This document shows, in pieces, positions 1-64,000 of a DNA stretch of 64,000 bases (position 1 is the first letter of the stretch; each line of letters starts with the position of its first letter). This DNA comes from Halomonas sp. I5-271120. Its GTDB lineage: Bacteria > Pseudomonadota > Gammaproteobacteria > Pseudomonadales > Halomonadaceae. The notes below the pieces were generated by a model. It did not search any database. It was not told where the DNA came from and worked only from the letters and a program-made list of their open reading frames with translations. Made by a program: the position numbers and the translations under genes. The stretch spans positions 2,542,001 to 2,606,000 of the forward strand of contig NZ_CP130701.1 of NCBI RefSeq assembly GCF_030553075.1, in the 5' to 3' direction.

Positions 1-560
1 TTCCGGTGATCGGCACCGTGCCGGCCATCAAACCGGCAGCAGCGGCCAGTCGCAGCGGCCATCTGGCACTGCTTGCGACCTCGGCGACGGTGCATCGACC
101 TTACACGCGCCGGCTGATCGAGGACTTCGCGGGTCACTGCCAGGTGATGCGACTGGCCGCCGACCCGCTGGTCGGGCAAGCCGAGCGTCAGCTGGCCGGC
201 GAACCGCTGGATAATCAAGTGATCGCCGATTGCCTGGCGCCGCTGTGGGAGGATCCGGCACTGGATACCGTGGTGCTGGGCTGCACCCACTTTCCGTTGC
301 TGACGCGAGCGCTTGCCGCGGCCGCGCCGCGTCCGATCACCTGGATCGATTCGGGAGATGCCATCGCCCGCCGCGTGGCGCAGGTAGTCGCGCCGCTGCC
401 GCGCGCAGAAGGTTCCGGCGGTGAGGGCCCCGGCGCCGCCTGGGTGACCGCGCCGAGTGTTTCTCTCGCCGCGGTTTTGGCCGTCTATGGCTTTGCCACC
501 ACCAAAAGGCTCGCGCTGGCGACCACGGCCCCTGAGGCCGACTCCCCGCTGCGTACTTGA
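1..560 (+). CDS. murI: Glutamate racemase, C-terminal part (5' end outside window)
   Basis: Cytoplasmic enzyme that interconverts L- and D-glutamate to supply D-Glu for peptidoglycan. The gene enters from the left edge, so only about the last 185 residues are present. The visible part contains VLGCTHFPLL, the conserved segment with the second catalytic cysteine of the Asp/Glu racemase family. It also has the LLATSATV stretch typical of the C-terminal half. The last 35 residues or so (Ala/Thr rich) look like a variable tail. It ends in TGA about 30 bases before the trmA start on the same strand, so the two may be co-transcribed. Identity is firm; start and N-terminal catalytic cysteine cannot be checked. 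Confidence 0.93.
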   Translation, partial: PVIGTVPAIKPAAAASRSGHLALLATSATVHRPYTRRLIEDFAGHCQVMRLAADPLVGQAERQLAGEPLDNQVIADCLAPLWEDPALDTVVLGCTHFPLLTRALAAAAPRPITWIDSGDAIARRVAQVVAPLPRAEGSGGEGPGAAWVTAPSVSLAAVLAVYGFATTKRLALATTAPEADSPLRT

Positions 561-592
561 TAGACCGACTGACTGATTCACAAGGAGACTCT

Positions 593-1699
593 GTGGCCGT
601 ACCCGTTGTCGACCCCGCCCGCTATGGCGAGCAGCTTGAGGCCAAACGCGAGCGCATCATCACCCAGTTCTCGCACCTGGCGACGCCTGAGCTCGAGGTC
701 TTTGCCTCGCCGGCGAGCCATTACCGCATGCGCTGCGAGTTTCGCATCTGGCGCGAGGGCGACGAGCTCTTCTATGCCATGTTCGAGCCTGACCCGGAGC
801 GCCCGGACAAGAAGCGCCCGGTTCGGGTCGACCAGTTCCCGGTGGCCAGCGAGCGGATCAATGAGCTGATGCCACTGCTGCTTGAGGCGGTGCGCGAGGA
901 TCCGGTGCTCGGCCGCAAGCTGTTTCAGGTCGATTTTCTCACCACCCTGTCCGGTGAGGCGCTGATCACCCTGATCTATCATCGCCCCCTGGGCGAGGAC
1001 TGGGAGTCCGCGGCCCGGGCGCTGGAGGAGCGTCTCGGGGTGATGATCATCGGCCGCTCTCGCAAGCAACGCCTGGTACTGACCCGCAATCATGTCTGGG
1101 AGCGCCTCACCGTCGAGGGGCGAGAGCTTAACTATCAGCAGGTCGAGAACAGCTTCACCCAACCCAATGCCGCGATCTGCCAGTCGATGCTTGGCTGGGC
1201 ACTGGACGCGACGCGCCACAGCGAGGAGCGTGACCTGGTCGAGCTCTACTGTGGTAATGGCAACTTCACGGTGGCGCTGGCCGAGAACTTTCGCCGCGTG
1301 CTGGCGACCGAAATTTCGCGTACCTCGGTGGCGTCGGCCAAGGCTAACCTCGCCGCCAACGACGTCGATAATGTGCATGTGTCGCGGATGTCCGCCGAGG
1401 AGTTCTCCCTGGCCTTGAAGGGCGAGAAGGGCGGACGCCGAGTGGCCGAGATGGGGCTTGCCGACTACGATTTCTCTACCGTGCTGGTCGACCCGCCCCG
1501 CGCTGGGCTTGATGACGAGAGCTGCGATCAGCTCAGCGGTTATGACCGTATCATCTACATTTCATGCAACCCGGATACCTTGGTGAACAACCTGGCGCGC
1601 CTGACCCAGACCCATGACATCACGCGCTTCGCCCTTTTCGACCAGTTCCCCTGGACGCACCACTGTGAGTGTGGGGTGCTTCTCGAGCGCCGGGCATGA
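593..1699 (+). CDS. trmA: tRNA (uracil-5-)-methyltransferase TrmA
   Basis: SAM-dependent enzyme that makes ribothymidine at U54 of the tRNA T-loop. The 368-residue protein aligns along its whole length with the E. coli TrmA family. Visible motifs are SHYRMRCEFRIW near the N terminus, QVENSFTQPN, the SAM site ELYCGNGNF (about residue 216), DPPRAGLD, and YISCNPDTL with the catalytic nucleophile Cys325. FDQFPWTHHCECG at the end holds the general-base Glu. I chose the GTG at 593 because AAGGAG sits at 582-587. An upstream in-frame TTG at 557 overlaps murI but lacks a Shine-Dalgarno and family similarity. Confidence 0.96.
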   Translation: MAVPVVDPARYGEQLEAKRERIITQFSHLATPELEVFASPASHYRMRCEFRIWREGDELFYAMFEPDPERPDKKRPVRVDQFPVASERINELMPLLLEAVREDPVLGRKLFQVDFLTTLSGEALITLIYHRPLGEDWESAARALEERLGVMIIGRSRKQRLVLTRNHVWERLTVEGRELNYQQVENSFTQPNAAICQSMLGWALDATRHSEERDLVELYCGNGNFTVALAENFRRVLATEISRTSVASAKANLAANDVDNVHVSRMSAEEFSLALKGEKGGRRVAEMGLADYDFSTVLVDPPRAGLDDESCDQLSGYDRIIYISCNPDTLVNNLARLTQTHDITRFALFDQFPWTHHCECGVLLERRA

Positions 1700-1859
1700 A
1701 GTCAAGGACCGATGCGTAACTGACATGCTCCATGACAAAGGGTTAATTCAGTGGGGCCCGTTGCGGCTCTGACGTATCCTTAAGGTCTCCATGACCGTCA
1801 TGGACGTGTCTACGAATTTCCCGCCGACCCAGGAGGGTCGGTGTCAGCCGAGGTGATTG

Positions 1860-4800
1860 ATGCAACACGTCGCGATCGATGACAAGCAGGAATTGCTGGC
1901 CCAGCTTAAGGAACAGCTGGCGCACCGTCTGGACGAAGACAAGGTGAAGGCCATCGCCTCCTTTGCCGAGGTGTTCTTCGCCAACGCCCCCTATGCCGAT
2001 CTGGCCGAGCGCCGTCTCGAGGATCTCTACGGGGCTGTGCTCTCCGCCTGGCATCTCATGCAGCAGCACAACCCCGACGAGCCCGTCGTGCGGGTCTTCA
2101 ACCCAGACTTCGAGGGACATGGCTGGCAGTCGACGCACACCCAGGTCGAGGTGGTCGGACGCGACATGCCGTTTCTGGTCGACTCGGTGCGCATCGAGCT
2201 CAATCGTCGCGGCATCACCGTGCACTCCATCTATAACGCGGTGCTGGCCACCAAGCGCAACGCCAAGCATCAGCTCGAGTACATGACGGGCACCCATGCC
2301 AAGGATGCGCCGAAAGGGCGTGAGTCGTTGATTGTCATCGAGGTCGACCGCCATTCAGACCCCGAGCTGCTGGCCGACATCGAAGCAAGCCTGCACGATG
2401 TGCTGTCCGATGTGCGCACGGCGGTAGCCGACTTCGAGCCGATGCGCGAGCAGGTCAAGGCATCCCTTGCCGAGCTCAAGGCCGTCAAACCTGCCAAGGT
2501 TGCCGCCGCTGACCACAAGGAAGCGATTGCTTTCCTCGAGTGGCTGCTCGAGAACAACTTCACCTTCCTTGGCTATGACGATTACGACGTCGTTCAGGTC
2601 AAGGGTCAGGATCAGCTCAAGAAGCGCAAGGGCAGCGAGCTTGGTGTCTTCACGCTCGATGCGTCACGCTATCAGGAGCGGATCCGGAACGATCAGGGCA
2701 TCGATGGCGACCACTATGTACTGGTGCCGGAGCTGCTGTCGTTTGCCAAGAGTGCCTATCACGCTCGCGTGCATCGTCCGACCTACCCCGACTACATCTC
2801 CATTGATCGCTATGACGAGCAGGGCAATGTGATCGGCGAGCGCCGCTTCCTGGGCCTGTTCGCTGCCACCGTCTACAACGACTCGCCGCGCCACATCCCC
2901 GTACTGCGCCGCAAGATCAATGCGGTCATGGAAGCCGCTGCCGTCGATCCGGACGGCCACGACGGCCACCAGCTGCGCCAGATTCTCAACGTCTATCCGC
3001 GCGATGACCTGTTCCAGATCAGCAACGAAGAATTGACCCGCACCGCGGTGGGGATTCTCAATATTCGCGAACGTCGTCGGGTGCGTTTGTTCGTGCGCGA
3101 AGACCGTTTCGGCAAGTTCTATTCCTGCCTGGTGTTCGTGCCCCGCGATGTCTTCTCCACCGACCTGCGCGTGCGCATTCAGAACCTGCTCTGCGAAGAG
3201 CTCAATGCCAGCTTCGGTGATTTCAATACCTATCTTTCCGAGTCGGTACTGGCGCGCATTCAACTGATCCTGCGCTTCAACGACGACGCCCCGGTGGACT
3301 ACGACTTGGCGCGCCTGGAGCAAAAGGTCAGCGCTCTGGCGACCAGCTGGCGCGATGACCTGCACAACGCCATGGTGGAAGGCTTCGGCGAGGAGCAGGC
3401 CAATCGCCTGCTGGATATCTATCGCGATGCCTTCCCGGCCGGCTACCGCGAGGACTTCAGTGCCCGCTCCGCGGTCTACGATATTCATCACTGCGCCGAA
3501 GTCGAGCAGGGCGCACCGCTGTCGCTGTCCCTGTATCGCCTGGTCGAGGAAGACGTCGATGGCGTCAACCTGAAGCTCTTCCACAAGGACCGTCCGATCC
3601 CGCTGTCCGACGTACTTCCGGTCATGGAGAACCTGGGCCTGCGCGTGATCGGTGAGCGCCCCTACGAGATCACGACTCGCGATGGCAGCTACTGGATTCA
3701 CGACTTCAACCTCGAGCATCACGGCAGCGAAATCGTCAACCTGCAGGAAATGCGCGAGCCCTTCACCGATGCCTTCCAGCGCATCTGGCGCGGTCAGGCC
3801 GAGAACGATCCCTTCAACCGCCTGGTGATCGGCGCCAACCTGAGCTGGCGGGAAGTTGCCATGCTCCGAGCCTATGGCCGCTACCTGAAGCAGATTCGCT
3901 TCGGGCTGTCCCAGCTCTATATCGCCACCACTCTGGCGAGCCACCCGCAGATCACCCGCGAGCTGGTGACCCTGTTCGAACTGCGCTTCGATCCTGAGCA
4001 GGAAGGCGACCGCGCCGCCGAGGCCGAAGCCTGCCAGGCACGCCTGCTGGCCCTGCTCGATGATGTCGCGAGCCTCAACGACGACCTGCTGATGCGTCGT
4101 TACATCGAGCTGATCCAGTCGACCCTGCGCACCAACTACTATCAGCCGGGCGACGACGGCGAGCTCAAGGACTACTTCTCCTTCAAGCTCGACCCGTCCC
4201 AGATCACCGGCATGCCCAAGCCGCGGCCGATGTTCGAGATCTTCGTCTATTCGCCGCGGGTCGAGGGCGTTCACCTGCGTGGTGGCAAGGTGGCCCGTGG
4301 CGGCCTGCGCTGGTCGGATCGTCGCGAAGACTTCCGCACCGAGGTGCTCGGCCTGGTCAAGGCCCAGCAGGTCAAGAACGCGGTTATCGTGCCGGTCGGC
4401 GCCAAGGGCGGCTTCGTCTGCAAGCGTCTGCCGGAAGGCGGTGATCGCGACGCCATCCAGCAGGAAGGCATCGCCTGCTACAAGACCTTCATTCGCGCCC
4501 TGCTCGACGTCACCGACAACCTGGAAGCCGGCGAGGTCGTGCCGCCGGTCAAGGTGGTGCGTCACGACGCCGACGATCCCTACCTGGTGGTCGCGGCCGA
4601 CAAGGGCACTGCGACCTTCTCCGACATTGCCAACGAGATCTCGCTGGAATATGGCCACTGGCTGCGTGACGCCTTTGCTTCCGGCGGCGCCAACGGCTAT
4701 GACCACAAGAAGATGGGCATCACCGCCAAGGGGGCCTGGGAGTCGGTCAAGCGCCACTTCCGCGAGCAGGGCGTGAACATCCAGGCCGACGAGTTCAGCG

Positions 4801-6701
4801 TGGTAGGCATCGGCGACATGGCCGGCGACGTCTTCGGCAACGGCATGCTGCTGTCCGAAAAGATTCGCCTGCTGGGTGCCTTCAACCACATGCACATCTT
4901 CGTCGACCCGACGCCGGACGTCGCGGCTTCCTTCGCCGAACGCCAGCGTCTCTTCGCGCTGCCGCGCTCCAGCTGGGAAGACTATGACGCCTCGCTGATC
5001 TCCGAGGGCGGCGGCATCTTCAAGCGCAGCGCCAAGTCGATCCCGATCTCGGCGGCGATGAAGAAGGCCTTCGGCATCAGCGAAGACAAGCTGTCGCCCA
5101 ACGACCTGATCCGCGCCATGCTCAAGTCGCAGATCGACTTGATCTGGAACGGCGGCATCGGGACCTACGTCAAGGCCGAGGCCGAGACCGATGCCGACGT
5201 GGGCGACAAGGCCAACGATGCGCTGCGCGTGAACGGCAACGAGCTCAACTGCCGTGTGGTCGGCGAGGGCGGTAACCTGGGTCTGACCCAGCGTGGCCGC
5301 ATGGAGGCCGCGCACAAGGGGGTGCGGGTCAACACCGACTTCATCGATAACGCCGGTGGGGTCAATTGCTCGGACCACGAGGTCAACATCAAGATCCTGC
5401 TCGACGACATCGTCAAGCGCGGCGACATGACCGACAAGCAGCGCAATCAGCTGCTGGCGAGCATGACCGACGAGGTCTCGGAGCTGGTGATCCGCGACAA
5501 CTACCGCCAGACCCAGGCGCTGTCGCTGTCCGAGATCCTCTCCCACGAGGGGTTGGGCCCCTATCGTCGTTTCATCAACGAGCTGGAAGTGGCCGGGCAG
5601 CTCGACCGCGAACTCGAGTTCCTGCCCAACGACGAGGAGATGCTCGAGCGCGCCAATGCCAACCAGGGCATGACCCTGCCTGAGCTGTCGGTGCTGATCT
5701 CCTACGCCAAAAGCGCGCTCAAGGGTGACCTGATTGCCTCCGACGTGCCGGACGATCCCTACATTCAGCAGCATCTGGAGCGGGTCTTCCCGAGCGTGCT
5801 GGTCGAGCGTTTCCACGATGAGATGTACGAGCATCGCCTGAAGCGCGAGATCGTCGCCACCCAGATCGCCAATGACCTGGTTGACCACATGGGCGTCGTC
5901 TTCGTGCGCCGCCTGATCGATACCACTGGCGCCGGCCGTGCCGAAATCGCACGGGCCTATATCGTGGCCCGCGACAGCTTCAACCTGGACGGTCTGTGGC
6001 AACAGGTCGAGGCCCTGGATAACCAGGTGCCAAGCCAGGTGCAGTACCGCATGATGCTCGACCTGATGCGTCTGCTGCGCCGTGCCACTCGCTGGTTCCT
6101 GCGTCAGCGCACCGGCATGACCGCCAAGGACTGCATCACCCATTTCGCCCCGCGGCTGACTCAACTGCAGGAAAGCATCGGCAAGCGCCTGCGAGGTGAT
6201 GAGCGCGAAGCCTGGGCCGCGCGTCGTGACGAGCTGACGGCAGCCGGCGTGCCGGACAGCCTGGCTAACGTGGTAGCGGCCACCGGCAGCCTCTATGCGG
6301 GGCTCGGCATCATCGAGGCCGCCAAGCAGACCAACGAGAAGATTCAGCGCGTCGCTGAGGTCTTCTACGAGGTCGGCCATCGCCTGGAACTGCCGTGGAT
6401 GACCGAGCAGATCAACGCCCTCGAGGTGCGCGACAGCTGGCAGGCACAGGCCCGCGAGACCTTCCGCGATGATCTGGATCGCCAGCAGCTGGCGCTGACC
6501 GTCGGTGTACTGCGCATGGAGAGCGGGCCGCGCGAGGTCGAGCAGCGCGTCGAGCAGTGGTTCGAGAATCACGCGGCCATGTACCAGCGCTGGTGCCGTC
6601 TGCTGGTCGAAGTGCACTCTGGCTCTCAGGGCGGCTTCCCGCTGTTTGCGGTCGCCATCCGCGAGCTGGTGGACCTGGCCGAAGGCAACGCCGAAGCCTG
6701 A
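1860..6701 (+). CDS. gdhB: NAD-specific glutamate dehydrogenase, large (180 kDa) class
   Basis: Oxidises glutamate to 2-oxoglutarate and ammonium with NAD, mainly a catabolic role. The 1613-residue length fits the large GDH class known from Pseudomonas and Streptomyces, which has long N- and C-terminal regulatory regions around a central catalytic core. The core is visible: RGGLRWSDRREDFRTE, KNAVIVPVGAKGGFVCK (about residues 837-852, substrate lysines), and GIGDMAGDVFGNG (about 983, dinucleotide binding). VGEGGNLGLTQRGR follows. The ATG at 1860 follows a weak GAGGTG. A TTG immediately upstream is also in frame. It stands alone as a transcription unit, with 160 bases before it and a hairpin terminator after it. 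The symbol follows Pseudomonas usage. Confidence 0.95.
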   Translation: MQHVAIDDKQELLAQLKEQLAHRLDEDKVKAIASFAEVFFANAPYADLAERRLEDLYGAVLSAWHLMQQHNPDEPVVRVFNPDFEGHGWQSTHTQVEVVGRDMPFLVDSVRIELNRRGITVHSIYNAVLATKRNAKHQLEYMTGTHAKDAPKGRESLIVIEVDRHSDPELLADIEASLHDVLSDVRTAVADFEPMREQVKASLAELKAVKPAKVAAADHKEAIAFLEWLLENNFTFLGYDDYDVVQVKGQDQLKKRKGSELGVFTLDASRYQERIRNDQGIDGDHYVLVPELLSFAKSAYHARVHRPTYPDYISIDRYDEQGNVIGERRFLGLFAATVYNDSPRHIPVLRRKINAVMEAAAVDPDGHDGHQLRQILNVYPRDDLFQISNEELTRTAVGILNIRERRRVRLFVREDRFGKFYSCLVFVPRDVFSTDLRVRIQNLLCEELNASFGDFNTYLSESVLARIQLILRFNDDAPVDYDLARLEQKVSALATSWRDDLHNAMVEGFGEEQANRLLDIYRDAFPAGYREDFSARSAVYDIHHCAEVEQGAPLSLSLYRLVEEDVDGVNLKLFHKDRPIPLSDVLPVMENLGLRVIGERPYEITTRDGSYWIHDFNLEHHGSEIVNLQEMREPFTDAFQRIWRGQAENDPFNRLVIGANLSWREVAMLRAYGRYLKQIRFGLSQLYIATTLASHPQITRELVTLFELRFDPEQEGDRAAEAEACQARLLALLDDVASLNDDLLMRRYIELIQSTLRTNYYQPGDDGELKDYFSFKLDPSQITGMPKPRPMFEIFVYSPRVEGVHLRGGKVARGGLRWSDRREDFRTEVLGLVKAQQVKNAVIVPVGAKGGFVCKRLPEGGDRDAIQQEGIACYKTFIRALLDVTDNLEAGEVVPPVKVVRHDADDPYLVVAADKGTATFSDIANEISLEYGHWLRDAFASGGANGYDHKKMGITAKGAWESVKRHFREQGVNIQADEFSVVGIGDMAGDVFGNGMLLSEKIRLLGAFNHMHIFVDPTPDVAASFAERQRLFALPRSSWEDYDASLISEGGGIFKRSAKSIPISAAMKKAFGISEDKLSPNDLIRAMLKSQIDLIWNGGIGTYVKAEAETDADVGDKANDALRVNGNELNCRVVGEGGNLGLTQRGRMEAAHKGVRVNTDFIDNAGGVNCSDHEVNIKILLDDIVKRGDMTDKQRNQLLASMTDEVSELVIRDNYRQTQALSLSEILSHEGLGPYRRFINELEVAGQLDRELEFLPNDEEMLERANANQGMTLPELSVLISYAKSALKGDLIASDVPDDPYIQQHLERVFPSVLVERFHDEMYEHRLKREIVATQIANDLVDHMGVVFVRRLIDTTGAGRAEIARAYIVARDSFNLDGLWQQVEALDNQVPSQVQYRMMLDLMRLLRRATRWFLRQRTGMTAKDCITHFAPRLTQLQESIGKRLRGDEREAWAARRDELTAAGVPDSLANVVAATGSLYAGLGIIEAAKQTNEKIQRVAEVFYEVGHRLELPWMTEQINALEVRDSWQAQARETFRDDLDRQQLALTVGVLRMESGPREVEQRVEQWFENHAAMYQRWCRLLVEVHSGSQGGFPLFAVAIRELVDLAEGNAEA

Positions 6702-6723
6702 CGCCATCCTAAGCGCCACACGC

Positions 6724-6750
6724 AACGACCCCGCCAATGGCGGGGTCGTT
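6724..6750 (+). terminator. Hairpin terminator after glutamate dehydrogenase
   Basis: A perfect 12-bp stem, AACGACCCCGCC / GGCGGGGTCGTT with an AAT loop, lies 22 bases after the gdh stop. It has only a short T run. It also lies about 100 bases beyond the mgtE stop, so it could serve both converging genes. Confidence 0.75.
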
Positions 6751-6811
6751 TGCGTTGCGGGAAACGAAATATTGGGTCGCGGTACAGGCGCGAAACCGAG
6801 GCATCATGGAT

Positions 6812-6835
6812 GCGTCCCGCTTTTAGGCGGGACGC
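6812..6835 (-). terminator. Hairpin downstream of mgtE
   Basis: GCGTCCCGC (6812-6820) pairs with GCGGGACGC (6827-6835) across a six-base loop, just past the mgtE stop at 6848. No T run follows on the minus strand, so it is either a weak terminator or a 3'-end stabilising hairpin. Confidence 0.5.
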
Positions 6836-6847
6836 GTGCCGGTCGCC

Positions 6848-8203
6848 TTACAGCAGAAAGACCGTCGCCAGCCCCAGAAAGGCCATGAAGCCGATCACGT
6901 CGGTGACGGTGGTCAGGACCACCGAACCCGACAGTGCCGGGTCGATGCCCAGACGCTTGAGGCCTAGGGGAATGGCGATGCCGGCGATGCCGGCAGCGAG
7001 CATGTTGATGACCAGGGCGACGGCGATGATGCCGCCAATGCGCACATCCTGGAACCACAGGGTGGCGATCACGGCGACCACCAGTGCCCACAGCACCCCG
7101 TTGATCAACGAGATGCCGATTTCCTTGCGCATCAGCCAGTTGCTGTTGGTGCGGCTGATCTGACCCAGCGCCAGGCCGCGAATCGCCAGGGTCAGGGTCT
7201 GGCTGCCAGCGATGCCGCCCATGCTGGCGACGATGGGCATCAGCACCGCCAGGGCGACGATCTGGTCGAGCGCTGCCTCGAAGCGGCCAATCACCCACGC
7301 TGCCAGGAAGGCCGTCATCAGATTGATGCCGAGCCACACCGCCCGGCGCTTGGCGCTGGGTATGACCGGGGCGAACAGGTCCTCCTCCTCGTCGAGGCCG
7401 GCCATGTTCATCAGTGCCTGGTCCGAGCCCTCGCGGATGACGTCGACGATGTCCTCGATGACGATGCGTCCCAGCAGCAGGCCATTCTCGTCGACCACCG
7501 GCGCCGACACCAGGTCGTGCGTCTGGAAGAGGGTAGCCACGTCCCACGACTTCATGGTCACCGATACGCTGTCGATGTCGCTTTCCAGTACGTCGGCCAC
7601 CGCAAGCTCCGATGACTGCGAGACCAGTCGAGCCAGCGGCAGCACGCCCAGGAAGATGCCGTTGCGGTCGACCACCATCAGCGCGTCGGTGTTGTCGGGG
7701 ATGGACTGGTTTTTCCAGCGCAGGAAACGCTGCACGGTTTCGAGCGTCACGTCGGCACGCACGCTGACGGTGTCGGTGCGCATCAGACGGCCGGCGGAAT
7801 CTTCCTCGAAGGCCAGCGCTTCCTTGAGACGCGCGCGCTGCAGCTCGTCCATCGAGCGCAGCATGTCTTCGGCGACCTGTTGAGGCAGGTCCTCGAAGAG
7901 TTCGGCCAGGTCGCTGGTGTCCATGTTCGAGGTGGCGGCGACGATCTCATGATCGTCCATGTCCTCGATCAGGGTGCTGCGAACCTCATCATGGACGTGC
8001 AGCAGGACTTCGCCGTCGACGTCCTGCGAAACCCGCTCCCAGAGTCGAGTACGCGCGGACAGAGGCAGGGATTCGAGCAGTAGGGCGATCTCTGCCGGTT
8101 CGAGGTCATCGAGCACCTCGTCGATGACGGCGAAGTCATTATCGACCAGGGCTTCATGAATGCGCGATAGCCGGCCTTCCAGGGTGTCAGTGGTGTCGGT
8201 CAT
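6848..8203 (-). CDS. mgtE: Magnesium transporter MgtE
   Basis: Inner-membrane Mg2+ channel. The 451-residue protein has the standard order: an N-terminal helical MgtE_N domain (about 5-135), a tandem CBS pair (about 140-260) that senses cytoplasmic Mg2+, and a C-terminal five-helix membrane domain (about 290-451). The pore segment AVLMPIVASMGGIAGSQTLTL matches the family's ion-selectivity region. The start ATG at 8203 has GGGAG about eight bases upstream. A longer in-frame extension to 8317 has no Shine-Dalgarno and no similarity. It is divergent from the ferritin-like gene across about 110 bases. Confidence 0.95.
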   Translation of the reverse strand: MTDTTDTLEGRLSRIHEALVDNDFAVIDEVLDDLEPAEIALLLESLPLSARTRLWERVSQDVDGEVLLHVHDEVRSTLIEDMDDHEIVAATSNMDTSDLAELFEDLPQQVAEDMLRSMDELQRARLKEALAFEEDSAGRLMRTDTVSVRADVTLETVQRFLRWKNQSIPDNTDALMVVDRNGIFLGVLPLARLVSQSSELAVADVLESDIDSVSVTMKSWDVATLFQTHDLVSAPVVDENGLLLGRIVIEDIVDVIREGSDQALMNMAGLDEEEDLFAPVIPSAKRRAVWLGINLMTAFLAAWVIGRFEAALDQIVALAVLMPIVASMGGIAGSQTLTLAIRGLALGQISRTNSNWLMRKEIGISLINGVLWALVVAVIATLWFQDVRIGGIIAVALVINMLAAGIAGIAIPLGLKRLGIDPALSGSVVLTTVTDVIGFMAFLGLATVFLL

Positions 8204-8315
8204 AGGATCTCCCTGAGATGAAGCGGGGCGTGGCCGCGTTGACGGTGAAAGCTGACAGCGACGCCGCTTTGGCCTAACGTTGGATACGCACAGTAGACCA
8301 CAAAAGGAGAGGCCC

Positions 8316-8606
8316 ATGGCAGGCAGCAGTGACAGCTATCACGAGCCGGTGGAAGAACTAAGCGCCGCTACCCGCGATTATCACCGGGCCATCGTTTCGC
8401 TAATGGAGGAACTGGAGGCGGTCGATTGGTATAACCAGCGTGTCGATGCCTGTCAGGATCCGGAGTTACGCAAGATACTGATTCATAACAGGGATGAAGA
8501 AAAGGAGCATGCGGTCATGACCCTGGAGTGGCTCCGTCGCCAGGACAAGACGCTGGATGCGCATCTTCGGGAATTCCTGTTTACCGACGGCGAGATCGCC
8601 CACTGA
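8316..8606 (+). CDS. Encapsulated-ferritin (EncFtn) family protein without cargo tail
   Basis: 96-residue ferritin-like protein. It is nearly collinear with the Rhodospirillum rubrum encapsulated ferritin: the HEPVEEL start, HRAIVSLMEELEAVDWYNQR, and HNRDEEKEHAVMTLEWLRR. All metal-site residues known from EncFtn are present at the same numbering: E31, E32, E34, W38, Y39, E61, E62, H65. In that family two half-ferritins pair to form a di-iron ferroxidase site, and decamers dock inside an encapsulin shell. Here the protein stops at H96, straight after the fold, with no C-terminal encapsulin-targeting peptide. No encapsulin gene is within the window. The ATG at 8316 has AAAAGGAGA just upstream. 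Confidence 0.85.
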   Translation: MAGSSDSYHEPVEELSAATRDYHRAIVSLMEELEAVDWYNQRVDACQDPELRKILIHNRDEEKEHAVMTLEWLRRQDKTLDAHLREFLFTDGEIAH

Positions 8607-8653
8607 GCCAGACAGGCTGTGTGATTTCCCCTGATTCCCCATATTACCGACGG

Positions 8654-8670
8654 CCCCGCTTCGCGCGGGG
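8654..8670 (+). terminator. Short hairpin after the ferritin-like gene
   Basis: CCCCGC and GCGGGG pair around a TTCGC loop about 50 bases after the stop codon. There is no clear T run. Likely a weak terminator. Confidence 0.45.
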
Positions 8671-8819
8671 TTCGTCGTTAATGGGGCCGATGCGCTATAA
8701 TCCCCGCCGCTTTTTCTACCCGCGACGTTGCTATCCGCCATGTTGCAATCCGCGATGTTATCCGAGGTGGCTCACTCGTTTGCGTTGCTTCGTTCGTGTT
8801 CACCAGTTTAGGGAGTGCC

Positions 8820-9842
8820 ATGTACGCCGCCGCCCGTTCGATACTCTTTCGCCTTGATCCCGAGACTGCCCATGGCGTGACGCTGATGGCGCTCGATATG
8901 GCGCATCGCCTGGGCCTGTCCGGCAAGTTGGGCGGCGGCGCGCGGGTCGACGATCCCGTCGAGCTGATGGGACTGCGCTTCCCCAACCGGGTGGGCCTCG
9001 CCGCCGGGCTCGACAAGAATGCCGATCATCTGGATGCCCTCGGCGCCCTGGGCTTCGGCTTCGTCGAGGTCGGCACCGTCACCCCCAAGCCGCAGCCGGG
9101 CAACCCCAAACCACGCCTGTTTCGCCTGCCCGAGAGCGGGGCGATCATCAACCGCATGGGCTTCAACAATTCAGGCGTCGATCACCTGATTGCCCGGGTC
9201 AAGAATACCCGCTATGACGGTTTGATCGGCATCAACATCGGCAAGAATCTGACCACCCCGGTGGAGCAGGCCGTCGACGACTATCTGTTCTGTCTCGAGC
9301 GGGTGCATGCCCACGCCGATTACATTACGGTCAACATCTCCTCACCCAACACGCCCGGGCTTCGCAACCTGCAGTTCGGTGAGCATCTGGACAAATTGCT
9401 CGGCGCGCTGCGCGAGAAAAGCCTGCGGCTCGATCATGACAGCGGTCGGCGTGTGCCTCTGGCGGTCAAGATCGCGCCGGACATGAGCGACGAGGAGGTC
9501 GGTCTGGTGGCCGAGGCGCTGGTCGCCAACGGCATCGATGGGGTCATTGCCACCAACACTACGGTGGCACGCGATGCCGTGACCGGCCAGCCACACGCCG
9601 ATGAGGCGGGGGGCCTTTCCGGTCGTCCGGTCTTCGAATCGTCCAATCGTGTGATTCGTGAACTGCGGCGCCGGCTGCCGGACATGCCGATCATCGGCGT
9701 CGGCGGTATCGACAGCGGTGAGGCGGCGGTGGCCAAGCGTCGGGCCGGGGCGGATCTGGTGCAGCTCTATTCGGGCTTTATCTACCGCGGCCCGCCCCTT
9801 GTGGGCGAATGCGCCCGGGCCTTAAAGCTTGCCGCCGACTGA
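8820..9842 (+). CDS. pyrD: Dihydroorotate dehydrogenase (quinone), class 2
   Basis: Membrane-associated flavoenzyme of pyrimidine synthesis. It oxidises dihydroorotate and passes electrons to quinone. The 340-residue length is typical. The N-terminal amphipathic segment [19 protein letters not shown] is the class 2 membrane-docking helix. Then come [29 protein letters not shown], and [11 protein letters not shown], which holds the catalytic Ser of class 2 enzymes. FMN-phosphate binding glycines IIGVGGI and the YSGFIYRGP end complete the match. The ATG at 8820 is preceded by GGGAGTG. A GTG at 8796 is in frame but less likely. It stands alone. Confidence 0.96.
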
Positions 9843-9960
9843 GCGCTAGTCATAGCACGCCCGCTGGCGGGAGCGGCAGTCAGTCGGGATATCCCGGTAG
9901 GGCCTGACGGCAAGATAGGGCCAGAAGACAAGTGAGGGCGAACGATCAGACAGGGCGCAA

Positions 9961-9990
9961 AATAAAAAGGCCCGTGAGCTCACGGGCCTT
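9961..9990 (-). terminator. Strong rho-independent terminator of rmf
   Basis: A 24-bp perfect palindrome (9967-9990, AAGGCCCGTGAG then CTCACGGGCCTT) is followed on the minus strand by a T-rich tail at 9961-9968. It begins about 20 bases past the rmf stop and may also stop pyrD transcription. Confidence 0.9.
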
Positions 9991-10010
9991 AGGGCGTTGA
10001 AAATGGGGAA

Positions 10011-10217
10011 TTACATGACCATGGGATTTTTGTGAATGCCGGACACGCCTGTCATGCCCGACCATTGATCCCCTCGACCTTCACGCCAACCGCTCATCCA
10101 GTATTCGCGAAGATTGACATCCTGACTGGGACATTCATCACGGGAACGGCCGCTGACCCCTGCCTTGTAACCGTGAACATAAGCGCGCTGGAAGCGATCA
10201 CGTTTCTGTCGTTTCAT
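10011..10217 (-). CDS. rmf: Ribosome modulation factor
   Basis: Small basic protein that binds 70S ribosomes in stationary phase and drives their pairing into inactive 100S dimers. The first 50 residues match E. coli RMF closely: MKRQKRDR start, AYVHGYKAGVSGRSRDECP, then WMSGWREGR. At 68 residues it is about 13 longer than the E. coli protein; the extra part is the tail ending in NPMVM. The ATG at 10217 has AGAGG about seven bases upstream. The promoter side contains two ACTGGTT direct repeats, at about 10225 and 10243. They could be a control site, but that is a guess. Single-gene unit with a strong terminator. Confidence 0.94.
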   Translation of the reverse strand: MKRQKRDRFQRAYVHGYKAGVSGRSRDECPSQDVNLREYWMSGWREGRGDQWSGMTGVSGIHKNPMVM

Positions 10218-10493
10218 CGGATGGCCTCTTGATGAACCAGTTTTTTATGCAAACCAGTGTTTATGGGGCATAGGCTGGGACGAGCACGGATTGCACAAGG
10301 CTAACCGCAATCCCGAGGCTCAGCGCCTGATGCCGATAGCGTCCTTGGACCAGATAACACATGCGTACCGCGTAGCTACCCCTCTACAACTAGCGCACCC
10401 GCCTAGTCGATGTCGACAGGCGATTTGGAATAAGCGCAGTACCAAAATAGCATTTCAGTAATATGACGGCGCGTCGCGCCAGGTGGCTCTTTC

Positions 10494-12833
10494 ATGAAAG
10501 ATCAGCAAGCTATTGAAACTATGACCTTATTCGCCACCTGCCCCAAAGGCATGGAGCTTTTGCTGGCCGACGAGCTTGGCAGTCTGGGGATGACGGTCAC
10601 CAAGACGACGGTGGCCGGGGTGCACCTCACGGGTTCCCTCGAGGCCGCCTATCGCGCTTGTCTGTGGTCGCGCCTCGCCAATCGCATCGTGCTCTGCCTG
10701 TCGCGGGAAGAAGGCATCGAGACACCCGACCAGCTCAAGGGCTGCGCCGAGGCCATCGATTGGCGCGGCCACCTGGCGCCGGGCAAGACGCTGGCGGTGG
10801 ATTTCCACGGTCAGTCCCAGGCTATCCGCCACACCCGCTTCGGCGCCCAGACGGTCAAGGATGGGGTCGTTGATGCCCTGAGAAGTGCCGGCCGCGAACG
10901 GCCAAGCGTCGACCCGCGGGACCCGGACCTGCGTCTCTATGCCCACCTGCACCGCGGGCGCCTGACCCTGGGCATCGACCTGTCCGGCGATAGCCTGCAC
11001 CGTCGCGGCTATCGGCGTGAGCTTGGGCATGCGCCGATCAAGGAAAACCTCGCCGCGGCGCTGCTGGTGAGAGCCGACTGGCCGGCTCGCGCCAAGGCCG
11101 GCGAAGCGCTGATCGACCCGCTGTGTGGCTCGGGCACCCTGGTCATCGAGGGGGCGCTGATGGCTGCCGATGTGGCGCCGAACTTACTGCGCGAGCGCTT
11201 CGGCTTTCACGGCTGGGCGGGCCATGACGCCACCCTGTGGCAGGAGCTCAAGCGAGAGGCCGAAGCCCGGGCGAGCCTGGGGCGCAAGCGCTGCAAGGCC
11301 AAGCTTTATGGTCGCGACCAGAGCCCTCAGGCGATCTCGGCGGCCCGCGCCAACGCCATGCGTGCCGGTATTCCGGCGCTGATCGACTTCCAGGGGGCAT
11401 CGGTCAAGCAGCTGGTGCGCCCCGCCGACCTGCCCGCCGAAGCGTTGGGGCTGCTGATCACCAACCCGCCCTACGGCGAGCGTATCGGCGAGCTGCCGGA
11501 ACTGGTGCCGCTCTATGCCGCGCTCGGTGCCCGCGCCCAGGCGCATTTTCCCGGCTGGCGCCTGGCGATGCTGACCGGTAACCCGGAACTTGGTCATCGC
11601 ACCGGGCTCAGGGCCGGCAAGCAGTATGCCTTCAAGAACGGTCCGCTGGACTGCAAGCTGCTGCTGATCGAGCTGGATCAGGGCCAGGCGTCGGCGCCGA
11701 CCCCTGATCAGGCGGCGCCTGCCAAACGCCGCGCCGTTGGTGGTCAGTCATCCGGGGACGATCATGATGGCGACGCGTCCGGCGACGAGTTCCACAAGGC
11801 GGCCTCTAACTCAGCCACTAAGTCGTCCAAGGAGGCGGCCGCTCACTCTGACGAGCGCCCGGCGCGCTCGGAAGGGGCGCAGATGTTCGCCAACCGCCTG
11901 CTGAAGAATCGCAAGCGTCTCAAGTCGTGGCTCAAGCGCAGCGGTGAGCCCTGTTATCGGCTGTATGACGCCGACATGCCCGAGTATGCGCTGGCGATCG
12001 ATGTCTACGGCGATCGGGTGCATGTACAGGAGTACGCGCCGCCCAAGTCGGTGAATGCCAACCAGGCTCAGCGCCGGCTGCTCGACGCCCTGGGGGTGAT
12101 CCCGGAGGTGCTCGAGGTCTCGCCGGAGCATGTCTACATCAAGCAGCGCGAGCGTCAGTCGGGCAAGGCCCAGTACCAGAAGCACGCCGCCAGCGGTGAG
12201 CGCTTCCAGGTCCGCGAGGGCCGCGCGCAACTGTGGGTGAATCTGCGTGATTACCTGGATACCGGGCTCTTTCTCGACCACCGGCCGGTTCGCCGGATGC
12301 TGGCCGAGATGGCGCCGGGCACGCGCTTCCTGAACCTGTTCTGCTATACCGCCACGGCGACCGTGCAGGCCGCACTGGGCACCGAGGCCGAAGGTGGCGC
12401 CAGTGACAGCGTCAGCGTTGATCTCTCGAATACCTATCTCGAGTGGGCACGGGAGAACTTTGCGCTCAACCGTCTGGATCCCAGCCGCCATCGGGTGGTG
12501 CGTGACGACTGCCTGCGCTGGCTGGAGACCGCCGGCAGCGAGTTCGACCTGATCTTCCTCGACCCGCCGACCTTCTCCAACTCGAAGAAGATGGAGGCGA
12601 CCCTCGACATCCAGCGCGATCAAGGCCAGCTCGTCGAACTGGCCATGGCACGCTTGGCGCCGGGTGGCACCCTAGTGTTCTCCAACAACCAGCGCCGTTT
12701 CGTGCTCGATGCGGCACTCGAGGAACGCTTCGCGGTGGAGGACATCTCGGCCAAGACGTTCGACCCGGATTTCACCCGCCGCCCTGACCTGCACCACTGC
12801 TTTCTGATCCGCCATCGGGACGATGCAGCATAA
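10494..12833 (+). CDS. rlmL: Bifunctional 23S rRNA methyltransferase RlmKL
   Basis: Fused enzyme that methylates 23S rRNA at m2G2445 (RlmL half) and m7G2069 (RlmK half). The 779 residues comprise a THUMP RNA-binding domain (about 15-155), an RlmL methyltransferase domain with DPLCGSGTLVIEG and the TNPPYGER catalytic motif, and an RlmK domain. The RlmK domain has LNLFCYTATATVQAA, FLDPPTFSNSK and VFSNNQRRF. Between the two halves (about residues 400-460) is a hydrophilic Ser/Ala/Asp-rich insert longer than in E. coli. The start ATG at 10494 follows an AGGTGG. A small GC-rich inverted repeat sits just before it. The last 18 codons are repeated downstream of the stop. Confidence 0.95.
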   Translation: MKDQQAIETMTLFATCPKGMELLLADELGSLGMTVTKTTVAGVHLTGSLEAAYRACLWSRLANRIVLCLSREEGIETPDQLKGCAEAIDWRGHLAPGKTLAVDFHGQSQAIRHTRFGAQTVKDGVVDALRSAGRERPSVDPRDPDLRLYAHLHRGRLTLGIDLSGDSLHRRGYRRELGHAPIKENLAAALLVRADWPARAKAGEALIDPLCGSGTLVIEGALMAADVAPNLLRERFGFHGWAGHDATLWQELKREAEARASLGRKRCKAKLYGRDQSPQAISAARANAMRAGIPALIDFQGASVKQLVRPADLPAEALGLLITNPPYGERIGELPELVPLYAALGARAQAHFPGWRLAMLTGNPELGHRTGLRAGKQYAFKNGPLDCKLLLIELDQGQASAPTPDQAAPAKRRAVGGQSSGDDHDGDASGDEFHKAASNSATKSSKEAAAHSDERPARSEGAQMFANRLLKNRKRLKSWLKRSGEPCYRLYDADMPEYALAIDVYGDRVHVQEYAPPKSVNANQAQRRLLDALGVIPEVLEVSPEHVYIKQRERQSGKAQYQKHAASGERFQVREGRAQLWVNLRDYLDTGLFLDHRPVRRMLAEMAPGTRFLNLFCYTATATVQAALGTEAEGGASDSVSVDLSNTYLEWARENFALNRLDPSRHRVVRDDCLRWLETAGSEFDLIFLDPPTFSNSKKMEATLDIQRDQGQLVELAMARLAPGGTLVFSNNQRRFVLDAALEERFAVEDISAKTFDPDFTRRPDLHHCFLIRHRDDAA

Positions 12834-12919
12834 GACCTTCGACCCACTCTTGGTATGGCCAACGCCGCCCCGACCTGCACCACTGCTTCCTGATTCGTCA
12901 TCGGGACGAGGCGGCATGA
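12832..12919 (+). pseudogene. Duplicated 3' end of rlmL (non-coding remnant)
   Basis: The 57 bases at 12863-12919 repeat the last 18 codons plus stop of rlmL (12777-12833): RRPDLHHCFLIRHRD then AA and a stop. They have seven base differences: five synonymous third-position changes, one Asp-to-Glu change, and TAA to TGA. A second match begins at 12832 (AAGACCTTCGACCC against AAGACGTTCGACCC at 12753). The spacing between the two blocks is seven bases longer than in the gene, so the copy is frameshifted. The rlmL hairpin terminator starts five bases after this copy's stop. That suggests the downstream end was the original one and the upstream end arrived by duplication or recombination. Confidence 0.8.
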
Positions 12920-12923
12920 TATG

Positions 12924-12945
12924 ACGGGCCCGCTGCCGGGCCCGT
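12924..12945 (+). terminator. Hairpin terminator after rlmL
   Basis: ACGGGCCCG (12924-12932) pairs with CGGGCCCGT (12937-12945) over a four-base loop. It lies directly behind the duplicated rlmL end. Only two T residues follow. Confidence 0.65.
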
Positions 12946-13075
12946 TATGTCTGCGAGCAGTAAGGGCATGTCGAGGCCTGAGCCTGGCATCAGCGACGAT
13001 GTGTCGCTCTCGGCGGTGCCATTGCGACGCCAATTCGCCATAATCGGCATTCACCCTGCCATCTGGAGTCCCGCG

Positions 13076-13732
13076 ATGGAGCAAGCGTTCTGGCAAGAGC
13101 GTTGGCAAAACGACCAACTGGGCTTTCACCTGCCCTTCGTTCATCCAATTCTCACGCGTTTTTTGGCGGGCTACGCTTTGCCCGCCGGAGCGCGGGTCTT
13201 CGTGCCGCTGTGCGGCAAGACGCTGGATATCGGCTGGTTGCTGGATCAGGGCTACCGGGTCGTCGGCGCGGAGCTCAGTGAAAGGGCAGTCAGCCAGCTG
13301 TTCGCCGAACTGGGCGTAGAGCCGCAGATCGATGCCTGGAAGGGCGGTCGCCGCTTTTGTCATGGCGCGCTGACGGTCTATCAGGGTGATATCTTCGCGC
13401 TTGAACCGGTGGACCTGGGGGCGGTGGCGCTGGTCTACGATCGGGCAGCGCTGGTGGCGTTGCCGGCGGCGATGCGCCAGGCCTATGTGGCACAGTTACG
13501 GGCCCTATCGGACGGCGCACCGCAGTTGCTGATCAGTTTCGAATACGACCCACAAGAGATGGATGGGCCGCCGTTTCCGGTGTTGCCCGATGAGCTGGAG
13601 CGCCTCTATGGCGGTTCACACACGCTTGCCGAGTTGTCGCGCAAGGACGTGATCGCCAATCAGCAGCGCTTCCGCGAGGCAGGGGTGACGCGCTTTGTGG
13701 AAGTCGCCTGGCGGCTGACGCCTGCGGTATGA
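13076..13732 (+). CDS. tpm: Thiopurine S-methyltransferase
   Basis: SAM-dependent S-methyltransferase. Bacterial members also methylate selenium and tellurium compounds and are tied to metalloid tolerance. The 218-residue protein carries the family opening (AFWQERWQNDQLGFH), RVFVPLCGKTLDIGWL and VVGAELSERAV for SAM binding, then YDRAALVALP and LLISFEYDP. The ATG at 13076 is preserved in the family and is preceded by CTGGAG. In-frame sequence reaching back to 12947 shows no homology. The stop overlaps the next start (ATGA), so translation of the glutaredoxin-like gene is probably coupled. Confidence 0.93.
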   Translation: MEQAFWQERWQNDQLGFHLPFVHPILTRFLAGYALPAGARVFVPLCGKTLDIGWLLDQGYRVVGAELSERAVSQLFAELGVEPQIDAWKGGRRFCHGALTVYQGDIFALEPVDLGAVALVYDRAALVALPAAMRQAYVAQLRALSDGAPQLLISFEYDPQEMDGPPFPVLPDELERLYGGSHTLAELSRKDVIANQQRFREAGVTRFVEVAWRLTPAV

Positions 13733-14136
13733 CAGGTGGGCCTTATGGAGGTTGTGTTATCAACAGCAGCGCGGGCCTGACGCTCTATACCACGCTGGGG
13801 TGTCATCTCTGCGAAGAGCTGGAGACCTGGCTTGCGCTGCTGGGGCCAGAGACGCCGGCGCTTCGCCGCATCGAGGTCGCCGGCGATGCGGCGCTGCTTC
13901 AGCGCTACGGCGAGCGGATTCCGGTGCTCAGGGATGCGTCGGGAAACGAGCTGGAGCGGGGCTTTGAGCCCGCGCGTTTAGCCGCCTGGCTTGAGGCGCG
14001 GGGATGGCTCGATCATGCGGCCTGGCAGCGGGCGCAAGGAGTAGATGCCCCTGCCGAGCCTGAGCCCGAAGGGGCGGTGATGCATAACGGCCGGCGCTAT
14101 CTTGGCGGCCTTGGCGGTTCGCGCGGTGAGGATTAG
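13729..14136 (+). CDS. Glutaredoxin-like (DUF836) protein
   Basis: 135-residue small thioredoxin-fold protein. LTLYTTLGCHLCEEL gives the beta1-CxxC-alpha1 start with cysteines 25 and 28. RIPVLRD supplies the cis-proline loop, and RLAAWLEARGW ends the fold. A 40-residue tail with a basic/glycine end is extra. It overlaps tpm by four bases (ATGA), and no better start exists further in. A redox or thiol-transfer role is inferred from the fold. Pairing with a thiol methyltransferase is suggestive only. Confidence 0.75.
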   Translation: MTGGPYGGCVINSSAGLTLYTTLGCHLCEELETWLALLGPETPALRRIEVAGDAALLQRYGERIPVLRDASGNELERGFEPARLAAWLEARGWLDHAAWQRAQGVDAPAEPEPEGAVMHNGRRYLGGLGGSRGED

Positions 14137-14171
14137 CGCCTAGAGGAGCGGCGCTGATTGAGGCGTCGTGC

Positions 14172-14453
14172 CTAGAGGGCGTCGAGCAGCGAGAGCTGCT
14201 GCACGGCGTCGCGGCCCTCAGGGGTATCGTCCTGCGCTTCCAGTATCTTGTGGAAACCGCGGGACGTCTGGATGGTGGCGACGTCTTCGAGCCAGAGCAT
14301 GGCCTGGGCATAGTCGTCCGCCAGCCGGTGCTGCAGGCCGCCGAACTGGGTGCCGATCTGCCCCCAGGCGCGGCTGAAGATCCAATCGCCGAACATGTCC
14401 TGATGCACGTGCACCAGCACATAGTCGTGGTTACTTTCCCAGCGAACGATCAC
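14172..14453 (-). CDS. WGR-domain small protein
   Basis: About 93 residues. The visible WGR signature is YVLVHVHQDMFGDWIFSRAWGQIG, followed by a helical stretch and RGFHKI, as in WGR domains, where they bind nucleic acid. The protein is essentially one WGR domain with a short acidic tail. The Arg of WGR is replaced by Gln (WGQ), which is seen in stand-alone versions. I prefer the GTG at 14453 because AGGAG lies six bases upstream. An ATG at 14471 and a TTG at 14489 are in frame but lack a ribosome site. Function unknown; DNA or RNA binding is an inference. Confidence 0.75.
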   Translation of the reverse strand: MIVRWESNHDYVLVHVHQDMFGDWIFSRAWGQIGTQFGGLQHRLADDYAQAMLWLEDVATIQTSRGFHKILEAQDDTPEGRDAVQQLSLLDAL

Positions 14454-14680
14454 GGCGGCTCCTGGCGGCATTCCGCGCGCGCGCAACAAAAAAATAGGGG
14501 CGCGGAAACGGGGGTGAAAACGATAGTAAAACGGGACTAAAACGAGACGGGCCCCGCCCTAGTGGGCGTGGCTCGCATGCTATTGTAACGGCCTGACCGG
14601 CATGAACAACCCATCTCACTGGCCACGGTCGTGCCGGGCACCGGCCCGCCAACCCGTTTCGCAAGCTGCAAGGAATCGCC

Positions 14681-15871
14681 ATGCGTCTGCTTATCGACTC
14701 CCATGTCCCCAAGGCCGAGGCCTGCTTCGCCGATCTTGGCTCGATCACCCGGCTGCCCGGCCGCGAGATCGATGGTCAGGCGGTGCGCGACGCCCAGGCC
14801 GAGGTGCTGGTAGTACGCTCGATCACCCGGGTCGATGAAGCGCTGCTCGAGGGCTCGACGCTGCGCTTCGTCGGCACCTGCACCATCGGCACCGACCACA
14901 TTGACCAGGCGGCCCTCGAGGCGCGGGGTATCGGCTTTGCCAATGCGCCGGGCTGCAACGCCGAGGCGGTGGTCGACTACGTACTCTCGAGCCTTTTGAC
15001 CCTGGCCGAACGTGAGGGCACCGAGCTCGATCAACGTCGGATCGGCATCGTCGGCGCCGGCAACGTGGGCGGGCGCCTCTATCGACGCCTGACAGCGCTG
15101 GGCCTGAATTGCCGGGTCTGCGATCCGCCGAGGGCCGAACGAGAAGCCGAAGAAGTGGCTGAGCGCGAAGCCGGTGATCCGCAAAGTCCCCCGTTCGATG
15201 ATCTCGATACCCTGATCGAGGAGTGCGACGTGCTCTGCCTGCACACCCCGCTGGTGCGCGAGGGCGAGCACCGCACCCATCACCTGCTCGATGAGGCGCG
15301 CATCGAGGCCCTCAAGCCGGGCAGCTGGCTGCTCAACGCCGGGCGGGGCGACTGTCTCAACGGTCAGGCGCTGCTGGCGCGGTTGGCGGCCAGGGGCGAC
15401 CTGCGCAGCGTGCTGGACGTGTTCGAGGAGGAGCCCGCCATCGACGAGGCCCTGTGGCGGCTGGCCGATATCGCCACCCCACATATCGCCGGCCATAGCC
15501 TGGACGGCAAGCTGCGCGGCACTCATCAGGTCTATCGGTCGGCGATGAAATACTTCGGTTCGCCGGTGCGGGTCGCGTTTGCGGACCTGGCGCCGCCGCC
15601 GGCCCTGCCATCTCTGACCCTGGACGCCGGCCTCTCGCCCTGGGAGGCGTTAAGGCTCTGTGTGCGCGCCTGTTATGACGTGCGCCGGGACCATGATGCG
15701 TTGATCCGCTATCAGCAGCACAAGGGCCTGACGGCCGGGTTCGACGCCTACCGCAGCGAATATCCGCTGCGCCGCGAGTTTTCTACCCTGACGGTACGGC
15801 TGCGCCCGGCGGCGGCGTCGCTCGAGCCATTGCTCACCGCCGCTGGCTTCGCCGTGGTGGTCGACGGTTGA
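14681..15871 (+). CDS. pdxB: Erythronate-4-phosphate dehydrogenase
   Basis: Second step of the DXP-independent pyridoxal phosphate pathway: oxidises 4-phosphoerythronate. The 396-residue protein belongs to the D-isomer-specific 2-hydroxyacid dehydrogenases. It shows VVRSITRV, FVGTCTIGTDHID, the Rossmann motif IGIVGAGNVGGRLYRRL, and CDVLCLHTPL. LLNAGRGDCLN and TPHIAGHSLDGKLRGT carry the catalytic Arg/His region. The C-terminal 90 residues are the PdxB-specific dimerisation domain. The ATG at 14681 has AAGGAA upstream. It stands alone. Confidence 0.95.
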   Translation: MRLLIDSHVPKAEACFADLGSITRLPGREIDGQAVRDAQAEVLVVRSITRVDEALLEGSTLRFVGTCTIGTDHIDQAALEARGIGFANAPGCNAEAVVDYVLSSLLTLAEREGTELDQRRIGIVGAGNVGGRLYRRLTALGLNCRVCDPPRAEREAEEVAEREAGDPQSPPFDDLDTLIEECDVLCLHTPLVREGEHRTHHLLDEARIEALKPGSWLLNAGRGDCLNGQALLARLAARGDLRSVLDVFEEEPAIDEALWRLADIATPHIAGHSLDGKLRGTHQVYRSAMKYFGSPVRVAFADLAPPPALPSLTLDAGLSPWEALRLCVRACYDVRRDHDALIRYQQHKGLTAGFDAYRSEYPLRREFSTLTVRLRPAAASLEPLLTAAGFAVVVDG

Positions 15872-16059
15872 TCCGGCGGACGGACGGGGTGATGGGGTGC
15901 TAAGCCGAGCGGTGTCGGCGTATGCGACCTTAGTCTTATAAAAAAGCTCCGTGTTTTTTCGATCCTGGGACATCGTCTCTAGGATCGGGACACTGGGGCT
16001 GCCCTCGCCCTGCGCGGACAGGCAAGCTTGCCCGCTCATTGTTCGAGGGAAGCAAGATC

Positions 16060-17577
16060 ATGTCTGATACCCAGTCGCGCGAGGTGCGCGCTCCTTCCTT
16101 TCTCGATGCGCTGATGCCGGTGGCGGTGGTGGTGGCCATGCTGGTGCTGGCGGTCGTGCTGTTCGGTGCCGATGCCTCCTGGGGCCCCAATCAGGTCGTG
16201 CTGCTGCTGGGCGCCTTGCTGGCAGGCCTGGTGGGCATGAAGAACGGCCACGGCTGGCAGGACATCGAGGAAGCGATCAACCACGGCATCCAGATTTCGC
16301 TGGGTGCCATCCTGATTCTGCTGGCCGTGGGGGCGATGATCGGCACCTGGATTCTCGGCGGGGTGGTACCGTCGATGATCTATTATGGGCTCGACGTGAT
16401 CGCCCCGCAGTACTTCTATGCCAGCGCCTGCCTGCTGTGCGCTGTGGTGGCGCTATCGGTAGGCAGTTCCTGGACGGTAGCCGGCACCCTGGGCATCGGC
16501 CTGATCGGTATCGCCGATGGCCTCGGCCTGTCGTCGGCAGTAAGTGCCGGTGCGGTGATCTCCGGTGCCTATTTCGGCGACAAGCTTTCGCCCTTGTCCG
16601 ATACCACCAACCTGGCGCCGGCCGCGGCGGGGGTCGAGCTCTTCGATCACATCCGCCATATGCTGTGGACCACGGTGCCGAGCCTGGTAATCGCGCTGAT
16701 TGCCTTCTGGGTGCTGGGCCTGCAGGCGGAGGCAGGCCAGGCAACGCCCGAGCAGGTGCTGACGCTGCAGGGTAGGCTGAATGACAGCTACGCCATCGGG
16801 CCGCACCTGTTGATTCCGCTGGCGGTTTTACTGGTGATGGCGGTGCGCCGTTGGCCGGCCTTCCCGACCATCGTGATCGGTGCCCTGATGGGGGCGGTGT
16901 TTGCGGTGATTTTCCAGCCCCAAGCAGTGCTTTCCCTGGCCGGCGGGGCGGACCTGGCCACGCCGCTTTTGCTGCTCAAGGGCGTGTGGATGGCGCTTTT
17001 CGATGGTTACGTGGCCAATACCGGCAATGAAGTGTTCGATGACCTTCTGAGCAAGGGCGGTATGGCGAGCATGCTCAATACCGTCTGGCTGATTCTCTCG
17101 GCGATGGCCTTTGGCGGCGTGATCGAGCGCCTGGGGCTGCTCGAGCGGCTGGTACGCGGCATGTTGGGCGTGACCAAGAGCGCGGGCGCGCTGATCATCA
17201 CCGCGCTTGGCACCGGGCTTTCGTCCAACATCATCACCGGTGATCAGTACATCTCGGTGATTCTGCCGGGGCGCATGTACCGGGCCGAATTCCGCCGCCG
17301 CGGGCTGGCGCCGGTCAACCTGTCGCGTTCGCTTGAGGACTCCGGGACCATCACTTCGCCGCTGATTCCCTGGAACAGCTGCGGCGCCTATATGGCGGCC
17401 ACTCTCGGCGTGGCGACCCTTTCCTACCTGCCGTTCGCCATCTTCAATCTGGTGAACTTCGGCCTGGCGATCGTCTATGCCATGGTCGGCTTCAAGGTGG
17501 TGCCGCTGGCCGCCGCCGAGGCCGAGGACAGCGAGCCGACGCCGATGGCCGAGTCGCTGGTCAGCGAGGCCCGCTAG
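16060..17577 (+). CDS. nhaC: NhaC-family Na+/H+ antiporter
   Basis: Polytopic inner-membrane antiporter of 505 residues with about 11-12 predicted helices. Family landmarks are VGSSWTVAGTLGIGLIGIA, SGAYFGDKLSPLSDTTNLAP, GLSSNIITGDQYIS and SLEDSGTITSPLIPWNSCGAYMA. The last two regions carry conserved polar residues likely used in ion transport. NhaC proteins expel Na+ in exchange for protons, in keeping with a halophile. The ATG at 16060 has GAGGGA nine bases upstream. An in-frame start at 16039 is less likely. It ends at a bidirectional terminator. Confidence 0.92.
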   Translation: MSDTQSREVRAPSFLDALMPVAVVVAMLVLAVVLFGADASWGPNQVVLLLGALLAGLVGMKNGHGWQDIEEAINHGIQISLGAILILLAVGAMIGTWILGGVVPSMIYYGLDVIAPQYFYASACLLCAVVALSVGSSWTVAGTLGIGLIGIADGLGLSSAVSAGAVISGAYFGDKLSPLSDTTNLAPAAAGVELFDHIRHMLWTTVPSLVIALIAFWVLGLQAEAGQATPEQVLTLQGRLNDSYAIGPHLLIPLAVLLVMAVRRWPAFPTIVIGALMGAVFAVIFQPQAVLSLAGGADLATPLLLLKGVWMALFDGYVANTGNEVFDDLLSKGGMASMLNTVWLILSAMAFGGVIERLGLLERLVRGMLGVTKSAGALIITALGTGLSSNIITGDQYISVILPGRMYRAEFRRRGLAPVNLSRSLEDSGTITSPLIPWNSCGAYMAATLGVATLSYLPFAIFNLVNFGLAIVYAMVGFKVVPLAAAEAEDSEPTPMAESLVSEAR

Positions 17578-17633
17578 GCGGAAACTGCCGCTGTGACGCA
17601 GGGCGTCGATGCCGGCAGACACTGACCTGACGC

Positions 17634-17670
17634 AAAAGGGCCCGCCCTCATGATGAGGGTGGGCCCTTTT
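17634..17670. terminator. Bidirectional terminator between nhaC and htpX
   Basis: A 17-bp stem (17634-17650 with 17654-17670) with a three-base loop, flanked by AAAA on the left and TTTT on the right. It lies between converging genes and can work on both strands. Confidence 0.9.
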
Positions 17671-17749
17671 CATAATTGCTGCGCTCTCGTTGCGTTCCCA
17701 GTGCATTCTCTCAGCGGAAAGGCCATGTACTCAGTGAAAACGGCGGCGC

Positions 17750-18649
17750 TTAGCGGTAGGCCGATTCCTTCAGCGCGCGAATGCGATCATCCAGTGGCGG
17801 GTGGCTGGCGAACAGCTTCTCCATCAGCTTGCGGCTCTGGCCGGTGGTGATGGCGAAAGCGGTCAGGGTGTCGGGCATCTGGTCTGGCATCTCGTGCTCG
17901 GCCTTTAGGCGGGCCAGGGCGTTGATCATCGCGCCGCTGCCGGCCAGTTTGGCGCCGGCCGAGTCGGCACGGTACTCACGAAAGCGCGAGAACCAGGCGA
18001 CGATGATCGAGGCGATCAGGCCGAAGACGATCTCGGCGACGATCACTACCGCGAAGTAGCCGAAGAACCCCAGGCCCCCGCCGTTGTCGTCCTTGCGCAG
18101 GAAGCTGTCGACCAGTTGCGCGACGATGCGCGCGAAGAACATCACGAAGGTGTTCAGCACGCCCTGGATCAGCGCCAGGGTGACCATGTCGCCGTTGGCG
18201 ACGTGGCCGATCTCGTGGGCCAGCACAGCGCGGATCTCTTCCGGGCGCATGCGGTTGAGCAGGCCCGCAGAGACCGCCACCAGGGCGTCGTCCTTGTTCC
18301 AGCCGGTGGCGAAGGCGTTGGACTGCTGGGCCGGGAAGATGCCGACCTCGGGGGTCTTGATGCCTGCCTCTCGGGCCAGTTCGGCGACGGTTTCCAGCAG
18401 CCACTTTTCGGTGGCGTTGCTCGGCTGCTCGATGACCTGGGTGCCGGTGCTGCGCTTGGCCATCCACTTGGAGATGAACAGCGAGACCAGTGAGCCTGCC
18501 ATGCCGAACACGAAACAGAAGATCAGCAGGCTGTTCATGTTCATGCCCTGGGCATTCAGGTAGGGCTCGACCCCGAGCAGGCGCAGGGTGATGCTGGCGA
18601 TCAGCACCACCGCCAGGTTAGTGGCCAGGAAGAGGAAGATGCGCATCAT
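17750..18649 (-). CDS. htpX: Membrane zinc protease HtpX
   Basis: Inner-membrane M48 metalloprotease that degrades misfolded membrane proteins with FtsH and is usually part of the envelope stress response. The 299 residues include two N-terminal membrane helices (about 5-60), the zinc motif HEIGH (about 144-148), two further helices (about 155-215), and the third-ligand region [11 protein letters not shown]. The start is the MMRI doublet shared with E. coli HtpX. An upstream GGGAG is rather far away. Single gene, convergent with nhaC. Confidence 0.95.
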
Positions 18650-18771
18650 GTGGAGGAAGCTCCCGCTTTGAGTGCTGGGCGCCGGCGGTCGCCGGCGCGT
18701 TCAATACGTTAGCTTAGATACGTCTTATGGGTGCCGGTTTCAAGTCCTATAGACAGAGATGCCTCAAGTGA

Positions 18772-20004
18772 TCACTGACGGTAGCGCGACAGGAAACGCC
18801 CGAAGCGCTCCAGGGCGTCGCCCAGCTGGTCGGCCCAGGGCAGGGTGACGATGCGAACGTGGTCAGGCTCCGGCCAGTTGAAGGCCGTGCCCTGCACCAG
18901 CAGGATCTTTTCCTGCAGCAGCAGGTCGAGCACCATCTTCTGGTCATCGACGATCGGGTGCACCTTGGGGTCGAGCTTGGGGAAGGCGTAGAGGGCGCCC
19001 TTGGGAGTGACGCAGGACACCCCGGGGATGTCGTTGAGCTTCTCGACGGTGATGTCGCGTTGCGCCTTGAGACGCCCGCCGGGCAGGATCAGATCGTTGA
19101 TCGACTGGTAGCCGCCCAGGGCGGTCTGGATGGCGTGCTGGGCCGGCACGTTGGCGCACAAGCGCATCGAGGCCAGCATGTTGAGGCCCTGAATGAAGTC
19201 GGCGGCGCGCTGCTTGGCGACGTTGCCGGAGAGAATCATCCACCCTGAGCGAAAGCCCGCGCAGCGATAGCTCTTGGACAGACCGTTCATGGTCACTACC
19301 AACTGGTCATCGCCGGCCAGGGCCCCGGTGGAGACATGCTCCGCCTCGTCATAGAGGATCTTGTCGTAGATCTCGTCGGAGAACACCACCAGGTGGTGCT
19401 GACGGGCGATCTCCAACAGCTCGCGGATCACTTCCGGTGCATAGACGGCGCCGGTGGGGTTGTTGGGGTTGATCAGCACGATGGCCTTGGTGTGGCTGGT
19501 CACCTTGGCGCGGATGTCGTCCATATCCGGCGCCCAGTCGGCCTGCTCGTCGCAGCGATAGTGCACCGCCCGGCCTCCGGACAGGTTGGTGGCGGCAGTC
19601 CACAGCGGGTAGTCGGGGGCTGGAATCAGCACCTCGTCGCCGTCGTTGATCAGCGCCTGCATGGCCATCACGATCAGTTCCGAGACGCCGTTGCCGATGA
19701 AGATGTCCTCGATGCCGACGCCGGGAATCCGCTTGCGCTGGCATTCCTGCATGATCGCCTTGCGCGCCGAATAGAGTCCCTTGGAATCGCAGTAGCCCTG
19801 GGCGGTAGGCAGGTTGCGCATCACATCTTGAAGGATCTCTTCCGGGGCCTCGAAGCCGAACGGCGCCGGGTTGCCGATGTTCAGCTTGAGGATGCGCTGG
19901 CCTTCGTCCTCGAGACGCTTGGCGTGGTCGAGCACCGGCCCGCGAATGTCATAGCAGACGTTGTGCAGCTTTTGGGACTTGTTGATGGGCGTCGGGGTAT
20001 CCAT
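18772..20004 (-). CDS. alaA: Alanine aminotransferase, AlaA type
   Basis: PLP enzyme of aminotransferase class I that makes alanine from pyruvate and glutamate. The 410-residue protein follows E. coli AlaA closely: KLNIGNPAPFGFEAPEEI, GYCDSKGLYSARKAI, INPNNPTGAVY and VFSDEIYDKI. The PLP-lysine segment is MNGLSKSYRCAGFRSGW (Lys near residue 240). The C-terminal arginine segment is HVRIVTLPW. The ATG at 20004 has only a weak Shine-Dalgarno. It lies downstream of ylqF on the same strand with a hairpin between, so it is probably separately transcribed. Confidence 0.9.
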   Translation of the reverse strand: MDTPTPINKSQKLHNVCYDIRGPVLDHAKRLEDEGQRILKLNIGNPAPFGFEAPEEILQDVMRNLPTAQGYCDSKGLYSARKAIMQECQRKRIPGVGIEDIFIGNGVSELIVMAMQALINDGDEVLIPAPDYPLWTAATNLSGGRAVHYRCDEQADWAPDMDDIRAKVTSHTKAIVLINPNNPTGAVYAPEVIRELLEIARQHHLVVFSDEIYDKILYDEAEHVSTGALAGDDQLVVTMNGLSKSYRCAGFRSGWMILSGNVAKQRAADFIQGLNMLASMRLCANVPAQHAIQTALGGYQSINDLILPGGRLKAQRDITVEKLNDIPGVSCVTPKGALYAFPKLDPKVHPIVDDQKMVLDLLLQEKILLVQGTAFNWPEPDHVRIVTLPWADQLGDALERFGRFLSRYRQ

Positions 20005-20032
20005 GGGGTGTCCGGGTAGTGAGTCCAGGGGT

Positions 20033-20051
20033 GGCCCCGCTAAACGGGGCC
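20033..20051 (-). terminator. Short hairpin between ylqF and alaA
   Basis: GGCCCCG pairs with CGGGGCC around a five-base loop, between the ylqF stop and the alaA start. It has no T run. It could be a weak terminator or a leader structure of alaA. Confidence 0.4.
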
Positions 20052-20133
20052 CGGCGCGCGTATCGTCGGCGCAAGACGGAAGTAGCTTTCTGCTTCAGGG
20101 GCGGCGCTCTCAATCGCCCAATCGCCGCTCAAC

Positions 20134-21105
20134 TCAAGAATCGGCGTTGGCCGCGGCATCTTCGCTGTCGGCCTCATCGGCTTCGGGAGCCGGGGGCGGC
20201 GGAATATCCGCCGGGGTCTCAAGCGTCAGCCGGCCCAGTTTGCCATCGCGCAGTTCGTGCAGCAGCACCTCGGCGCCCCGGTGCAGGTCGACCTCGCCAC
20301 CCGGGCGAAGGCCGCCGCGCTTGGCGGCGATGTCGCGCACGATGGCGTTGCCGTCGAAGCCGGCCAGGGCCAGCAGATCGATGCGTGCCGGGCCATCGGC
20401 CTCCACCGAATCGGCGGCGGGGTTGCCCTGGTAAGGCGGCAACGCCTTGAGCTTGTAGCGATTGCTCAGCGCTTGGGGGTAGCGCTTGGCCAGTTCGGCG
20501 GCGGTGACCACGGCGACGTCCAGGTAGTCGATGGCGGTATCGCGGATCGCGCCGCTGGCGGCCAGTCGGTGAGCACTCGCCTGATCCTCGATCTTGGGCC
20601 ACAGCACCCCGGGGGTATCGGTCAGTGCTACCCGGCCATCGATGCGCACCTTCTGCTGGCGCTTGGTGACCGCCGGCTCGTTGCCGGTCTTGGCGATCTT
20701 GCGCTTGGCAAGGCCATTGATCAGGGTCGACTTGCCGACGTTGGGAATGCCCATCACCATTACTCGCACGTCGCGGTCGGCACGCACCTCACCGGCGAGC
20801 TCATGGCACAGCTTGGGAATGCGCTTGAGCTCGCGGGCCTGGGTAGTGGTCACCGCCAGGGCCCGGGTGTTGGGCTGGGCATCGAAATAGGCCACCCACT
20901 CTTTGGTGCGCTCCGGGTCGGCGAGATCGGCGCGAGAGAGGATCTTCAATACCGGCTTGTGCTCGGTGAGCTCGGCCAGCATTGGGTTGGCGCTGGAATA
21001 GGGCAGGCGGGCGTCCAGCACCTCCAGCACCACGTCGATTTCCGGCAGCGCCTCAGTAATTTGGCGGCGTGCCTTGTGCATGTGTCCCGGGTACCAGCCC
21101 AGCAT
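20134..21105 (-). CDS. ylqF: Ribosome biogenesis GTPase YlqF/RbgA
   Basis: Circularly permuted GTPase that acts late in 50S subunit assembly. The permuted order is visible in the 323 residues: G4 (ILSRADLAD) comes before G1 (GIPNVGKSTLI), then the G2 region and G3 (LTDTPGVLW). The N terminus WYPGHMHKARRQI is the family hallmark. A C-terminal helical RNA-binding region follows, and the protein ends in a Pro/Ala/Glu/Asp-rich acidic tail of about 35 residues, specific to this lineage. The ATG at 21105 lies next to an upstream AGGAG. Confidence 0.94.
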   Translation of the reverse strand: MLGWYPGHMHKARRQITEALPEIDVVLEVLDARLPYSSANPMLAELTEHKPVLKILSRADLADPERTKEWVAYFDAQPNTRALAVTTTQARELKRIPKLCHELAGEVRADRDVRVMVMGIPNVGKSTLINGLAKRKIAKTGNEPAVTKRQQKVRIDGRVALTDTPGVLWPKIEDQASAHRLAASGAIRDTAIDYLDVAVVTAAELAKRYPQALSNRYKLKALPPYQGNPAADSVEADGPARIDLLALAGFDGNAIVRDIAAKRGGLRPGGEVDLHRGAEVLLHELRDGKLGRLTLETPADIPPPPAPEADEADSEDAAANADS

Positions 21106-21197
21106 GGCCTCTTCTCCTGCGCGTTTCTAACGGCCGCCCATCTTAGCAGATGGACGGCGGGCTGGGGCCAGCGGGGAAGGGCGGCGGGCCTCTGGTG

Positions 21198-21599
21198 CTA
21201 CTCGTCGCGGTTGAAGTCGATGGCCACCGAGTTGATGCAGTAACGAAGGCCGGTGGACTCCGGCGGGCCGTCCGGGAAGACGTGGCCCAGATGGGCATCA
21301 CAGTGCGAGCAGACCACTTCGGTACGCTGCATGCCATGGCTGGTGTCGTCATGCTCCTCGACCGAGCCCTTGCCTAGCGGGCGGTCGAAGCTTGGCCAGC
21401 CGCACCCGGCATCGAACTTGTGCTCGTTCTCGAACAGCGGGGCATGGCAGCAGACGCAGTGATAGATGCCCTGGGCGTCTTTTACCTGGTAGTCACCGGT
21501 AAAGGGCCGTTCGGTGCCTTTCTCACGCGTGACCCGGTACTGCTCGGGGCTGAGCTGGCTGCGCCACTCGGTGTCGCTTTTCTCTATCTTCTTGCGCAT
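21198..21599 (-). CDS. msrB: Peptide methionine-R-sulfoxide reductase MsrB
   Basis: Repairs methionine-R-sulfoxide in proteins using thioredoxin. The 133-residue protein has the single MsrB domain: TERPFTGDY, the zinc cysteines in CVCCHAPLF and [22 protein letters not shown], and the catalytic cysteine in [14 protein letters not shown] start at the ATG at 21599, which has GGAAGG upstream. About 27 extra in-frame residues further up have no homology. It is followed by ylqF on the same strand after about 90 bases. Confidence 0.95.
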
Positions 21600-21862
21600 G
21601 GCGTACCTTCCGATATCAGAAATGATCGCTGTCGGGCGAAGGCGGTCGGGTGAGTACATCAGCCGACACGCGTCCTTCACGCCGATAGCTTACTGTGCCA
21701 CTGCTGGCCGTTGCCTCACAATGCGCGGCGCGCCCTCTGGTTTCGGCCAGTTTGGATGGCCGCCTTTCACGTCTGCTAAGCTCAATGCCTAGTGGCTTGA
21801 TGGCCTGCCTTACGATTTAAAGGGTAGCCTGTCGATGAGGAAACGCGCGGCACAACAGGCGC

Positions 21863-21891
21863 TTGACAGTGTTAGGTGTGCTCAGTAACAT
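21863..21891 (+). promoter_or_regulatory. Strong sigma-70 promoter of the tRNA Glu/Gly array
   Basis: A perfect -35 box TTGACA (21863-21868), a 17-base spacer, and a -10 box TAACAT (21886-21891). A GC-rich discriminator (ACGCGCC) follows, as in stringently controlled stable-RNA promoters. Transcription would start about 20 bases before the first tRNA. Confidence 0.85.
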
Positions 21892-21919
21892 ACGCGCCAT
21901 CTTAAAGAGGTCTGGCCAC

Positions 21920-21995
21920 GTCCCATTCGTCTAGTGGTCCAGGACACTGCCCTTTCACGGCAGTGACAGGGGTTCGAACCCCCTATGGGACGCCA
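21920..21995 (+). tRNA. tRNA-Glu (UUC), copy 1
   Basis: 76 bases with encoded CCA. Acceptor stem GTCCCAT pairs with ATGGGAC, anticodon loop CTTTCAC reads UUC, and the T arm is GGGGTTCGAACCCC. The mature sequence is identical to copies 2 and 3. First gene of the six-tRNA array. Confidence 0.97.
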
Positions 21996-22030
21996 TCCTC
22001 TGTAAGATGCCGGATGACCGGGAAGTAAAT

Positions 22031-22105
22031 GCGGAAATAGCTCAGTGGTAGAGCATCGCCTTGCCAAGGCGAGGGTCGGGAGTTCGAATCTCCTTTTCCG
22101 CTCCA
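22031..22105 (+). tRNA. tRNA-Gly (GCC), copy 1
   Basis: 75 bases with encoded CCA. Acceptor stem GCGGAAA/TTTCCGC, anticodon loop TTGCCAA reads GCC, T arm GGGAGTTCGAATCTCC. It is separated from the preceding tRNA-Glu by 35 bases and from the next by only TGC. Confidence 0.97.
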
Positions 22106-22108
22106 TGC

Positions 22109-22184
22109 GTCCCATTCGTCTAGTGGTCCAGGACACTGCCCTTTCACGGCAGTGACAGGGGTTCGAACCCCCTATGGGACGCCA
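22109..22184 (+). tRNA. tRNA-Glu (UUC), copy 2
   Basis: Same 76-base sequence as copy 1, beginning three bases after tRNA-Gly copy 1. Confidence 0.97.
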
Positions 22185-22224
22185 CTTCGGTCATTCAACA
22201 AGCAGCACAGCGTTTGTGAGATAA

Positions 22225-22299
22225 GCGGGAATAGCTCAGTGGTAGAGCATCGCCTTGCCAAGGCGAGGGTCGGGAGTTCGAATCTCCTTTCCCGCTCCA
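22225..22299 (+). tRNA. tRNA-Gly (GCC), copy 2
   Basis: 75 bases with CCA. It differs from the other two Gly copies by a compensated change in the acceptor stem: GCGGGAA pairs with TTCCCGC, an A-T pair replaced by G-C. The 40-base spacer before it differs from the other spacers. Confidence 0.97.
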
Positions 22300-22302
22300 T
22301 GC

Positions 22303-22378
22303 GTCCCATTCGTCTAGTGGTCCAGGACACTGCCCTTTCACGGCAGTGACAGGGGTTCGAACCCCCTATGGGACGCCA
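22303..22378 (+). tRNA. tRNA-Glu (UUC), copy 3
   Basis: Same 76-base sequence as copies 1 and 2, again three bases (TGC) after the preceding tRNA-Gly. Confidence 0.97.
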
Positions 22379-22399
22379 CTTCACAACGCACATCGATAA

Positions 22400-22474
22400 G
22401 CGGAAATAGCTCAGTGGTAGAGCATCGCCTTGCCAAGGCGAGGGTCGGGAGTTCGAATCTCCTTTTCCGCTCCA
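22400..22474 (+). tRNA. tRNA-Gly (GCC), copy 3
   Basis: 75 bases with CCA, same sequence as copy 1. Last gene of the array. I see no clear hairpin terminator in the about 190 bases between it and the ABC transporter gene. Confidence 0.97.
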
Positions 22475-22668
22475 ATCGTCTCCCCATTTGCTTTGCTCAA
22501 TCGTGATTCCTCGGCCATCCCTGGCTACACGTTCTTAGCAAGCCTATCATCCGTTTTTCCAGTGCTTTTTCGCGTGTTTGCGCCTCAGTTCCGTCCCCGG
22601 CATTGAATTCTGAGCACTCGCCCCTATCCTTAGTGTCCTAATTTTTTAACCATCTCACAGGTGTCCTG

Positions 22669-23607
22669 ATGGCTGAACCGGCGCTGTCCATCCGTGGCCT
22701 GACCAAGGTTTACGGCAACGGCTTTCATGCCTTGAAAGGCATCGATCTCGATGTCCAGCAGGGTGACTTCTTCGCGTTACTGGGTCCCAATGGGGCCGGC
22801 AAGTCCACCACCCTCGGGGTGGTCTGCTCGCTGGTGCAAAAGACCGCCGGCAAGGTGTCGGTGTTCGGCACCGATATCGATAAGGACTTCGCCCGCGCCA
22901 AGTACAACCTCGGCGTGGTGCCCCAGGAGTTCAACTTCAACCAGTTCGAGAAGGTCGAGGACATCATCCTCGCTCAGGCCGGCTACTACGGCATGTCGCA
23001 TCGCGAGGCCAAACCCCGTGCGGCGCAGCTGCTCAAGGACTTGGGACTCTGGGACAAGCGCGACGGCAGCGCACGCGCACTCTCGGGTGGCATGAAGCGT
23101 CGCCTGATGATCGCCCGCGCCCTGATTCACCGCCCCAAGCTGTTGATCCTCGACGAGCCCACCGCTGGGGTCGACATCGAGCTGCGCCGTTCGATGTGGG
23201 AATACATGCGCCGCATCAACCGCGAGGAGGGCACCACCATTATCCTCACCACCCACTATCTCGAGGAAGCCGAGAGCCTGTGTCGCAACATTGCGATCAT
23301 CAATCACGGCGAGATCGTCAAGAACACCAGCGTGCGTGAACTGCTCGGCCAGTTGAATACCGAGACCTTCCTGCTCGACCTGGCCGAGCAGGTAAGCGAG
23401 GCGCCGACCCTTGGTGACTTCCAGGTCGAGAAAGTCGACGCAAGCCAGCTGGCGGTGTCGGTCAAGCGCGGTCAGCGCCTTAACGATGTGTTCAGCCAAC
23501 TTTCCGAGCAGGGGCTGACCGTGGTGTCGATGCGCAACCGCGCCAACCGGCTGGAAGAAATGTTTGTCTCGATGGTGGAAGAGTCCAACGCGGAGGCCGC
23601 GAAATGA
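22669..23607 (+). CDS. yadG: ABC transporter ATP-binding protein (YadG type)
   Basis: ATPase of an ABC-2 type exporter. The 312 residues match E. coli YadG along their length. They show Walker A LLGPNGAGKSTT (about 40), Q-loop VPQEFNFNQFE, signature LSGGMKRRL, Walker B LLILDEPTAGVD, and H-loop TTHYLEEAE. A 90-residue C-terminal extension typical of ABC-2 ATPases follows. Substrate unknown. The ATG at 22669 has only a weak CAGGTG site. It overlaps the permease gene by four bases (ATGA), so the two form one coupled operon. Confidence 0.93.
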   Translation: MAEPALSIRGLTKVYGNGFHALKGIDLDVQQGDFFALLGPNGAGKSTTLGVVCSLVQKTAGKVSVFGTDIDKDFARAKYNLGVVPQEFNFNQFEKVEDIILAQAGYYGMSHREAKPRAAQLLKDLGLWDKRDGSARALSGGMKRRLMIARALIHRPKLLILDEPTAGVDIELRRSMWEYMRRINREEGTTIILTTHYLEEAESLCRNIAIINHGEIVKNTSVRELLGQLNTETFLLDLAEQVSEAPTLGDFQVEKVDASQLAVSVKRGQRLNDVFSQLSEQGLTVVSMRNRANRLEEMFVSMVEESNAEAAK

Positions 23608-24377
23608 ATGCAATGCAAATAGCCGTGGCGCTGTGGACCCTGGTAGGCAAGGAAGTGCGCCGCTTTACCCGTATCTGGCCGCAGACCCTGCTGCCGCCGT
23701 CTATCACCATGACCATGTACTTCATCATCTTCGGCAACCTGATCGGGTCGCGGATCGGTGCGATGGACGGCTACGACTATATGGACTTCATCGTGCCCGG
23801 CCTGATCATGATGGCGGTGATCACCAACAGCTACTCGAACGTGGCATCCTCCTTCTTCTCCAACAAGTTCCAACGTTCGATCGAGGAAATGATGGTCTCG
23901 CCGATGCCCAATTGGGTGATCCTTGCGGGCTTCATCCTCGGTGGCATGGCGCGGGGCCTGGGCGTGGGTATCATCGTCACCGGGGTGTCGCTGTTCTTCA
24001 CCCGGATCGATGTGGCGCATCCACTGCTGACCATTGGGGTCGTGGTGCTGACGGCGGCGCTGTTCGCTACTGGTGGTTTCATCAACGCGCTGCTCGGCAA
24101 GAAGTTCGATGATATCTCGATCGTGCCGACCTTCATTCTGACGCCGCTGACCTACCTGGGCGGGGTCTTCTATTCGATTTCGCTGCTGCCTGACTTCTGG
24201 CAGGGCGTTTCGATGCTTAACCCCATCCTCTACATGGTCAACGTCTTCCGCTACGGCTTCCTGGGTGTCTCCGACATTCCGGTGGGCTGGGCGCTGGCTG
24301 CTATCTGCGCCTTCATTACCGTGCTGTTTGCCATCGCGCTGTGGATGCTGGAGCGCGGCAAGGGCATCAGGGGCTGA
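23604..24377 (+). CDS. yadH: ABC-2 type permease (YadH type)
   Basis: 257-residue inner-membrane permease with six predicted helices. It is the partner of the preceding ATPase. YadH-family landmarks are DFIVPGLIMMAVI, RSIEEMMVSPMPN, PLTYLGGVFYSI and PILYMVNVFRYGFLG. The start overlaps the yadG stop (ATGA). queF follows two bases after its stop. Confidence 0.93.
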   Translation: MNAMQIAVALWTLVGKEVRRFTRIWPQTLLPPSITMTMYFIIFGNLIGSRIGAMDGYDYMDFIVPGLIMMAVITNSYSNVASSFFSNKFQRSIEEMMVSPMPNWVILAGFILGGMARGLGVGIIVTGVSLFFTRIDVAHPLLTIGVVVLTAALFATGGFINALLGKKFDDISIVPTFILTPLTYLGGVFYSISLLPDFWQGVSMLNPILYMVNVFRYGFLGVSDIPVGWALAAICAFITVLFAIALWMLERGKGIRG

Positions 24378-24379
24378 TC

Positions 24380-25216
24380 ATGACTCACGACCGTCCCGAC
24401 ACCCTTGCCGAAGCCCCGCTGGGACGCGAGTCGGCCTATCCGGAGCAATACGACCCGGCCCTGCTGTATCCCATTCCCCGGGCTGCTAATCGGGCGCCGC
24501 TGGGCATCGTGAATGATGCCCTGCCGTTCGTCGGCGAAGATGAGTGGCACGCCTTCGAGGTCTCCTGGCTGACGCCGCGTGGCAAGCCGGTGGTCGCGGT
24601 GGCGCGTTTTCGTCTGCCCGCCGACTCGCCGAACCTGATCGAGTCGAAGTCCTGGAAGCTGTACCTGAACAGCTACAACCAGACGCGTTTTGCCTCCCGA
24701 GAGGAGGTCATCGCCACCCTCGAGCAGGACCTTGCCACCGGTGCCGGGGCGCCGGTCTCGGTTGAACTCTTCGGCGTCGACGATCAGGCCCTGGCCACCC
24801 AGCGCCTGCCCGGCGAGTGCATCGACGATCTCGACGTCGAAATCGATGCCTATACGCCTGACCCTGCGCTGCTCAGCGTGGGCGACGAGGTCGTCGAGGA
24901 AACCCTGCATTCGCACCTGCTCAAGTCCAACTGTCCGGTTACCGGTCAGCCCGACTGGGGCAGCGTGCTGGTTCGCTATCGCGGCCCGCGGCTTGAGCGC
25001 GAGGGGCTGCTGAAGTACCTGGTGTCCTATCGACAGCACCAGGACTTCCACGAGCACTGCGTCGAGCATATCTTCACCGATCTGATGGCGCGCGCCCGCC
25101 CCGAGCGGCTCCTGGTACTGGCTCGCTACGTACGCCGCGGCGGGCTGGATATCAGCCCCTGGCGGGCGACGCCGGGCGAGCGACCGCCCGAGCCGCTGCG
25201 CCTGGCGCGCCAATAG
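24380..25216 (+). CDS. queF: NADPH-dependent preQ0 reductase QueF
   Basis: Reduces the nitrile of 7-cyano-7-deazaguanine to the amine preQ1 in queuosine synthesis. The 278-residue, two-half form is typical of gammaproteobacteria. The QueF motif is seen in ESKSWKLYLNSYNQTRF, the catalytic cysteine in KSNCPVTGQPDWGSV, and the C-terminal FHEHCVEHIFTDL. The start ATG at 24380 lies two bases past the yadH stop, behind GGGG, so translation is probably coupled. No link between the exporter and queuosine is implied by sequence alone. Confidence 0.95.
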   Translation: MTHDRPDTLAEAPLGRESAYPEQYDPALLYPIPRAANRAPLGIVNDALPFVGEDEWHAFEVSWLTPRGKPVVAVARFRLPADSPNLIESKSWKLYLNSYNQTRFASREEVIATLEQDLATGAGAPVSVELFGVDDQALATQRLPGECIDDLDVEIDAYTPDPALLSVGDEVVEETLHSHLLKSNCPVTGQPDWGSVLVRYRGPRLEREGLLKYLVSYRQHQDFHEHCVEHIFTDLMARARPERLLVLARYVRRGGLDISPWRATPGERPPEPLRLARQ

Positions 25217-25260
25217 CCATCTGGCGTACAGTCACGCTAGACGCCTTTCGGCGGGCACTA

Positions 25261-25302
25261 GTCTTCAGTCACTAGGCTTCGGTCACCAGGCTTCGGTCAG
25301 TA
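25261..25302 (+). repeat. Three 14-bp imperfect direct repeats
   Basis: Tandem copies of a GGCTTCGGTCACCA-like unit at 25261-25274, 25275-25288 and 25289-25302, upstream of the nitroreductase gene. Short array, possibly slippage-derived. Confidence 0.7.
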
Positions 25303-25343
25303 CCGAAGACGGCCCGCCACCCCATCGCTGCAAGGAGACCCGG

Positions 25344-25904
25344 ATGGATGCAATGACGCTACTGCATGAACGCAGCTCCATGGGCAAGTTGCGCGGTCCG
25401 GCCCCCAGCGCCGACCAGTTGGATGCCATCTACCGCGCAGCCCTGCGCGCACCAGATCACAAGGAGCTCACCCCCTGGCGGTTTATCGAGTTCTCGGGTG
25501 AGGGGCTCACCCGGCTTGGCGAGTTGTTTGCCGAGGCCGAGTTCCACAATAACCCGCACATCGACGATGCTGCCCTGAATGCCGCGCGCAAGAAACCGCT
25601 GCGGGCGCCGATGATCATCGCCGTGGTCGCCAAGATCACCCCGGACGAGCCCAAGGTGCCGCCCCTTGAGCAGTCGCTCTCTGCCGGCTGTGCCGCTCAT
25701 GGCATGCTGCTGGCGGCTCAGGCGCTGGGGCTCGGCGCGATGTGGCGTACCGGGCACTATGCCTTCGACCCCACGGTCAAGAAGGGTCTGGGCCTTGGCG
25801 AGCACGACGAGCTCGTGGCCTTCCTGTACCTGGGGCAGATGGGCGGGCGCCACAAGCCATTGCCGTCGCGTGACCCGGCCGACTTCGTCGAGCGCTGGAA
25901 CTGA
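25344..25904 (+). CDS. ydjA: Nitroreductase family protein (YdjA type)
   Basis: FMN-dependent oxidoreductase of the small nitroreductase fold, cytoplasmic dimer. At 186 residues it matches E. coli YdjA: the LLHERSSMGKL start with FMN-phosphate arginines, RAALRAPDHKELTPWRF, KPLRAPMIIAVVAK, QSLSAGCAAHGMLLAAQ, GLGAMWRTG, and FLYLGQ near the end. Physiological substrate unknown. The ATG at 25344 follows AAGGAGA. The next gene starts three bases after the stop, so they form an operon. Confidence 0.9.
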   Translation: MDAMTLLHERSSMGKLRGPAPSADQLDAIYRAALRAPDHKELTPWRFIEFSGEGLTRLGELFAEAEFHNNPHIDDAALNAARKKPLRAPMIIAVVAKITPDEPKVPPLEQSLSAGCAAHGMLLAAQALGLGAMWRTGHYAFDPTVKKGLGLGEHDELVAFLYLGQMGGRHKPLPSRDPADFVERWN

Positions 25905-25907
25905 GCC

Positions 25908-26405
25908 GTGCGTGAGGTTGGTGTGCCGCATCCGCGCTTGGCGCTGCCTGCGGCAGGGCAGGGCGATGACCTGATCGCCTTTCGCCACTGGCTAGAGGCG
26001 GCCATTCCGCTGGTGCCGCCGTTGGGTATTCGGGATATGCACTGGCAGGACGACACACTGGTCTGGTCGCTGTCGCTTGCCCCCAACCTCAAAGACAAGG
26101 GCACTGGTTTCGGCGGCTCGCTGGCCGCCCAGACCACCCTGATCGGCTGGTGCTGGGTCACTCTCTGGTTGCGCTCCCAGGGCCGCGAGCAAAACGTGGT
26201 GGTCGCCGAAGCGAGCCAGCGCTTCAAAGCCCCGGTGACCGGCGACTACCGCATCCTGTGCCGCCCGGAAGACCTAGCAGGGCCGGCGGCCCTGGCCGAC
26301 CGCCTCGCCAGCCGTGGCAAGGGGCGCATCGCGCTGGTTCAAGAGCTCTATTGCGGCGATACCCTGTGCCTTACCGCTCGCGGCGACTATGCGGTATTGC
26401 CCTGA
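25908..26405 (+). CDS. Thioesterase-like protein (YiiD C-terminal domain family)
   Basis: 165 residues. The central pattern (NLKDKGTGFGGSLAAQTTLIGW, then VVVAEASQRFKAPVTGDY) resembles the hotdog-fold putative thioesterase domain found at the C terminus of E. coli YiiD. It begins with GTG at 25908, three bases after the nitroreductase stop, without an obvious Shine-Dalgarno. Coupling by re-initiation is likely. Substrate unknown. Confidence in the fold is moderate. Confidence 0.7.
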   Translation: MREVGVPHPRLALPAAGQGDDLIAFRHWLEAAIPLVPPLGIRDMHWQDDTLVWSLSLAPNLKDKGTGFGGSLAAQTTLIGWCWVTLWLRSQGREQNVVVAEASQRFKAPVTGDYRILCRPEDLAGPAALADRLASRGKGRIALVQELYCGDTLCLTARGDYAVLP

Positions 26406-26432
26406 AGATATTGGGAAAATTTAGCGCCCGGC

Positions 26433-26461
26433 TTGCAATCGCCGCCTGATCTCGATACAGT
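26433..26461 (+). promoter_or_regulatory. Promoter of tRNA-Ser
   Basis: -35 TTGCAA (26433-26438), a 17-base spacer, and -10 TACAGT (26456-26461), followed by a GC-rich GCGCCG discriminator. It stands about 50 bases before the tRNA. Confidence 0.75.
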
Positions 26462-26514
26462 ATGCGCCGTTCTGACGCGGAAGGCGCAGCCTTCACGGCA
26501 GGACTAAAAATTGC

Positions 26515-26602
26515 GGAGGGGTGTCCGAGTGGTCGAAGGAGCACGCCTGGAAAGTGTGTAAGTCGAAAGGCTTCGAGGGTTCGAATCCCTCCCCCTCCGC
26601 CA
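26515..26602 (+). tRNA. tRNA-Ser (GGA)
   Basis: 88 bases with encoded CCA. Acceptor GGAGGGG pairs with CCCCTCC, anticodon loop CTGGAAA reads GGA, a long variable arm is typical of class II tRNAs, and the T arm is GAGGGTTCGAATCCCTC. It has its own promoter and terminator. tRNA-Ser genes are frequent integration sites, but no integrase or repeated 3' tRNA end is seen downstream. Confidence 0.97.
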
Positions 26603-26610
26603 CCGAATTT

Positions 26611-26642
26611 AAAAAAGCCACTGATTTCAGTGGCTTTTTTTT
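26611..26642 (+). terminator. Rho-independent terminator of tRNA-Ser
   Basis: A 14-bp stem (AAAAAAGCCACTGA with TCAGTGGCTTTTTT) and a TT loop, ending in a run of eight T. The A-run on the left would let it work on the minus strand too, against readthrough from the next gene. Confidence 0.92.
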
Positions 26643-26783
26643 GTTTCTATAATATCCCAGCCCATACTTTCTATACATGGGCCTCTCAAGGGTCTCGACT
26701 CATCGGACTAGGCGCCGATCATAGAGGCTCAAGAGCGCCATCTCGTAAGAGTTATCGCGGATCGTGTCAGCTCGTGACTAGGA

Positions 26784-27077
26784 CTAATGACAACTCCACG
26801 GCTCCTTGCTGGCATTGTCCTTGATGTTCTGGTCGACGAACCGGTAGTGGTCTTCCTTGAAGCGGTTCCACCAGCTGTGGCTGATCTCGATGGCGTGCTG
26901 GGCGAGAATCTCTTCGATATGGTCGATGCACAGCCGCGATCCGTCATAGGCCATGCTGAGCTTGCGCTTGCCGGTGTCGTAGGTGACGCGTTGCAGCCCG
27001 AATAGTTCGTCTATCTCTGCGATGGCGAGACGAAGTGCATCGGCATCGCAGGGCTCGAGCTTCAACTTGCGAGTCAC
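26784..27077 (-). CDS. Conserved small protein, HMA-like (ferredoxin-like) fold
   Basis: About 97 residues. The alternation KLKLEP, LRLAIAEIDELFGLQRVTYD, KLSMAYDGSRLCIDHIEEILAQHAI suggests a beta-alpha-beta-beta-alpha-beta heavy-metal-associated-like fold. It lacks the CxxC metal site. The end, DQNIKDNASKEPWSCH, looks conserved and carries the second of two cysteines. I prefer the GTG at 27077 because GAGGT lies seven bases upstream. Earlier in-frame ATGs at 27122 and 27131 are possible. Function unknown; annotation as a cation-binding protein would be a guess. Confidence 0.6.
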   Translation of the reverse strand: MTRKLKLEPCDADALRLAIAEIDELFGLQRVTYDTGKRKLSMAYDGSRLCIDHIEEILAQHAIEISHSWWNRFKEDHYRFVDQNIKDNASKEPWSCH

Positions 27078-27488
27078 TAGATTGACCTCGTTCACGCCTA
27101 GTCGTCTTTCATTCCTGGACATGCGGAACACTTCCTCTTGTCTGTATCTTCATGACCTCGCTTGCGTCATTTCCCTGCAGGGGCGCCGACTTTCTGATCG
27201 TTCAGGACGGGGCTCGCAGAACGAAACGGCCCGGATGATGCAGGCGGAGTAGCCGCCTATCATGTGTGGGTACGTTACAGCCCTTGTGTTGCCCAATGGT
27301 CAAATTGTGGTGTGCCGCTAGGGGGCGGGCAGCCACAATTTTTGATCGTGGTCATGCAATCCTCACCTCTATGTCGCACGCCAACAGCTGGGTGGCGAAG
27401 CTGAACCAAGGCTGAATGAGGCTCCCGTTGTTGGTGTCATGGACGCGTCAGCGAGGCATGTCCGCCAGCATGACGTTGGCCCATCGCT
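27078..27488. other. Gene-poor interval with one large hairpin
   Basis: No convincing coding sequence. The one structure is AAATTGTGG (27302-27310) paired with CCACAATTT (27333-27341) around a GC-rich loop, followed by T residues on the plus strand. It could be an orphan terminator. Confidence 0.5.
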
Positions 27489-29540
27489 TCACTGGCTGCC
27501 ACATGGCGGGGCGAGGCTCGCGGGGGCGGCAAGCAGCAGCGGCGTGTCGGCGGACAGGCTGTGAAAGTGCGTGGTCGTGTCGGGCGCCTGCACTGTCTGC
27601 TTAAGTACGGGTTGTGTGTCGGTGACGCCGGAAACATCACGCTCCACGGCCAGCAAGCCGAACAGGTCGCGGCGTTGCTGGATCCTGAGCGAGGCGACCC
27701 ACAGTGGCTGAGGTGACGCCTGGCAGGTGCCGGTCAGGGTGAAATCCGTGGGCCAGACATGCAGGACCCGGCGGCGGCCCGTCTGCCCGGCGACCAGGTG
27801 CGTGGCACGCAGAGCAGAGGGCTGACCGCCGTTGAGGCGCGGCAGCGTCGGCAGGCCGGCGGCGGCATGACCGGGACTCAGCCAATGCAGGGCGTTGATC
27901 AGGGTCCAGGGGACATCGACTTGCCAGCCGGCCTCGCTCAGGCGATGTCGCAGCCCCTCCAGATCCCCCGCCCATTGCAGGACAATGGGCTCCTCGCCTT
28001 CTCCGCCCAGGTCGGTGCGATGGTCCGGGAGCTGGTGATAGGCAGTCTGAGACCAGTCCTGCCAGGCCAGTTGCTGAATCGTGGGGTGAGGCACGTAGCG
28101 GGCGCGATCGGCGGACAGTTGTTGATAAAGGTGATACGGCCAGACCACGGCCAGGGTCAGCAGCACCACGATCAACAGCCCACGCGCCTCCCGGAGCGGC
28201 GCGTGACGCCGCTGGTGGCTGATCGCCAGCAGGATCACCCAGGCGAAACCGATGGCGATACCGGCGCTGACGTCGGCCAACCAGTGGGCGCCCAGATAGA
28301 GACGAGAAACGGCGATCAGAGCTACTATCAGTGCCGCAGCGCCGACCACCCAGCCGCGTCGACGGGCGGGTAGGGCCCGGGCGATGAGATAGGCCAGGAA
28401 GCCGTAAAGCACCGTGTTGATGGTGGCGTGACCGCTGGGGAATGAGAAGGCCTCCCAGCCGCTATAGAGCCCGGCAGTCGGACGCGGCCAGTGGACTAGC
28501 GCCTTGATCAATGGCGTGAACAGTGCCGCGCCGCCCACCGCGGACAGCCAGTAAAGCGTGCTGCGCCAAGCCCGGCGGACCAGCAGCCAGGCGGCGACCG
28601 TCACGGTGAGGCTGGTGGTCACGATACCGTCGCCCAGCTCGGTGATCGCCAGCATCAGAGTGTCGCTCCAGTGGGTGCGCAGGGCCTGCAGGGCATGGAA
28701 GACCGCCTGGTTGGCCTGCACCAGCGGATCGCCGGTGAGCAGATCCTCGAGAATGCCCATAAACAGCCATAAGCAGCCGATCAGCACCGCGATGGCGATG
28801 GCCAGCATCAGCCCCTCGCCCCGGGCCGTGGCCAGCAGGCGGGCTACGCCGCGCTGCGCGGTAGTCGCCTGCGGCGCACACCAGTGCTCCAGGTGGGTCA
28901 CGCCAGCCTGCAGCGCCTCCAGGCCCCGTGTCAGCAATACGCGGCGGGTCAGCCAGACGATGGCCCAGACCAAGAGCGCCACCAGTACCATCAGCAACAC
29001 CAGGCGCCCGGCGACCTGAGCGACCACATGGAGCGACTCGCCGAGCAGTACCCCGGCCAGTACGTGGGTGGTGGCCCATATGATCGCCGAGGCGATGTTG
29101 ACGCTATAGAAGCGCACCGGCGACATGCCGCTCATGCCCGCTGCCAGCGGCACGAAGGCGCGCGGCCCCTGCACGAAGCGCGCCAGGAATACGCCCTTGC
29201 CGCCGTGACGTTGAAAGAACGCCTCGGCCCGCGCCACCCATTGCGGATAACGGCTCAGCGGCCAGATGCCGGTAATGCGTGACTCGTAGCGGTACCCGAG
29301 CCAAAAGGAGATGCCATCCCCGGCGATCGCCCCCGCCAGTGCAGCGAGTATCAGCGGCACGGTGCCCAATGCCCCGGTGCTGACCAGGGCGCTGATGCCG
29401 ACGATCAGCACAGAGCCCGGCACCAGAGTGCCGGCAACCGGTAGCGCCTCTGCCATAGCGGACAGGGCCACGATGGCATAAGCGATGGCACTGTGCTGCG
29501 ACGACAGGTGCGTGATAGCGGTGACGAGCGTTTCCAGCAT
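27489..29540 (-). CDS. DedA - PAP2 phosphatase - LssY-C fusion protein
   Basis: 683-residue membrane protein with three modules. Residues about 1-200 are a DedA/VTT domain (EALPVAGTLVPGSVLIVG; ARFVQGPRAFVPLAAGMSGM). DedA proteins are linked to undecaprenyl-phosphate or phospholipid flipping. Residues about 240-450 are a PAP2 phosphatase with all three motifs: KALVHWPRP, PSGHATIN, SRLYLGAHWLADV. Residues about 470-683 resemble the LssY C-terminal domain, with periplasmic-type sequence. The combination suggests one protein that moves and dephosphorylates a lipid carrier. The ATG at 29540 is followed 40 bases upstream by a second PAP2 gene on the same strand, so they probably form an operon. Confidence 0.88.
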   Translation of the reverse strand: MLETLVTAITHLSSQHSAIAYAIVALSAMAEALPVAGTLVPGSVLIVGISALVSTGALGTVPLILAALAGAIAGDGISFWLGYRYESRITGIWPLSRYPQWVARAEAFFQRHGGKGVFLARFVQGPRAFVPLAAGMSGMSPVRFYSVNIASAIIWATTHVLAGVLLGESLHVVAQVAGRLVLLMVLVALLVWAIVWLTRRVLLTRGLEALQAGVTHLEHWCAPQATTAQRGVARLLATARGEGLMLAIAIAVLIGCLWLFMGILEDLLTGDPLVQANQAVFHALQALRTHWSDTLMLAITELGDGIVTTSLTVTVAAWLLVRRAWRSTLYWLSAVGGAALFTPLIKALVHWPRPTAGLYSGWEAFSFPSGHATINTVLYGFLAYLIARALPARRRGWVVGAAALIVALIAVSRLYLGAHWLADVSAGIAIGFAWVILLAISHQRRHAPLREARGLLIVVLLTLAVVWPYHLYQQLSADRARYVPHPTIQQLAWQDWSQTAYHQLPDHRTDLGGEGEEPIVLQWAGDLEGLRHRLSEAGWQVDVPWTLINALHWLSPGHAAAGLPTLPRLNGGQPSALRATHLVAGQTGRRRVLHVWPTDFTLTGTCQASPQPLWVASLRIQQRRDLFGLLAVERDVSGVTDTQPVLKQTVQAPDTTTHFHSLSADTPLLLAAPASLAPPCGSQ

Positions 29541-29579
29541 CGGGTAGCGGCTCCGGCCGGGGGAAATTGGAGGGATAGT

Positions 29580-30155
29580 TTACAGCAGGCGCACCAGACG
29601 ACGGTTCAGCCAGCACTCGCGCGTATAGAAACCTCTGACAACCAGCGCCGCCAGACAGCCCGTCACCAGACCGCCGAGAACGTCGCTTGGGTAGTGGGTG
29701 CCGACGTAGACGCGCGACAACATCACCAGAAGGCCGGCTAGCGCGAAAGCACCGCCCGAGCGGAAACGGCGTTGCAGCAGGAAGGTCGCCGCGATGGCGG
29801 TGACGGCGGTGGCATGGTCGGAAGGAAACGATGGGTCCGCACTCGGCGCAATGAGCAGATGTGACAGGCCGTCGGTATAGGGGCGGGCGCGCTGCACGAA
29901 CAACAGGACCAGCTGGTTGAGCACCAGCCCACCGATAAACGCCAGGCCTGCCGAGGCTGCGAGGTGACGCTCCCGATCACGCTGCGAGCGGGCCCACCAC
30001 AGCGGCACCACGGCCAGCACCATCAATAGTACGCCGAAGCGAGTGATGGCGATCATCAGGGTATTGAGCGCGGGAAACTGGCTGGCCAGGCCGTTAATGG
30101 CATGCAGCAAGGCGATATCGGGTGACACGGGCGACTCCGGCAACGGAAAGAACAT
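29580..30155 (-). CDS. PAP2-family undecaprenyl-diphosphatase-like protein
   Basis: 191-residue membrane phosphatase with about five to six helices. PAP2 motifs are FVQRARPY, PSDHATAV and SRVYVGTHYPSDV. The catalytic histidines are present, but the leading lysine of motif 1 is replaced by a hydrophobic residue. It resembles BcrC-type undecaprenyl-diphosphatases. It sits directly upstream of the DedA-PAP2-LssY gene in the same orientation, pointing to a shared lipid-carrier role. Start uncertain: ATG at 30155 is used here. A GTG at 30128 has a better-placed GGAG. Confidence 0.85.
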   Translation of the reverse strand: MFFPLPESPVSPDIALLHAINGLASQFPALNTLMIAITRFGVLLMVLAVVPLWWARSQRDRERHLAASAGLAFIGGLVLNQLVLLFVQRARPYTDGLSHLLIAPSADPSFPSDHATAVTAIAATFLLQRRFRSGGAFALAGLLVMLSRVYVGTHYPSDVLGGLVTGCLAALVVRGFYTRECWLNRRLVRLL

Positions 30156-30190
30156 TGCCGCTATATTGCCTGCAACGCCTTAAGGTTGGC

Positions 30191-30391
30191 TTACTCACAC
30201 TTTTCCCTATTCGCCGACATCGATGCTAGCCGAGGACGACCCTGGCTAGCCAGGGCGCCTCGCTCGGTAGTAGGCCCGCACGCCAGACAAGTCAGCCGGT
30301 AACGCTTCTGCCCCAGCCAGCGGAGCTCGCATGCCGAGCAGTGCATGAATTTCCCGCCGGGCACCTCTGACAGGCCACGGGGACGCATCAT
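30191..30391 (-). CDS. Possible small zinc-ribbon-like ORF
   Basis: 66 codons. The only notable feature is MHCSACELRW followed after about 12 residues by LTCLACG, a CxxC-CxxC spacing that could bind zinc. AGGG lies a few bases before the second of two ATGs. The second half is Arg/Ala-rich without a pattern. It could be chance in GC-rich sequence. Confidence 0.22.
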   Translation of the reverse strand: MMRPRGLSEVPGGKFMHCSACELRWLGQKRYRLTCLACGPTTERGALASQGRPRLASMSANREKCE

Positions 30392-30578
30392 TACCCTGGG
30401 TCGGGTGAACAGGTCGCCCCCCTTCTTAAGGTGTCTTTACCGTTTTTCCGACGTAGTAAATGTTGGGTCATTAAGGAGGGAAGAGTATCGATGTGGCTTT
30501 CTTTAGAGGCCACTGGTGTGGCTGGGGGAAGGGCCTTGCCAGTGGATAACAGCAAGGCCCGGTACTGAATTGGTGTAG
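30392..30578. other. Intergenic, with hairpin downstream of the lipoprotein gene
   Basis: GGGCCTTGC (30531-30539) pairs with GCAAGGCCC (30552-30560). This probably ends the minus-strand lipoprotein transcript. A 25-codon plus-strand ORF from 30491 follows AAGGAGGG but with poor spacing; I do not count it. Confidence 0.55.
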
Positions 30579-31076
30579 TTACTCGCTGGTCTCTAGCGTT
30601 CCTAAGCTGGTTTCCTTCACGAAATACTGCCCCACCAGTTTATCCATCAAGGACAGGTTGTTACGTGCTATGACAAAGCCCATCTTGGGGTGCTGACGAA
30701 CGAAGACGGTATTGCCTGGAGCAACATCAATGTCGATGGAGGCCCAGTTTTCAGCCTTGGAGAAGATGGTGTGCTGGCCAGGTTCCACCGGGAAGTAGAT
30801 ATGCTGGCTACCTCGGGTGTAACCGACCTCTGATTCAGGTGCCTGGTTGTCCACGAATACGTTAAAACGGACCAGAGTACCAATCATTTCGGGCCGGACC
30901 ACGTAGACCAAGCCCTGATCCTCTTCTGGCTGCTGGGGGAGGGAGTACCCTTGAAGGTCGGCCTGCATATTGGCAGTTGAAGGCGCTTGAGCTGCACAGC
31001 CGGTGATGAGCGCCATCACCAGCAGGGCCATCAGCAGTTTGCCATATCCCACCATTCCCCTGTTCCCTGAATGCAT
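30579..31076 (-). CDS. DUF2846-like lipoprotein
   Basis: 165-residue predicted lipoprotein. It has a signal peptide with the lipobox LITG-C in the N-terminal 30 residues, then a beta-rich domain. GLVYVVRPEMIG, RFNVFVDNQ, GSQHIYFPVEPGQHTIFSKAEN and PGNTVFVRQ fit the DUF2846 pattern. Likely periplasmic-side membrane anchor; function unknown. The ATG at 31076 has AAGGAG six bases upstream, which decides it over an in-frame TTG two codons earlier. Its base composition is lower in GC than neighbouring genes. Confidence 0.8.
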   Translation of the reverse strand: MHSGNRGMVGYGKLLMALLVMALITGCAAQAPSTANMQADLQGYSLPQQPEEDQGLVYVVRPEMIGTLVRFNVFVDNQAPESEVGYTRGSQHIYFPVEPGQHTIFSKAENWASIDIDVAPGNTVFVRQHPKMGFVIARNNLSLMDKLVGQYFVKETSLGTLETSE

Positions 31077-31686
31077 AAACAACTCCTTGTGATGTTATAG
31101 GCCTCGTCATGAGTGCCCTTTTTAGATGCTTCTGTATTGCTTTTAGGCATGCATCGTCATCGCACCAGTTGCGTTTGGCGCGAATGCAGAAAATGCCCTA
31201 ACGACAGCTCACATATTGTGATCGGCAAAGCCGAGTATTAATTTAGCTTTATCTGATTTTTGCTTTCAAGTTACATCTATATGCCGATCCGCTTCCTGCA
31301 GGAATAGGGTGTTAACTGGGCTGTGCCTCCGGGTCTCACGCTGACCTGGCCCGGTACAGGTGCTCTTCTTTTGCCAGAGCAGTATCGCCCGTGAAACCTT
31401 TATGGGAGAGAATCCGAAACTGCAGTGCAGTTGAACTATTCTGGCTGGCGAGCTCAACGGTCACGTACATGCTGCCTCGTCCGGGCTTACAGCATGCTCC
31501 AAATGCATCGTGCCCACTGGATGCAGGCTGCTCGTCGTCATCACCATGGTGAGATATTAAGCATTTCGCCTGCTTCGGGCTTCGTTTCTGGTCAGCGGAT
31601 CGACATTCTGACACTCTCACGTCACTTGCAGGCGCCAGCGTAGAGACAACGCTGCTCAATGATTCACCCACCCAAGGAGACTCGCT
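31077..31686. other. 610-base interval without a supported gene
   Basis: AT-richer than the surroundings, especially at 31100-31280. Reading frames here are short and lack ribosome sites, codon bias or domain patterns. It may hold the divergent promoters of the lipoprotein gene and of the isocitrate dehydrogenase gene, or a decayed gene. Confidence 0.6.
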
Positions 31687-32700
31687 ATGCCCCAGACTAT
31701 CGCCGTTATCAAGGGAGATGGTATTGGCCCTGAGATCATGGATGCCACGCTAAAGGTGCTCGATGCTCTGGACTGTGGCTTTGATTATGACGTGATTGAG
31801 GCTGGCCTCGGGGCTCTGGAGAAGCACGGTACCTTGATTCCCCAAGCGTCGCTGGACAGCATCGCCGAGCACGGCCTTGCCCTTAAAGGCCCGCTGACCA
31901 CGCCGGTGGGCAAAGGGTTCTCGTCCATCAACGTTCAGCTGCGTCGCCATTTCGACCTGTACGCCAATGTGCGCCCGGCGATCAGCTTCCCCGGCACGCG
32001 GTCGCGTTACGATGACATCGACCTCATTACGGTGCGCGAGAACACCGAAGGCGCCTACATGGCCGAAGGCCAGAGCGTGAGTGAGGACGGCGAGACGGCG
32101 GTCGCTAGTATCAAGACCACCCGCAAGGGTTCCGAGCGCATCGTGCGCCATGCCTTTGAGCTGGCTCGTGCCAAAGGGCGCCAGAAAGTCACGGCCGTCC
32201 ATAAGGCCAATATCATCAAGTCAAGTTCCGGGCTCTTTCTCGATGTCGCTCGAGAAGTCGCCAAGGATTTTCCTGAGATCGAGTTCCAGGAAATGATCGT
32301 CGACAATGCCTGCATGCAACTGGTGATGAATCCCCATCAGTTTGACGTCATCGTCACCACTAACCTGTTCGGCGATATTCTGTCTGACCTTTGCGCGGGT
32401 CTGGTCGGCGGCCTGGGGATGGCACCGGGGGCCAATATTGGCAAGCAGGCGGCGATCTTCGAGGCGGTACACGGTTCGGCGCCGGACATTGCCGGTAGAG
32501 GCGTGGCCAACCCCTGCGCCCTGCTGCTGGCCACAGCGGAAATGCTGGACTACCTGGACATGAAAGATAAAGGCACGCGGATTCGCACCGCTATCCGCGA
32601 GGTACTCGAGAGCTCTCGTGACCAGGTGACACCGGACCTGGGTGGCACCGGAACGACCGAGACCTTCGCCGACGCCTTGGTGGCGGCCGTCAGGAACTGA
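31687..32700 (+). CDS. NAD-dependent isocitrate dehydrogenase family protein
   Basis: 337-residue beta-decarboxylating dehydrogenase. IKGDGIGPEIM, SSINVQLRRHFDLYANVRPA, TVRENTEGAY, KANIIKSSSGLFLD, NLFGDILSDL and EAVHGSAPDIAG define the family. The SxNxxLRR segment is the isocitrate-type substrate loop, against the leucine-rich loop of isopropylmalate dehydrogenase. So NAD-isocitrate dehydrogenase is favoured, converting isocitrate to 2-oxoglutarate. The ATG at 31687 has AAGGAG at about 31675. It stands alone. Confidence 0.88.
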   Translation: MPQTIAVIKGDGIGPEIMDATLKVLDALDCGFDYDVIEAGLGALEKHGTLIPQASLDSIAEHGLALKGPLTTPVGKGFSSINVQLRRHFDLYANVRPAISFPGTRSRYDDIDLITVRENTEGAYMAEGQSVSEDGETAVASIKTTRKGSERIVRHAFELARAKGRQKVTAVHKANIIKSSSGLFLDVAREVAKDFPEIEFQEMIVDNACMQLVMNPHQFDVIVTTNLFGDILSDLCAGLVGGLGMAPGANIGKQAAIFEAVHGSAPDIAGRGVANPCALLLATAEMLDYLDMKDKGTRIRTAIREVLESSRDQVTPDLGGTGTTETFADALVAAVRN

Positions 32701-32872
32701 ATGTCCTGCTACTCTTCTCGCCCTGGGGCCTTCCCAGGGCGATGTGATCACTCTTGCCTTTGACTCTTTCCGTTGCTGCGCAGCTGGTATTGCGCGCCTG
32801 ACATTTCACACCTGATCCTCACGCCTTAGATTCCGCGTCTCTCCCGGCACTTGCGCCGTCAGTCGATGCCGG

Positions 32873-33367
32873 CTATTCAGCGGTGGTCACTCGATTTACC
32901 CGCAGGCAGAAGGGCCCGGCGGTGCGATCGGCAATCAGGAAACCGATCTGATGAATATCTTCAGGCGCCAGGGGCGGTGCGTCACTCAATATGGTGCCGC
33001 GCCTCACGGCCTCGAATGCTGCCCATGGGAAGGTGAGCGTCTGCCAGGCATCCGTGTCCGGGGTGAAGGCCACTCGGTAAGCGCTGGAATCGCCAAGCGC
33101 TGAGCTTTTCAGGCGCAGTTGGTAGGTGCGGCCATCGCCGCGCACGGTGATGGCGATGCCCTTGGCCTGGGTAAAGCCTGATTCCGTACCGTCCGGTTGG
33201 CGTCGCACCGACGCAAACCCGCCGCCGTTCTCAAGCGACACCTCGCCATGAAAGCGCCCCTCGCCCTGCGAAACGCTGAACGCACTTTGCGAGATGCCGC
33301 CCATGACGCCGTCATTCACCGCATACCAGCGCTGTTGCTCCTGCGGATCGTTGAATCTCAGTTCCAT
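32873..33367 (-). CDS. CIA30-family protein
   Basis: 164 residues with the CIA30 galactose-binding-like pattern: WYAVNDGVMGGISQSAF, GGGFASVR, and YQLRLKSS. WQTLTFPWAAFEAVRRG and IHQIGFLIADRTAGPFCL follow. Named for a mitochondrial complex I assembly factor, but bacterial members are of unknown role and are not evidence for complex I. No signal peptide. The second of two adjacent ATGs is chosen because AAGGAG is then five bases away. The next gene, nemA, diverges about 230 bases away. Confidence 0.85.
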   Translation of the reverse strand: MELRFNDPQEQQRWYAVNDGVMGGISQSAFSVSQGEGRFHGEVSLENGGGFASVRRQPDGTESGFTQAKGIAITVRGDGRTYQLRLKSSALGDSSAYRVAFTPDTDAWQTLTFPWAAFEAVRRGTILSDAPPLAPEDIHQIGFLIADRTAGPFCLRVNRVTTAE

Positions 33368-33601
33368 CATCGCTCCTTTTGTCTATCCCCTCGTCGCTCC
33401 CTTCATGGCGGCGTCTTGGCGCTGCAACCATCCTCGTTACGCAACGCTCGTCGAGCCGCCATGAATTTTAATTACTGCGCTAATAATTAGCGCGGGGTAG
33501 TCAGCTCTCCAAGGTTACTAGTAAACTGGTCTAATCAAAGCAGGCGAAGATCGCAAGCGTGCGAATCCAAGCCTTGAATCTATTGTAACGGGAGTTGCCG
33601 A

Positions 33602-34720
33602 ATGGCCTACGATACCCTGCTGACACCGACTCGTTTGGGCAGCCTGACGATACCCAACCGCATTCTGATGGCGCCGCTGACCCGTGCCCGCACGCCTGAT
33701 AGCGTCCCGGGCAAGCTGCAGGAAGCCTACTACGGCCAGCGTGCCGGCGCCGGGCTGATCATCAGCGAGGCGACCAATATTTCCCCGACGGCTCGCGGCT
33801 ATGTGTATACGCCGGGCATCTGGACCGATGAGCAGGAAGCCGGCTGGAAGGGCGTCGTGGATGCCGTGCATGCCAAGGGCGGACGTATGGCGCTGCAGCT
33901 GTGGCACGTCGGTCGCGTCTCTCACGAGATGGTGCAGCCCGACGGCCAGGCGCCGGTGGCGCCGAGCGCGCTGAAGGGCGAGGGCGCTCAGTGTTTCGTG
34001 GAATTCGAGGACGGCACCGCCGGCCGGCACGAGACCAGCACCCCGCGGGCACTGGAAACGGACGAGATCCCGGGCATCGTCGAGGACTATCGCCAGGCGG
34101 CCATTCGCGCCAAGCGGGCAGGCTTCGACATGATCGAGGTACACGCCGCTAACGCTTATCTGCTCAACCAGTTCCTGGCCACCGGCACCAACCAGCGCAC
34201 CGATCAGTACGGCGGTTCACTGGAAAACCGCGCCCGCTTCCCGCTTGAGGTGGTTGATGCGGTTGCCGAGGTGTTTGGGCCCCAACGCACGGGGATTCGC
34301 CTGACGCCGTTCATCGAGCTCTTCGGGCTGACTGATGACGAATCCGAGGCAATGACCTTCTACCTGCTGGAGCAGCTGTCCAAGCGCGGCCTCGCCTATG
34401 TGCACGTCAACGAGCCCGACTGGGCCGGCGGCGACATCAAATTCAGCGATGATTTCCGTCGTGCGATGCGCGCCCGCTTTACCGGCAGCCTGATCTTCTG
34501 CGGTCACTACGACGCCGAGCGTGGCGAGCGGATCATCAGCGACGGCATCGCCGATGCGGTGGCTATCGGGCGTTCCTACATCGCCAACCCGGACCTGGTC
34601 GAGCGCATTCGCTTGGGCGCCGAGCTCAACGAGCCGGATTCCGAGACCTTCTATGGTGGTGACGAGAAGGGCTATACCGACTATCCGTTCCTGGATAACG
34701 GCTTCGATCGCCGCGCCTGA
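33602..34720 (+). CDS. nemA: Alkene reductase, Old Yellow Enzyme family (NemA type)
   Basis: FMN- and NADPH-dependent reductase of activated alkenes, nitro compounds and N-ethylmaleimide. The 372-residue TIM barrel shows NRILMAPLTRAR, GLIISEATNISP, QLWHVGRVSH, and HAANAYLLNQFLATGTNQR, the substrate His/Asn pair. DQYGGSLENRARF, FCGHYDAERGE and AIGRSYIANPDL complete the FMN site. The ATG at 33602 has GGGAG upstream. It ends with a strong terminator shared with the converging metY. Confidence 0.94.
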   Translation: MAYDTLLTPTRLGSLTIPNRILMAPLTRARTPDSVPGKLQEAYYGQRAGAGLIISEATNISPTARGYVYTPGIWTDEQEAGWKGVVDAVHAKGGRMALQLWHVGRVSHEMVQPDGQAPVAPSALKGEGAQCFVEFEDGTAGRHETSTPRALETDEIPGIVEDYRQAAIRAKRAGFDMIEVHAANAYLLNQFLATGTNQRTDQYGGSLENRARFPLEVVDAVAEVFGPQRTGIRLTPFIELFGLTDDESEAMTFYLLEQLSKRGLAYVHVNEPDWAGGDIKFSDDFRRAMRARFTGSLIFCGHYDAERGERIISDGIADAVAIGRSYIANPDLVERIRLGAELNEPDSETFYGGDEKGYTDYPFLDNGFDRRA

Positions 34721-34760
34721 TTCGTTCGGGCCTTGTATATGCCCAATGCTCTGCTTTTTG

Positions 34761-34785
34761 GCCCCCTCACTGAGGGGGCTTTTTT
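34761..34785 (+). terminator. Rho-independent terminator of nemA
   Basis: GCCCCCTCA and TGAGGGGGC form a nine-bp stem with a one-base apex (likely a three-base loop), followed by six T (34780-34785). Confidence 0.92.
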
Positions 34786-34871
34786 ATGGCTGACTTTCTA
34801 TCGTTGACCTTCTATGGATGACTTTGTCATGGCTAGCAGAAGCGGGACCGGGCGCGAGCCCACTGGCGCTG

Positions 34872-36146
34872 TCAGGCCTTGGCGGCGGCCAGAGCCTGAT
34901 CGATATCGGCGATGATGTCGTCGACATGCTCGATGCCGATCGACAGACGAACCATGTCCGGGGTAACGCCGGCGGCCTTGAGTTCCTCATCGTTGAGCTG
35001 GCGATGCGTGGTCGAGGCCGGGATCGATGAGCAGGTCTTGGCGTCGCCGATATTCACCAGGCGCAGGATCAGTTGCAGCGCATCGTAGAAGCGGCCGCCG
35101 GCCTCGCGGCCGCCCTCGATGCCGAAACTCAGGATGCCGGAGGCACGTCCTCCCATGTAGCGCTCGGCGAGGGCATGGTCCTTGTGGCTCTCGAGGCCCG
35201 CATACTGCACCCAGGTGACTTGCGGGTGCTGTGCCAGGTGCTTGGCCACCTTGAGGGTGTTGTCGCAGATCCGCTCGATGCGCAGGGCGAGGGATTCGAG
35301 TCCCTGCAGCAGGTTCCAGGCGGCTTGGGCTGAGAGGGCGGCGCCCATGTTGCGAAGCGGCACCACTCGGGCGCGGGCAATGAAGGCGGCATCGCCGACG
35401 TCGCGGGTGTAGCTGACGCCGTGATAGGACACGTCCGGTTCGTTCAAGAGCGCGAAACGCTTGGGGTGATCGGCCCAGGGGAACTTGCCGGAGTCCACGA
35501 TCACCCCGCCCACTGTGGTGCCATGGCCGCCGATGTACTTGGTGGCCGAGTGAATGACGATATCCGCTCCGTGTTCGATGGGGCGCCACAGGAAAGGGGT
35601 GGGCACGGTGTTATCGACGATCAGCGGCACGCCGTGGCGGTGCGCCACGTCGGCCAGCGCCTGCAGGTCGACCACGCTGCCAGAAGGGTTACCCACACTC
35701 TCACAGAATACGGCCTTGGTGCGGTCATCGATCAGGGCGGCGATGCCGGCCATGTCGTCCTTGTGGGCGAAGCGCACCTCGATGCCCTGGCGGGGTAGCG
35801 TATGGGCGAAGAGGTTGTAGGTGCCGCCGTACAGCTCGCTGATCGAGACGATGTTATCGCCTGTTTCGGCAATGGTCTGGATCGCATAGGTGATCGCCGC
35901 CATGCCCGAGGCCACCGCCAGGCCGGCGATACCGCCTTCCAGGGCGGCGATGCGCTGTTCCAGCACCGCGCAGGTCGGGTTCATGATGCGTGAGTAGATA
36001 TTGCCCTCGACCTTGAGGTCGAACAGGTCGGCGGCATGCTGGGCGCTGTCGAAGGCGAACGAAGTGGTCTGGTGGATCGGCACGGCCACGGCGTTCTGGT
36101 TGTCCGGTTCGTATCCGTGGTGCAGAGCAATGGTTTCGAGCTTCAT
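34872..36146 (-). CDS. metY: O-acetylhomoserine sulfhydrylase
   Basis: PLP enzyme that makes homocysteine from O-acetylhomoserine and sulfide. The 424-residue protein is of the long OAH-sulfhydrylase type, with PIHQTTSFAFDS, YSRIMNPTCAVLEQRIAALEGG, SELYGGTYNLF, and VDNTVPTPFLWRP. The PLP-lysine motif is HSATKYIGGHGT (Lys near residue 205). MVRLSIGIEHVDDIIADI closes it. The ATG at 36146 (AGGA upstream) matches the family start; 13 extra in-frame residues above it do not. I do not recognise a SAM riboswitch in the about 190 bases upstream. Confidence 0.93.
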   Translation of the reverse strand: MKLETIALHHGYEPDNQNAVAVPIHQTTSFAFDSAQHAADLFDLKVEGNIYSRIMNPTCAVLEQRIAALEGGIAGLAVASGMAAITYAIQTIAETGDNIVSISELYGGTYNLFAHTLPRQGIEVRFAHKDDMAGIAALIDDRTKAVFCESVGNPSGSVVDLQALADVAHRHGVPLIVDNTVPTPFLWRPIEHGADIVIHSATKYIGGHGTTVGGVIVDSGKFPWADHPKRFALLNEPDVSYHGVSYTRDVGDAAFIARARVVPLRNMGAALSAQAAWNLLQGLESLALRIERICDNTLKVAKHLAQHPQVTWVQYAGLESHKDHALAERYMGGRASGILSFGIEGGREAGGRFYDALQLILRLVNIGDAKTCSSIPASTTHRQLNDEELKAAGVTPDMVRLSIGIEHVDDIIADIDQALAAAKA

Positions 36147-36338
36147 GTAGATTCCTGGCGGCTGATTAGGGGCAACGATAGGCAATAGAAGATGACGGGT
36201 GATATGGAGCGATGCATCACGCCAAGGATCATATTAGCAGCGGCTTGGTTTGATGCCTTTGGTCCTTCGCCTTAGCTTGGGCTGAGCCTGTATTGAGCTA
36301 CGCTTGAGGAGCCAACAGCCACCCCGGAGATGTGCCTC

Positions 36339-36773
36339 ATGCCCCATATCGCTTTGCTCTTTATTGCCGCCCTGCTGATGCTGCCGCTGCCGGCCATGGC
36401 GCAGGAGGAAACGCCGAATCTGGTGCCTGGGATGTGGGCGTTCAGCAGCATGACCCATGTCGAGGGAGACCTGCCGATTCCCGATCAGACGGAATCTCAT
36501 CAGGAATGCCTGACCGAAGCAGACATCGCCGATGCCCAGCGCTCGCTGGTTCAGGAGCAAGATAGTTGTGAGGTGATCGAGTCGACCAGCAGTCGGGATC
36601 GCATGGATTACCGCATGGTCTGTCGGGGTTCCGGCGGTGAGGCGAACATCGATGGCAACCTGCGTTTTCTCGGCGAGCGGGCCGAGGGCAGCGTAGACGT
36701 GGACACCACCACGCCGATGGGCGCGCTCAAGATGCACACCACCATCGAGGCTCAGCGGATGGGTGAGTGCTGA
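36339..36773 (+). CDS. Secreted DUF3617 protein
   Basis: 144 residues. A signal peptide (hydrophobic IALLFIAALLMLPLP, cleavage after AMA) precedes a DUF3617 domain beginning PNLVPGMWAFSSMTHVEG, with ECLTEADIADA and four cysteines in the mature part. Probably periplasmic; function unknown. I take the ATG at 36339, which has GGAG nine bases upstream. The ATG at 36330 is directly abutted by that GGAG. Stands alone. Confidence 0.78.
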   Translation: MPHIALLFIAALLMLPLPAMAQEETPNLVPGMWAFSSMTHVEGDLPIPDQTESHQECLTEADIADAQRSLVQEQDSCEVIESTSSRDRMDYRMVCRGSGGEANIDGNLRFLGERAEGSVDVDTTTPMGALKMHTTIEAQRMGEC

Positions 36774-36815
36774 GCACCAGAGACCTTCGCTGTGAACCTG
36801 TGAACCTGTGGGCCG

Positions 36816-37232
36816 CTAACCGGCCGCTGCCTCGTCGGCATCGGCGGTCTGGGGCGCCTGAGGCAGCTGGCGAACCCATTCCTTGGCATCGTCCCTGTGG
36901 TGGGTGTCGAAGACACGCACCTCGAACGGTTTGAAGAGATGGTTTTCGATTGTCGCCAGTGGACGCAGCCAGTTGTGGTCGGTGACCACGGCGGCGCGAT
37001 GGTAATGCGCCATATCGCCGATCTGGGTAAGGCCGTAGCCCAGGTCGCGCAGAATGGCGGTCAGGGTCATCCAGCGCATCTCGTCGATCTCGGTGTAGAG
37101 GCTGATTCGGACATGCGTCTTCTTCAAGGCCTCAATGGCGTCGATGGCTTCCTGCAGGTCATCGGCGTTCACCCGTCCGCTGGCGCGCAGTGCAACAACA
37201 TGGCTGGCCCCAGGGGGCAGAAATTCGATCAT
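36816..37232 (-). CDS. SpoIIAA-like (STAS-fold) protein
   Basis: 138 residues. The pattern HVVALRASGRVNADDLQEAIDAIE, VRISLYTEIDEMRWMTLTAILRDLGYG and HYHRAAVVTDHNWL is typical of the SpoIIAA-like cytoplasmic family (formerly DUF3478) with a STAS-like fold. Role unknown. No anti-sigma partner gene is adjacent. The start ATG at 37232 has AGAGGA about nine bases upstream. About 30 further in-frame residues upstream lack homology. Ends with a short Ala/Asp/Glu tail. Confidence 0.78.
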   Translation of the reverse strand: MIEFLPPGASHVVALRASGRVNADDLQEAIDAIEALKKTHVRISLYTEIDEMRWMTLTAILRDLGYGLTQIGDMAHYHRAAVVTDHNWLRPLATIENHLFKPFEVRVFDTHHRDDAKEWVRQLPQAPQTADADEAAAG

Positions 37233-37438
37233 GGCAGTGATTCCTCTCGGCTGGCGGCCGGCTGTCAGAAGTGTCGCCTGGCAACTCTGGTTATGAGTCA
37301 TCCCGTTCTGAAGCATAGCAGCCGCCACGCCGCTGCTCTGGCAGGCGCGAGAAACCCGACGATGCCATCGAGATCAGCGGTCGTCATCCGGCTAGGCATC
37401 ATTCATCAAGCTCGGCGGTCGGGTCCCAAGGCCAGCGT

Positions 37439-40400
37439 TTAGTTTTCCATTTCCCGCTCCAGGCGCTGGGCGACCGCCTGCGGCGAGCCGGTGTGCCGGG
37501 CCAGCAGGTCGTAGGCCACCGGCACCACGAACAGGGTGAACAGGGTCGCCGCGGCGACGCCGCTGAGAATCACGATGCCGATCACCAGCCGGGTTTCGGC
37601 GCCGGGGCCGGTGGACAGAATCAGCGGCACGGCGCCGGCCATGGTGGTTACAGCGGTCATCAGGATTGGCCGCAGCCGGGTTACCGAGGCCTCGATCAGA
37701 GCGTCACGGAAGGCGTTGCCCTGATCGCGCAGCTGGTTGGCGAATTCCACGATCAGGATGCCGTTCTTGGCGGCGAGCCCGACCAGCATGACAAGCCCTA
37801 CCTGGCTATACAGATTCAGCGATTGCCCGGCGACATAAAGCCCCAACAGGGCGCCGCACAGCGCCAGTGGCACGGTGAGCATGATCACCAGCGGGTGTAC
37901 GAGGCTCTCGAACTGGCCCGCCAACACCAGGAATACCACCAGCACCCCGAGCAGCAGCAAGAAGGTGGTGGCGCCGCTCGCTTCCATGAAGTCGCGCGAG
38001 GCGCCCTTGAGGTCGGTCTGGGCTTCTGCGGGCAGGAGTTCATCGACGCTGGCTTGCAGGTAGGCCAGGGCCTCGCCGAGCGGATAGCCCTCGGCCAGGT
38101 CGGCCTCAAGGGTGATGGCGCGAATGCGGTTGAATCGGTTGAGGGTGCTGGGACCGGCGAAATCGGTCAGCATCACCAGGCTTGCCAATGGAATCAGCTC
38201 GCCGCTGCGCGCTGAGCGCACCTGAATACTGTCCAGCGAACGCGGGCTTTGCGTGTCGCTGGGTTCGCCTTCCAGTATTACCTCGTATTCCTCGCCGTCA
38301 TCGACGTAGCGGGTGACGTTGCGACCGCCGAGCAGTGTCTCGAGGGTGCGGCCGATCTCGCTGACGGTAACCCCGAGTTCGGCGGCCCGCTGGTAGTCGA
38401 TATCGACCTGCAGCTGGGGCTGGGTTTCCTCATAGTCGCTTTCCAGCCCGGTCAGGCGCGGGTTGTCGGTGCGGATATGCTCGATCAAACGGTCGCGCCA
38501 GTTGGCCAGCTCTTCATAGGTGCCGCCGCCGAGCACGAACTGCACGGGTTTCTCCACCCGGCCGCCGAACCCCTGTCGCATGACCGGAAAAGTGCGGACC
38601 CCGGGCAGGCCTGAGAGCCGGCTGCGAACATCATCCATGATCGCCCAGGCCGAGCGCCGCTCTCCCCAGTCGGGCAGGCCGATAATCGCGAAGCCGTCGT
38701 TGAAGGTCTCGATGTTGCCATAGCCGCGTGGCGCGCGGATCAATACCCGGTCGACGTCGCCGGTCTCGATCATCGGCAGCAGCCGGGTCTCGATCTCGTT
38801 CATGTAGTCGAGCATGTAGTCATAGCTGGCGCCGGGCGGGCCGTTGACCAGCAGGAAGAAGTTGCCGCGATCTTCCTTGGGGGTGTATTCGCGGGGCAGC
38901 TCCGTTGAGAGCCAGCCAGCGCCGCCCAGCATGGCCAGAAACAGCGCGGCGACCAGCAGGCGCAGCTTGAGCACTCGTATCAGCACCGTGCGGTACAGGC
39001 GCTGGCTGACTTCGAGCAGGCGCTGGACGCCGATGGCCAGGCGGCTTTCGTGCATGCCGGGGCTAAGCAGCTTGGAGGCCATCATCGGCGTGAGGGTCAG
39101 TGCCAGTAGGCTCGAGATGGCCACTGCAGCGGACAGGGTCAGCGCAAATTCACCGAACAGGCGGCCGATGTCGCCCTGCAGGAAGCTCAGCGGCACGAAG
39201 ACCGCCACCAGCACCAGGGTGGTGGCGATCACCGCGAAAGCAATCTGGCGGCTGCCGCGGAAAGCGGCCACCAGCGGCGTCTCGCCGTATTGCTGCATGC
39301 GCCGGTGGATGTTCTCGAGCACCACGATGGCGTCATCGACGATCAGGCCGATGGCCAGCACCAGGGCCAGCAGTGTCAGCAGGTTGATGGTGAAGCCGAA
39401 TACCGCCAGGGCAATGAAGGTGCCGATCACCGCGATAGGCACCGTGACCGCAGGAATCAGGGTGGTGCGCAGGTTGCCAAGAAACAGAAAGATCACCACG
39501 ACGACGAGCCCCATGGCGATGAACAGCGTCGTCACCACCTGGCTAATGGCCCCGGACACGAACACTGAGGCATCGAAGTTGAGGCGCAGGCTCAGCCCCT
39601 CTGGGAGCGTCTTCTGCAGGCGCTCCATTTCGGCGCGCACGCCCTGGGCGAGGTCCAGCACATTGGCGGTGGACTGCTTGATCATGCCAAGACCGACCAT
39701 CGGCACGCCGTTGCCGCGAAAGACGGTGCGCTCCTCGACGGCGCCGATCTCGACCCTGGCAACATCGCCAAGCCGCACCAGATCGCCATCGGCGCCTTCA
39801 TCCAGCACCAGTCCCTGGAAGTCGTCGGCGGTGGCGAAGCTTCGGGGCAGGCGGACCACGAACTGACGATCCTCGGAAGTGATGGCGCCGCCGGGCAGTT
39901 CGACGTTTTCCTCGCGCAGGGCATCCTCGACGTCGCCGACACTCAGGTTGCGGGCGGCCAGGGCGTTGCGGTCGAGCCAGATGCGCATGGCGTAGTCTCG
40001 CCCGCCGCCGACGCGCACCTGCGAGACCCCGGGCTGCACCGATAGCCGGTCGACCAGGTAGCGATTGGCGTAGTCGGTGAGCTCGGTCATCGAATAGCCT
40101 TCCCCTGACAGGCTCAGCCACACCACCACTTCCGAGCTGCTGTCGGCCTTCTGGATCTCCGGGGGCTCGGCCTCATCCGGCAGGTTGCCCCGGGCCCCCG
40201 AGACGCGGTCGCGCATGTCGTTGGCGGCGGCGTCGATGTCCTGGTCGAGACCGAACTCGACCGTGATCTCGGATTCGCCATCCTGGCTCGACGAGCTGAT
40301 GGTCTGGATGCCCTCGATGCCTGAGATACGGTCCTCGAGCACTTGAGTGATGCGGGTCTCGACGACGCTTGACGAGGCGCCCGGGTAGCGGGTGTCGACG

Positions 40401-40537
40401 CTGACGATGGGCGGGTCGATGGCCGGGTATTCCTGCAGCGGCAAGCGCTCCAGCGCCAGCAGGCCGAAGGCAACGATCAGGGCGGCCAGTACGCTTGCCA
40501 ATACCGGACGCTGGACGGAAATATCGGACAGGCGCAT
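37439..40537 (-). CDS. RND efflux pump inner-membrane subunit
   Basis: 1032-residue proton-driven exporter of the AcrB/HAE-1 type. It has 12 predicted helices with two large periplasmic loops. The N terminus SVQRPVLASVLAALIVAFG, the first-loop TRYPGASSSVVE, the TM4 proton-relay aspartates in LAIGLIVDDAIVVLENIHR, and the C-terminal GLAAKNGILIVEFANQLRDQG are all present. The start overlaps the adaptor stop by one base (TGATG). No outer-membrane channel gene or TetR/LysR regulator lies next to it, so it probably uses a TolC-like protein encoded elsewhere. Substrates cannot be read from sequence. Confidence 0.93.
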   Translation of the reverse strand: MRLSDISVQRPVLASVLAALIVAFGLLALERLPLQEYPAIDPPIVSVDTRYPGASSSVVETRITQVLEDRISGIEGIQTISSSSQDGESEITVEFGLDQDIDAAANDMRDRVSGARGNLPDEAEPPEIQKADSSSEVVVWLSLSGEGYSMTELTDYANRYLVDRLSVQPGVSQVRVGGGRDYAMRIWLDRNALAARNLSVGDVEDALREENVELPGGAITSEDRQFVVRLPRSFATADDFQGLVLDEGADGDLVRLGDVARVEIGAVEERTVFRGNGVPMVGLGMIKQSTANVLDLAQGVRAEMERLQKTLPEGLSLRLNFDASVFVSGAISQVVTTLFIAMGLVVVVIFLFLGNLRTTLIPAVTVPIAVIGTFIALAVFGFTINLLTLLALVLAIGLIVDDAIVVLENIHRRMQQYGETPLVAAFRGSRQIAFAVIATTLVLVAVFVPLSFLQGDIGRLFGEFALTLSAAVAISSLLALTLTPMMASKLLSPGMHESRLAIGVQRLLEVSQRLYRTVLIRVLKLRLLVAALFLAMLGGAGWLSTELPREYTPKEDRGNFFLLVNGPPGASYDYMLDYMNEIETRLLPMIETGDVDRVLIRAPRGYGNIETFNDGFAIIGLPDWGERRSAWAIMDDVRSRLSGLPGVRTFPVMRQGFGGRVEKPVQFVLGGGTYEELANWRDRLIEHIRTDNPRLTGLESDYEETQPQLQVDIDYQRAAELGVTVSEIGRTLETLLGGRNVTRYVDDGEEYEVILEGEPSDTQSPRSLDSIQVRSARSGELIPLASLVMLTDFAGPSTLNRFNRIRAITLEADLAEGYPLGEALAYLQASVDELLPAEAQTDLKGASRDFMEASGATTFLLLLGVLVVFLVLAGQFESLVHPLVIMLTVPLALCGALLGLYVAGQSLNLYSQVGLVMLVGLAAKNGILIVEFANQLRDQGNAFRDALIEASVTRLRPILMTAVTTMAGAVPLILSTGPGAETRLVIGIVILSGVAAATLFTLFVVPVAYDLLARHTGSPQAVAQRLEREMEN

Positions 40538-41694
40538 CAGGAATCATCCGCCTTGGTCACGGCGCCCGTTGCCGGTCGGCTGCGCTTGAGGATCTCCGCG
40601 ACCGTGGTCGATGCATCGACGATGCCCAACACCTCGACGGCCTGCCCATCGCGTGTGGACTGGCTGCCATGAATCACCACCAGGTCGCCGGCGGAAAGGC
40701 CGTCCAGAATTTCCACGCGGCCGGCGCGGCGGGCGCCGATGGTCACATTGCGCAGGTGTGCCGTCATCTCGGCTTCATCGATCACCAGCAGCGACTGGCG
40801 GCGTCCTTCTGGAATCAATGCGGCTTCGGGAATGACCAGTGCCTGGCGCGACGCGCCGTCGAGCGTTACTTCCATCAGCATGCCGGGGCGCAGCCGTCGC
40901 CCGTCGTTGGGCAGCTTGGCGCGCACCGTGACGCTCCGGCTGACCGGGTCAATACGGGTACCGATGCTGGCGATCTGACCCTGAAAGCGCTCGTCGGGGT
41001 AGGCGGGACTATGAGCCAAAAGCGTTAGCCCCCTCGACAGCAGGCTGATGCGACTCTCCGGCACCTGGAAATCGAGCTTCACGACATCAAGCTTATCCAG
41101 CGTCACCAGCGCCATGCCTGGCGTGACCAGGCTACCCACGCTGATGTTGCGAAAGCCCACCTCGCCATCGAACGGCGCGCGCAGTCGATGTGCGGCCAGG
41201 CGCGCCTCGATTTCGTCGATCTGTGCTTCGACCTGCCTCAGCTGCGCCTGACTGTCCTCGACGTTGGCCCTGGGCGCCAGGTTGCGGGATTGCAGCTGGC
41301 TGGCGCGTGATAGCGCATTGCGTCGCTCGTCGCGCAGCGCCTGAGCCGCGCGCAACTGTGCCTGCTCCTCGCCGTCCTCCAGGTTGATCAGTACGTCTCC
41401 GGCTGACACCTGCTGGCCATCTTCGAAGCTCAACTGGCTGACGATCTCGGTCACGGTCGCGGAGAGCGTCACGCTTTCATCCGCTTTCAGCGTGCCCAAC
41501 GCTTCCAGCTGTTCCGACCAGGTGCGGGTGTCGGCACGGCCGGCAATCACTGTGCTGGGCGATGCCTGTGCTTCTGCCAGCGTGGGCAACAGGGCCAGCA
41601 GGTACACGAGGCACCCCACGGCCATTCGCGAGCGGCGTGTCGACCGTCGGAGTGGCAACCGGCGGGGGGGCAGCTTTTGCATCGAGAATGGCAT
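40537..41694 (-). CDS. RND efflux periplasmic adaptor (membrane fusion protein)
   Basis: 385 residues. A basic N terminus is followed by a signal sequence (VGCLVYLLALLPTLAEA, cut before QAS). Then come the lipoyl half-motifs (SQLSFEDGQQVSAGDVLINLED and APFDGEVGFRNISVGSLV) flanking a coiled-coil hairpin (about 105-165), and a beta-barrel domain with RVSVTVRAKLPN-type sequence. It joins the RND pump to an outer-membrane channel. First gene of the two-gene operon. The N-terminal start is uncertain: ATGs at 41694, 41682 and just before the hydrophobic stretch all lack a good ribosome site. Confidence 0.9.
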   Translation of the reverse strand: MPFSMQKLPPRRLPLRRSTRRSRMAVGCLVYLLALLPTLAEAQASPSTVIAGRADTRTWSEQLEALGTLKADESVTLSATVTEIVSQLSFEDGQQVSAGDVLINLEDGEEQAQLRAAQALRDERRNALSRASQLQSRNLAPRANVEDSQAQLRQVEAQIDEIEARLAAHRLRAPFDGEVGFRNISVGSLVTPGMALVTLDKLDVVKLDFQVPESRISLLSRGLTLLAHSPAYPDERFQGQIASIGTRIDPVSRSVTVRAKLPNDGRRLRPGMLMEVTLDGASRQALVIPEAALIPEGRRQSLLVIDEAEMTAHLRNVTIGARRAGRVEILDGLSAGDLVVIHGSQSTRDGQAVEVLGIVDASTTVAEILKRSRPATGAVTKADDS

Positions 41695-41697
41695 CAA

Positions 41698-42090
41698 GGG
41701 GGCGTCTCTTGGTCGGGGCGAGGGGGTATCGGGGGATTGCCGGGCAAGGGATCAGTGGCTCGACGTCGCCGCTTCAGCCGTTGTTGGCTCAGTCGTCGCC
41801 GCGTTGGTCACCATCGAAAAAGAGTGTAAACGATGATCAATGCCTGCAGTGAAAAGCTGTACACACCTTATACGTGGCGGGTGCATAAGACAATGTTCCG
41901 GCAAGACGCGTACAAGGACCCGCGCTGGCAAGAAAGTGGCGCCTGGACTGGCGAGCAGCGCTTGCATCATCAGCCCACGCTATAGGCCTGAGTGAGAAGC
42001 CTGCGTGGCGAAAGCCGGGAAGATCACCAGCGGCCCTGGCTGCTCTGGTACCATCTCGCCTTTGTTCCATGGCTCCAAGGGTGATGCTGC
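41698..42090. other. Interval between divergent RND and flavoprotein genes
   Basis: Nothing convincing. A 50-codon plus-strand ORF (41833-41985) has no good ribosome site or recognisable pattern. The interval presumably holds the divergent promoters. Confidence 0.5.
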
Positions 42091-43272
42091 ATGACTTCTC
42101 AACCCGATGTGGTGGTGATCGGTGCCGGTGCGGCCGGGCTGATGTGCGCCCTGACCGCCGGTTACGCCGGCCGACGCGTGCTGCTGCTCGATCATGCCAA
42201 CAAGGCCGGCAAGAAGATCCTGATGTCGGGAGGCGGGCGCTGCAATTTCACCAACATGGCGACGGGGCCCGGCAATTTCTTCTCTGCCAACCCGCATTTC
42301 TGCATCTCGGCCCTCAAGCGCTATCGGCCGGAGCACTTCGTCGAGCTCGTCGAGCGCCATGGCGTCGATTATGTCGAGAAGGCACCGGGACAGCTGTTCT
42401 GCGCTGACTCCGCCAAGGACATCGTTCGGCTGCTGCTCACCGAGTGCGAGTGGGCAGGCGTTGAGGTCAGTCTTAAGACCCGCGTCGACTCCATCGAGCG
42501 GCAGGGCGAGGGTATGCGGCTTGAGACGTCTCTCGGTCGCATCGACACCGGTGCCGTGGTGATCGCCACCGGTGGATTATCGATTCCCAGCATGGGCGCC
42601 ACGGGCTTTGGCTACGACATCGCCCGCCAGTTTGGTCTCGCGGTCACCGACACCCGGGCGGCGCTGGTGCCCTTCACCCTGACATCGCAGTGGAAGGAGC
42701 GCGCCGCGGCCCTTTCCGGCGTCAGCTGCGAGGTGGTGGCCAAGTGTCGTGACGGCGCCTACCGGGAACCGATGCTATTCACCCATCGTGGGCTCTCCGG
42801 GCCTGCCATGCTGCAGATTTCCAGCTATTGGCAGACCGGCGACGAGCTCAAGATTGATCTGCTGGCGGGTGATAACGCCTTCGAGGCCCTGGCCCGGGCG
42901 CGCCGAGAAACCCCCAAGCGGCGTCTTTCGACCTGGCTTGGCGAGCGCTTTCCCAAGCGCTTCGCCCAGGCGCTAAATGACTGGTATGGCGAGGACGCTC
43001 CGTTGGCGGAGCTTTCCAATGCCCGTCTCGAGGGCTGGCAGGCACGTCTTAATCATTGGTCCATAAAGCCGGCGGGAACCGAAGGCTGGCGCACCGCCGA
43101 GGTCACCATGGGGGGCGTGGATACCCATGGCGTGTCGTCGAAGACCTTCGCGGTCAATGGACTGCCGCAGTTGCGCTTCATTGGCGAGGTGCTGGATGTG
43201 ACCGGCGAATTGGGGGGCTACAATTTTCAATGGGCCTGGGCGTCGGGCGTTGCCTGCGGGCAGTCGCTCTAG
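42091..43272 (+). CDS. HI0933-family FAD-dependent oxidoreductase
   Basis: 393-residue flavoprotein, also known as the YhiN/aminoacetone oxidase-like family. FAD-binding motif VVVIGAGAAGLMCALTAG, then LLLDHANKAGKKILMSGGGRCNFTN, the family fingerprint. VVIATGGLSIPSMGATGFGYDIA, FTHRGLSGPAML and FIGEVLDVTGELGGYNFQWAW follow. Reaction unproven. The ATG at 42091 has a weak GGTG site. Monocistronic; followed by an AT-rich structured element. Confidence 0.92.
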   Translation: MTSQPDVVVIGAGAAGLMCALTAGYAGRRVLLLDHANKAGKKILMSGGGRCNFTNMATGPGNFFSANPHFCISALKRYRPEHFVELVERHGVDYVEKAPGQLFCADSAKDIVRLLLTECEWAGVEVSLKTRVDSIERQGEGMRLETSLGRIDTGAVVIATGGLSIPSMGATGFGYDIARQFGLAVTDTRAALVPFTLTSQWKERAAALSGVSCEVVAKCRDGAYREPMLFTHRGLSGPAMLQISSYWQTGDELKIDLLAGDNAFEALARARRETPKRRLSTWLGERFPKRFAQALNDWYGEDAPLAELSNARLEGWQARLNHWSIKPAGTEGWRTAEVTMGGVDTHGVSSKTFAVNGLPQLRFIGEVLDVTGELGGYNFQWAWASGVACGQSL

Positions 43273-43281
43273 GCTTTGTAC

Positions 43282-43410
43282 GAAAACTACCTGCGCTCGG
43301 CAATACGGCGTTAAAAATTGGTTCAAAATGCTCATTTACACCCCGTAAACTCCGCTTTTTCGCCAATTTTTGCCTTGTCTTGCCTTCGCTCGCTGACTTT
43401 TCGCACAAAC
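43282..43410 (+). repeat. Structured AT-rich intergenic element
   Basis: Nested inverted repeats: AAAAATTGG (43313-43321) with CCAATTTTT (43363-43371), and inside them TTTAC (43335-43339) with GTAAA (43345-43349). The segment is far more AT-rich than its neighbours. I believe similar elements recur in intergenic regions of pseudomonads and relatives, but I cannot confirm this here. It lies between the flavoprotein and the CHAD gene. Confidence 0.6.
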
Positions 43411-43496
43411 CCTAGGTCTCGGGAAAGGCTGGAACTGACGCCAGACATACCGGGTCGCTCTTGCCTCATCGTGCAGATCTCAGAGGGGGGAACGCC

Positions 43497-44417
43497 ATGG
43501 CGTTTGCGCTACGACTGAACCGGGCCATGCAGGCCAACCTGACGAGGATCGTCGATCGCCAACTGCGCAAGGCCCTGGCTGAGCTGGCAATCGCGCCAAG
43601 CGATCCGCGGCTTGCCGATCATGTTCATCAGGTCCGCAAGCGGATGAAGATGCTGCGTGGCCTGCTGCGCCTGATGCGCGACGCCATGCCCGCCGACATG
43701 TATCGCCTGGAAAACGCTGCCTTGCGCGATGCAGCGAATGCCCTGTCTGGGTCTCGGGATGCTCAGGTGTGCATCGACACCTTCGATACCCTGGTGCCTC
43801 CGGACGTTCTGGACGACAAGGCCCAGCAGCTTGCCCCCGTACGCGAAGCGCTGGTCGCCGCGCGGGACCAGCTGCTCGCAGGGGCGGGGCCTGACACGAA
43901 AGGGGATAACACCGCGCAGCACCTGGCGTCGGCTCGCTCGGAACTCGAGGCGATGCGCGAGCGGTTGCCGGGGTGGCGGCTGACGGACAAGGGCTTCAAG
44001 GCCATCGCCGGCGGCTTGAAGAAGGTCTATGGCCAGGGACGAAAGGCTTTCGCCCAGGCTTATGCCAGCGGTGATGATGGGGATTTCCACGAGTGGCGCA
44101 AGCAGGTCAAGTACCACTGGTATCACGTGCGCCTGCTGCACTCGCTCTGGCCGGCGGCCATGCGTGCCCGTGCCAAGGACCTCAAGTCGCTGGCTGAACG
44201 ACTGGGCGACGAACACGACCTCACGATGCTGCGGGCAGAGCTGCTGAGCCTGGATGGCATCGAGGAGGGGGCAGTGGCGGAGCTGGAGTGGCGTGCGTCG
44301 CGCCGTCAGCTCACCTTGCGTGACGAGGCCCGAAGGCTCGGTGGCTTGCTGTATGCCGAATCAGCCAAGGCTTTTTGCCGCCGCTATCGGCGTTTCTGGA
44401 AGGTGGCAAGGTCCTAA
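43497..44417 (+). CDS. CHAD domain protein
   Basis: 306-residue alpha-helical protein. CHAD domains are duplicated four-helix units rich in conserved His/Arg/Lys that bind polyphosphate. Visible repeats of the signature are VHQVRKRMKMLRGLLRLMR with the following LSGSRDAQV, and FHEWRKQVKYHWYHVRLL with LAERLGDEHDLTML. No CYTH triphosphatase domain is attached. The ATG at 43497 follows AGAGGGGGG and fits the domain start. Polyphosphate binding is a family inference. Confidence 0.9.
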   Translation: MAFALRLNRAMQANLTRIVDRQLRKALAELAIAPSDPRLADHVHQVRKRMKMLRGLLRLMRDAMPADMYRLENAALRDAANALSGSRDAQVCIDTFDTLVPPDVLDDKAQQLAPVREALVAARDQLLAGAGPDTKGDNTAQHLASARSELEAMRERLPGWRLTDKGFKAIAGGLKKVYGQGRKAFAQAYASGDDGDFHEWRKQVKYHWYHVRLLHSLWPAAMRARAKDLKSLAERLGDEHDLTMLRAELLSLDGIEEGAVAELEWRASRRQLTLRDEARRLGGLLYAESAKAFCRRYRRFWKVARS

Positions 44418-44555
44418 AAACTAGGTCCTGAAACCAAGGTCCTAAAACCAAGGTCCTGATAGCAAGCGTCTGACAGCGCGGCCCTATCAGGCGCTTGGCC
44501 GGGGCATGCACCAGGCGATCAGGCACGCGGCCTGTCGCGCAGGCGGCAGGGGCAG

Positions 44556-44873
44556 TTACTTGATGATGCGGCGAAGGCGCCTTGCCGTCATGGCGAGGCC
44601 GAAGGCACGCCCGGCGAGTCGCCTGACCCCTTTCGGGCGGCGCAGGCTGCGCCAAGCGATTATCCCGGCAATGCCATACAGCGGTGCCTTCCAGCGCAGC
44701 ACGGCATGATAGAACGCGTCGATGCCCTGAGTGGCGTGTCGCCAGTGTTCGGCATTGACCAGCACATCGATACGCTGCTGCTCGATGCGGGCTTCAAGAA
44801 GCGCCTTGCGCGCGGCTAGGCTGGCCGTGTCGGTGCTTTTGCGGGCAACGGCATTAGTGGTCGGCGTGGGCAT
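44556..44873 (-). CDS. YqjK-like small membrane-associated protein
   Basis: 105 residues. The N-terminal half is helical and charged (ARKALLEARIEQQRIDVLVNAEHWR), then a hydrophobic stretch (LYGIAGIIAW) and a strongly basic end (RRPKGVRRLAGRAFGLAMTARRLRRIIK). This is the layout of E. coli YqjK. It overlaps the upstream yqjE-like gene by 20 bases. Third gene of the operon; function unknown. Confidence 0.72.
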   Translation of the reverse strand: MPTPTTNAVARKSTDTASLAARKALLEARIEQQRIDVLVNAEHWRHATQGIDAFYHAVLRWKAPLYGIAGIIAWRSLRRPKGVRRLAGRAFGLAMTARRLRRIIK

Positions 44874-45261
44874 GCTGTCGCTCCGCGTTCATGAGTTCGC
44901 GGTCGGTGGCGAGGTGCTTGAGCGTACTCTTGAGAAGAGTCGGGCGTCTGGCGAGGCGACGCACCCATAGCGCCATGGCCAGGCCACTGCCCAGCAGGGC
45001 CAGTGCGCAGGCAGCGATGGCTTCCAGCCGATAGCTGTCCCAGAACACCACCACCACCAGCAGGGTCAGCACTGCCATGCCCAACAGCAGCAGCAGGAAG
45101 CTGACGCCTGCCAGCAGCAGCAGGGTGATCAGGCGGGCCTTCTCCTCTTCGAGCTCCACCACGGCGAGGCGCAGACGCGTCTCGCCAGTGGCAAGCAGGC
45201 TGCCGATCAGTCGCCGGGTGGCCTCGAATACGCGTTCTGCCGGTCCCTGGCTCTGAGCCAT
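44854..45261 (-). CDS. YqjE-like phage-holin-family membrane protein
   Basis: 135 residues with an amphipathic N-terminal helix and two membrane segments (about 45-70 and 78-98: LITLLLLAGVSFLLLLLGMAV; LEAIAACALALLGSGLAMALW). This matches the putative holin superfamily to which E. coli YqjE belongs. Not evidence of a phage. Its ATG overlaps the yqjD-like stop by one base (TGATG). Second gene of the yqjD-yqjE-yqjK-like operon. Confidence 0.82.
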   Translation of the reverse strand: MAQSQGPAERVFEATRRLIGSLLATGETRLRLAVVELEEEKARLITLLLLAGVSFLLLLLGMAVLTLLVVVVFWDSYRLEAIAACALALLGSGLAMALWVRRLARRPTLLKSTLKHLATDRELMNAERQHAHADH

Positions 45262-45593
45262 CAGCGCCGCCCGATCAGCATGCCGATCACGACGCCGACG
45301 CCGGCACCGATGCCGATGCTGGTCCAGGGGTTATCGTGGACATATTTGTCGCAAGCATCGGCCTGCTCGCGAACATTGTCGCGGGCATCGTTGTAGAGCC
45401 GTTCGCCGCGGGCCTCGAGGTGAGCGCGAGTATCCTTGAGGCGTTGCTCGGCACGCTCGCGCATCTCCTTGATATTACTGCGTGAATCATCTGCAGTGGC
45501 GTTTACCAGCTCCTCGAGCGTCTGGGTCAGGTGCTCAAGGTCGCTCTTGAGCTGGTCGGTGCTGGTATCGATGTTGGGCGTGCGGTTTGCCAT
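45261..45593 (-). CDS. DUF883 (ElaB/YqjD) ribosome-associated membrane protein
   Basis: 110 residues: a long charged helix with coiled-coil character, and a C-terminal membrane anchor DNPWTSIGIGAGVGVVIGMLIGRR, the ElaB/YqjD hallmark. E. coli YqjD anchors ribosomes at the inner membrane in stationary phase. rmf at 10 kb belongs to the same physiological theme. The start ATG at 45593 has AAGGAA upstream. First gene of its operon. Confidence 0.9.
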   Translation of the reverse strand: MANRTPNIDTSTDQLKSDLEHLTQTLEELVNATADDSRSNIKEMRERAEQRLKDTRAHLEARGERLYNDARDNVREQADACDKYVHDNPWTSIGIGAGVGVVIGMLIGRR

Positions 45594-45715
45594 ATGAGTC
45601 TTCCTTTGACGGGTGGGAAACGTGTTCAGCATAGCAGCCCGGGCCCGCGGACAGCATCCTTTGCCATGCTTGCCCGGGGTGCCCTCGCTGATGTTCAGCA
45701 TATGTTGGTGAAGAA

Positions 45716-46675
45716 TCAGCGTGTGTTGGTGAAGAAGGAGTTGAGGCTGAAGCCGATGCTCAGGCGATGGTTGCTGTTGTCATAGTCGACCAGGCTCTCG
45801 CCGTAGCCGTGATAATACTGAATATGCCAGCGTACGCTGCTGGAGAGTGGCAGCGAATAGTCGAACTGATAGCCCATGTGACCGGCGGCGGGGTTGCCTC
45901 GAACCAGCAGGCTGGCTTCGTGGTTGTCATTCAGGCGCCTTGCAAAGGTAATGTCGCCATACCCCATATAGCGCTCAATGTCCGGGTTATCGTCTTCTTC
46001 TGCGGACTCCGGGATGCGCCAATGGGGAGCCACGCTGATCACCCAGTCACCGCGCTGGAAGATGCTCTCCAAATATAGCCGGTTCCAGCTGCGTGATAGC
46101 GGTTCCGAGCGGCCGTTGGACTGGTGATTGAGCGCAAGGCGATTCTGAATGTTGGTCCAGCCCATCATCGACATATCATTGTCGAAACTGACGAAGAACT
46201 CCGGCTCGAAGTTAGTTTCCCGGAAGGGCGAGGATGCCTCCGAATTGTAGGCCTGCCACCAACTGCGCTGGGTATAGGCAAAGTACAGGTCGCCGTTGTT
46301 GACGAAGACATTGTCGGCTAGCTTGAATTTGGCGCTGAACTGGAACTTGACCTCGGCATTGCCCACTTCCGAATCGCTGATGGAACGGAAATCTTCCTGA
46401 TTGGGGCTAGTGTTGTAGCTCCAGGGGAACAGATAGTTACGGCGATAGGCGGTAATCGCGAAGGGGTTGTTCTCGGATTCCTCCTCCAGTTCGCGCCGCT
46501 GTTCGGCTTCTTCCAGGGCACGCTGGGCCGCGAGCTGGTCGGTCATCTCTTCCTGAGTCAGCGGCTGGTTAGTCGCTTGCCCCTCGGTGTCGCTGTCCTG
46601 TGCGACGGCTTCGCTCGCCAGTGCGTTTACACACAAGGCCAGGGCGATCGCCGTGAGTGGCTTGGGCATGGCCAT
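45716..46675 (-). CDS. pldA: Outer membrane phospholipase A
   Basis: 319-residue precursor. Signal peptide cut after EAVA, then an acidic Gln/Glu-rich spacer (about 30-65), then a 12-strand beta barrel. The OMPLA active site is intact: NHQSNGRSEPLSRSWNRLY holds His, Ser (two residues on) and Asn (14 residues on) in the same spacing as H142/S144/N156 of the E. coli enzyme. YTQRSWWQAYN and GYGDITFARR are also family segments. The enzyme hydrolyses phospholipids misplaced in the outer leaflet. The ATG at 46675 follows AGGA. Confidence 0.93.
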   Translation of the reverse strand: MAMPKPLTAIALALCVNALASEAVAQDSDTEGQATNQPLTQEEMTDQLAAQRALEEAEQRRELEEESENNPFAITAYRRNYLFPWSYNTSPNQEDFRSISDSEVGNAEVKFQFSAKFKLADNVFVNNGDLYFAYTQRSWWQAYNSEASSPFRETNFEPEFFVSFDNDMSMMGWTNIQNRLALNHQSNGRSEPLSRSWNRLYLESIFQRGDWVISVAPHWRIPESAEEDDNPDIERYMGYGDITFARRLNDNHEASLLVRGNPAAGHMGYQFDYSLPLSSSVRWHIQYYHGYGESLVDYDNSNHRLSIGFSLNSFFTNTR

Positions 46676-46760
46676 GTTCTGATTCCTGTCGGTCGCCTAT
46701 CAAGCCCTGTTTCTACCATGCCGTCAGGCCAAGTCAATCGTTCTCGATTTCTCACAGGCT

Positions 46761-46844
46761 TTTTCAATGACTTTTTCAATGACTTTCTCAATGACTTTCT
46801 CAATGACTTTCTCAATGACTTTCGCAAAGGCTTCCTCACTGACT
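46761..46844. repeat. 12-bp tandem repeat array
   Basis: Five near-identical copies of TTYTCAATGACT (46761-46820), then two degenerate copies in the same register (46821-46832, 46833-46844). It lies between pldA and the mechanosensitive channel gene. The minus strand reads as repeated KVIE, the plus strand as NDFL, but neither belongs to a gene with other support. Confidence 0.9.
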
Positions 46845-47012
46845 GGGCGGCGGCGATCTGTCGCGGTCGCGTAGAGTTGTTGCGATCGTCGTCGCGGTCG
46901 ACACTGACAGGAAGGAGTTCGCTCGGCATCGCCTATCCTGGTGGCGTGCTGGGGCGGCGTCGCTGGGAAATATGGCTGAATATGCGGTGGGCGGGGATGC
47001 GGAGGGAATGCC

Positions 47013-50000
47013 GTGAGGCAGGTGAATAGGCAGGGCCTTATGCCAGGGCATGTAGCGCCTTGGTCAATCGGCATCGGCGGGTGGTTGGCGATGCTGTTGC
47101 TGCTGGCCTTGGCCGGGCAGGTGCAGGCCCAGGACGCCTCGACGTCCGAGTTGCCGAGTATCGCCACCCTGAATGCTCGCATTCAGGGCCTCGAGCCGCA
47201 GGATGGTAGGACGCTTGATGAGGCGACGCAGCGCGATCTAGATGCGCTCCAGGCGACTCAGCAGACGCTTTCGAAGTTGCAGAATATGCAGGCCGAGATG
47301 GCGACGCTGGAGCAACGGATTGCCAGTGCTCCGTCGGACATCGAGACGCTGAAACAGTCGCTCCAGGGCGATGCATCCGCCGCGCCGGACCTGACCCTCG
47401 AGTCACTCGACTCGCTTGCGACAAGTGAGCTGGACGCTCGCCTCCAGGATGCCCTGGATACGCTGCAGAGACAGCAGGATCGTCTGAGCGAGATCAATAC
47501 CCAACTGATCAACACCCAGATGCTTCCCGAGCGCGCACAGCAGAGCATTGCCGAGGCGATGCGGACACTTGAGAGTGGTCGTCAGGCCCTGGAAAACCTG
47601 GCTGATGGGCCGGCTGATGCCCCTCAGCGTCTGCAGCGACTCGCCGAGACGCGTCTGGCGGACCTGACCGTGCGCTATCAGCAGAGTGCGCTGAATGCCA
47701 ACTCCCGCCTGCGTGAGCTCGCCCAGCTGCGCCAGGATCAGCTCAACCGGCAGATCACCCAGCAGGAGGCTCGCCTGGCCATGCTGCAGGCGGTGCTTGA
47801 TCGCAAGCGACGCGTTCAATCCGAGCAGGCGATCAAGGCGGCAGCGGCGGACAGCCCGCAGGTGGAAACCGAACATCCGGTGGTCAAACAGGCGCGAGAG
47901 GTCAATCGCGAGTTGAGCCTTGAGCTTTTAAAGGCCACCGAGCTTTCCAACACCCTGGCCCGCGATGGGCTGGAGGTGCGCCGTCAGCTGGACCGCGTGC
48001 GCCAGCTGCAGCGTACCCTGAATGAGCAGATCGACGCGATTCGCGGCAGCCTGTTGCTGTCACGCATCCTGCGCGAACAGCGACGCCTGCTGCCGCAGGT
48101 TGAGCAGCGGCGTAATCTGCAGGATGACATCGCCGACCTGCGTCTCAAGCAGTTCGAGCTGGGCCGTCAGCGTGAGGCGCTTCGGGATACCACTGCCTTG
48201 GCGCGACAGGAACTGGCAGCGGCCAAGGTCGAGCCCACGGACACTCTTATCGCCGCCCTGGAGGGGCTTTATGTCTCGCGGCGTGAGCTGGTCGATCAGG
48301 TGGAACAGGCCTATGGCGAGGAGCTGAGCGCGGCCATTGATCTGCAGCTCAATCAGCAGCAGCTGCTGGCCCTCAGCCGGCAGTTGCGGGCGACGCTCGA
48401 CGAACAGTTGTTCTGGGTTGCCAATAGCCGTCCTCTTGATCTGGGCTGGCTGCGTCAGATACCTACGCGGCTGGTCGAAACCTGGGGGCAGGGTGCTTGG
48501 CGCTCGGCGCTTCCCTTGCAGTGGCCTGGGCTTGGGAGCCTGGTGGGGCTGTTGCCGCTATTGATCGCCGTCGCTCTCTTCCTGTTGCGTCCACCGATCA
48601 AGCGCCACTTGGTGCTGCTCAACGACAAGATTGGGCATCTCAAGTATGACACCCAGGCCCTTACCCCGCGGGCGATAGCGCTCAATGCGCTGCTGGCAAG
48701 CCCCGGTCCGCTTCTGCTGGCGTCGCTGGGGCTGGCACTGTTGGCCGGTGAAGAGGGGATGATGACGCGGCTAGGGATGGCGCTGATTCAGTTGGCGCTG
48801 GCCTGGGGCAGCATCGCCTGGGCGAGGCGGCTGCTGGTGCGCGACGGGGTGGCGATGCGTCATTTTCTGTGGCCGCCGGCCTACGCGATACGGCTATCCA
48901 GGCTGCTGCTCTGGCTGGGCGTGTCGCTGGTGCCGGTGCTGATGATCTCAAGCGTGGCCCGCGGCGGGGAAGTGGCCCTGGCCCATTACCCGCTGGCCCT
49001 GCTGTTAATGCTGGTAGGCCTCGCCGGCATGGCGGTGGTGCAGAGCAAGCTGATCGCCGCCCACATGCCGTTTTTCGGCATTCTGCTGCTGCGCCTGCTG
49101 GTCGGCCTGGCGCTGGCTGCCGTCCCGCTGCTGCTGATTGGCCTGATCGTGCTGGGCTATGAATACACGGCCCTGAGTCTGGTCTCGCGTTATGTGATCA
49201 CGCTCTATCTGCTGGGGGTGTGGATCGTGGTCGAAGCCTCTGTGGTGCGGGGGTTGGCGGTGGCGGCGCGACGCCTGGCGTATCGCCGTGCTTTGGCTCG
49301 TCGCCGGGCGCTGAAGCGCGAGGAGTCGGGAAGCGGAATGGAAGTCGTCGAGGAACCCCCGCTGGACATGAATCAGGTCAACCAGCAGTCGCTGCGTCTA
49401 TCCAAACTCATCCTGGTGCTGGGATTGGCGCTGCTGCTGTATCTGATATGGGCAGACCTGCTAACCGTGCTGGGCTACCTGAACCGGGTGGCGGTGTGGG
49501 CCGGGGATGCGGGCACCGGTGGAGAAAGCGGTGTTGCTGCCGGGGTCAGCGTGGCGGACGTCTTCATCGCCCTGGCGACGGTGGCCCTGACGATGATGCT
49601 GGCGCGGAACCTGCCGGGTCTGCTTGAGGTGATGGTGCTGTCGCGGCTGGCACTCAAGCAGGGTAGTGCCTATGCCATCACCTCGTTGCTGTCTTATGTG
49701 ATCGCCGGGAGTGGGGTGGTGATGGCGCTGGGAACCCTCGGGGTGACCTGGGACAAGTTGCAGTGGCTGGTCGCCGCGCTGGGCGTGGGCCTGGGGTTCG
49801 GGTTGCAGGAAATATTCGCCAACTTCATTTCGGGGCTGATCATTCTCTTCGAACGGCCGGTGCGCATCGGCGACACCATCACCCTTGGCAACCTGCATGG
49901 TACCGTCAGTCGCATTCGGATCCGCGCCACCACCGTCACGGATTTTGATCGCAAGGAGATCATCATTCCCAACAAGACCTTTGTCACCGATCAGCTGATC

Positions 50001-50552
50001 AACTGGTCGCTATCGGACAACATCACCCGCGTGGTGCTCACCTATGGTGTGGCCTATGGCTCGGATCTAGCGCTGGTGCATCGGCTGCTGCGCGAGGCGG
50101 CCAAGGGCAATGCGCGGGTGCTCAAGGACCCTGAGCCGCAGGTGTTCTTCCTGCAATACGGGGCCAGTACCCTGGATTTCGAATTGCGCATCTTCGTCAA
50201 TTCATTGATCGATCGGCTGTATGCGGCGGATGAAATCAACGTCGAGATCGCGTCCCGTTTTCAGGAGCACGGTGTCGAAATCGCCTTCAACCAGCTCGAT
50301 GTACGCCTGCATGATGCCAAGGGTGGTCCCATCGAATGGGGGGCGCCGCCCGTCCGCGAGGCGCAAGCCGACAAGCGGGATGGGAACGAGGGCGCGCCCG
50401 CCAATAGGGCGGATGACACGCGACAGGGCGACACACCAAATAGCGGAAAGGCAGATGATGGCAAGAGGACGGGGGGTAGGCGGGCTGGCGACAAGAGAGC
50501 GGGCGACAAGAGGGCTGGTCTCGAAGGCCAGGCGCCAGGCGAAGATGACTAG
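47013..50552 (+). CDS. Large mechanosensitive channel, MscK/KefA type
   Basis: 1179 residues. Signal peptide (GWLAMLLLLALAGQVQAQ), a long periplasmic coiled-coil region (about 40-480), and some eleven membrane helices (about 500-930). A C-terminal MscS domain follows, with GVGLGFGLQEIFANFISGLIILFERPVRIGDTI, the pore helix and beta domain. It protects against hypo-osmotic shock. The last 65 residues are an unusual hydrophilic tail with GDKRAGDKRAG repeats, beyond the usual MscS end. The GTG at 47013 is chosen because GGAGGG sits six bases upstream; ATG at 47040 is a fallback. Confidence 0.9.
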   Translation: MRQVNRQGLMPGHVAPWSIGIGGWLAMLLLLALAGQVQAQDASTSELPSIATLNARIQGLEPQDGRTLDEATQRDLDALQATQQTLSKLQNMQAEMATLEQRIASAPSDIETLKQSLQGDASAAPDLTLESLDSLATSELDARLQDALDTLQRQQDRLSEINTQLINTQMLPERAQQSIAEAMRTLESGRQALENLADGPADAPQRLQRLAETRLADLTVRYQQSALNANSRLRELAQLRQDQLNRQITQQEARLAMLQAVLDRKRRVQSEQAIKAAAADSPQVETEHPVVKQAREVNRELSLELLKATELSNTLARDGLEVRRQLDRVRQLQRTLNEQIDAIRGSLLLSRILREQRRLLPQVEQRRNLQDDIADLRLKQFELGRQREALRDTTALARQELAAAKVEPTDTLIAALEGLYVSRRELVDQVEQAYGEELSAAIDLQLNQQQLLALSRQLRATLDEQLFWVANSRPLDLGWLRQIPTRLVETWGQGAWRSALPLQWPGLGSLVGLLPLLIAVALFLLRPPIKRHLVLLNDKIGHLKYDTQALTPRAIALNALLASPGPLLLASLGLALLAGEEGMMTRLGMALIQLALAWGSIAWARRLLVRDGVAMRHFLWPPAYAIRLSRLLLWLGVSLVPVLMISSVARGGEVALAHYPLALLLMLVGLAGMAVVQSKLIAAHMPFFGILLLRLLVGLALAAVPLLLIGLIVLGYEYTALSLVSRYVITLYLLGVWIVVEASVVRGLAVAARRLAYRRALARRRALKREESGSGMEVVEEPPLDMNQVNQQSLRLSKLILVLGLALLLYLIWADLLTVLGYLNRVAVWAGDAGTGGESGVAAGVSVADVFIALATVALTMMLARNLPGLLEVMVLSRLALKQGSAYAITSLLSYVIAGSGVVMALGTLGVTWDKLQWLVAALGVGLGFGLQEIFANFISGLIILFERPVRIGDTITLGNLHGTVSRIRIRATTVTDFDRKEIIIPNKTFVTDQLINWSLSDNITRVVLTYGVAYGSDLALVHRLLREAAKGNARVLKDPEPQVFFLQYGASTLDFELRIFVNSLIDRLYAADEINVEIASRFQEHGVEIAFNQLDVRLHDAKGGPIEWGAPPVREAQADKRDGNEGAPANRADDTRQGDTPNSGKADDGKRTGGRRAGDKRAGDKRAGLEGQAPGEDD

Positions 50553-50558
50553 CGCCGC

Positions 50559-51320
50559 TCAGTCACGACGGCCGTGCAGCAGAAATTCGCGGTTGCCGTC
50601 GCCGCCTTTGATCGGGCTTTCTTGCCAGCCAAGCACCGTGAAACCCTGTTCTGAACAGCAGGCGCGAATACGCGACTCGACGCCTGTCAGCAGGGCGTCA
50701 TCGGTCACGATGCCCCGCTCGTTGACCTTGCCGGGACCGACCTCGAACTGCGGCTTGACCAGCGACAGCAGCTCGGCGCCTGTCGACAGCAGCTGGCTCA
50801 GCTGGGGCAGGATCAGGGTCTGGGAAATGAAGGACACATCCATGACGGCAAGCGACAGCCCGCCGGGTGCATGCTCTGCCAGGGTCTTGCGCAATTCGGG
50901 AGAGTCGGCCATGGCACGGGCATTGAGACCTTCCAGACAGCTGACTCGCGGGTCATCGCGAAGCCCCGGGTCGAGCTGATTGTGGCCGACCTCAACGCCG
51001 ATGACATGAGCCGCGCCGAAGCGCAGCGCACAATCGGTGAACCCGCCTGTCGACTGGCCCACATCCAGTACCACCCTGCCGTCAAGGCGCATGCCACGGG
51101 CCTCGAGCAAGGCTTCGAGCTTGAGCCCGGCCCGCGAGGCGTAGCGCTCCTCGGGGTCATCGGCGACCGTCAACGGACTGTCTTCCGGCAGCTTTTCCGA
51201 AGGCTTGGTCAGTGGCGGGTGGCCTGCCAGGCTGACCCGACCATGGCGGATCAGGCGCTGGGCGCGTGAGCGGGAGCGTGCCAGGCCCTGGGCGACGAGC
51301 AGCTGGTCGAGTCGGATCAT
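50559..51320 (-). CDS. tlyA: TlyA-family rRNA 2'-O-methyltransferase
   Basis: 253 residues: an N-terminal S4 RNA-binding domain (RLDQLLVAQGLARSRSRAQRLIRHGRV) and an FtsJ/RrmJ-like methyltransferase domain. The latter has YASRAGLKLEALL, VVLDVGQSTGGFTDCAL, LAVMDVSFISQTLILP, LVKPQFEVG, and SPIKGGDGNREFL at the end. Family members methylate 16S/23S rRNA; the hemolysin name is historical. The gene converges with mscK, its stop six bases from the mscK stop. The ATG at 51320 lacks a strong Shine-Dalgarno. Confidence 0.92.
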   Translation of the reverse strand: MIRLDQLLVAQGLARSRSRAQRLIRHGRVSLAGHPPLTKPSEKLPEDSPLTVADDPEERYASRAGLKLEALLEARGMRLDGRVVLDVGQSTGGFTDCALRFGAAHVIGVEVGHNQLDPGLRDDPRVSCLEGLNARAMADSPELRKTLAEHAPGGLSLAVMDVSFISQTLILPQLSQLLSTGAELLSLVKPQFEVGPGKVNERGIVTDDALLTGVESRIRACCSEQGFTVLGWQESPIKGGDGNREFLLHGRRD

Positions 51321-51370
51321 GGAGCCTCTGGCCGAAAGAGCGGAACGTGTGGAGTGGGATTATACGCAGG

Positions 51371-51401
51371 ACGGCCTGCGGGAGAGAATCCCGCAGGCCG
51401 T
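51371..51401 (-). terminator. Hairpin after the papain-like gene
   Basis: A 13-bp perfect stem (51371-51383 with 51389-51401) and a GAGAA loop lie between the minus-strand papain-like gene and tlyA. No T run, but it is well placed to end the ATP-grasp/papain operon. Confidence 0.7.
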
Positions 51402-51461
51402 CTGATGGTGAGAGTGTAGAGATGAGAATGTAAGGGACAGTGGCGGGGTAGATGCGCCGGT

Positions 51462-53513
51462 TTAGCCCTCTGGCGGCGTCTGTCCGCTGCTCGCCTGTAG
51501 CTCACCCTCGGGGATGCGATCCTTACCCCAGCTGCGATGGATGTAGCCGGTCACCCGGTCGATTTCTTCCTGGGTGATCTTGGCCAGCTCACCGCGCTCC
51601 AGCGGATCATAGTGGTAGATATACAGGCGCGACACGAACTGCTCGAAGGGCAGCGAGGACTCGCCGAAGCGCTCGCCGTGGTCTGCCGTGCTGACCTTGA
51701 TGCCGTCGCCCCAGTCCTGACCGCTGTCGTTATTGGGGTTGAAGAAATAGACCCGCATCACGTCATTGGGGTCGAGGTTGGCGCGCAGAATGGTGATCGC
51801 ATGCCAGCCGATGAAACGGGCCGCGGTGTCGGTCACGGCGATGCCGGCCGGCTGCGGGTGGATCAGCGGCTGATTGCCGTTGTAGTAGGGGTGATAGCTT
51901 GCATAGAAGTGGCGCAGGAAATCGTCCAATTCCGTCAGCTGCCCGGTCGCTACATCGACATTGATGCGAAAGCCTCGGCCTGACCACCAGCCATGGAATT
52001 CCGGGTTGACCCAGCGGTGCGGATCGCCTTCGCGGCCGATGCAGCGCCGTCCCATCTCCGCATAGATGCGGTCGAGGTGCGGCACCACGATCAGGGAGAC
52101 CGGGTCCAGGTCGGTGGGCAGTGTCTGGGCGATGCCGGAGAGGCTTGCCATGGAAGACAGCGGCATGCCCTCAAAGTGCATGATGATATCGTCATCGCGT
52201 GCGCCCCAGGCCACCATCTGCAGCAGGTAGTCAGGGTCGTTGTAAGCCCACATCGATAGGGCGCGCGCTGACTGGCAGGTCGGGTTGTTGCCCTGGCCAA
52301 CGCCCAGCGGCAGGCCGAGCATGCACAGCACGCCTTCCAGTAGCCTTGCCTTGGGCGAGACGGTTTCCCCAAAGGCCAGGTTCAGGCGGGCCTCGGACCA
52401 GTCAGAGAGCGGCAGCCCCAGTTGGCGCCACATGGCGGGCGCCACGGGGGGCTGGTAGAAGATACCGCGCTCAAGGGTCAGGGCCAGGCCGTAGATCGCC
52501 TGGGATGTTTCCGGATAGACACCGCCACGGATCAGCGCGTGGACCAGTTCGTGATAGCAAAGCAGGCAGTCTCGTCCGGTAGAGGAGAGCCCCATGGCCT
52601 CTGCTAGCAGGTGGTCACTGTAGTCCAGCAGGTGACGCAGCAGTATCGGATGGTAGGCGGAGACCAGACCCGTGTCGTGCATGGAGCGCGCAAAGCCGGT
52701 GGCCTCACCCTGGAGAGCGGCGGTGTCCATGCTGGATAGCCGCTCACGATAGACATCGACCCCCGGGTCTTCGCGAGAGGCTCGGGTGGGACCGAACAGC
52801 GAGCTGACCAGGCGGTCGGCGCCCTGGCCGCTGCCCCCAAGGTCGATATCGGGATTGGCCTGGCAGAGGGCGATCTGCGTGATCATCTGCTTGACGGATT
52901 CTACCTGGATGGGACGCTGCTCCAGGATCCGCCAGATTTCCTCGATCAGATGATCGATGATGTGCTCATAACCGATGCGTTCGGACAGATAGCGGAACAG
53001 GTGGCGCGGAACCTCGGCCAGTCGGCCCTGGGTTTCGCGTTCGGCCTCGGTGGGATCACCAAACAGCAGCCGAAGGTTGATCGCCATGGTCTGGGTCAGG
53101 TAGTGGTGCGCCTGCTCCAGAGAAATGAGCGGGTGAATATAATCACCCTTGGCCACGGCCAGGAGCCGTAGTTCGCTTAGCGACTCGATCACCACCATGT
53201 TGGGGTCGGCGCTTGTCAGCGCATGGGTGGTGAGTGACGGAACCAGGTGCTGAGGCGTTTCCCAGTCGGAACCCAGGAATATCCCGGCTTCTTCAAGGAC
53301 GCGGCCGCGCTGCTCGATGGCCGCGCAGCCGCCCTCTTGCAGCATGACCCGTCGGGCGGTATCAAGCACTCGTGGCAGTTTGCTCGGCTTGGCGAAGTCG
53401 CGCGCGTTGCTGAGTAAAGTGATGGCGTCGTCGAATTTCTTCAAAAGGCCAGCGAGTTTCTCGCTGGCCTCCAACGCTTCACTTTGGGGTGTCGTGTCTC
53501 GTGGCGTTGTCAC
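51462..53513 (-). CDS. Uncharacterised 683-residue protein with papain-like catalytic set
   Basis: I do not recognise a named family. The C-terminal part carries what reads as a papain-fold active site in order: Gln407 and Cys413 in GQGNNPTCQSARALSMW (Gln six before Cys, as in papain), His571 in ARFIGWHAITIL, and Asn592 in VYFFNPNNDSGQDWGDG. The last resembles the papain NSWG-WG segment. The N-terminal 400 residues are mostly helical and unassigned. They include H321-E-L-V-H325, an HExxH string that may be chance. No signal peptide or membrane segment, so cytoplasmic. The GTG at 53513 has AAGGAG six bases upstream. It lies 47 bases behind an ATP-grasp gene on the same strand, so the two probably form an operon. 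Hydrolase function is inference. Confidence 0.75.
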   Translation of the reverse strand: MTTPRDTTPQSEALEASEKLAGLLKKFDDAITLLSNARDFAKPSKLPRVLDTARRVMLQEGGCAAIEQRGRVLEEAGIFLGSDWETPQHLVPSLTTHALTSADPNMVVIESLSELRLLAVAKGDYIHPLISLEQAHHYLTQTMAINLRLLFGDPTEAERETQGRLAEVPRHLFRYLSERIGYEHIIDHLIEEIWRILEQRPIQVESVKQMITQIALCQANPDIDLGGSGQGADRLVSSLFGPTRASREDPGVDVYRERLSSMDTAALQGEATGFARSMHDTGLVSAYHPILLRHLLDYSDHLLAEAMGLSSTGRDCLLCYHELVHALIRGGVYPETSQAIYGLALTLERGIFYQPPVAPAMWRQLGLPLSDWSEARLNLAFGETVSPKARLLEGVLCMLGLPLGVGQGNNPTCQSARALSMWAYNDPDYLLQMVAWGARDDDIIMHFEGMPLSSMASLSGIAQTLPTDLDPVSLIVVPHLDRIYAEMGRRCIGREGDPHRWVNPEFHGWWSGRGFRINVDVATGQLTELDDFLRHFYASYHPYYNGNQPLIHPQPAGIAVTDTAARFIGWHAITILRANLDPNDVMRVYFFNPNNDSGQDWGDGIKVSTADHGERFGESSLPFEQFVSRLYIYHYDPLERGELAKITQEEIDRVTGYIHRSWGKDRIPEGELQASSGQTPPEG

Positions 53514-53560
53514 GCAGACTCCTTGTCATCAGGCTTTCATGCTTTCTATGACGCCCTACA

Positions 53561-54784
53561 TCAGACATAGAAATCAAGATCTTCCAGGTGCTTGAGAAGA
53601 TCCTTCATGCGCTGAGCTTCGTCGCCCTTGAAGTAGATCAGGCCCCAGTGCGTGCCGAAGGCGGTACGCTTGGTGACGGTCTCTTCCATGGGAGCGGTCA
53701 GCTCGTGGGACTCGAAGTACGGATGGTCTTCGACCTCTTCGGGGATCTCCAGCTTGCTGACCACGCGGCGGCGCGGATAGACGCCGAAGCAGCCGGCAAA
53801 GCCGTCGGCATCGACCACTTCCTTCGGGAAGAAGGCCTTGACCTCTTCTTCGGTGGTCTTGGGGTCGAAGACCAGCATCGAGGCCTGGTAGGCGTTGAAG
53901 CCGTAGACACGTTCGAGCAGTTCGAAGACTTTGAAGCCCGGCGGACGATAGGCAACTTCGCCGAAGTACATCTCGCCATCGTTGGTGACGAAGTACTCGG
54001 GATGGATCAGGCCGAACTCGATATCGAAGGCCTTGATCAGCTTCTCGATCTGCGCGGTAATCTGCGGGCGGTACTTCTCGAGCTCCGGAGAGGCCGGCAC
54101 GAACACCGAGTAGCCAAGCGTTACGTATTCGGAAATGTTGAGGAAGACGATCTTGCCGTTGTGAATCCAGGCTTCCACCGCGAATTCCCAGCCGTCCAGG
54201 TGCGACTCCATCAGCACCGGGAATTCCTCGTCGGGAATCGTATCGACCTCATCCGGGGTGCGGATCACGCGATGCCCCAGGCAGCCGGCCTTGTCGAAGG
54301 CCTTGAGGTGGATCGGGTCATTGGGGTCGCCGTCGAGCTTGAGCAGCGTCTGGTTGACGCGCTTCAGGAAGCGGATGACGTCTTCCTTGTCGTGCGCTTC
54401 CTCGAAGATGCCCACGCGGATGCCGCCCAGCTGAGCGCGACGCTTCATCAGCGCCTTGTCGCGCAGCAGCAGCGACTGGCCGTAGAGGCGCGGGCTGTCG
54501 AGCAGCACGGAGTTGATCGCACCGGCCCACTCCACGGTTTCCTCGAACAGGGGGATGGCGACGTCGACGCCCATGCCTTTCAGAGTCTCGGCGATCTCCA
54601 TGGAACGATCATTGAGACGCTCGAAGTTCCATGACACGTAGGGAATATCGTGCTTTTCGCAATAGTCCTCGGCCCAATCCGGCGCCACGACCACGTAGCG
54701 GCGATCGAAGCTTTCGGCGGCCTCTAAGGCGCTCAGGCTCCAGCCCAGCAGCGCGATATAGCCCTTGTTGGAATCCTTTTGCAT
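53561..54784 (-). CDS. ATP-grasp ligase
   Basis: 407 residues with the ATP-grasp three-domain layout. Pre-ATP-grasp region with ALLGWSLSALEAAE, then RDKALMKRRAQLGGIRV (first lysine strand). TLLKLDGDPN and PVLMESHLDGWEFAVEAWI form the ATP-contacting strands, and LIHPEYFVTNDGEMYFGEVAYRPPG the metal-ligand end (Glu ligands). Such enzymes join a carboxylate to an amine, often in peptide or amino-acid conjugates. The exact substrate is not apparent. A C-terminal 90-residue extension holds CFGVYPRRRVVSKLEIP. The ATG at 54784 has GGAAGAG upstream. First gene of a two-gene operon with the papain-like protein. Confidence 0.85.
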   Translation of the reverse strand: MQKDSNKGYIALLGWSLSALEAAESFDRRYVVVAPDWAEDYCEKHDIPYVSWNFERLNDRSMEIAETLKGMGVDVAIPLFEETVEWAGAINSVLLDSPRLYGQSLLLRDKALMKRRAQLGGIRVGIFEEAHDKEDVIRFLKRVNQTLLKLDGDPNDPIHLKAFDKAGCLGHRVIRTPDEVDTIPDEEFPVLMESHLDGWEFAVEAWIHNGKIVFLNISEYVTLGYSVFVPASPELEKYRPQITAQIEKLIKAFDIEFGLIHPEYFVTNDGEMYFGEVAYRPPGFKVFELLERVYGFNAYQASMLVFDPKTTEEEVKAFFPKEVVDADGFAGCFGVYPRRRVVSKLEIPEEVEDHPYFESHELTAPMEETVTKRTAFGTHWGLIYFKGDEAQRMKDLLKHLEDLDFYV

Positions 54785-54894
54785 TGGTTCTCTTCCTGTT
54801 GGTGTGAAGTCTTGTAGGTAACGCCCAAGCTACACCTATAAGCCTAGACTAGAAAGAAGGCGTCTGGCCTGAGCCCAGAGCCGGTCATCCGGTC

Positions 54895-54923
54895 TTGCGG
54901 ACCCTCTAAGCCGCTGTTATAGT
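54895..54923 (+). promoter_or_regulatory. Promoter upstream of ffs
   Basis: -35 TTGCGG (54895-54900), 17-base spacer, -10 TATAGT (54918-54923), then a GC-rich GCGCCCC discriminator. It points to a start near 54930, about 70 bases before the SRP RNA, implying a processed 5' leader with a CCGGT/ACCGG hairpin. Confidence 0.7.
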
Positions 54924-55002
54924 GCGCCCCGCTCGATGCGCCGGTGAATCAACCGGGCAGCCTTGGATATGACTATCGTTTGGCAAGCAGTCGAGTCGTT
55001 AT

Positions 55003-55112
55003 GGTGGCCCCGTCGGTCCTCCCGCAACGCTAAATCGCAAACCCCGCCAGGCCCGGAAGGGAGCAACGGTAGTGATGGATGCGTGTGCCGGGATGTGGCT
55101 GTCGGGGCCGCC
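55003..55112 (+). ncRNA. ffs: Signal recognition particle RNA (4.5S)
   Basis: About 110 bases matching the small bacterial SRP RNA. The conserved domain IV includes the GGCCCGGAAGGGAGCAACGG region (GGAA tetraloop and asymmetric loops) and the return strand GTGTGCCGGGATGTGGCTG. CTCCCGCAACGC on the 5' side matches E. coli 4.5S RNA. The ends pair: GGTGGCCCCG with CGGGGCCGCC. The ends given are my reading of the terminal helix. It partners Ffh in co-translational membrane targeting. Confidence 0.93.
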
Positions 55113-55257
55113 TCCATTTCAGGGGTCGAAATCTCCGCCTCCTTGTGGTCTCCCTCCCTTGCCTTTCGGCGATGCGCTCCAGCAGCTAGAATACCTGTCC
55201 GGTTCAGGCACTGCGTCTGACCGTGCGTCGTGCGTTGAACGGCGTCGTCTAATTTCC

Positions 55258-55305
55258 ATGAAAGTTTCGATGAAAGTTTCGATGAAAGGATCTCGCGCTG
55301 CATGA
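55258..55305 (+). CDS. Possible 15-residue leader peptide coupled to dnaX
   Basis: ATG at 55258 opens a short frame that reads MKVSMKVSMKGSRAA and stops at TGA 55303-55305. The stop overlaps the dnaX start codon as ATGA. The first part consists of a 12-base unit (ATGAAAGTTTCG) repeated twice plus a partial third copy, which gives three in-frame ATGs. The third repeat also supplies AAAGGA as the probable ribosome site of dnaX. Translation is unproven. Confidence 0.35.
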   Translation: MKVSMKVSMKGSRAA

Positions 55306-57539
55306 GCTATCAGGTATTGGCCCGCAAATGGCGCCCCCGCACCTTCCATGAGCTGGTGGGGCAGGAGCACGTGCAGCGCGCGCTGGTCAACGCCCTGGAT
55401 CAGGGGCGCTTGCACCATGCCTATCTGTTCACCGGGACGCGCGGTGTCGGCAAGACCACTCTGGCCCGCATTCTCGCCAAATGCCTGAACTGCACTGCCA
55501 ATGGCGACGATGATAGCGGCGTCACCTCGACGCCCTGCGGGCATTGCGAGAACTGTCGAGCCATCGACGATGGGCGCTTCGTTGACCTGATCGAGGTCGA
55601 TGCCGCCTCGCGCACCAAGGTCGAAGATACCCGCGAACTGCTCGACAACGTTCAGTACGCGCCCACCCAGGGCCGCTATAAGGTGTACCTCATCGATGAG
55701 GTACACATGCTCTCGACCCACAGTTTCAATGCGCTGCTCAAGACCCTGGAAGAGCCGCCGCCGCATGTGAAGTTCCTGCTCGCCACTACCGATCCGCAGA
55801 AGCTGCCGGTTACGGTGCTGTCGCGCTGTTTGCAGTTCACCCTCAAGAACATGCCGCCGGAGCGCATCGTCGAGCACTTGAGCCGAGTGCTCGAGGTCGA
55901 AGACGTGCCCTTCGACGAAAGCGCCCTGTGGCTGCTTGGCAAGGCGGCCGATGGCTCGATGCGTGATGCCATGAGTCTGACCGATCAGGCGATTGCCTTC
56001 GGCCAGGGCCAAGTGCGCCAGGCCGATGTCGCTGCCATGCTGGGTACCCTCGACCAGCGTCATGTGCTGACGCTGCTCGAAGCGCTGGCTGAGGTAGATG
56101 CGGCGCGGGTACTCAGTGAAGTGGCATCGTTGGCCGAGCAGGGGCCTGACTTCGCTGGCGTGCTCGATGACCTGCTCGGCGTGCTGCATCGTCTGGCGGT
56201 GGCGCAGATGGTGCCCGGCGCCCTGGATAACGGCCACGGCGACCGTGAGGTTCTGCTGACGCTGGCCTCGCGCTTCACCGCCGAGGATGTGCAACTCTAT
56301 TACCAGATCGGCCTGCAGGGCCGCGGTGACATGGATCAGGCGCCAGAGCCGCGCACTGCGCTGGAGATGACGCTGCTGCGCATGCTGGCCTTCCGCCCCC
56401 AGGGCGTCCCCAAACCGGCCCAGACACCTCTGCCGATGACCGGCGACGCCGTCCCGGAGCAGACTGCTGGTAAGCCCCCTGGGCAAGCCCCCGAGCAGAC
56501 GCCGCAGCCGGCCCCGGAGGCGTCACCCCAGGGGACGGCTTCCGGACCGGTTGCCGGCTCTGCTCCCAATGATGATCAGCGCAAGTCGTCGCCCTCGCCA
56601 GCGCCGGCCTCTCAGCCAACGCCCGAAACAGCCGAGCCCACGGCGCCGGCGGATCCGCGGCCCGCCAGTGAGCAGCCGCCCCCCTGGGAGGCACTGCCGG
56701 ATGACATGACGAGCACGCCGGAGACGCCTGCTGAGTCAGCTATGGAGGGGGGCGAGGATAGCTCTGGGCATGGTTCTGGGCATGACCCTGAGCATGGTTC
56801 TGGGCATGACCCTGAGCGTATGCCTGAGGATAGTCCTGGAAACCGCTCCGACAACGGCTTCGAGCAAAGCGACATGGACGCAGCCCCTGCGCCTCTGGAG
56901 GCCAGCGCTCAGCCATCTCATGTTCCCGAGCCGGCATCGGATGCGCCCTCAATGGCGCCCGATACCGCGCCCGCAGCCACTGCACCCTCCATGGCGCCCG
57001 ATACCGCACCCTCTATGGTGCCCGATACCGCACCCGCAGCGGCGGCTGAAGCACCGTCGGACGCTGTGCCTTCCATCGAAGCCGAAACGCCGCCGGCCCC
57101 GGCGAATGCGCAGGCGGCGGCCGATACAGACGCTATTCTTGACCAGGCCGCCTGGCTTGGTCTCTTCGAACAGCTGGGGCTTGGGGGCCTGACACGCAAC
57201 CTGGCGGCCCATTGCGTGGTCGAACGTGACGATGGCCGGGCTCTGGTGTTGCGCCTTGCGCCGTCCCAGGCGGCCATGAATGCCGAGGTTCACGTCACGC
57301 GCATCCAGAAGGCTCTTGCGGGTGTCGGCGTGAAGCGGGCGGTGAGCATCGAGGTGGGCGAGATTCCCGAGGCTGTGGAAACGCCCCGAGGCCAGTCCGA
57401 ACGAATCAACGCCGAGCGTCATGCGGTGGCGGTTGAAGCCCTCAGGGCTGACCCGCATATTCAGAAACTCCAGTCGGCCTTTGGTGCCCGCCTGGTGGAA
57501 GACAGCGTCGAACCGCGCCAGAACCACGATTCGGCCTGA
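55302..57539 (+). CDS. dnaX: DNA polymerase III subunits gamma and tau
   Basis: Clamp-loader ATPase. The 745 residues contain Walker A GTRGVGKTTLARILAK (about 44-59), a zinc site of four cysteines (CLNC ... CGHCENC), Walker B VYLIDEVHML, and sensor 1 LLATTDPQKLPVTVLSRC. The domain III helices follow. A long low-complexity linker (about 370-600) contains SGHDPEHGSGHDPE and repeated APSMAPDTAP units, then the tau domain that binds the polymerase alpha subunit. I find no A-rich slippery heptamer of the E. coli type, so frameshift synthesis of gamma is not indicated. First gene of dnaX-ybaB-recR. Confidence 0.96.
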   Translation: MSYQVLARKWRPRTFHELVGQEHVQRALVNALDQGRLHHAYLFTGTRGVGKTTLARILAKCLNCTANGDDDSGVTSTPCGHCENCRAIDDGRFVDLIEVDAASRTKVEDTRELLDNVQYAPTQGRYKVYLIDEVHMLSTHSFNALLKTLEEPPPHVKFLLATTDPQKLPVTVLSRCLQFTLKNMPPERIVEHLSRVLEVEDVPFDESALWLLGKAADGSMRDAMSLTDQAIAFGQGQVRQADVAAMLGTLDQRHVLTLLEALAEVDAARVLSEVASLAEQGPDFAGVLDDLLGVLHRLAVAQMVPGALDNGHGDREVLLTLASRFTAEDVQLYYQIGLQGRGDMDQAPEPRTALEMTLLRMLAFRPQGVPKPAQTPLPMTGDAVPEQTAGKPPGQAPEQTPQPAPEASPQGTASGPVAGSAPNDDQRKSSPSPAPASQPTPETAEPTAPADPRPASEQPPPWEALPDDMTSTPETPAESAMEGGEDSSGHGSGHDPEHGSGHDPERMPEDSPGNRSDNGFEQSDMDAAPAPLEASAQPSHVPEPASDAPSMAPDTAPAATAPSMAPDTAPSMVPDTAPAAAAEAPSDAVPSIEAETPPAPANAQAAADTDAILDQAAWLGLFEQLGLGGLTRNLAAHCVVERDDGRALVLRLAPSQAAMNAEVHVTRIQKALAGVGVKRAVSIEVGEIPEAVETPRGQSERINAERHAVAVEALRADPHIQKLQSAFGARLVEDSVEPRQNHDSA

Positions 57540-57581
57540 CGCCGCTGGTTCACGACTCAACGACTCAAGAGGAATCTCACC

Positions 57582-57908
57582 ATGATGAAAGGTGGCATGG
57601 GCAACCTGATGAAGCAGGCTCAGGAAATGCAGGAGAAAATGCAGCGTGTCCAGGAGGAGGCCGCCAAGGCCGAGGTTCTGGGCGAAGCCGGCGCTGGCAT
57701 GATCAAGGTCACCATGAACGGCCGCCATGATGTCAGCAAGGTCGAGATCGACCCGAGCATCATGGAAGAGGACAAGGAACTCCTCGAGGATCTGCTGGCT
57801 GCCGCGGTCAATGATGCGGTCCGCAAGGTCGAGGCGGCTTCCAAGGCTCAGATGGAAGAGGCCACCGCTGGCCTGGACCTGCCGCCTGGCTTCAAGATGC
57901 CGTTCTGA
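57582..57908 (+). CDS. ybaB: YbaB/EbfC nucleoid-associated protein
   Basis: 108-residue dimeric DNA-binding protein usually found between dnaX and recR, as here. The N-terminal helix [20 protein letters not shown], the strand [22 protein letters not shown] and the second long helix are all typical; ends in [12 protein letters not shown] at 57582 (or the next codon, also ATG) follows AGAGGA. Its stop overlaps the recR start by one base. Confidence 0.95.
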
Positions 57909-58513
57909 TGAGTTTCTCGCCCCTCGTCGACCGATTGCTGGAATCGCTACGCGTGCTGCCGGGGGTCGGGCCCAAGACCGCCCAGCGAATGGCGCTGCAT
58001 CTGCTCGAACGCGAACGGGAAGGCGGAGAGCGCCTGGCGAGCGTGCTGGCTGAGGCGTTGGCCGAGGTCGGCTACTGCCAGCGCTGCCGCACTCTGACCG
58101 AAGAGGAGATATGCGGGCTTTGTCGCAGCACCCGCCGCGATGAGCGGCTGCTATGCGTGGTGGAGTCGCCGGCGGACATGCTGGCCATCGAGGAGGCCGG
58201 TGGCTATCGCGGCCAGTATTTCGTGCTGCACGGCCACCTTTCGCCTCTCGATGGCATTGGCCCGGACGACATCGGCCTCGATCAACTCGAAGTGCGCCTC
58301 GCTGAAGATGGCGTCGACGAAGTGATTCTGGCGACCAACCCCACCGTGGAAGGCGAAGCCACGGCACATTACATCGCCACTCAGCTCACCGGCCGCCAGA
58401 TTCGTCTGTCGCGCCTGGCCTATGGGGTTCCCATGGGCGGCGAGCTGGAATATGTCGACGGCGGCACCCTGAGCCGCGCCTTCAATGGTCGCCTGCCTTT
58501 TACCGGTGAGTGA
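57908..58513 (+). CDS. recR: Recombination protein RecR
   Basis: 201-residue partner of RecO that helps load RecA at gaps. Helix-hairpin-helix [20 protein letters not shown], zinc finger [16 protein letters not shown], Toprim domain with [43 protein letters not shown], and C-terminal [16 protein letters not shown]. The start overlaps the ybaB stop (TGATG), indicating coupling. Confidence 0.96.
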
Positions 58514-58544
58514 GTCGACGTCTGCAGTACTAATTGGAAACGCT

Positions 58545-59708
58545 ATGTCCCTGGCACCCGAATCTCTGGCACCCGAAAATCGCGATCTCGATATCCGTTG
58601 GATCGATACGCCCAAGGCCCTCGATGAGGCCTGCGAGGCACTCGCCAGCGCCGACACGCTGGCGCTGGATACCGAGTTCTTTCGTGAGTCGACCTTTTTC
58701 CCTGTGCCTGCCCTGGTTCAGCTGTGCGCCGGCGAAACGGCCTACCTGGTCGACCCCCAGGCTGTCGCCGCCACTCCCGCCCTTAAAGCCTTGTTGTCCG
58801 AGGGGCCGCTCAAGCTGTTGCATGCCAGCAGTGAGGATCTCGAGGTGCTGGGCGGCTGGGCCGGTGTCAGCATCTGGCCGCTGGTCGATACGCAGGTGGC
58901 GCAGTCGCTGCTTAGCGAAGACCCGGCGATGGGCTACCAGCGGCTGGTGGAGCACTGGACCGGGCATATCCTGCCCAAGGACGAAACCCGTTCCGACTGG
59001 CTGGAGCGCCCGCTGTCCGATTCTCAGTGCCGCTATGCGGCTCTCGATGTGATCTATCTTCTTGAGGTCTGGCAGGCGCAGAGGGCGGCCCTCGAGGCCC
59101 TGGGGCGCCTCGACTGGCTCGAGGCCGATTGTGCCGCCATCGTTGGTCAAGCCGGGCGCAGCCTTGATGCCGACAGTCAGTGGTACCTGCGCCATCGCCA
59201 GCTGTGGCGCCTCGAGCGACCACAAATCGAGGCCTATCGGCGCCTGACGACCTGGCGAGAAGGCGAAGCCCGGGCACGCAACCTGCCTCGTGGCTGGCTG
59301 GTCAGCGACAAGCTGCTTTACGCGGTGGCCGAGCGCATGCCCAAGGATCGGCATGGCTTGGCCCAGGTCGAAGGCCTGAAACCCGGCGTGATAAAGCGCG
59401 AGGGCGATACCCTGCTGGCGCTGGTGCGCGAGGCGCGCCATTGCGATGAAGCCGAGCTTGCCGAAGCCCTGCCGTCGCCGCTCACGGGCCCCTTCAAGAA
59501 GCGCTTCAAGGCCCTCAAGCAAGTGGTGACCGGTCAGGCCGAGCGTTTGGGGATCGCACCTGAGGTGCTAATGCGGCGTCGTGACCTCGAGTCGCTGGTG
59601 GCGGCCAATCTGCTCGACCGCCCCTTGGTTCTGCCCAACGGCTGGCGTGGCCAGTGCCTGTCTGATGACCTGGCCGCCGCGCTCAATCAGGTAAACGCCC
59701 ATGAGTGA
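58545..59708 (+). CDS. rnd: Ribonuclease D
   Basis: 3'-5' exonuclease that trims tRNA and other stable RNA 3' ends. The 387 residues have a DEDDy nuclease domain: Exo I TLALDTEFFRE, Exo II LLHASSEDLEVL, Exo III CRYAALDVIYLLEVW (Tyr and Asp). HRDC domains follow. The ATG at 58545 follows TTGGAAA. An in-frame frame opening earlier at 58485 lies inside recR. A 15-base direct repeat at the start encodes SLAPE twice. Overlaps ycgL by eight bases. Confidence 0.95.
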   Translation: MSLAPESLAPENRDLDIRWIDTPKALDEACEALASADTLALDTEFFRESTFFPVPALVQLCAGETAYLVDPQAVAATPALKALLSEGPLKLLHASSEDLEVLGGWAGVSIWPLVDTQVAQSLLSEDPAMGYQRLVEHWTGHILPKDETRSDWLERPLSDSQCRYAALDVIYLLEVWQAQRAALEALGRLDWLEADCAAIVGQAGRSLDADSQWYLRHRQLWRLERPQIEAYRRLTTWREGEARARNLPRGWLVSDKLLYAVAERMPKDRHGLAQVEGLKPGVIKREGDTLLALVREARHCDEAELAEALPSPLTGPFKKRFKALKQVVTGQAERLGIAPEVLMRRRDLESLVAANLLDRPLVLPNGWRGQCLSDDLAAALNQVNAHE

Positions 59709-60006
59709 TGCAACCGATCGCAAGCTGCTGTGTGAGATTTTTAAAAGCTCACGTCAGGACGAGATGTATCTCTACGTCGACAAGCGCAACGGCATGCAGG
59801 ACCTGCCTGACGCTCTGCTTGAGCACTTTGGCAAGCCAGAGCCGGTGCTGACCATGATCCTCACGGCCGAAAAACGCCTGTCTCGTGCCAAGGCCGCGGA
59901 CGTGATGGCTGCCATCGATGAAAAGGGGTTCTATCTGCAGATGCCGCCGGCCAAGGAGGCGTATCTGCTGGACCTCTATCGCACCCCGACGCGGCCGAGC
60001 TATTGA
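59701..60006 (+). CDS. ycgL: YcgL domain protein
   Basis: 101 residues. LCEIFKSSRQDEMYLYVDKRNG, LPDALLEHFGKPEPVLTMIL, and GFYLQMPPAKEAYLLDLYR are the YcgL family signature. Function unknown; commonly located next to rnd and ycgN, as here. Start overlaps the rnd end. Confidence 0.92.
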   Translation: MSDATDRKLLCEIFKSSRQDEMYLYVDKRNGMQDLPDALLEHFGKPEPVLTMILTAEKRLSRAKAADVMAAIDEKGFYLQMPPAKEAYLLDLYRTPTRPSY

Positions 60007-60058
60007 CGATTCGTCGTTCCGTCCTCATTTGCGCCTCGTTGCGCACCAAGGAGTCCCC

Positions 60059-60508
60059 ATGCGAGAGCGTTTCTGGGAGCGCTACCCCCTTGAAGAGCTG
60101 AGCGACGAAGAATGGGAGGCGCTGTGCGACGGCTGCGGGCAGTGCTGTCTGCTCAAGATCGAAGATGAAGACAGTGGCGATGTGGCCGTTCTCAATGTGG
60201 CCTGCGAACTGCTCGATATTGCGTCCTGCCGCTGCGGCGATTACGAGAACCGCTTTGCCCGCGTGCCTGACTGTACCCAGTTGACAGCGGCGCGGGTCGA
60301 CGATTTTCGCTGGCTGCCGCACTCCTGTGCCTACCGGCGCCTTCATGAAGGTCGTAAACTGGCCGGCTGGCATCCGCTGATTTCCGGCGATCCCGCCCGA
60401 GTTCATCGCAAGGGTATCAGCGTGGCCAGCTTCGCCGTGTCGCAGAAAGATGTGCCTGAAGAGGCATTTGAAGACCACATCATCGCGATCCTGCCTATCG
60501 ACGGTTAG
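60059..60508 (+). CDS. ycgN: YcgN cysteine-cluster protein
   Basis: 149 residues. The cysteine cluster is CDGCGQCC followed by ACELLDIASCRCGDYENR, then VPDCTQL and LPHSCAYRRLHEGR. This is the zinc- or iron-chelating UPF0153/YcgN family; role unknown. The ATG at 60059 has AAGGAG at 60048-60053. In-frame sequence further up overlaps ycgL and is not homologous. Follows ycgL after about 50 bases, probably co-transcribed. Confidence 0.92.
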   Translation: MRERFWERYPLEELSDEEWEALCDGCGQCCLLKIEDEDSGDVAVLNVACELLDIASCRCGDYENRFARVPDCTQLTAARVDDFRWLPHSCAYRRLHEGRKLAGWHPLISGDPARVHRKGISVASFAVSQKDVPEEAFEDHIIAILPIDG

Positions 60509-60707
60509 TCGTTCCCTACCCCCGAGCATGACCATCCTAGCGCTGACCTGAACGTTTTCATTGCAGAACCTGATGCTGAAGAACCATTCCCTTTTCCGAT
60601 GGTGAAGGAGGTGGCAGGTAACCATGCTATGGAGGTGTGTAACAAAATGTTTTGCGCAGGCCGACAGGCGATGCGTCAGGCAAGGGGCAGCAGCAAGGGG
60701 GCAGGCA

Positions 60708-61520
60708 ATGAACATGTTCAAGTTGACGGCCCTGGCGGTGGCAATCGGTTGTTTGTCATCGACAGGCGCCTTGGCGCAATCGTCACCGGAAAATAACTTC
60801 GCTAGTCCGTTACCACCGGATCAGATGCAAGGTATTGGCAATAACACGCTGACGGATGCGGAGCTGGATGCATTAATCGACGACCTCGAAGCTCCGGCGG
60901 CAGGCGGCGGTGGTGGCTGTGGCGGTGGAGTCGAGGAAGGTTGTGATGGCTTTTTCTTCCAGGTAGCGGCGATTACGCCTCCTCCGGGCGCGCCTGAACC
61001 AACCGATCCGACCGACCCGACTGGTCCAACCGATCCGACCGACCCCACTGATCCGACCGATCCCACTGGTCCGACCGATCCTGGTAATGGCGGCGGTGGT
61101 GGTGGTTCTGACGGCGGCGCTGGTGGTGGTTCTGACGGCGGCGCTGGTGGTGGTTCTGACGGCGGCGCTGGTGGTGGTTCTGACGGCGGCGCTGGCGGTG
61201 GTTCCGGCGGCGGCGGCGCTGGTGGTGGTTCCGGCGGCGGCGCTGGTGGTGGTTCCGGCGGCGGCGCTGGTGGTGGTTCCGGCGGCGGCGCTGGTGGTGG
61301 TTCCGGCGGTGGCGCTGGTGGTGGTTCCGGCGGTGGCGCTGGTGGTGGTTCCGGCGGTGGCGCTGGTGGTGGTTCCGGCGGTGGCGCTGATGGTGGTTCC
61401 GGCGGTGGCGCTGATGGTGGTGCCGGCAGCGGTGCTGGCGGTAGCGGTGCCGGTGGTAATGGCGGTAGCGGAGGTAGCGGCGGCGGTGCCGGCGGCACGG
61501 GTTCCGGCGCGGGTGGTTGA
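60708..61520 (+). CDS. Secreted glycine-rich repeat protein
   Basis: 270 residues. A signal peptide (FKLTALAVAIGCLSSTGALA, cut before QSSPENN) is followed by a 60-residue unique region with a Cys pair (GGGGCGGGVEEGCDGFFFQ) and a Thr-Asp-Pro repeat of nine to ten units. The rest is a long glycine region of 24-base repeats. The glycine repeats read AGGGSDGG four times, then AGGGSGGG about eight times, ending in a degenerate Gly/Ser/Ala tail. No family assigned. The first half resembles secreted proteins with a short N-terminal domain and a disordered surface tail. The ATG at 60708 follows AAGGGGG. Monocistronic; the repeats could change in number. Confidence 0.7.
   Translation: MNMFKLTALAVAIGCLSSTGALAQSSPENNFASPLPPDQMQGIGNNTLTDAELDALIDDLEAPAAGGGGGCGGGVEEGCDGFFFQVAAITPPPGAPEPTDPTDPTGPTDPTDPTDPTDPTGPTDPGNGGGGGGSDGGAGGGSDGGAGGGSDGGAGGGSDGGAGGGSGGGGAGGGSGGGAGGGSGGGAGGGSGGGAGGGSGGGAGGGSGGGAGGGSGGGAGGGSGGGADGGSGGGADGGAGSGAGGSGAGGNGGSGGSGGGAGGTGSGAGG
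61000..61082 (+). repeat. Thr-Asp-Pro coding repeat
   Basis: Nine-base units of the form ACCGATCCG, with ACCGACCCG and ACTGGTCCG variants, in tandem within the glycine-rich protein gene. Confidence 0.8.
61099..61410 (+). repeat. 24-bp tandem repeats coding for glycine-rich octapeptides
   Basis: Four copies of a unit coding AGGGSDGG (about 61106-61201), then about eight of a unit coding AGGGSGGG, with later copies shifting GGCGGC to GGTGGC and finally to ADGG. Within-block identity is nearly complete, a sign of recent expansion. Confidence 0.85.
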
Positions 61521-61572
61521 TCGCGCTAGGCCGTTTTCGCCGACTGTTCCGTTAGCGTAAAGCGACCAGTGT

Positions 61573-61612
61573 CAAAAAAGAGGCCTCGTCCGGTGAAAGC
61601 CGGACGAGGCCT
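61573..61612 (-). terminator. Terminator of the oligopeptidase B gene
   Basis: A 13-bp stem (AGGCCTCGTCCGG, 61581-61593, with 61600-61612) and on the minus strand a run of T (complement of 61573-61578). It may also stop the glycine-rich gene from the left. Confidence 0.88.
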
Positions 61613-61633
61613 TGTCATGAGCGGAAGCAGGCG

Positions 61634-63679
61634 TCAGGCCAGCTCGGCCAGCCCTAGGGCCCAGAGAACATAGGCATCCTGGCGGGCGTTGTCGCGCCAG
61701 GCCTTGAAGCGGCCGGAAGCACCGCCATGGCCTGCTCCCATGTCGGTGCGCAAGATGATGGGGCCACGGGCGCTATCCAGTTCCCGCAATCGGGCGTAGA
61801 GCTTGGCGGGCTCCCAGTAGGGCACCCGGGCATCATGCCAGCTGCCTTGCAGGAAGACACTTGGGTAGGGCTGCGCCTGGAGGTTGTCCAGCGGTGAATA
61901 GTCTTTGAGGCGCTGACGTACCGCCGGGTCTCCCGGATTGCCCCATTCCGTGTACTCGGCGATAGTCAAGGGTAGGTCCGGGTTTTCCATGGTGCGTAGC
62001 ACATCCACGAAGGGGACATCGAGCACCGCAGCGCAGAAGGCTTCCGGGTCAAGGTTGAGGCTTGCCCCTACCAGCAGCCCGCCGGCACTGGCTCCATAGG
62101 CCACGACCCTATCCGCCTCGCTCAGCCCCATCTCGACCAGCCTGTCACGGGCGGCCAGGAAGTCTCGGAAGCTGTTTTCCTTGTGTTCGAGCTTTCCGGC
62201 CAGGTACCAGGGTTCGCCTCGGTCGCCGCCGCCACGCACATGAGCGACGGCGAAGGCGATGCCCCGTTCCAACAGTTCAAGCCGGGCGACCGAGAACCAT
62301 GGGTCGAGCACTTCTCCGTAGGCGCCGTAACCGTAGAGCAGGGTCGGCATCGGAGCCTGACCGAGACGATCAGCGCGGGCAACGATGGACACCGGGACCC
62401 GTTCGCCATCGTGGGCCTCGGCCCACACTCGCCGACACATCAACTGCGACGGGCGCAGACTGCCATGCACCGGCTGCTCCTTGAGCAACTTGCGCTCCCC
62501 GGTGTCCAGGTCGTGGCTGAGCCAGCGAATCGGCAGGGTGAAGGATTCTTCGCGCAGCAGTAGCCGGCGCTCGTTGAAGTGCGGGGTATCCCCCAGAGCC
62601 AGGCTGCAGGGTTCTTCGGGCAGCGGCAGGCGCTCGTCGCGCTGGATACCGTGTTGGGTATCCAGCTCGAGCACCCGCAGATACACCTGAGCCTTGTCAT
62701 GATCGCGTTCAGTGATCACCAGCCCCCAGCCAAAGGCGTCGATGCCCTCGAGGGTCTGATCATCGCGATGGGCAATCAGCGGCTGCCAGGTGTCGCGGTC
62801 GTTTTCCGGGCACACATCCAGTCGGAAATGCGGTGCCTCGCGGTTGTTGAGGACGTAAAAATGACCGGGGCGATGCTCGATCGCGTATTCGACGCCGGCT
62901 TCCCGCGCTCGGAAACACTGTGGCGTGCTATCCGGCAGCTGGGCCGGCAGCAGGTAGCATTCGCTGGTGTCCTTGGAAGCACTCTCCAGCACGAGCCAGG
63001 TGCGCGAACGCGTCTTGCCAATGCCCAGCCAGAACTCAGGATCGTCTTCGCGCAGGATCAGCTGTGCTTCCTGCTCAGGCGCCGCCGTGTCCAGCCGCCA
63101 GATGCTCTCCGGGCGATGAATGTCGTCATAGCGGGTAAACAGCAGCGTGCGATCATCCTCAGCCCAGCACAGTTCGGGACCTATGCCTTCAAGCAATAGC
63201 TGAGGTTCGCCGTCGGGCAGTGACTTGAGATAGAGCGTGAACATCTCGTCGCCGCTGGTGTCTTCGGTCCAGGCCAGCCAGGCTTCGTTGGGCGACAGGG
63301 CCATGTCGCCGACTTCGAGGAAGTCGAGTGAGGTGGCGCGCGCCTCAAAGTCGAGGAAGCATTCCCGCTTGGACGGCGCGTCGAGCGGGTGGCGCCACCA
63401 GCGAGGGTAGTCGGCATCGGCGGCGGTCTCGCTCCAGTAGGTATAATGATCCAACGGCGCCGGCAGGCCGGTGACGGCCAGTTCGCGGCGGGCCAGGTGG
63501 CCCTGGTAGAGCGCTTCGACTTCCGACTCCAGTGGCGCGAACCAGGCGCTGCTTTCGGCGTTGGCGGCTTCGAGGAAGTCGTTAACGGAAGCATCGTCGC
63601 GGTTTTCCAGCCAGTGCCAGTCGGGGTCGTCCGGGCGGTGGAAACGGTCGATGGGCGAGGCAGACGGCTGTGCTTTCAT
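61634..63679 (-). CDS. ptrB: Oligopeptidase B (protease II)
   Basis: 681-residue serine peptidase of the S9A prolyl oligopeptidase family, cutting short peptides after Arg/Lys. N-terminal RPDDPDWHWLENRDD and a seven-bladed propeller (about 70-400) precede the alpha/beta-hydrolase domain. Catalytic Ser is in YGASAGGLLVG, Asp in SWHDARVPYWEP, and His in GAGHGGASG. The ATG at 63679 fits the family start. A 33-residue in-frame extension above it has no similarity. The start has a poor Shine-Dalgarno. Cytoplasmic. Divergent from the next gene. Confidence 0.94.
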   Translation of the reverse strand: MKAQPSASPIDRFHRPDDPDWHWLENRDDASVNDFLEAANAESSAWFAPLESEVEALYQGHLARRELAVTGLPAPLDHYTYWSETAADADYPRWWRHPLDAPSKRECFLDFEARATSLDFLEVGDMALSPNEAWLAWTEDTSGDEMFTLYLKSLPDGEPQLLLEGIGPELCWAEDDRTLLFTRYDDIHRPESIWRLDTAAPEQEAQLILREDDPEFWLGIGKTRSRTWLVLESASKDTSECYLLPAQLPDSTPQCFRAREAGVEYAIEHRPGHFYVLNNREAPHFRLDVCPENDRDTWQPLIAHRDDQTLEGIDAFGWGLVITERDHDKAQVYLRVLELDTQHGIQRDERLPLPEEPCSLALGDTPHFNERRLLLREESFTLPIRWLSHDLDTGERKLLKEQPVHGSLRPSQLMCRRVWAEAHDGERVPVSIVARADRLGQAPMPTLLYGYGAYGEVLDPWFSVARLELLERGIAFAVAHVRGGGDRGEPWYLAGKLEHKENSFRDFLAARDRLVEMGLSEADRVVAYGASAGGLLVGASLNLDPEAFCAAVLDVPFVDVLRTMENPDLPLTIAEYTEWGNPGDPAVRQRLKDYSPLDNLQAQPYPSVFLQGSWHDARVPYWEPAKLYARLRELDSARGPIILRTDMGAGHGGASGRFKAWRDNARQDAYVLWALGLAELA

Positions 63680-63751
63680 TGGGTGCGGTGTACCATATGT
63701 GCGATCAATAGAGGATGCGTGCGCCAAGGGGCGTACGCCTGGAGAGAAATG

Positions 63752-64000
63752 ATGCTGTTGTCCAATTCGCTGCCACAACTGTGGCTGATCTATGGCCTAT
63801 TGTCGCTGGTTGTACTGGTGACTGGCCACCTGGGAATTCGCTTCCTGCCCCGGCTGCCCCGATGGGTCATCACCGGGCTGGTGGCCGGTATCATCTGGAT
63901 GCCGGCCAGTTATGCACTGACGACGCTGGATCAGGCCGAGGCGCATTCCGGCATCGCACCGGCAGTGGTCGTGGCCGCGGTAGCCGTGCTGCAAGGGAAG
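63752..64000 (+). CDS. Membrane protein, 5' part only
   Basis: Runs off the right edge; 83 codons are visible with no stop. Translation starts MLLSNSLPQLWLIYGLLSLV, a first membrane segment (about 10-25), then RWVITGLVAGIIWMPASYAL, a second (about 40-60), and a third hydrophobic stretch VVVAAVAVL near the edge. An adjacent in-frame ATG is at 63749; GGAGAG at 63741-63746 serves either. I do not recognise the family. Confidence 0.7.
   Translation, partial: MLLSNSLPQLWLIYGLLSLVVLVTGHLGIRFLPRLPRWVITGLVAGIIWMPASYALTTLDQAEAHSGIAPAVVVAAVAVLQGK

Follow-up and report, generated by a model that had tools for sequence, protein, structure and literature searches.

A co-occurring gene pair of Halomonas encoding an ATP-grasp ligase and a papain-like protein

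The gene pair and its products

The genes described here lie in a stretch of 64,000 nucleotides (hereafter referred to as the window) from Halomonas sp. I5-271120 (contig NZ_CP130701.1, positions 2,542,001 to 2,606,000). A preliminary sequence-only reading had described a gene for a 407-residue ATP-grasp enzyme (ATPg) followed, after a gap of 47 nucleotides, by a gene for a 683-residue protein (PAP) on the same strand, and both the coordinates and the strand were confirmed. The features of the pair are listed below.

53561..54784, minus strand: ATPg, the leading gene, for a 407-residue ATP-grasp ligase (open reading frame; PF13535 match; partial profile match to 4wd3)
53945..53998, minus strand: ATPg segment with E263, E276 and R280 (HPEYFVT...GEVAYR), predicted metal/phosphate site (alignment with 4wd3, HLEIYRT...GEIAMR)
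53514..53560, minus strand: intergenic gap of 47 nucleotides, with the ribosome-binding site AAGGAG at 53519-53524 (sequence)
51462..53513, minus strand: PAP, the following gene, for a 683-residue papain-like protein (open reading frame; homologues)
52395..53513, minus strand: PAP N-terminal all-helical region, residues 1-373 (AlphaFold2 model, secondary structure)
51609..52394, minus strand: PAP predicted papain-like domain, residues 374-635
52293..52295, minus strand: PAP Q407, predicted oxyanion-hole Gln (431 of 431 homologous sequences)
52275..52277, minus strand: PAP C413, predicted nucleophile, opening helix 413-425 (431 of 431; DSSP)
51801..51803, minus strand: PAP H571, predicted general base, within strand 567-580 (431 of 431; DSSP)
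51738..51740, minus strand: PAP N592, predicted third residue, directly after strand 586-591 (430 of 431, one Asp; DSSP)

The start codon of PAP is a GTG at 53513, with the AAGGAG sequence five bases upstream. On the 3' side, the pair is followed by genes for an S4/FtsJ methyltransferase and a channel protein, both recognised by domain matches, the latter of which we take to be MscK. On the 5' side lies the SRP RNA (55011-55107, plus strand), and an open reading frame of 128 residues at 54917-55303 is probably spurious because it overlaps this RNA. A simple scan of 51200-55400 for sigma-70-like promoters, which says little, found none where 0.8 would be expected by chance.

ATPg matches the ATP-grasp_4 family (PF13535) in profile searches with an E-value of 1e-6 and 28.9 bits, above the cut-off of 27. 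Its nearest solved relatives by sequence include the L-amino acid ligases (4wd3; BL00235, 3vot), with which it shares the PF13535 match and an E...E...R segment, although the alignment spans only about one-third of the chain (residues 189-313; profile E-values of 0.004 for 4wd3 and 0.017 for 3vot, and 4e-5 for 4wd3 with the single sequence). E263, E276 and R280 align with the catalytic segment of 4wd3 and are invariant across 22 aligned relatives; in the ATP-grasp family, residues of this kind are the Glu residues of the metal site and a following Arg. As judged by these alignments, ATPg possesses the ATP-grasp metal-site residues. The score against the NCBIfam model PRK07206 was 30.8, far under its cut-off of 302. 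The protein is unusually conserved, with a mean column identity of 88% over the 22 relatives; its counterparts in the remaining genomes of the phylum sample described below are 75-92% identical to it.

The papain order of Q407, C413, H571 and N592 proposed for PAP from the sequence alone is present as described, and all four residues occur in 430 of 431 distinct homologous sequences, the remaining one carrying Asp in place of Asn. Cys and His, the loss of which was looked for among the homologues, are thus kept in every sequence, and the set is retained at identities as low as 37%. One gene can appear twice in this collection, as a protein record and as a DNA match, and 20 of the matched DNA stretches contain an internal stop, which was taken as the natural C-terminal stop because the alignments run past it. 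The near-invariance of the four residues argues that they are not a chance occurrence. As in the papain/calpain superfamily (C1, C2), the Gln stands six residues before the Cys and is followed by the His, the Asn and, further on, a WG; in the predicted model the Cys likewise lies at the start of a helix. Papain itself has the motif N-S-W-G, whereas in PAP the residues after N592 read P-N-x-D/E, with Q-x-W-G coming later. PAP also differs from the superfamily by its large additional helical N-terminal region.

The papain-like domain of the predicted PAP model finds its best structural matches in calpain cores; Foldseek alone returned no match for the model at an E-value of 0.001. At the level of sequence comparison, PAP thus carries an essentially invariant Gln-Cys-His-Asn set, arranged as in papain, within a predicted papain/calpain-like domain. 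The N-terminal region had been left unassigned by the initial reading; it is all-helical in the AlphaFold2 model and still has no assigned fold, its structural matches being short and not informative. The C-terminal tail varies among the homologues. No curated family match of PAP reaches its cut-off in profile searches. At E-values up to 1, PAP matched no peptidase family of Pfam and its six tested homologues no C1/C2 profile; the only match for PAP was DUF2891, which scored 12.4 bits where 25 are required. An HExxH string (H321-H325), also pointed out earlier, is indeed present in the window protein but is not conserved: position 321 is mostly Arg (254 of 431 homologues), while E322 and H325 occur in 233 and 235, respectively. 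The string is therefore regarded as a chance match, and a metallopeptidase function based on it was rejected. Two PAP relatives (P0056 and P0249) are labelled as 'Zorya protein ZorC EH domain-containing', and neither shows such a Pfam domain.

Occurrence and arrangement across genomes

Approximately 774 genomes, a total that allows for an inferred overlap of 15 genomes between the class and the phylum samples, were searched for both genes; 64 carry both, one carries fragments of PAP alone and none carries ATPg alone. In the class sample (E-value thresholds of 1e-3 for PAP and 1e-30 for ATPg, as in the phylum sample), PAP was found in 8 of 274 genomes and ATPg in the identical 8. PAP matches were obtained in 12 of the 398 genomes of the phylum sample, of which the weak match in G460 is a different protein by its translation, and the other 11 are exactly the ATPg-bearing genomes. 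Both genes were sought at a threshold of 1e-20 in the family of G334 and in the order of G171, with a closer relative as the PAP query in the latter. The family yielded PAP matches in 34 of 61 genomes, 33 of which are exactly those bearing ATPg while the last (G724) has two PAP fragments only; the order yielded 17 of 61 for each gene, in identical genomes. Within the genus g229, two genomes (G764 and G768) are devoid of both genes, and near relatives therefore differ for both together. A search in the order of G286 (3 of 61) was performed for PAP only and stands outside these counts.

No probability is attached to the co-occurrence since the genomes are not independent. By these searches, genomes retain both genes or neither, which indicates that each gene has little value in the absence of its partner. 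In the best 80 of at least 572 loci, all from named genomes, ATPg lies directly upstream of PAP in 72 and not in the remaining 8. All 8 genomes in the latter group have another ATPg elsewhere, 79-81% identical to that of the window, and short matches at four loci (L054, L058, L064 and L077) are remains of an adjacent ATPg copy.

Database searches at an E-value of 1e-3 returned at least 2,468 clusters for PAP and at least 1,944 for ATPg, and the carriers with names are mostly Halomonas and other Gammaproteobacteria, presumably of marine or salt-loving habit. Phage origin was rejected, as no relative was found in viral contigs (35 pattern hits, none confirmed). Spread by plasmids was likewise set aside, the lone record among 72,556 being a 1.8-Mb Halomonas record, as was a role in anti-phage defence, for which no PADLOC match was obtained at E-values up to 1.

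To describe the arrangements, 79 PAP copies (that of the window and 78 others) were sorted by their identity to the window protein. Of the 13 members of subfamily A (62% or more), 11 adjoin ATPg, which comes first in every case. ATPg is adjacent in 15 of the 56 members of subfamily B (48-61%), with five pairs each having ATPg first, PAP first or divergent orientation, and is absent from the fetched stretch in 41, a share to be read in the light of loci picked partly for being unlinked and of flanks that measured some 5-8 kb, or less at L293 and L299. All 10 members of subfamily C (below 48%) have an adjacent ATPg, nine convergent and one with PAP first. An open reading frame picker, run on 36 linked pairs that overlap only in part with these copies, counted 19 with ATPg first, 6 with PAP first, 7 convergent and 4 divergent. 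Since linked pairs occur in all four orientations, the pair has been kept or re-formed in four arrangements. The simple picker, which also underlies the general listing of neighbours, missed both genes at four loci (L073, L096, L270 and L280), and the counts of linkage and of deacetylase neighbours were therefore made by tblastn.

It is scarcely credible that ATPg and PAP adjoin each other without any functional relation and that the resemblance to the papain motif is accidental. Adjacent genes on the same strand are common and ordinary genes flank the pair; against this stand the catalytic residues invariant across the 431 sequences, the presence and absence in step and the four arrangements.

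Within the 36 linked pairs, the distances of ATPg and PAP correlate (r 0.64; none of 2000 permutations as high), shared ancestry contributing to the value, and ATPg is much slower to change (median distance 0.22 against 0.48 for PAP). The slower change of ATPg, and its retention wherever an intact PAP occurs in the searched genomes, even unlinked, would also suit an arrangement in which ATPg, as an activator, modifies or matures PAP, whose own substrate would then be a different molecule. Such a role is quite improbable, and the variable C-terminal tail of PAP speaks against it.

Many genomes carry extra PAP copies. The genome of the window has a second PAP of type B (L092; 55% identical) with no ATPg nearby and a single ATPg, which suggests that one ligase may serve two PAPs, and G334 has five PAP and two ATPg genes. 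Several diverged PAPs per ligase, as in G334, would suit one precursor and several tailoring enzymes, that is, a sequential biosynthesis in which a dipeptide-like product of ATPg is extended by PAP acting not as a hydrolase but as a transpeptidase or cyclase. Phytochelatin synthase is a papain-like transferase of this sort, and papain-fold transferases share the order of Gln, Cys and His found in PAP. We consider this rather unlikely: the Asn with a later WG bears more resemblance to the hydrolytic papain and calpain, no acceptor-binding domain was recognised, and the present data do not separate transfer from hydrolysis. Sequential biosynthesis overlaps with the transfer branch of the reading favoured below.

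Neighbouring genes and known systems

No constant third gene was found beside the pair. The S4/FtsJ methyltransferase gene is downstream in 65 of 90 loci and the MscK-like gene in 59 of 90, but both are absent from the 15 more distant loci examined and were rejected as fixed partners. Queries for HDAC-type deacetylases, M17 aminopeptidases and glutathione S-transferases (GST) were taken from loci of a 95-locus set (about 1,427 kb searched by tblastn) that were chosen for having such neighbours. In 7 of the 95 loci, no more than 650 bases separate an HDAC-type deacetylase gene from PAP or ATPg (L091, L096, L100, L157, L275, L283 and L310), with a further copy 3.2 kb off in L155; PF00850 was confirmed for six of the seven, the exception being L091, which is cut by the contig end. 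These loci span at least five genome families (f150, f163, f166, f172 and f175, L091 belonging to a named metagenome assembly), which makes shared synteny an unlikely cause, although the queries themselves stem from these 95 loci. The closest solved structures are of the HDAC6 and HDAH types, and the neighbour was accordingly not identified as an acetylpolyamine hydrolase.

An M17 aminopeptidase gene was found within 400 bases in 3 of the 95 loci (L182, L264 and L309), its identity being confirmed by Pfam for L264 alone, and orphan B copies of PAP stand just after a gene for a PotI-like permease in L179, L180 and L261. In L261, the only one examined by family, the PotI and PotF models match under their equivalog cut-offs. 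The evidence from both neighbours is weaker because all these loci belong to the family f172. Other B copies are beside or near genes that we take to encode TRAP transporters (L098, L292 and L293), and that in the genome of the window is oriented divergently to the gene of an ABC transporter whose ATPase has a CBS domain. A YghU-type GST was rejected as a linked partner: among matches in 8 of the 95 loci, only that in L268 is within 50 bases, the others being 1.5-4.4 kb away and that in L269 weak. The neighbours point toward small-molecule metabolism with no single substrate singled out; judging from the occasional deacetylase and solute-transporter genes, an amine or peptide metabolite is a likelier target than a dedicated protein.

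The pairing of a ligase with a thiol hydrolase is of an already known kind. ATP-grasp enzymes paired with papain-like or transglutaminase-like proteins were reportedly covered in the amidoligase survey of Iyer et al. (2009), which may mention the present pair. Glutathionylspermidine synthetase/amidase (GspSA) is a true precedent, its ligase half and Cys-amidase half making and breaking one amide (PMC6272389), but there a single chain combines both functions and includes a CHAP amidase domain, whereas ATPg and PAP are two chains. The pair is not in the GspSA family, and no CHAP or Gsp-synthetase Pfam match was found in either protein at E-values up to 1. The main text of a 2023 classification of papain-like proteins, as far as covered, does not mention Halomonas, and the term ATP-grasp occurs there solely in the title of a cited work (PMC10318531). 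Among the matches listed by literature searches, no title or opening of an abstract names the pair; a pair with these properties (an unrecognised papain-fold family, near-perfect co-occurrence and one ligase for several PAPs) is absent from them, with the reservation regarding the 2009 survey.

An ATP-grasp ligase and a protease are also encoded in one operon in RimK-RimB and RloA-RloB-RloC; their proteases are retropepsin-like, unlike PAP, and RloB is an inactive membrane transglutaminase (PMC12239564). RimK and RimB act in this way on the glutamate of a ribosomal protein, and by analogy a protein could receive an amino acid or peptide from ATPg that PAP would remove or process. ATPg is as conserved as if held by a fixed partner, and the large helical region of PAP could bind a protein. 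Protein modification nevertheless seems unlikely in view of the small-solute transporters and deacetylases among the neighbours; moreover, no constant third gene near the pair offers a target, though one could be encoded elsewhere, and ATPg matches ATP-grasp_4 and not the RimK Pfam family. PAP, in turn, gave no match to the aspartic peptidase families.

A proposed ligase and thiol-enzyme pathway

ATPg and PAP probably work as one undescribed system in which a bond is made and then cut or passed on. The conserved residues, the co-occurrence and the repeated linkage support the earlier suggestion of a pathway of a ligase and a thiol hydrolase or transferase. With moderate confidence, we favour the reading that an amide or peptide product of the ATP-dependent ligase is hydrolysed or transferred by PAP, in a pathway probably of small molecules. 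The two enzymes would form one system, presumably cytoplasmic as no signal peptide is apparent by eye.

On this proposal, ATPg would activate a carboxylate with ATP and join it to an amine, the product being a small amide or a short-peptide conjugate. C413 of PAP would attack an amide or ester of this product to give an acyl-thioester, and PAP would then either hydrolyse the bond or pass the acyl group on to a different acceptor. Several diverged PAP copies could depend on a single, strongly conserved ligase. The action of PAP on whatever ATPg produces, the small size of this product and the direction of the reaction are inferred. A more specific version, put forward tentatively, is a non-ribosomal amide-conjugate pathway in which the product of one strongly conserved ATP-grasp ligase is cleaved or used again by one to five papain-fold enzymes, encoded beside different transporters, with an HDAC-type deacetylase as an optional partner. 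If this version holds, the pair would constitute a metabolite system of a new type, equipped with cysteine enzymes of a family of its own.

If the favoured reading is true, two 'hypothetical' genes become one testable biochemical system, and deletion of one gene or the other should cause an identical compound to disappear or build up. In that case, PAP would represent a new family of papain-fold enzymes.

PAP copies in the own genome and beside ATPg remains

The genome of the window (G000) encodes a second copy of the papain-like protein (PAP), 55% identical to the window PAP, with no gene for the ATP-grasp ligase (ATPg) beside it:

L092 7550-9622 (G000 contig C1, about 2,959,700): second PAP

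An ABC transporter, the ATPase of which carries a CBS domain, lies divergent from this copy. At four other homologous loci (L054, L058, L064 and L077) an intact PAP is adjoined by short remains of ATPg, and the genomes concerned retain a further ATPg at another site.

Genes near orphan PAP and ATPg

The following genes lie beside or close to orphan PAP copies (those without an adjacent ATPg) at two loci and beside ATPg at a third, the last in one genome:

L181 9320-10804 and 10786-11841: overlapping gene pair (494 and 351 aa), close 3' of orphan PAP
L159 9347-10831 and 10813-11868: overlapping gene pair (494 and 351 aa), close 3' of orphan PAP
L159 6413-7255: Memo-like protein (PF01875), directly 5' of orphan PAP, gap 23 bases
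L100 4997-5437: ectoine synthase (PF06339), directly 3' of ATPg

The L181 pair had no match in Pfam or NCBIfam at E 1e-5; the pairs at both loci appear to resemble a ligase of the GCS2 type together with a hydrolase of the aspartoacylase type.

SRP RNA and tandem repeats of the window

55011-55107, +: bacterial small SRP RNA, 5' of a gene presumed to be dnaX
61089-61442: tandem repeat (unit 24 bases, about 14.6 copies, 94% alike), within a glycine-rich ORF (60624-61520)
46748-46844: tandem repeat (unit 12 bases, about 8 copies), 5' of the MscK-like channel gene downstream of the ATPg-PAP pair
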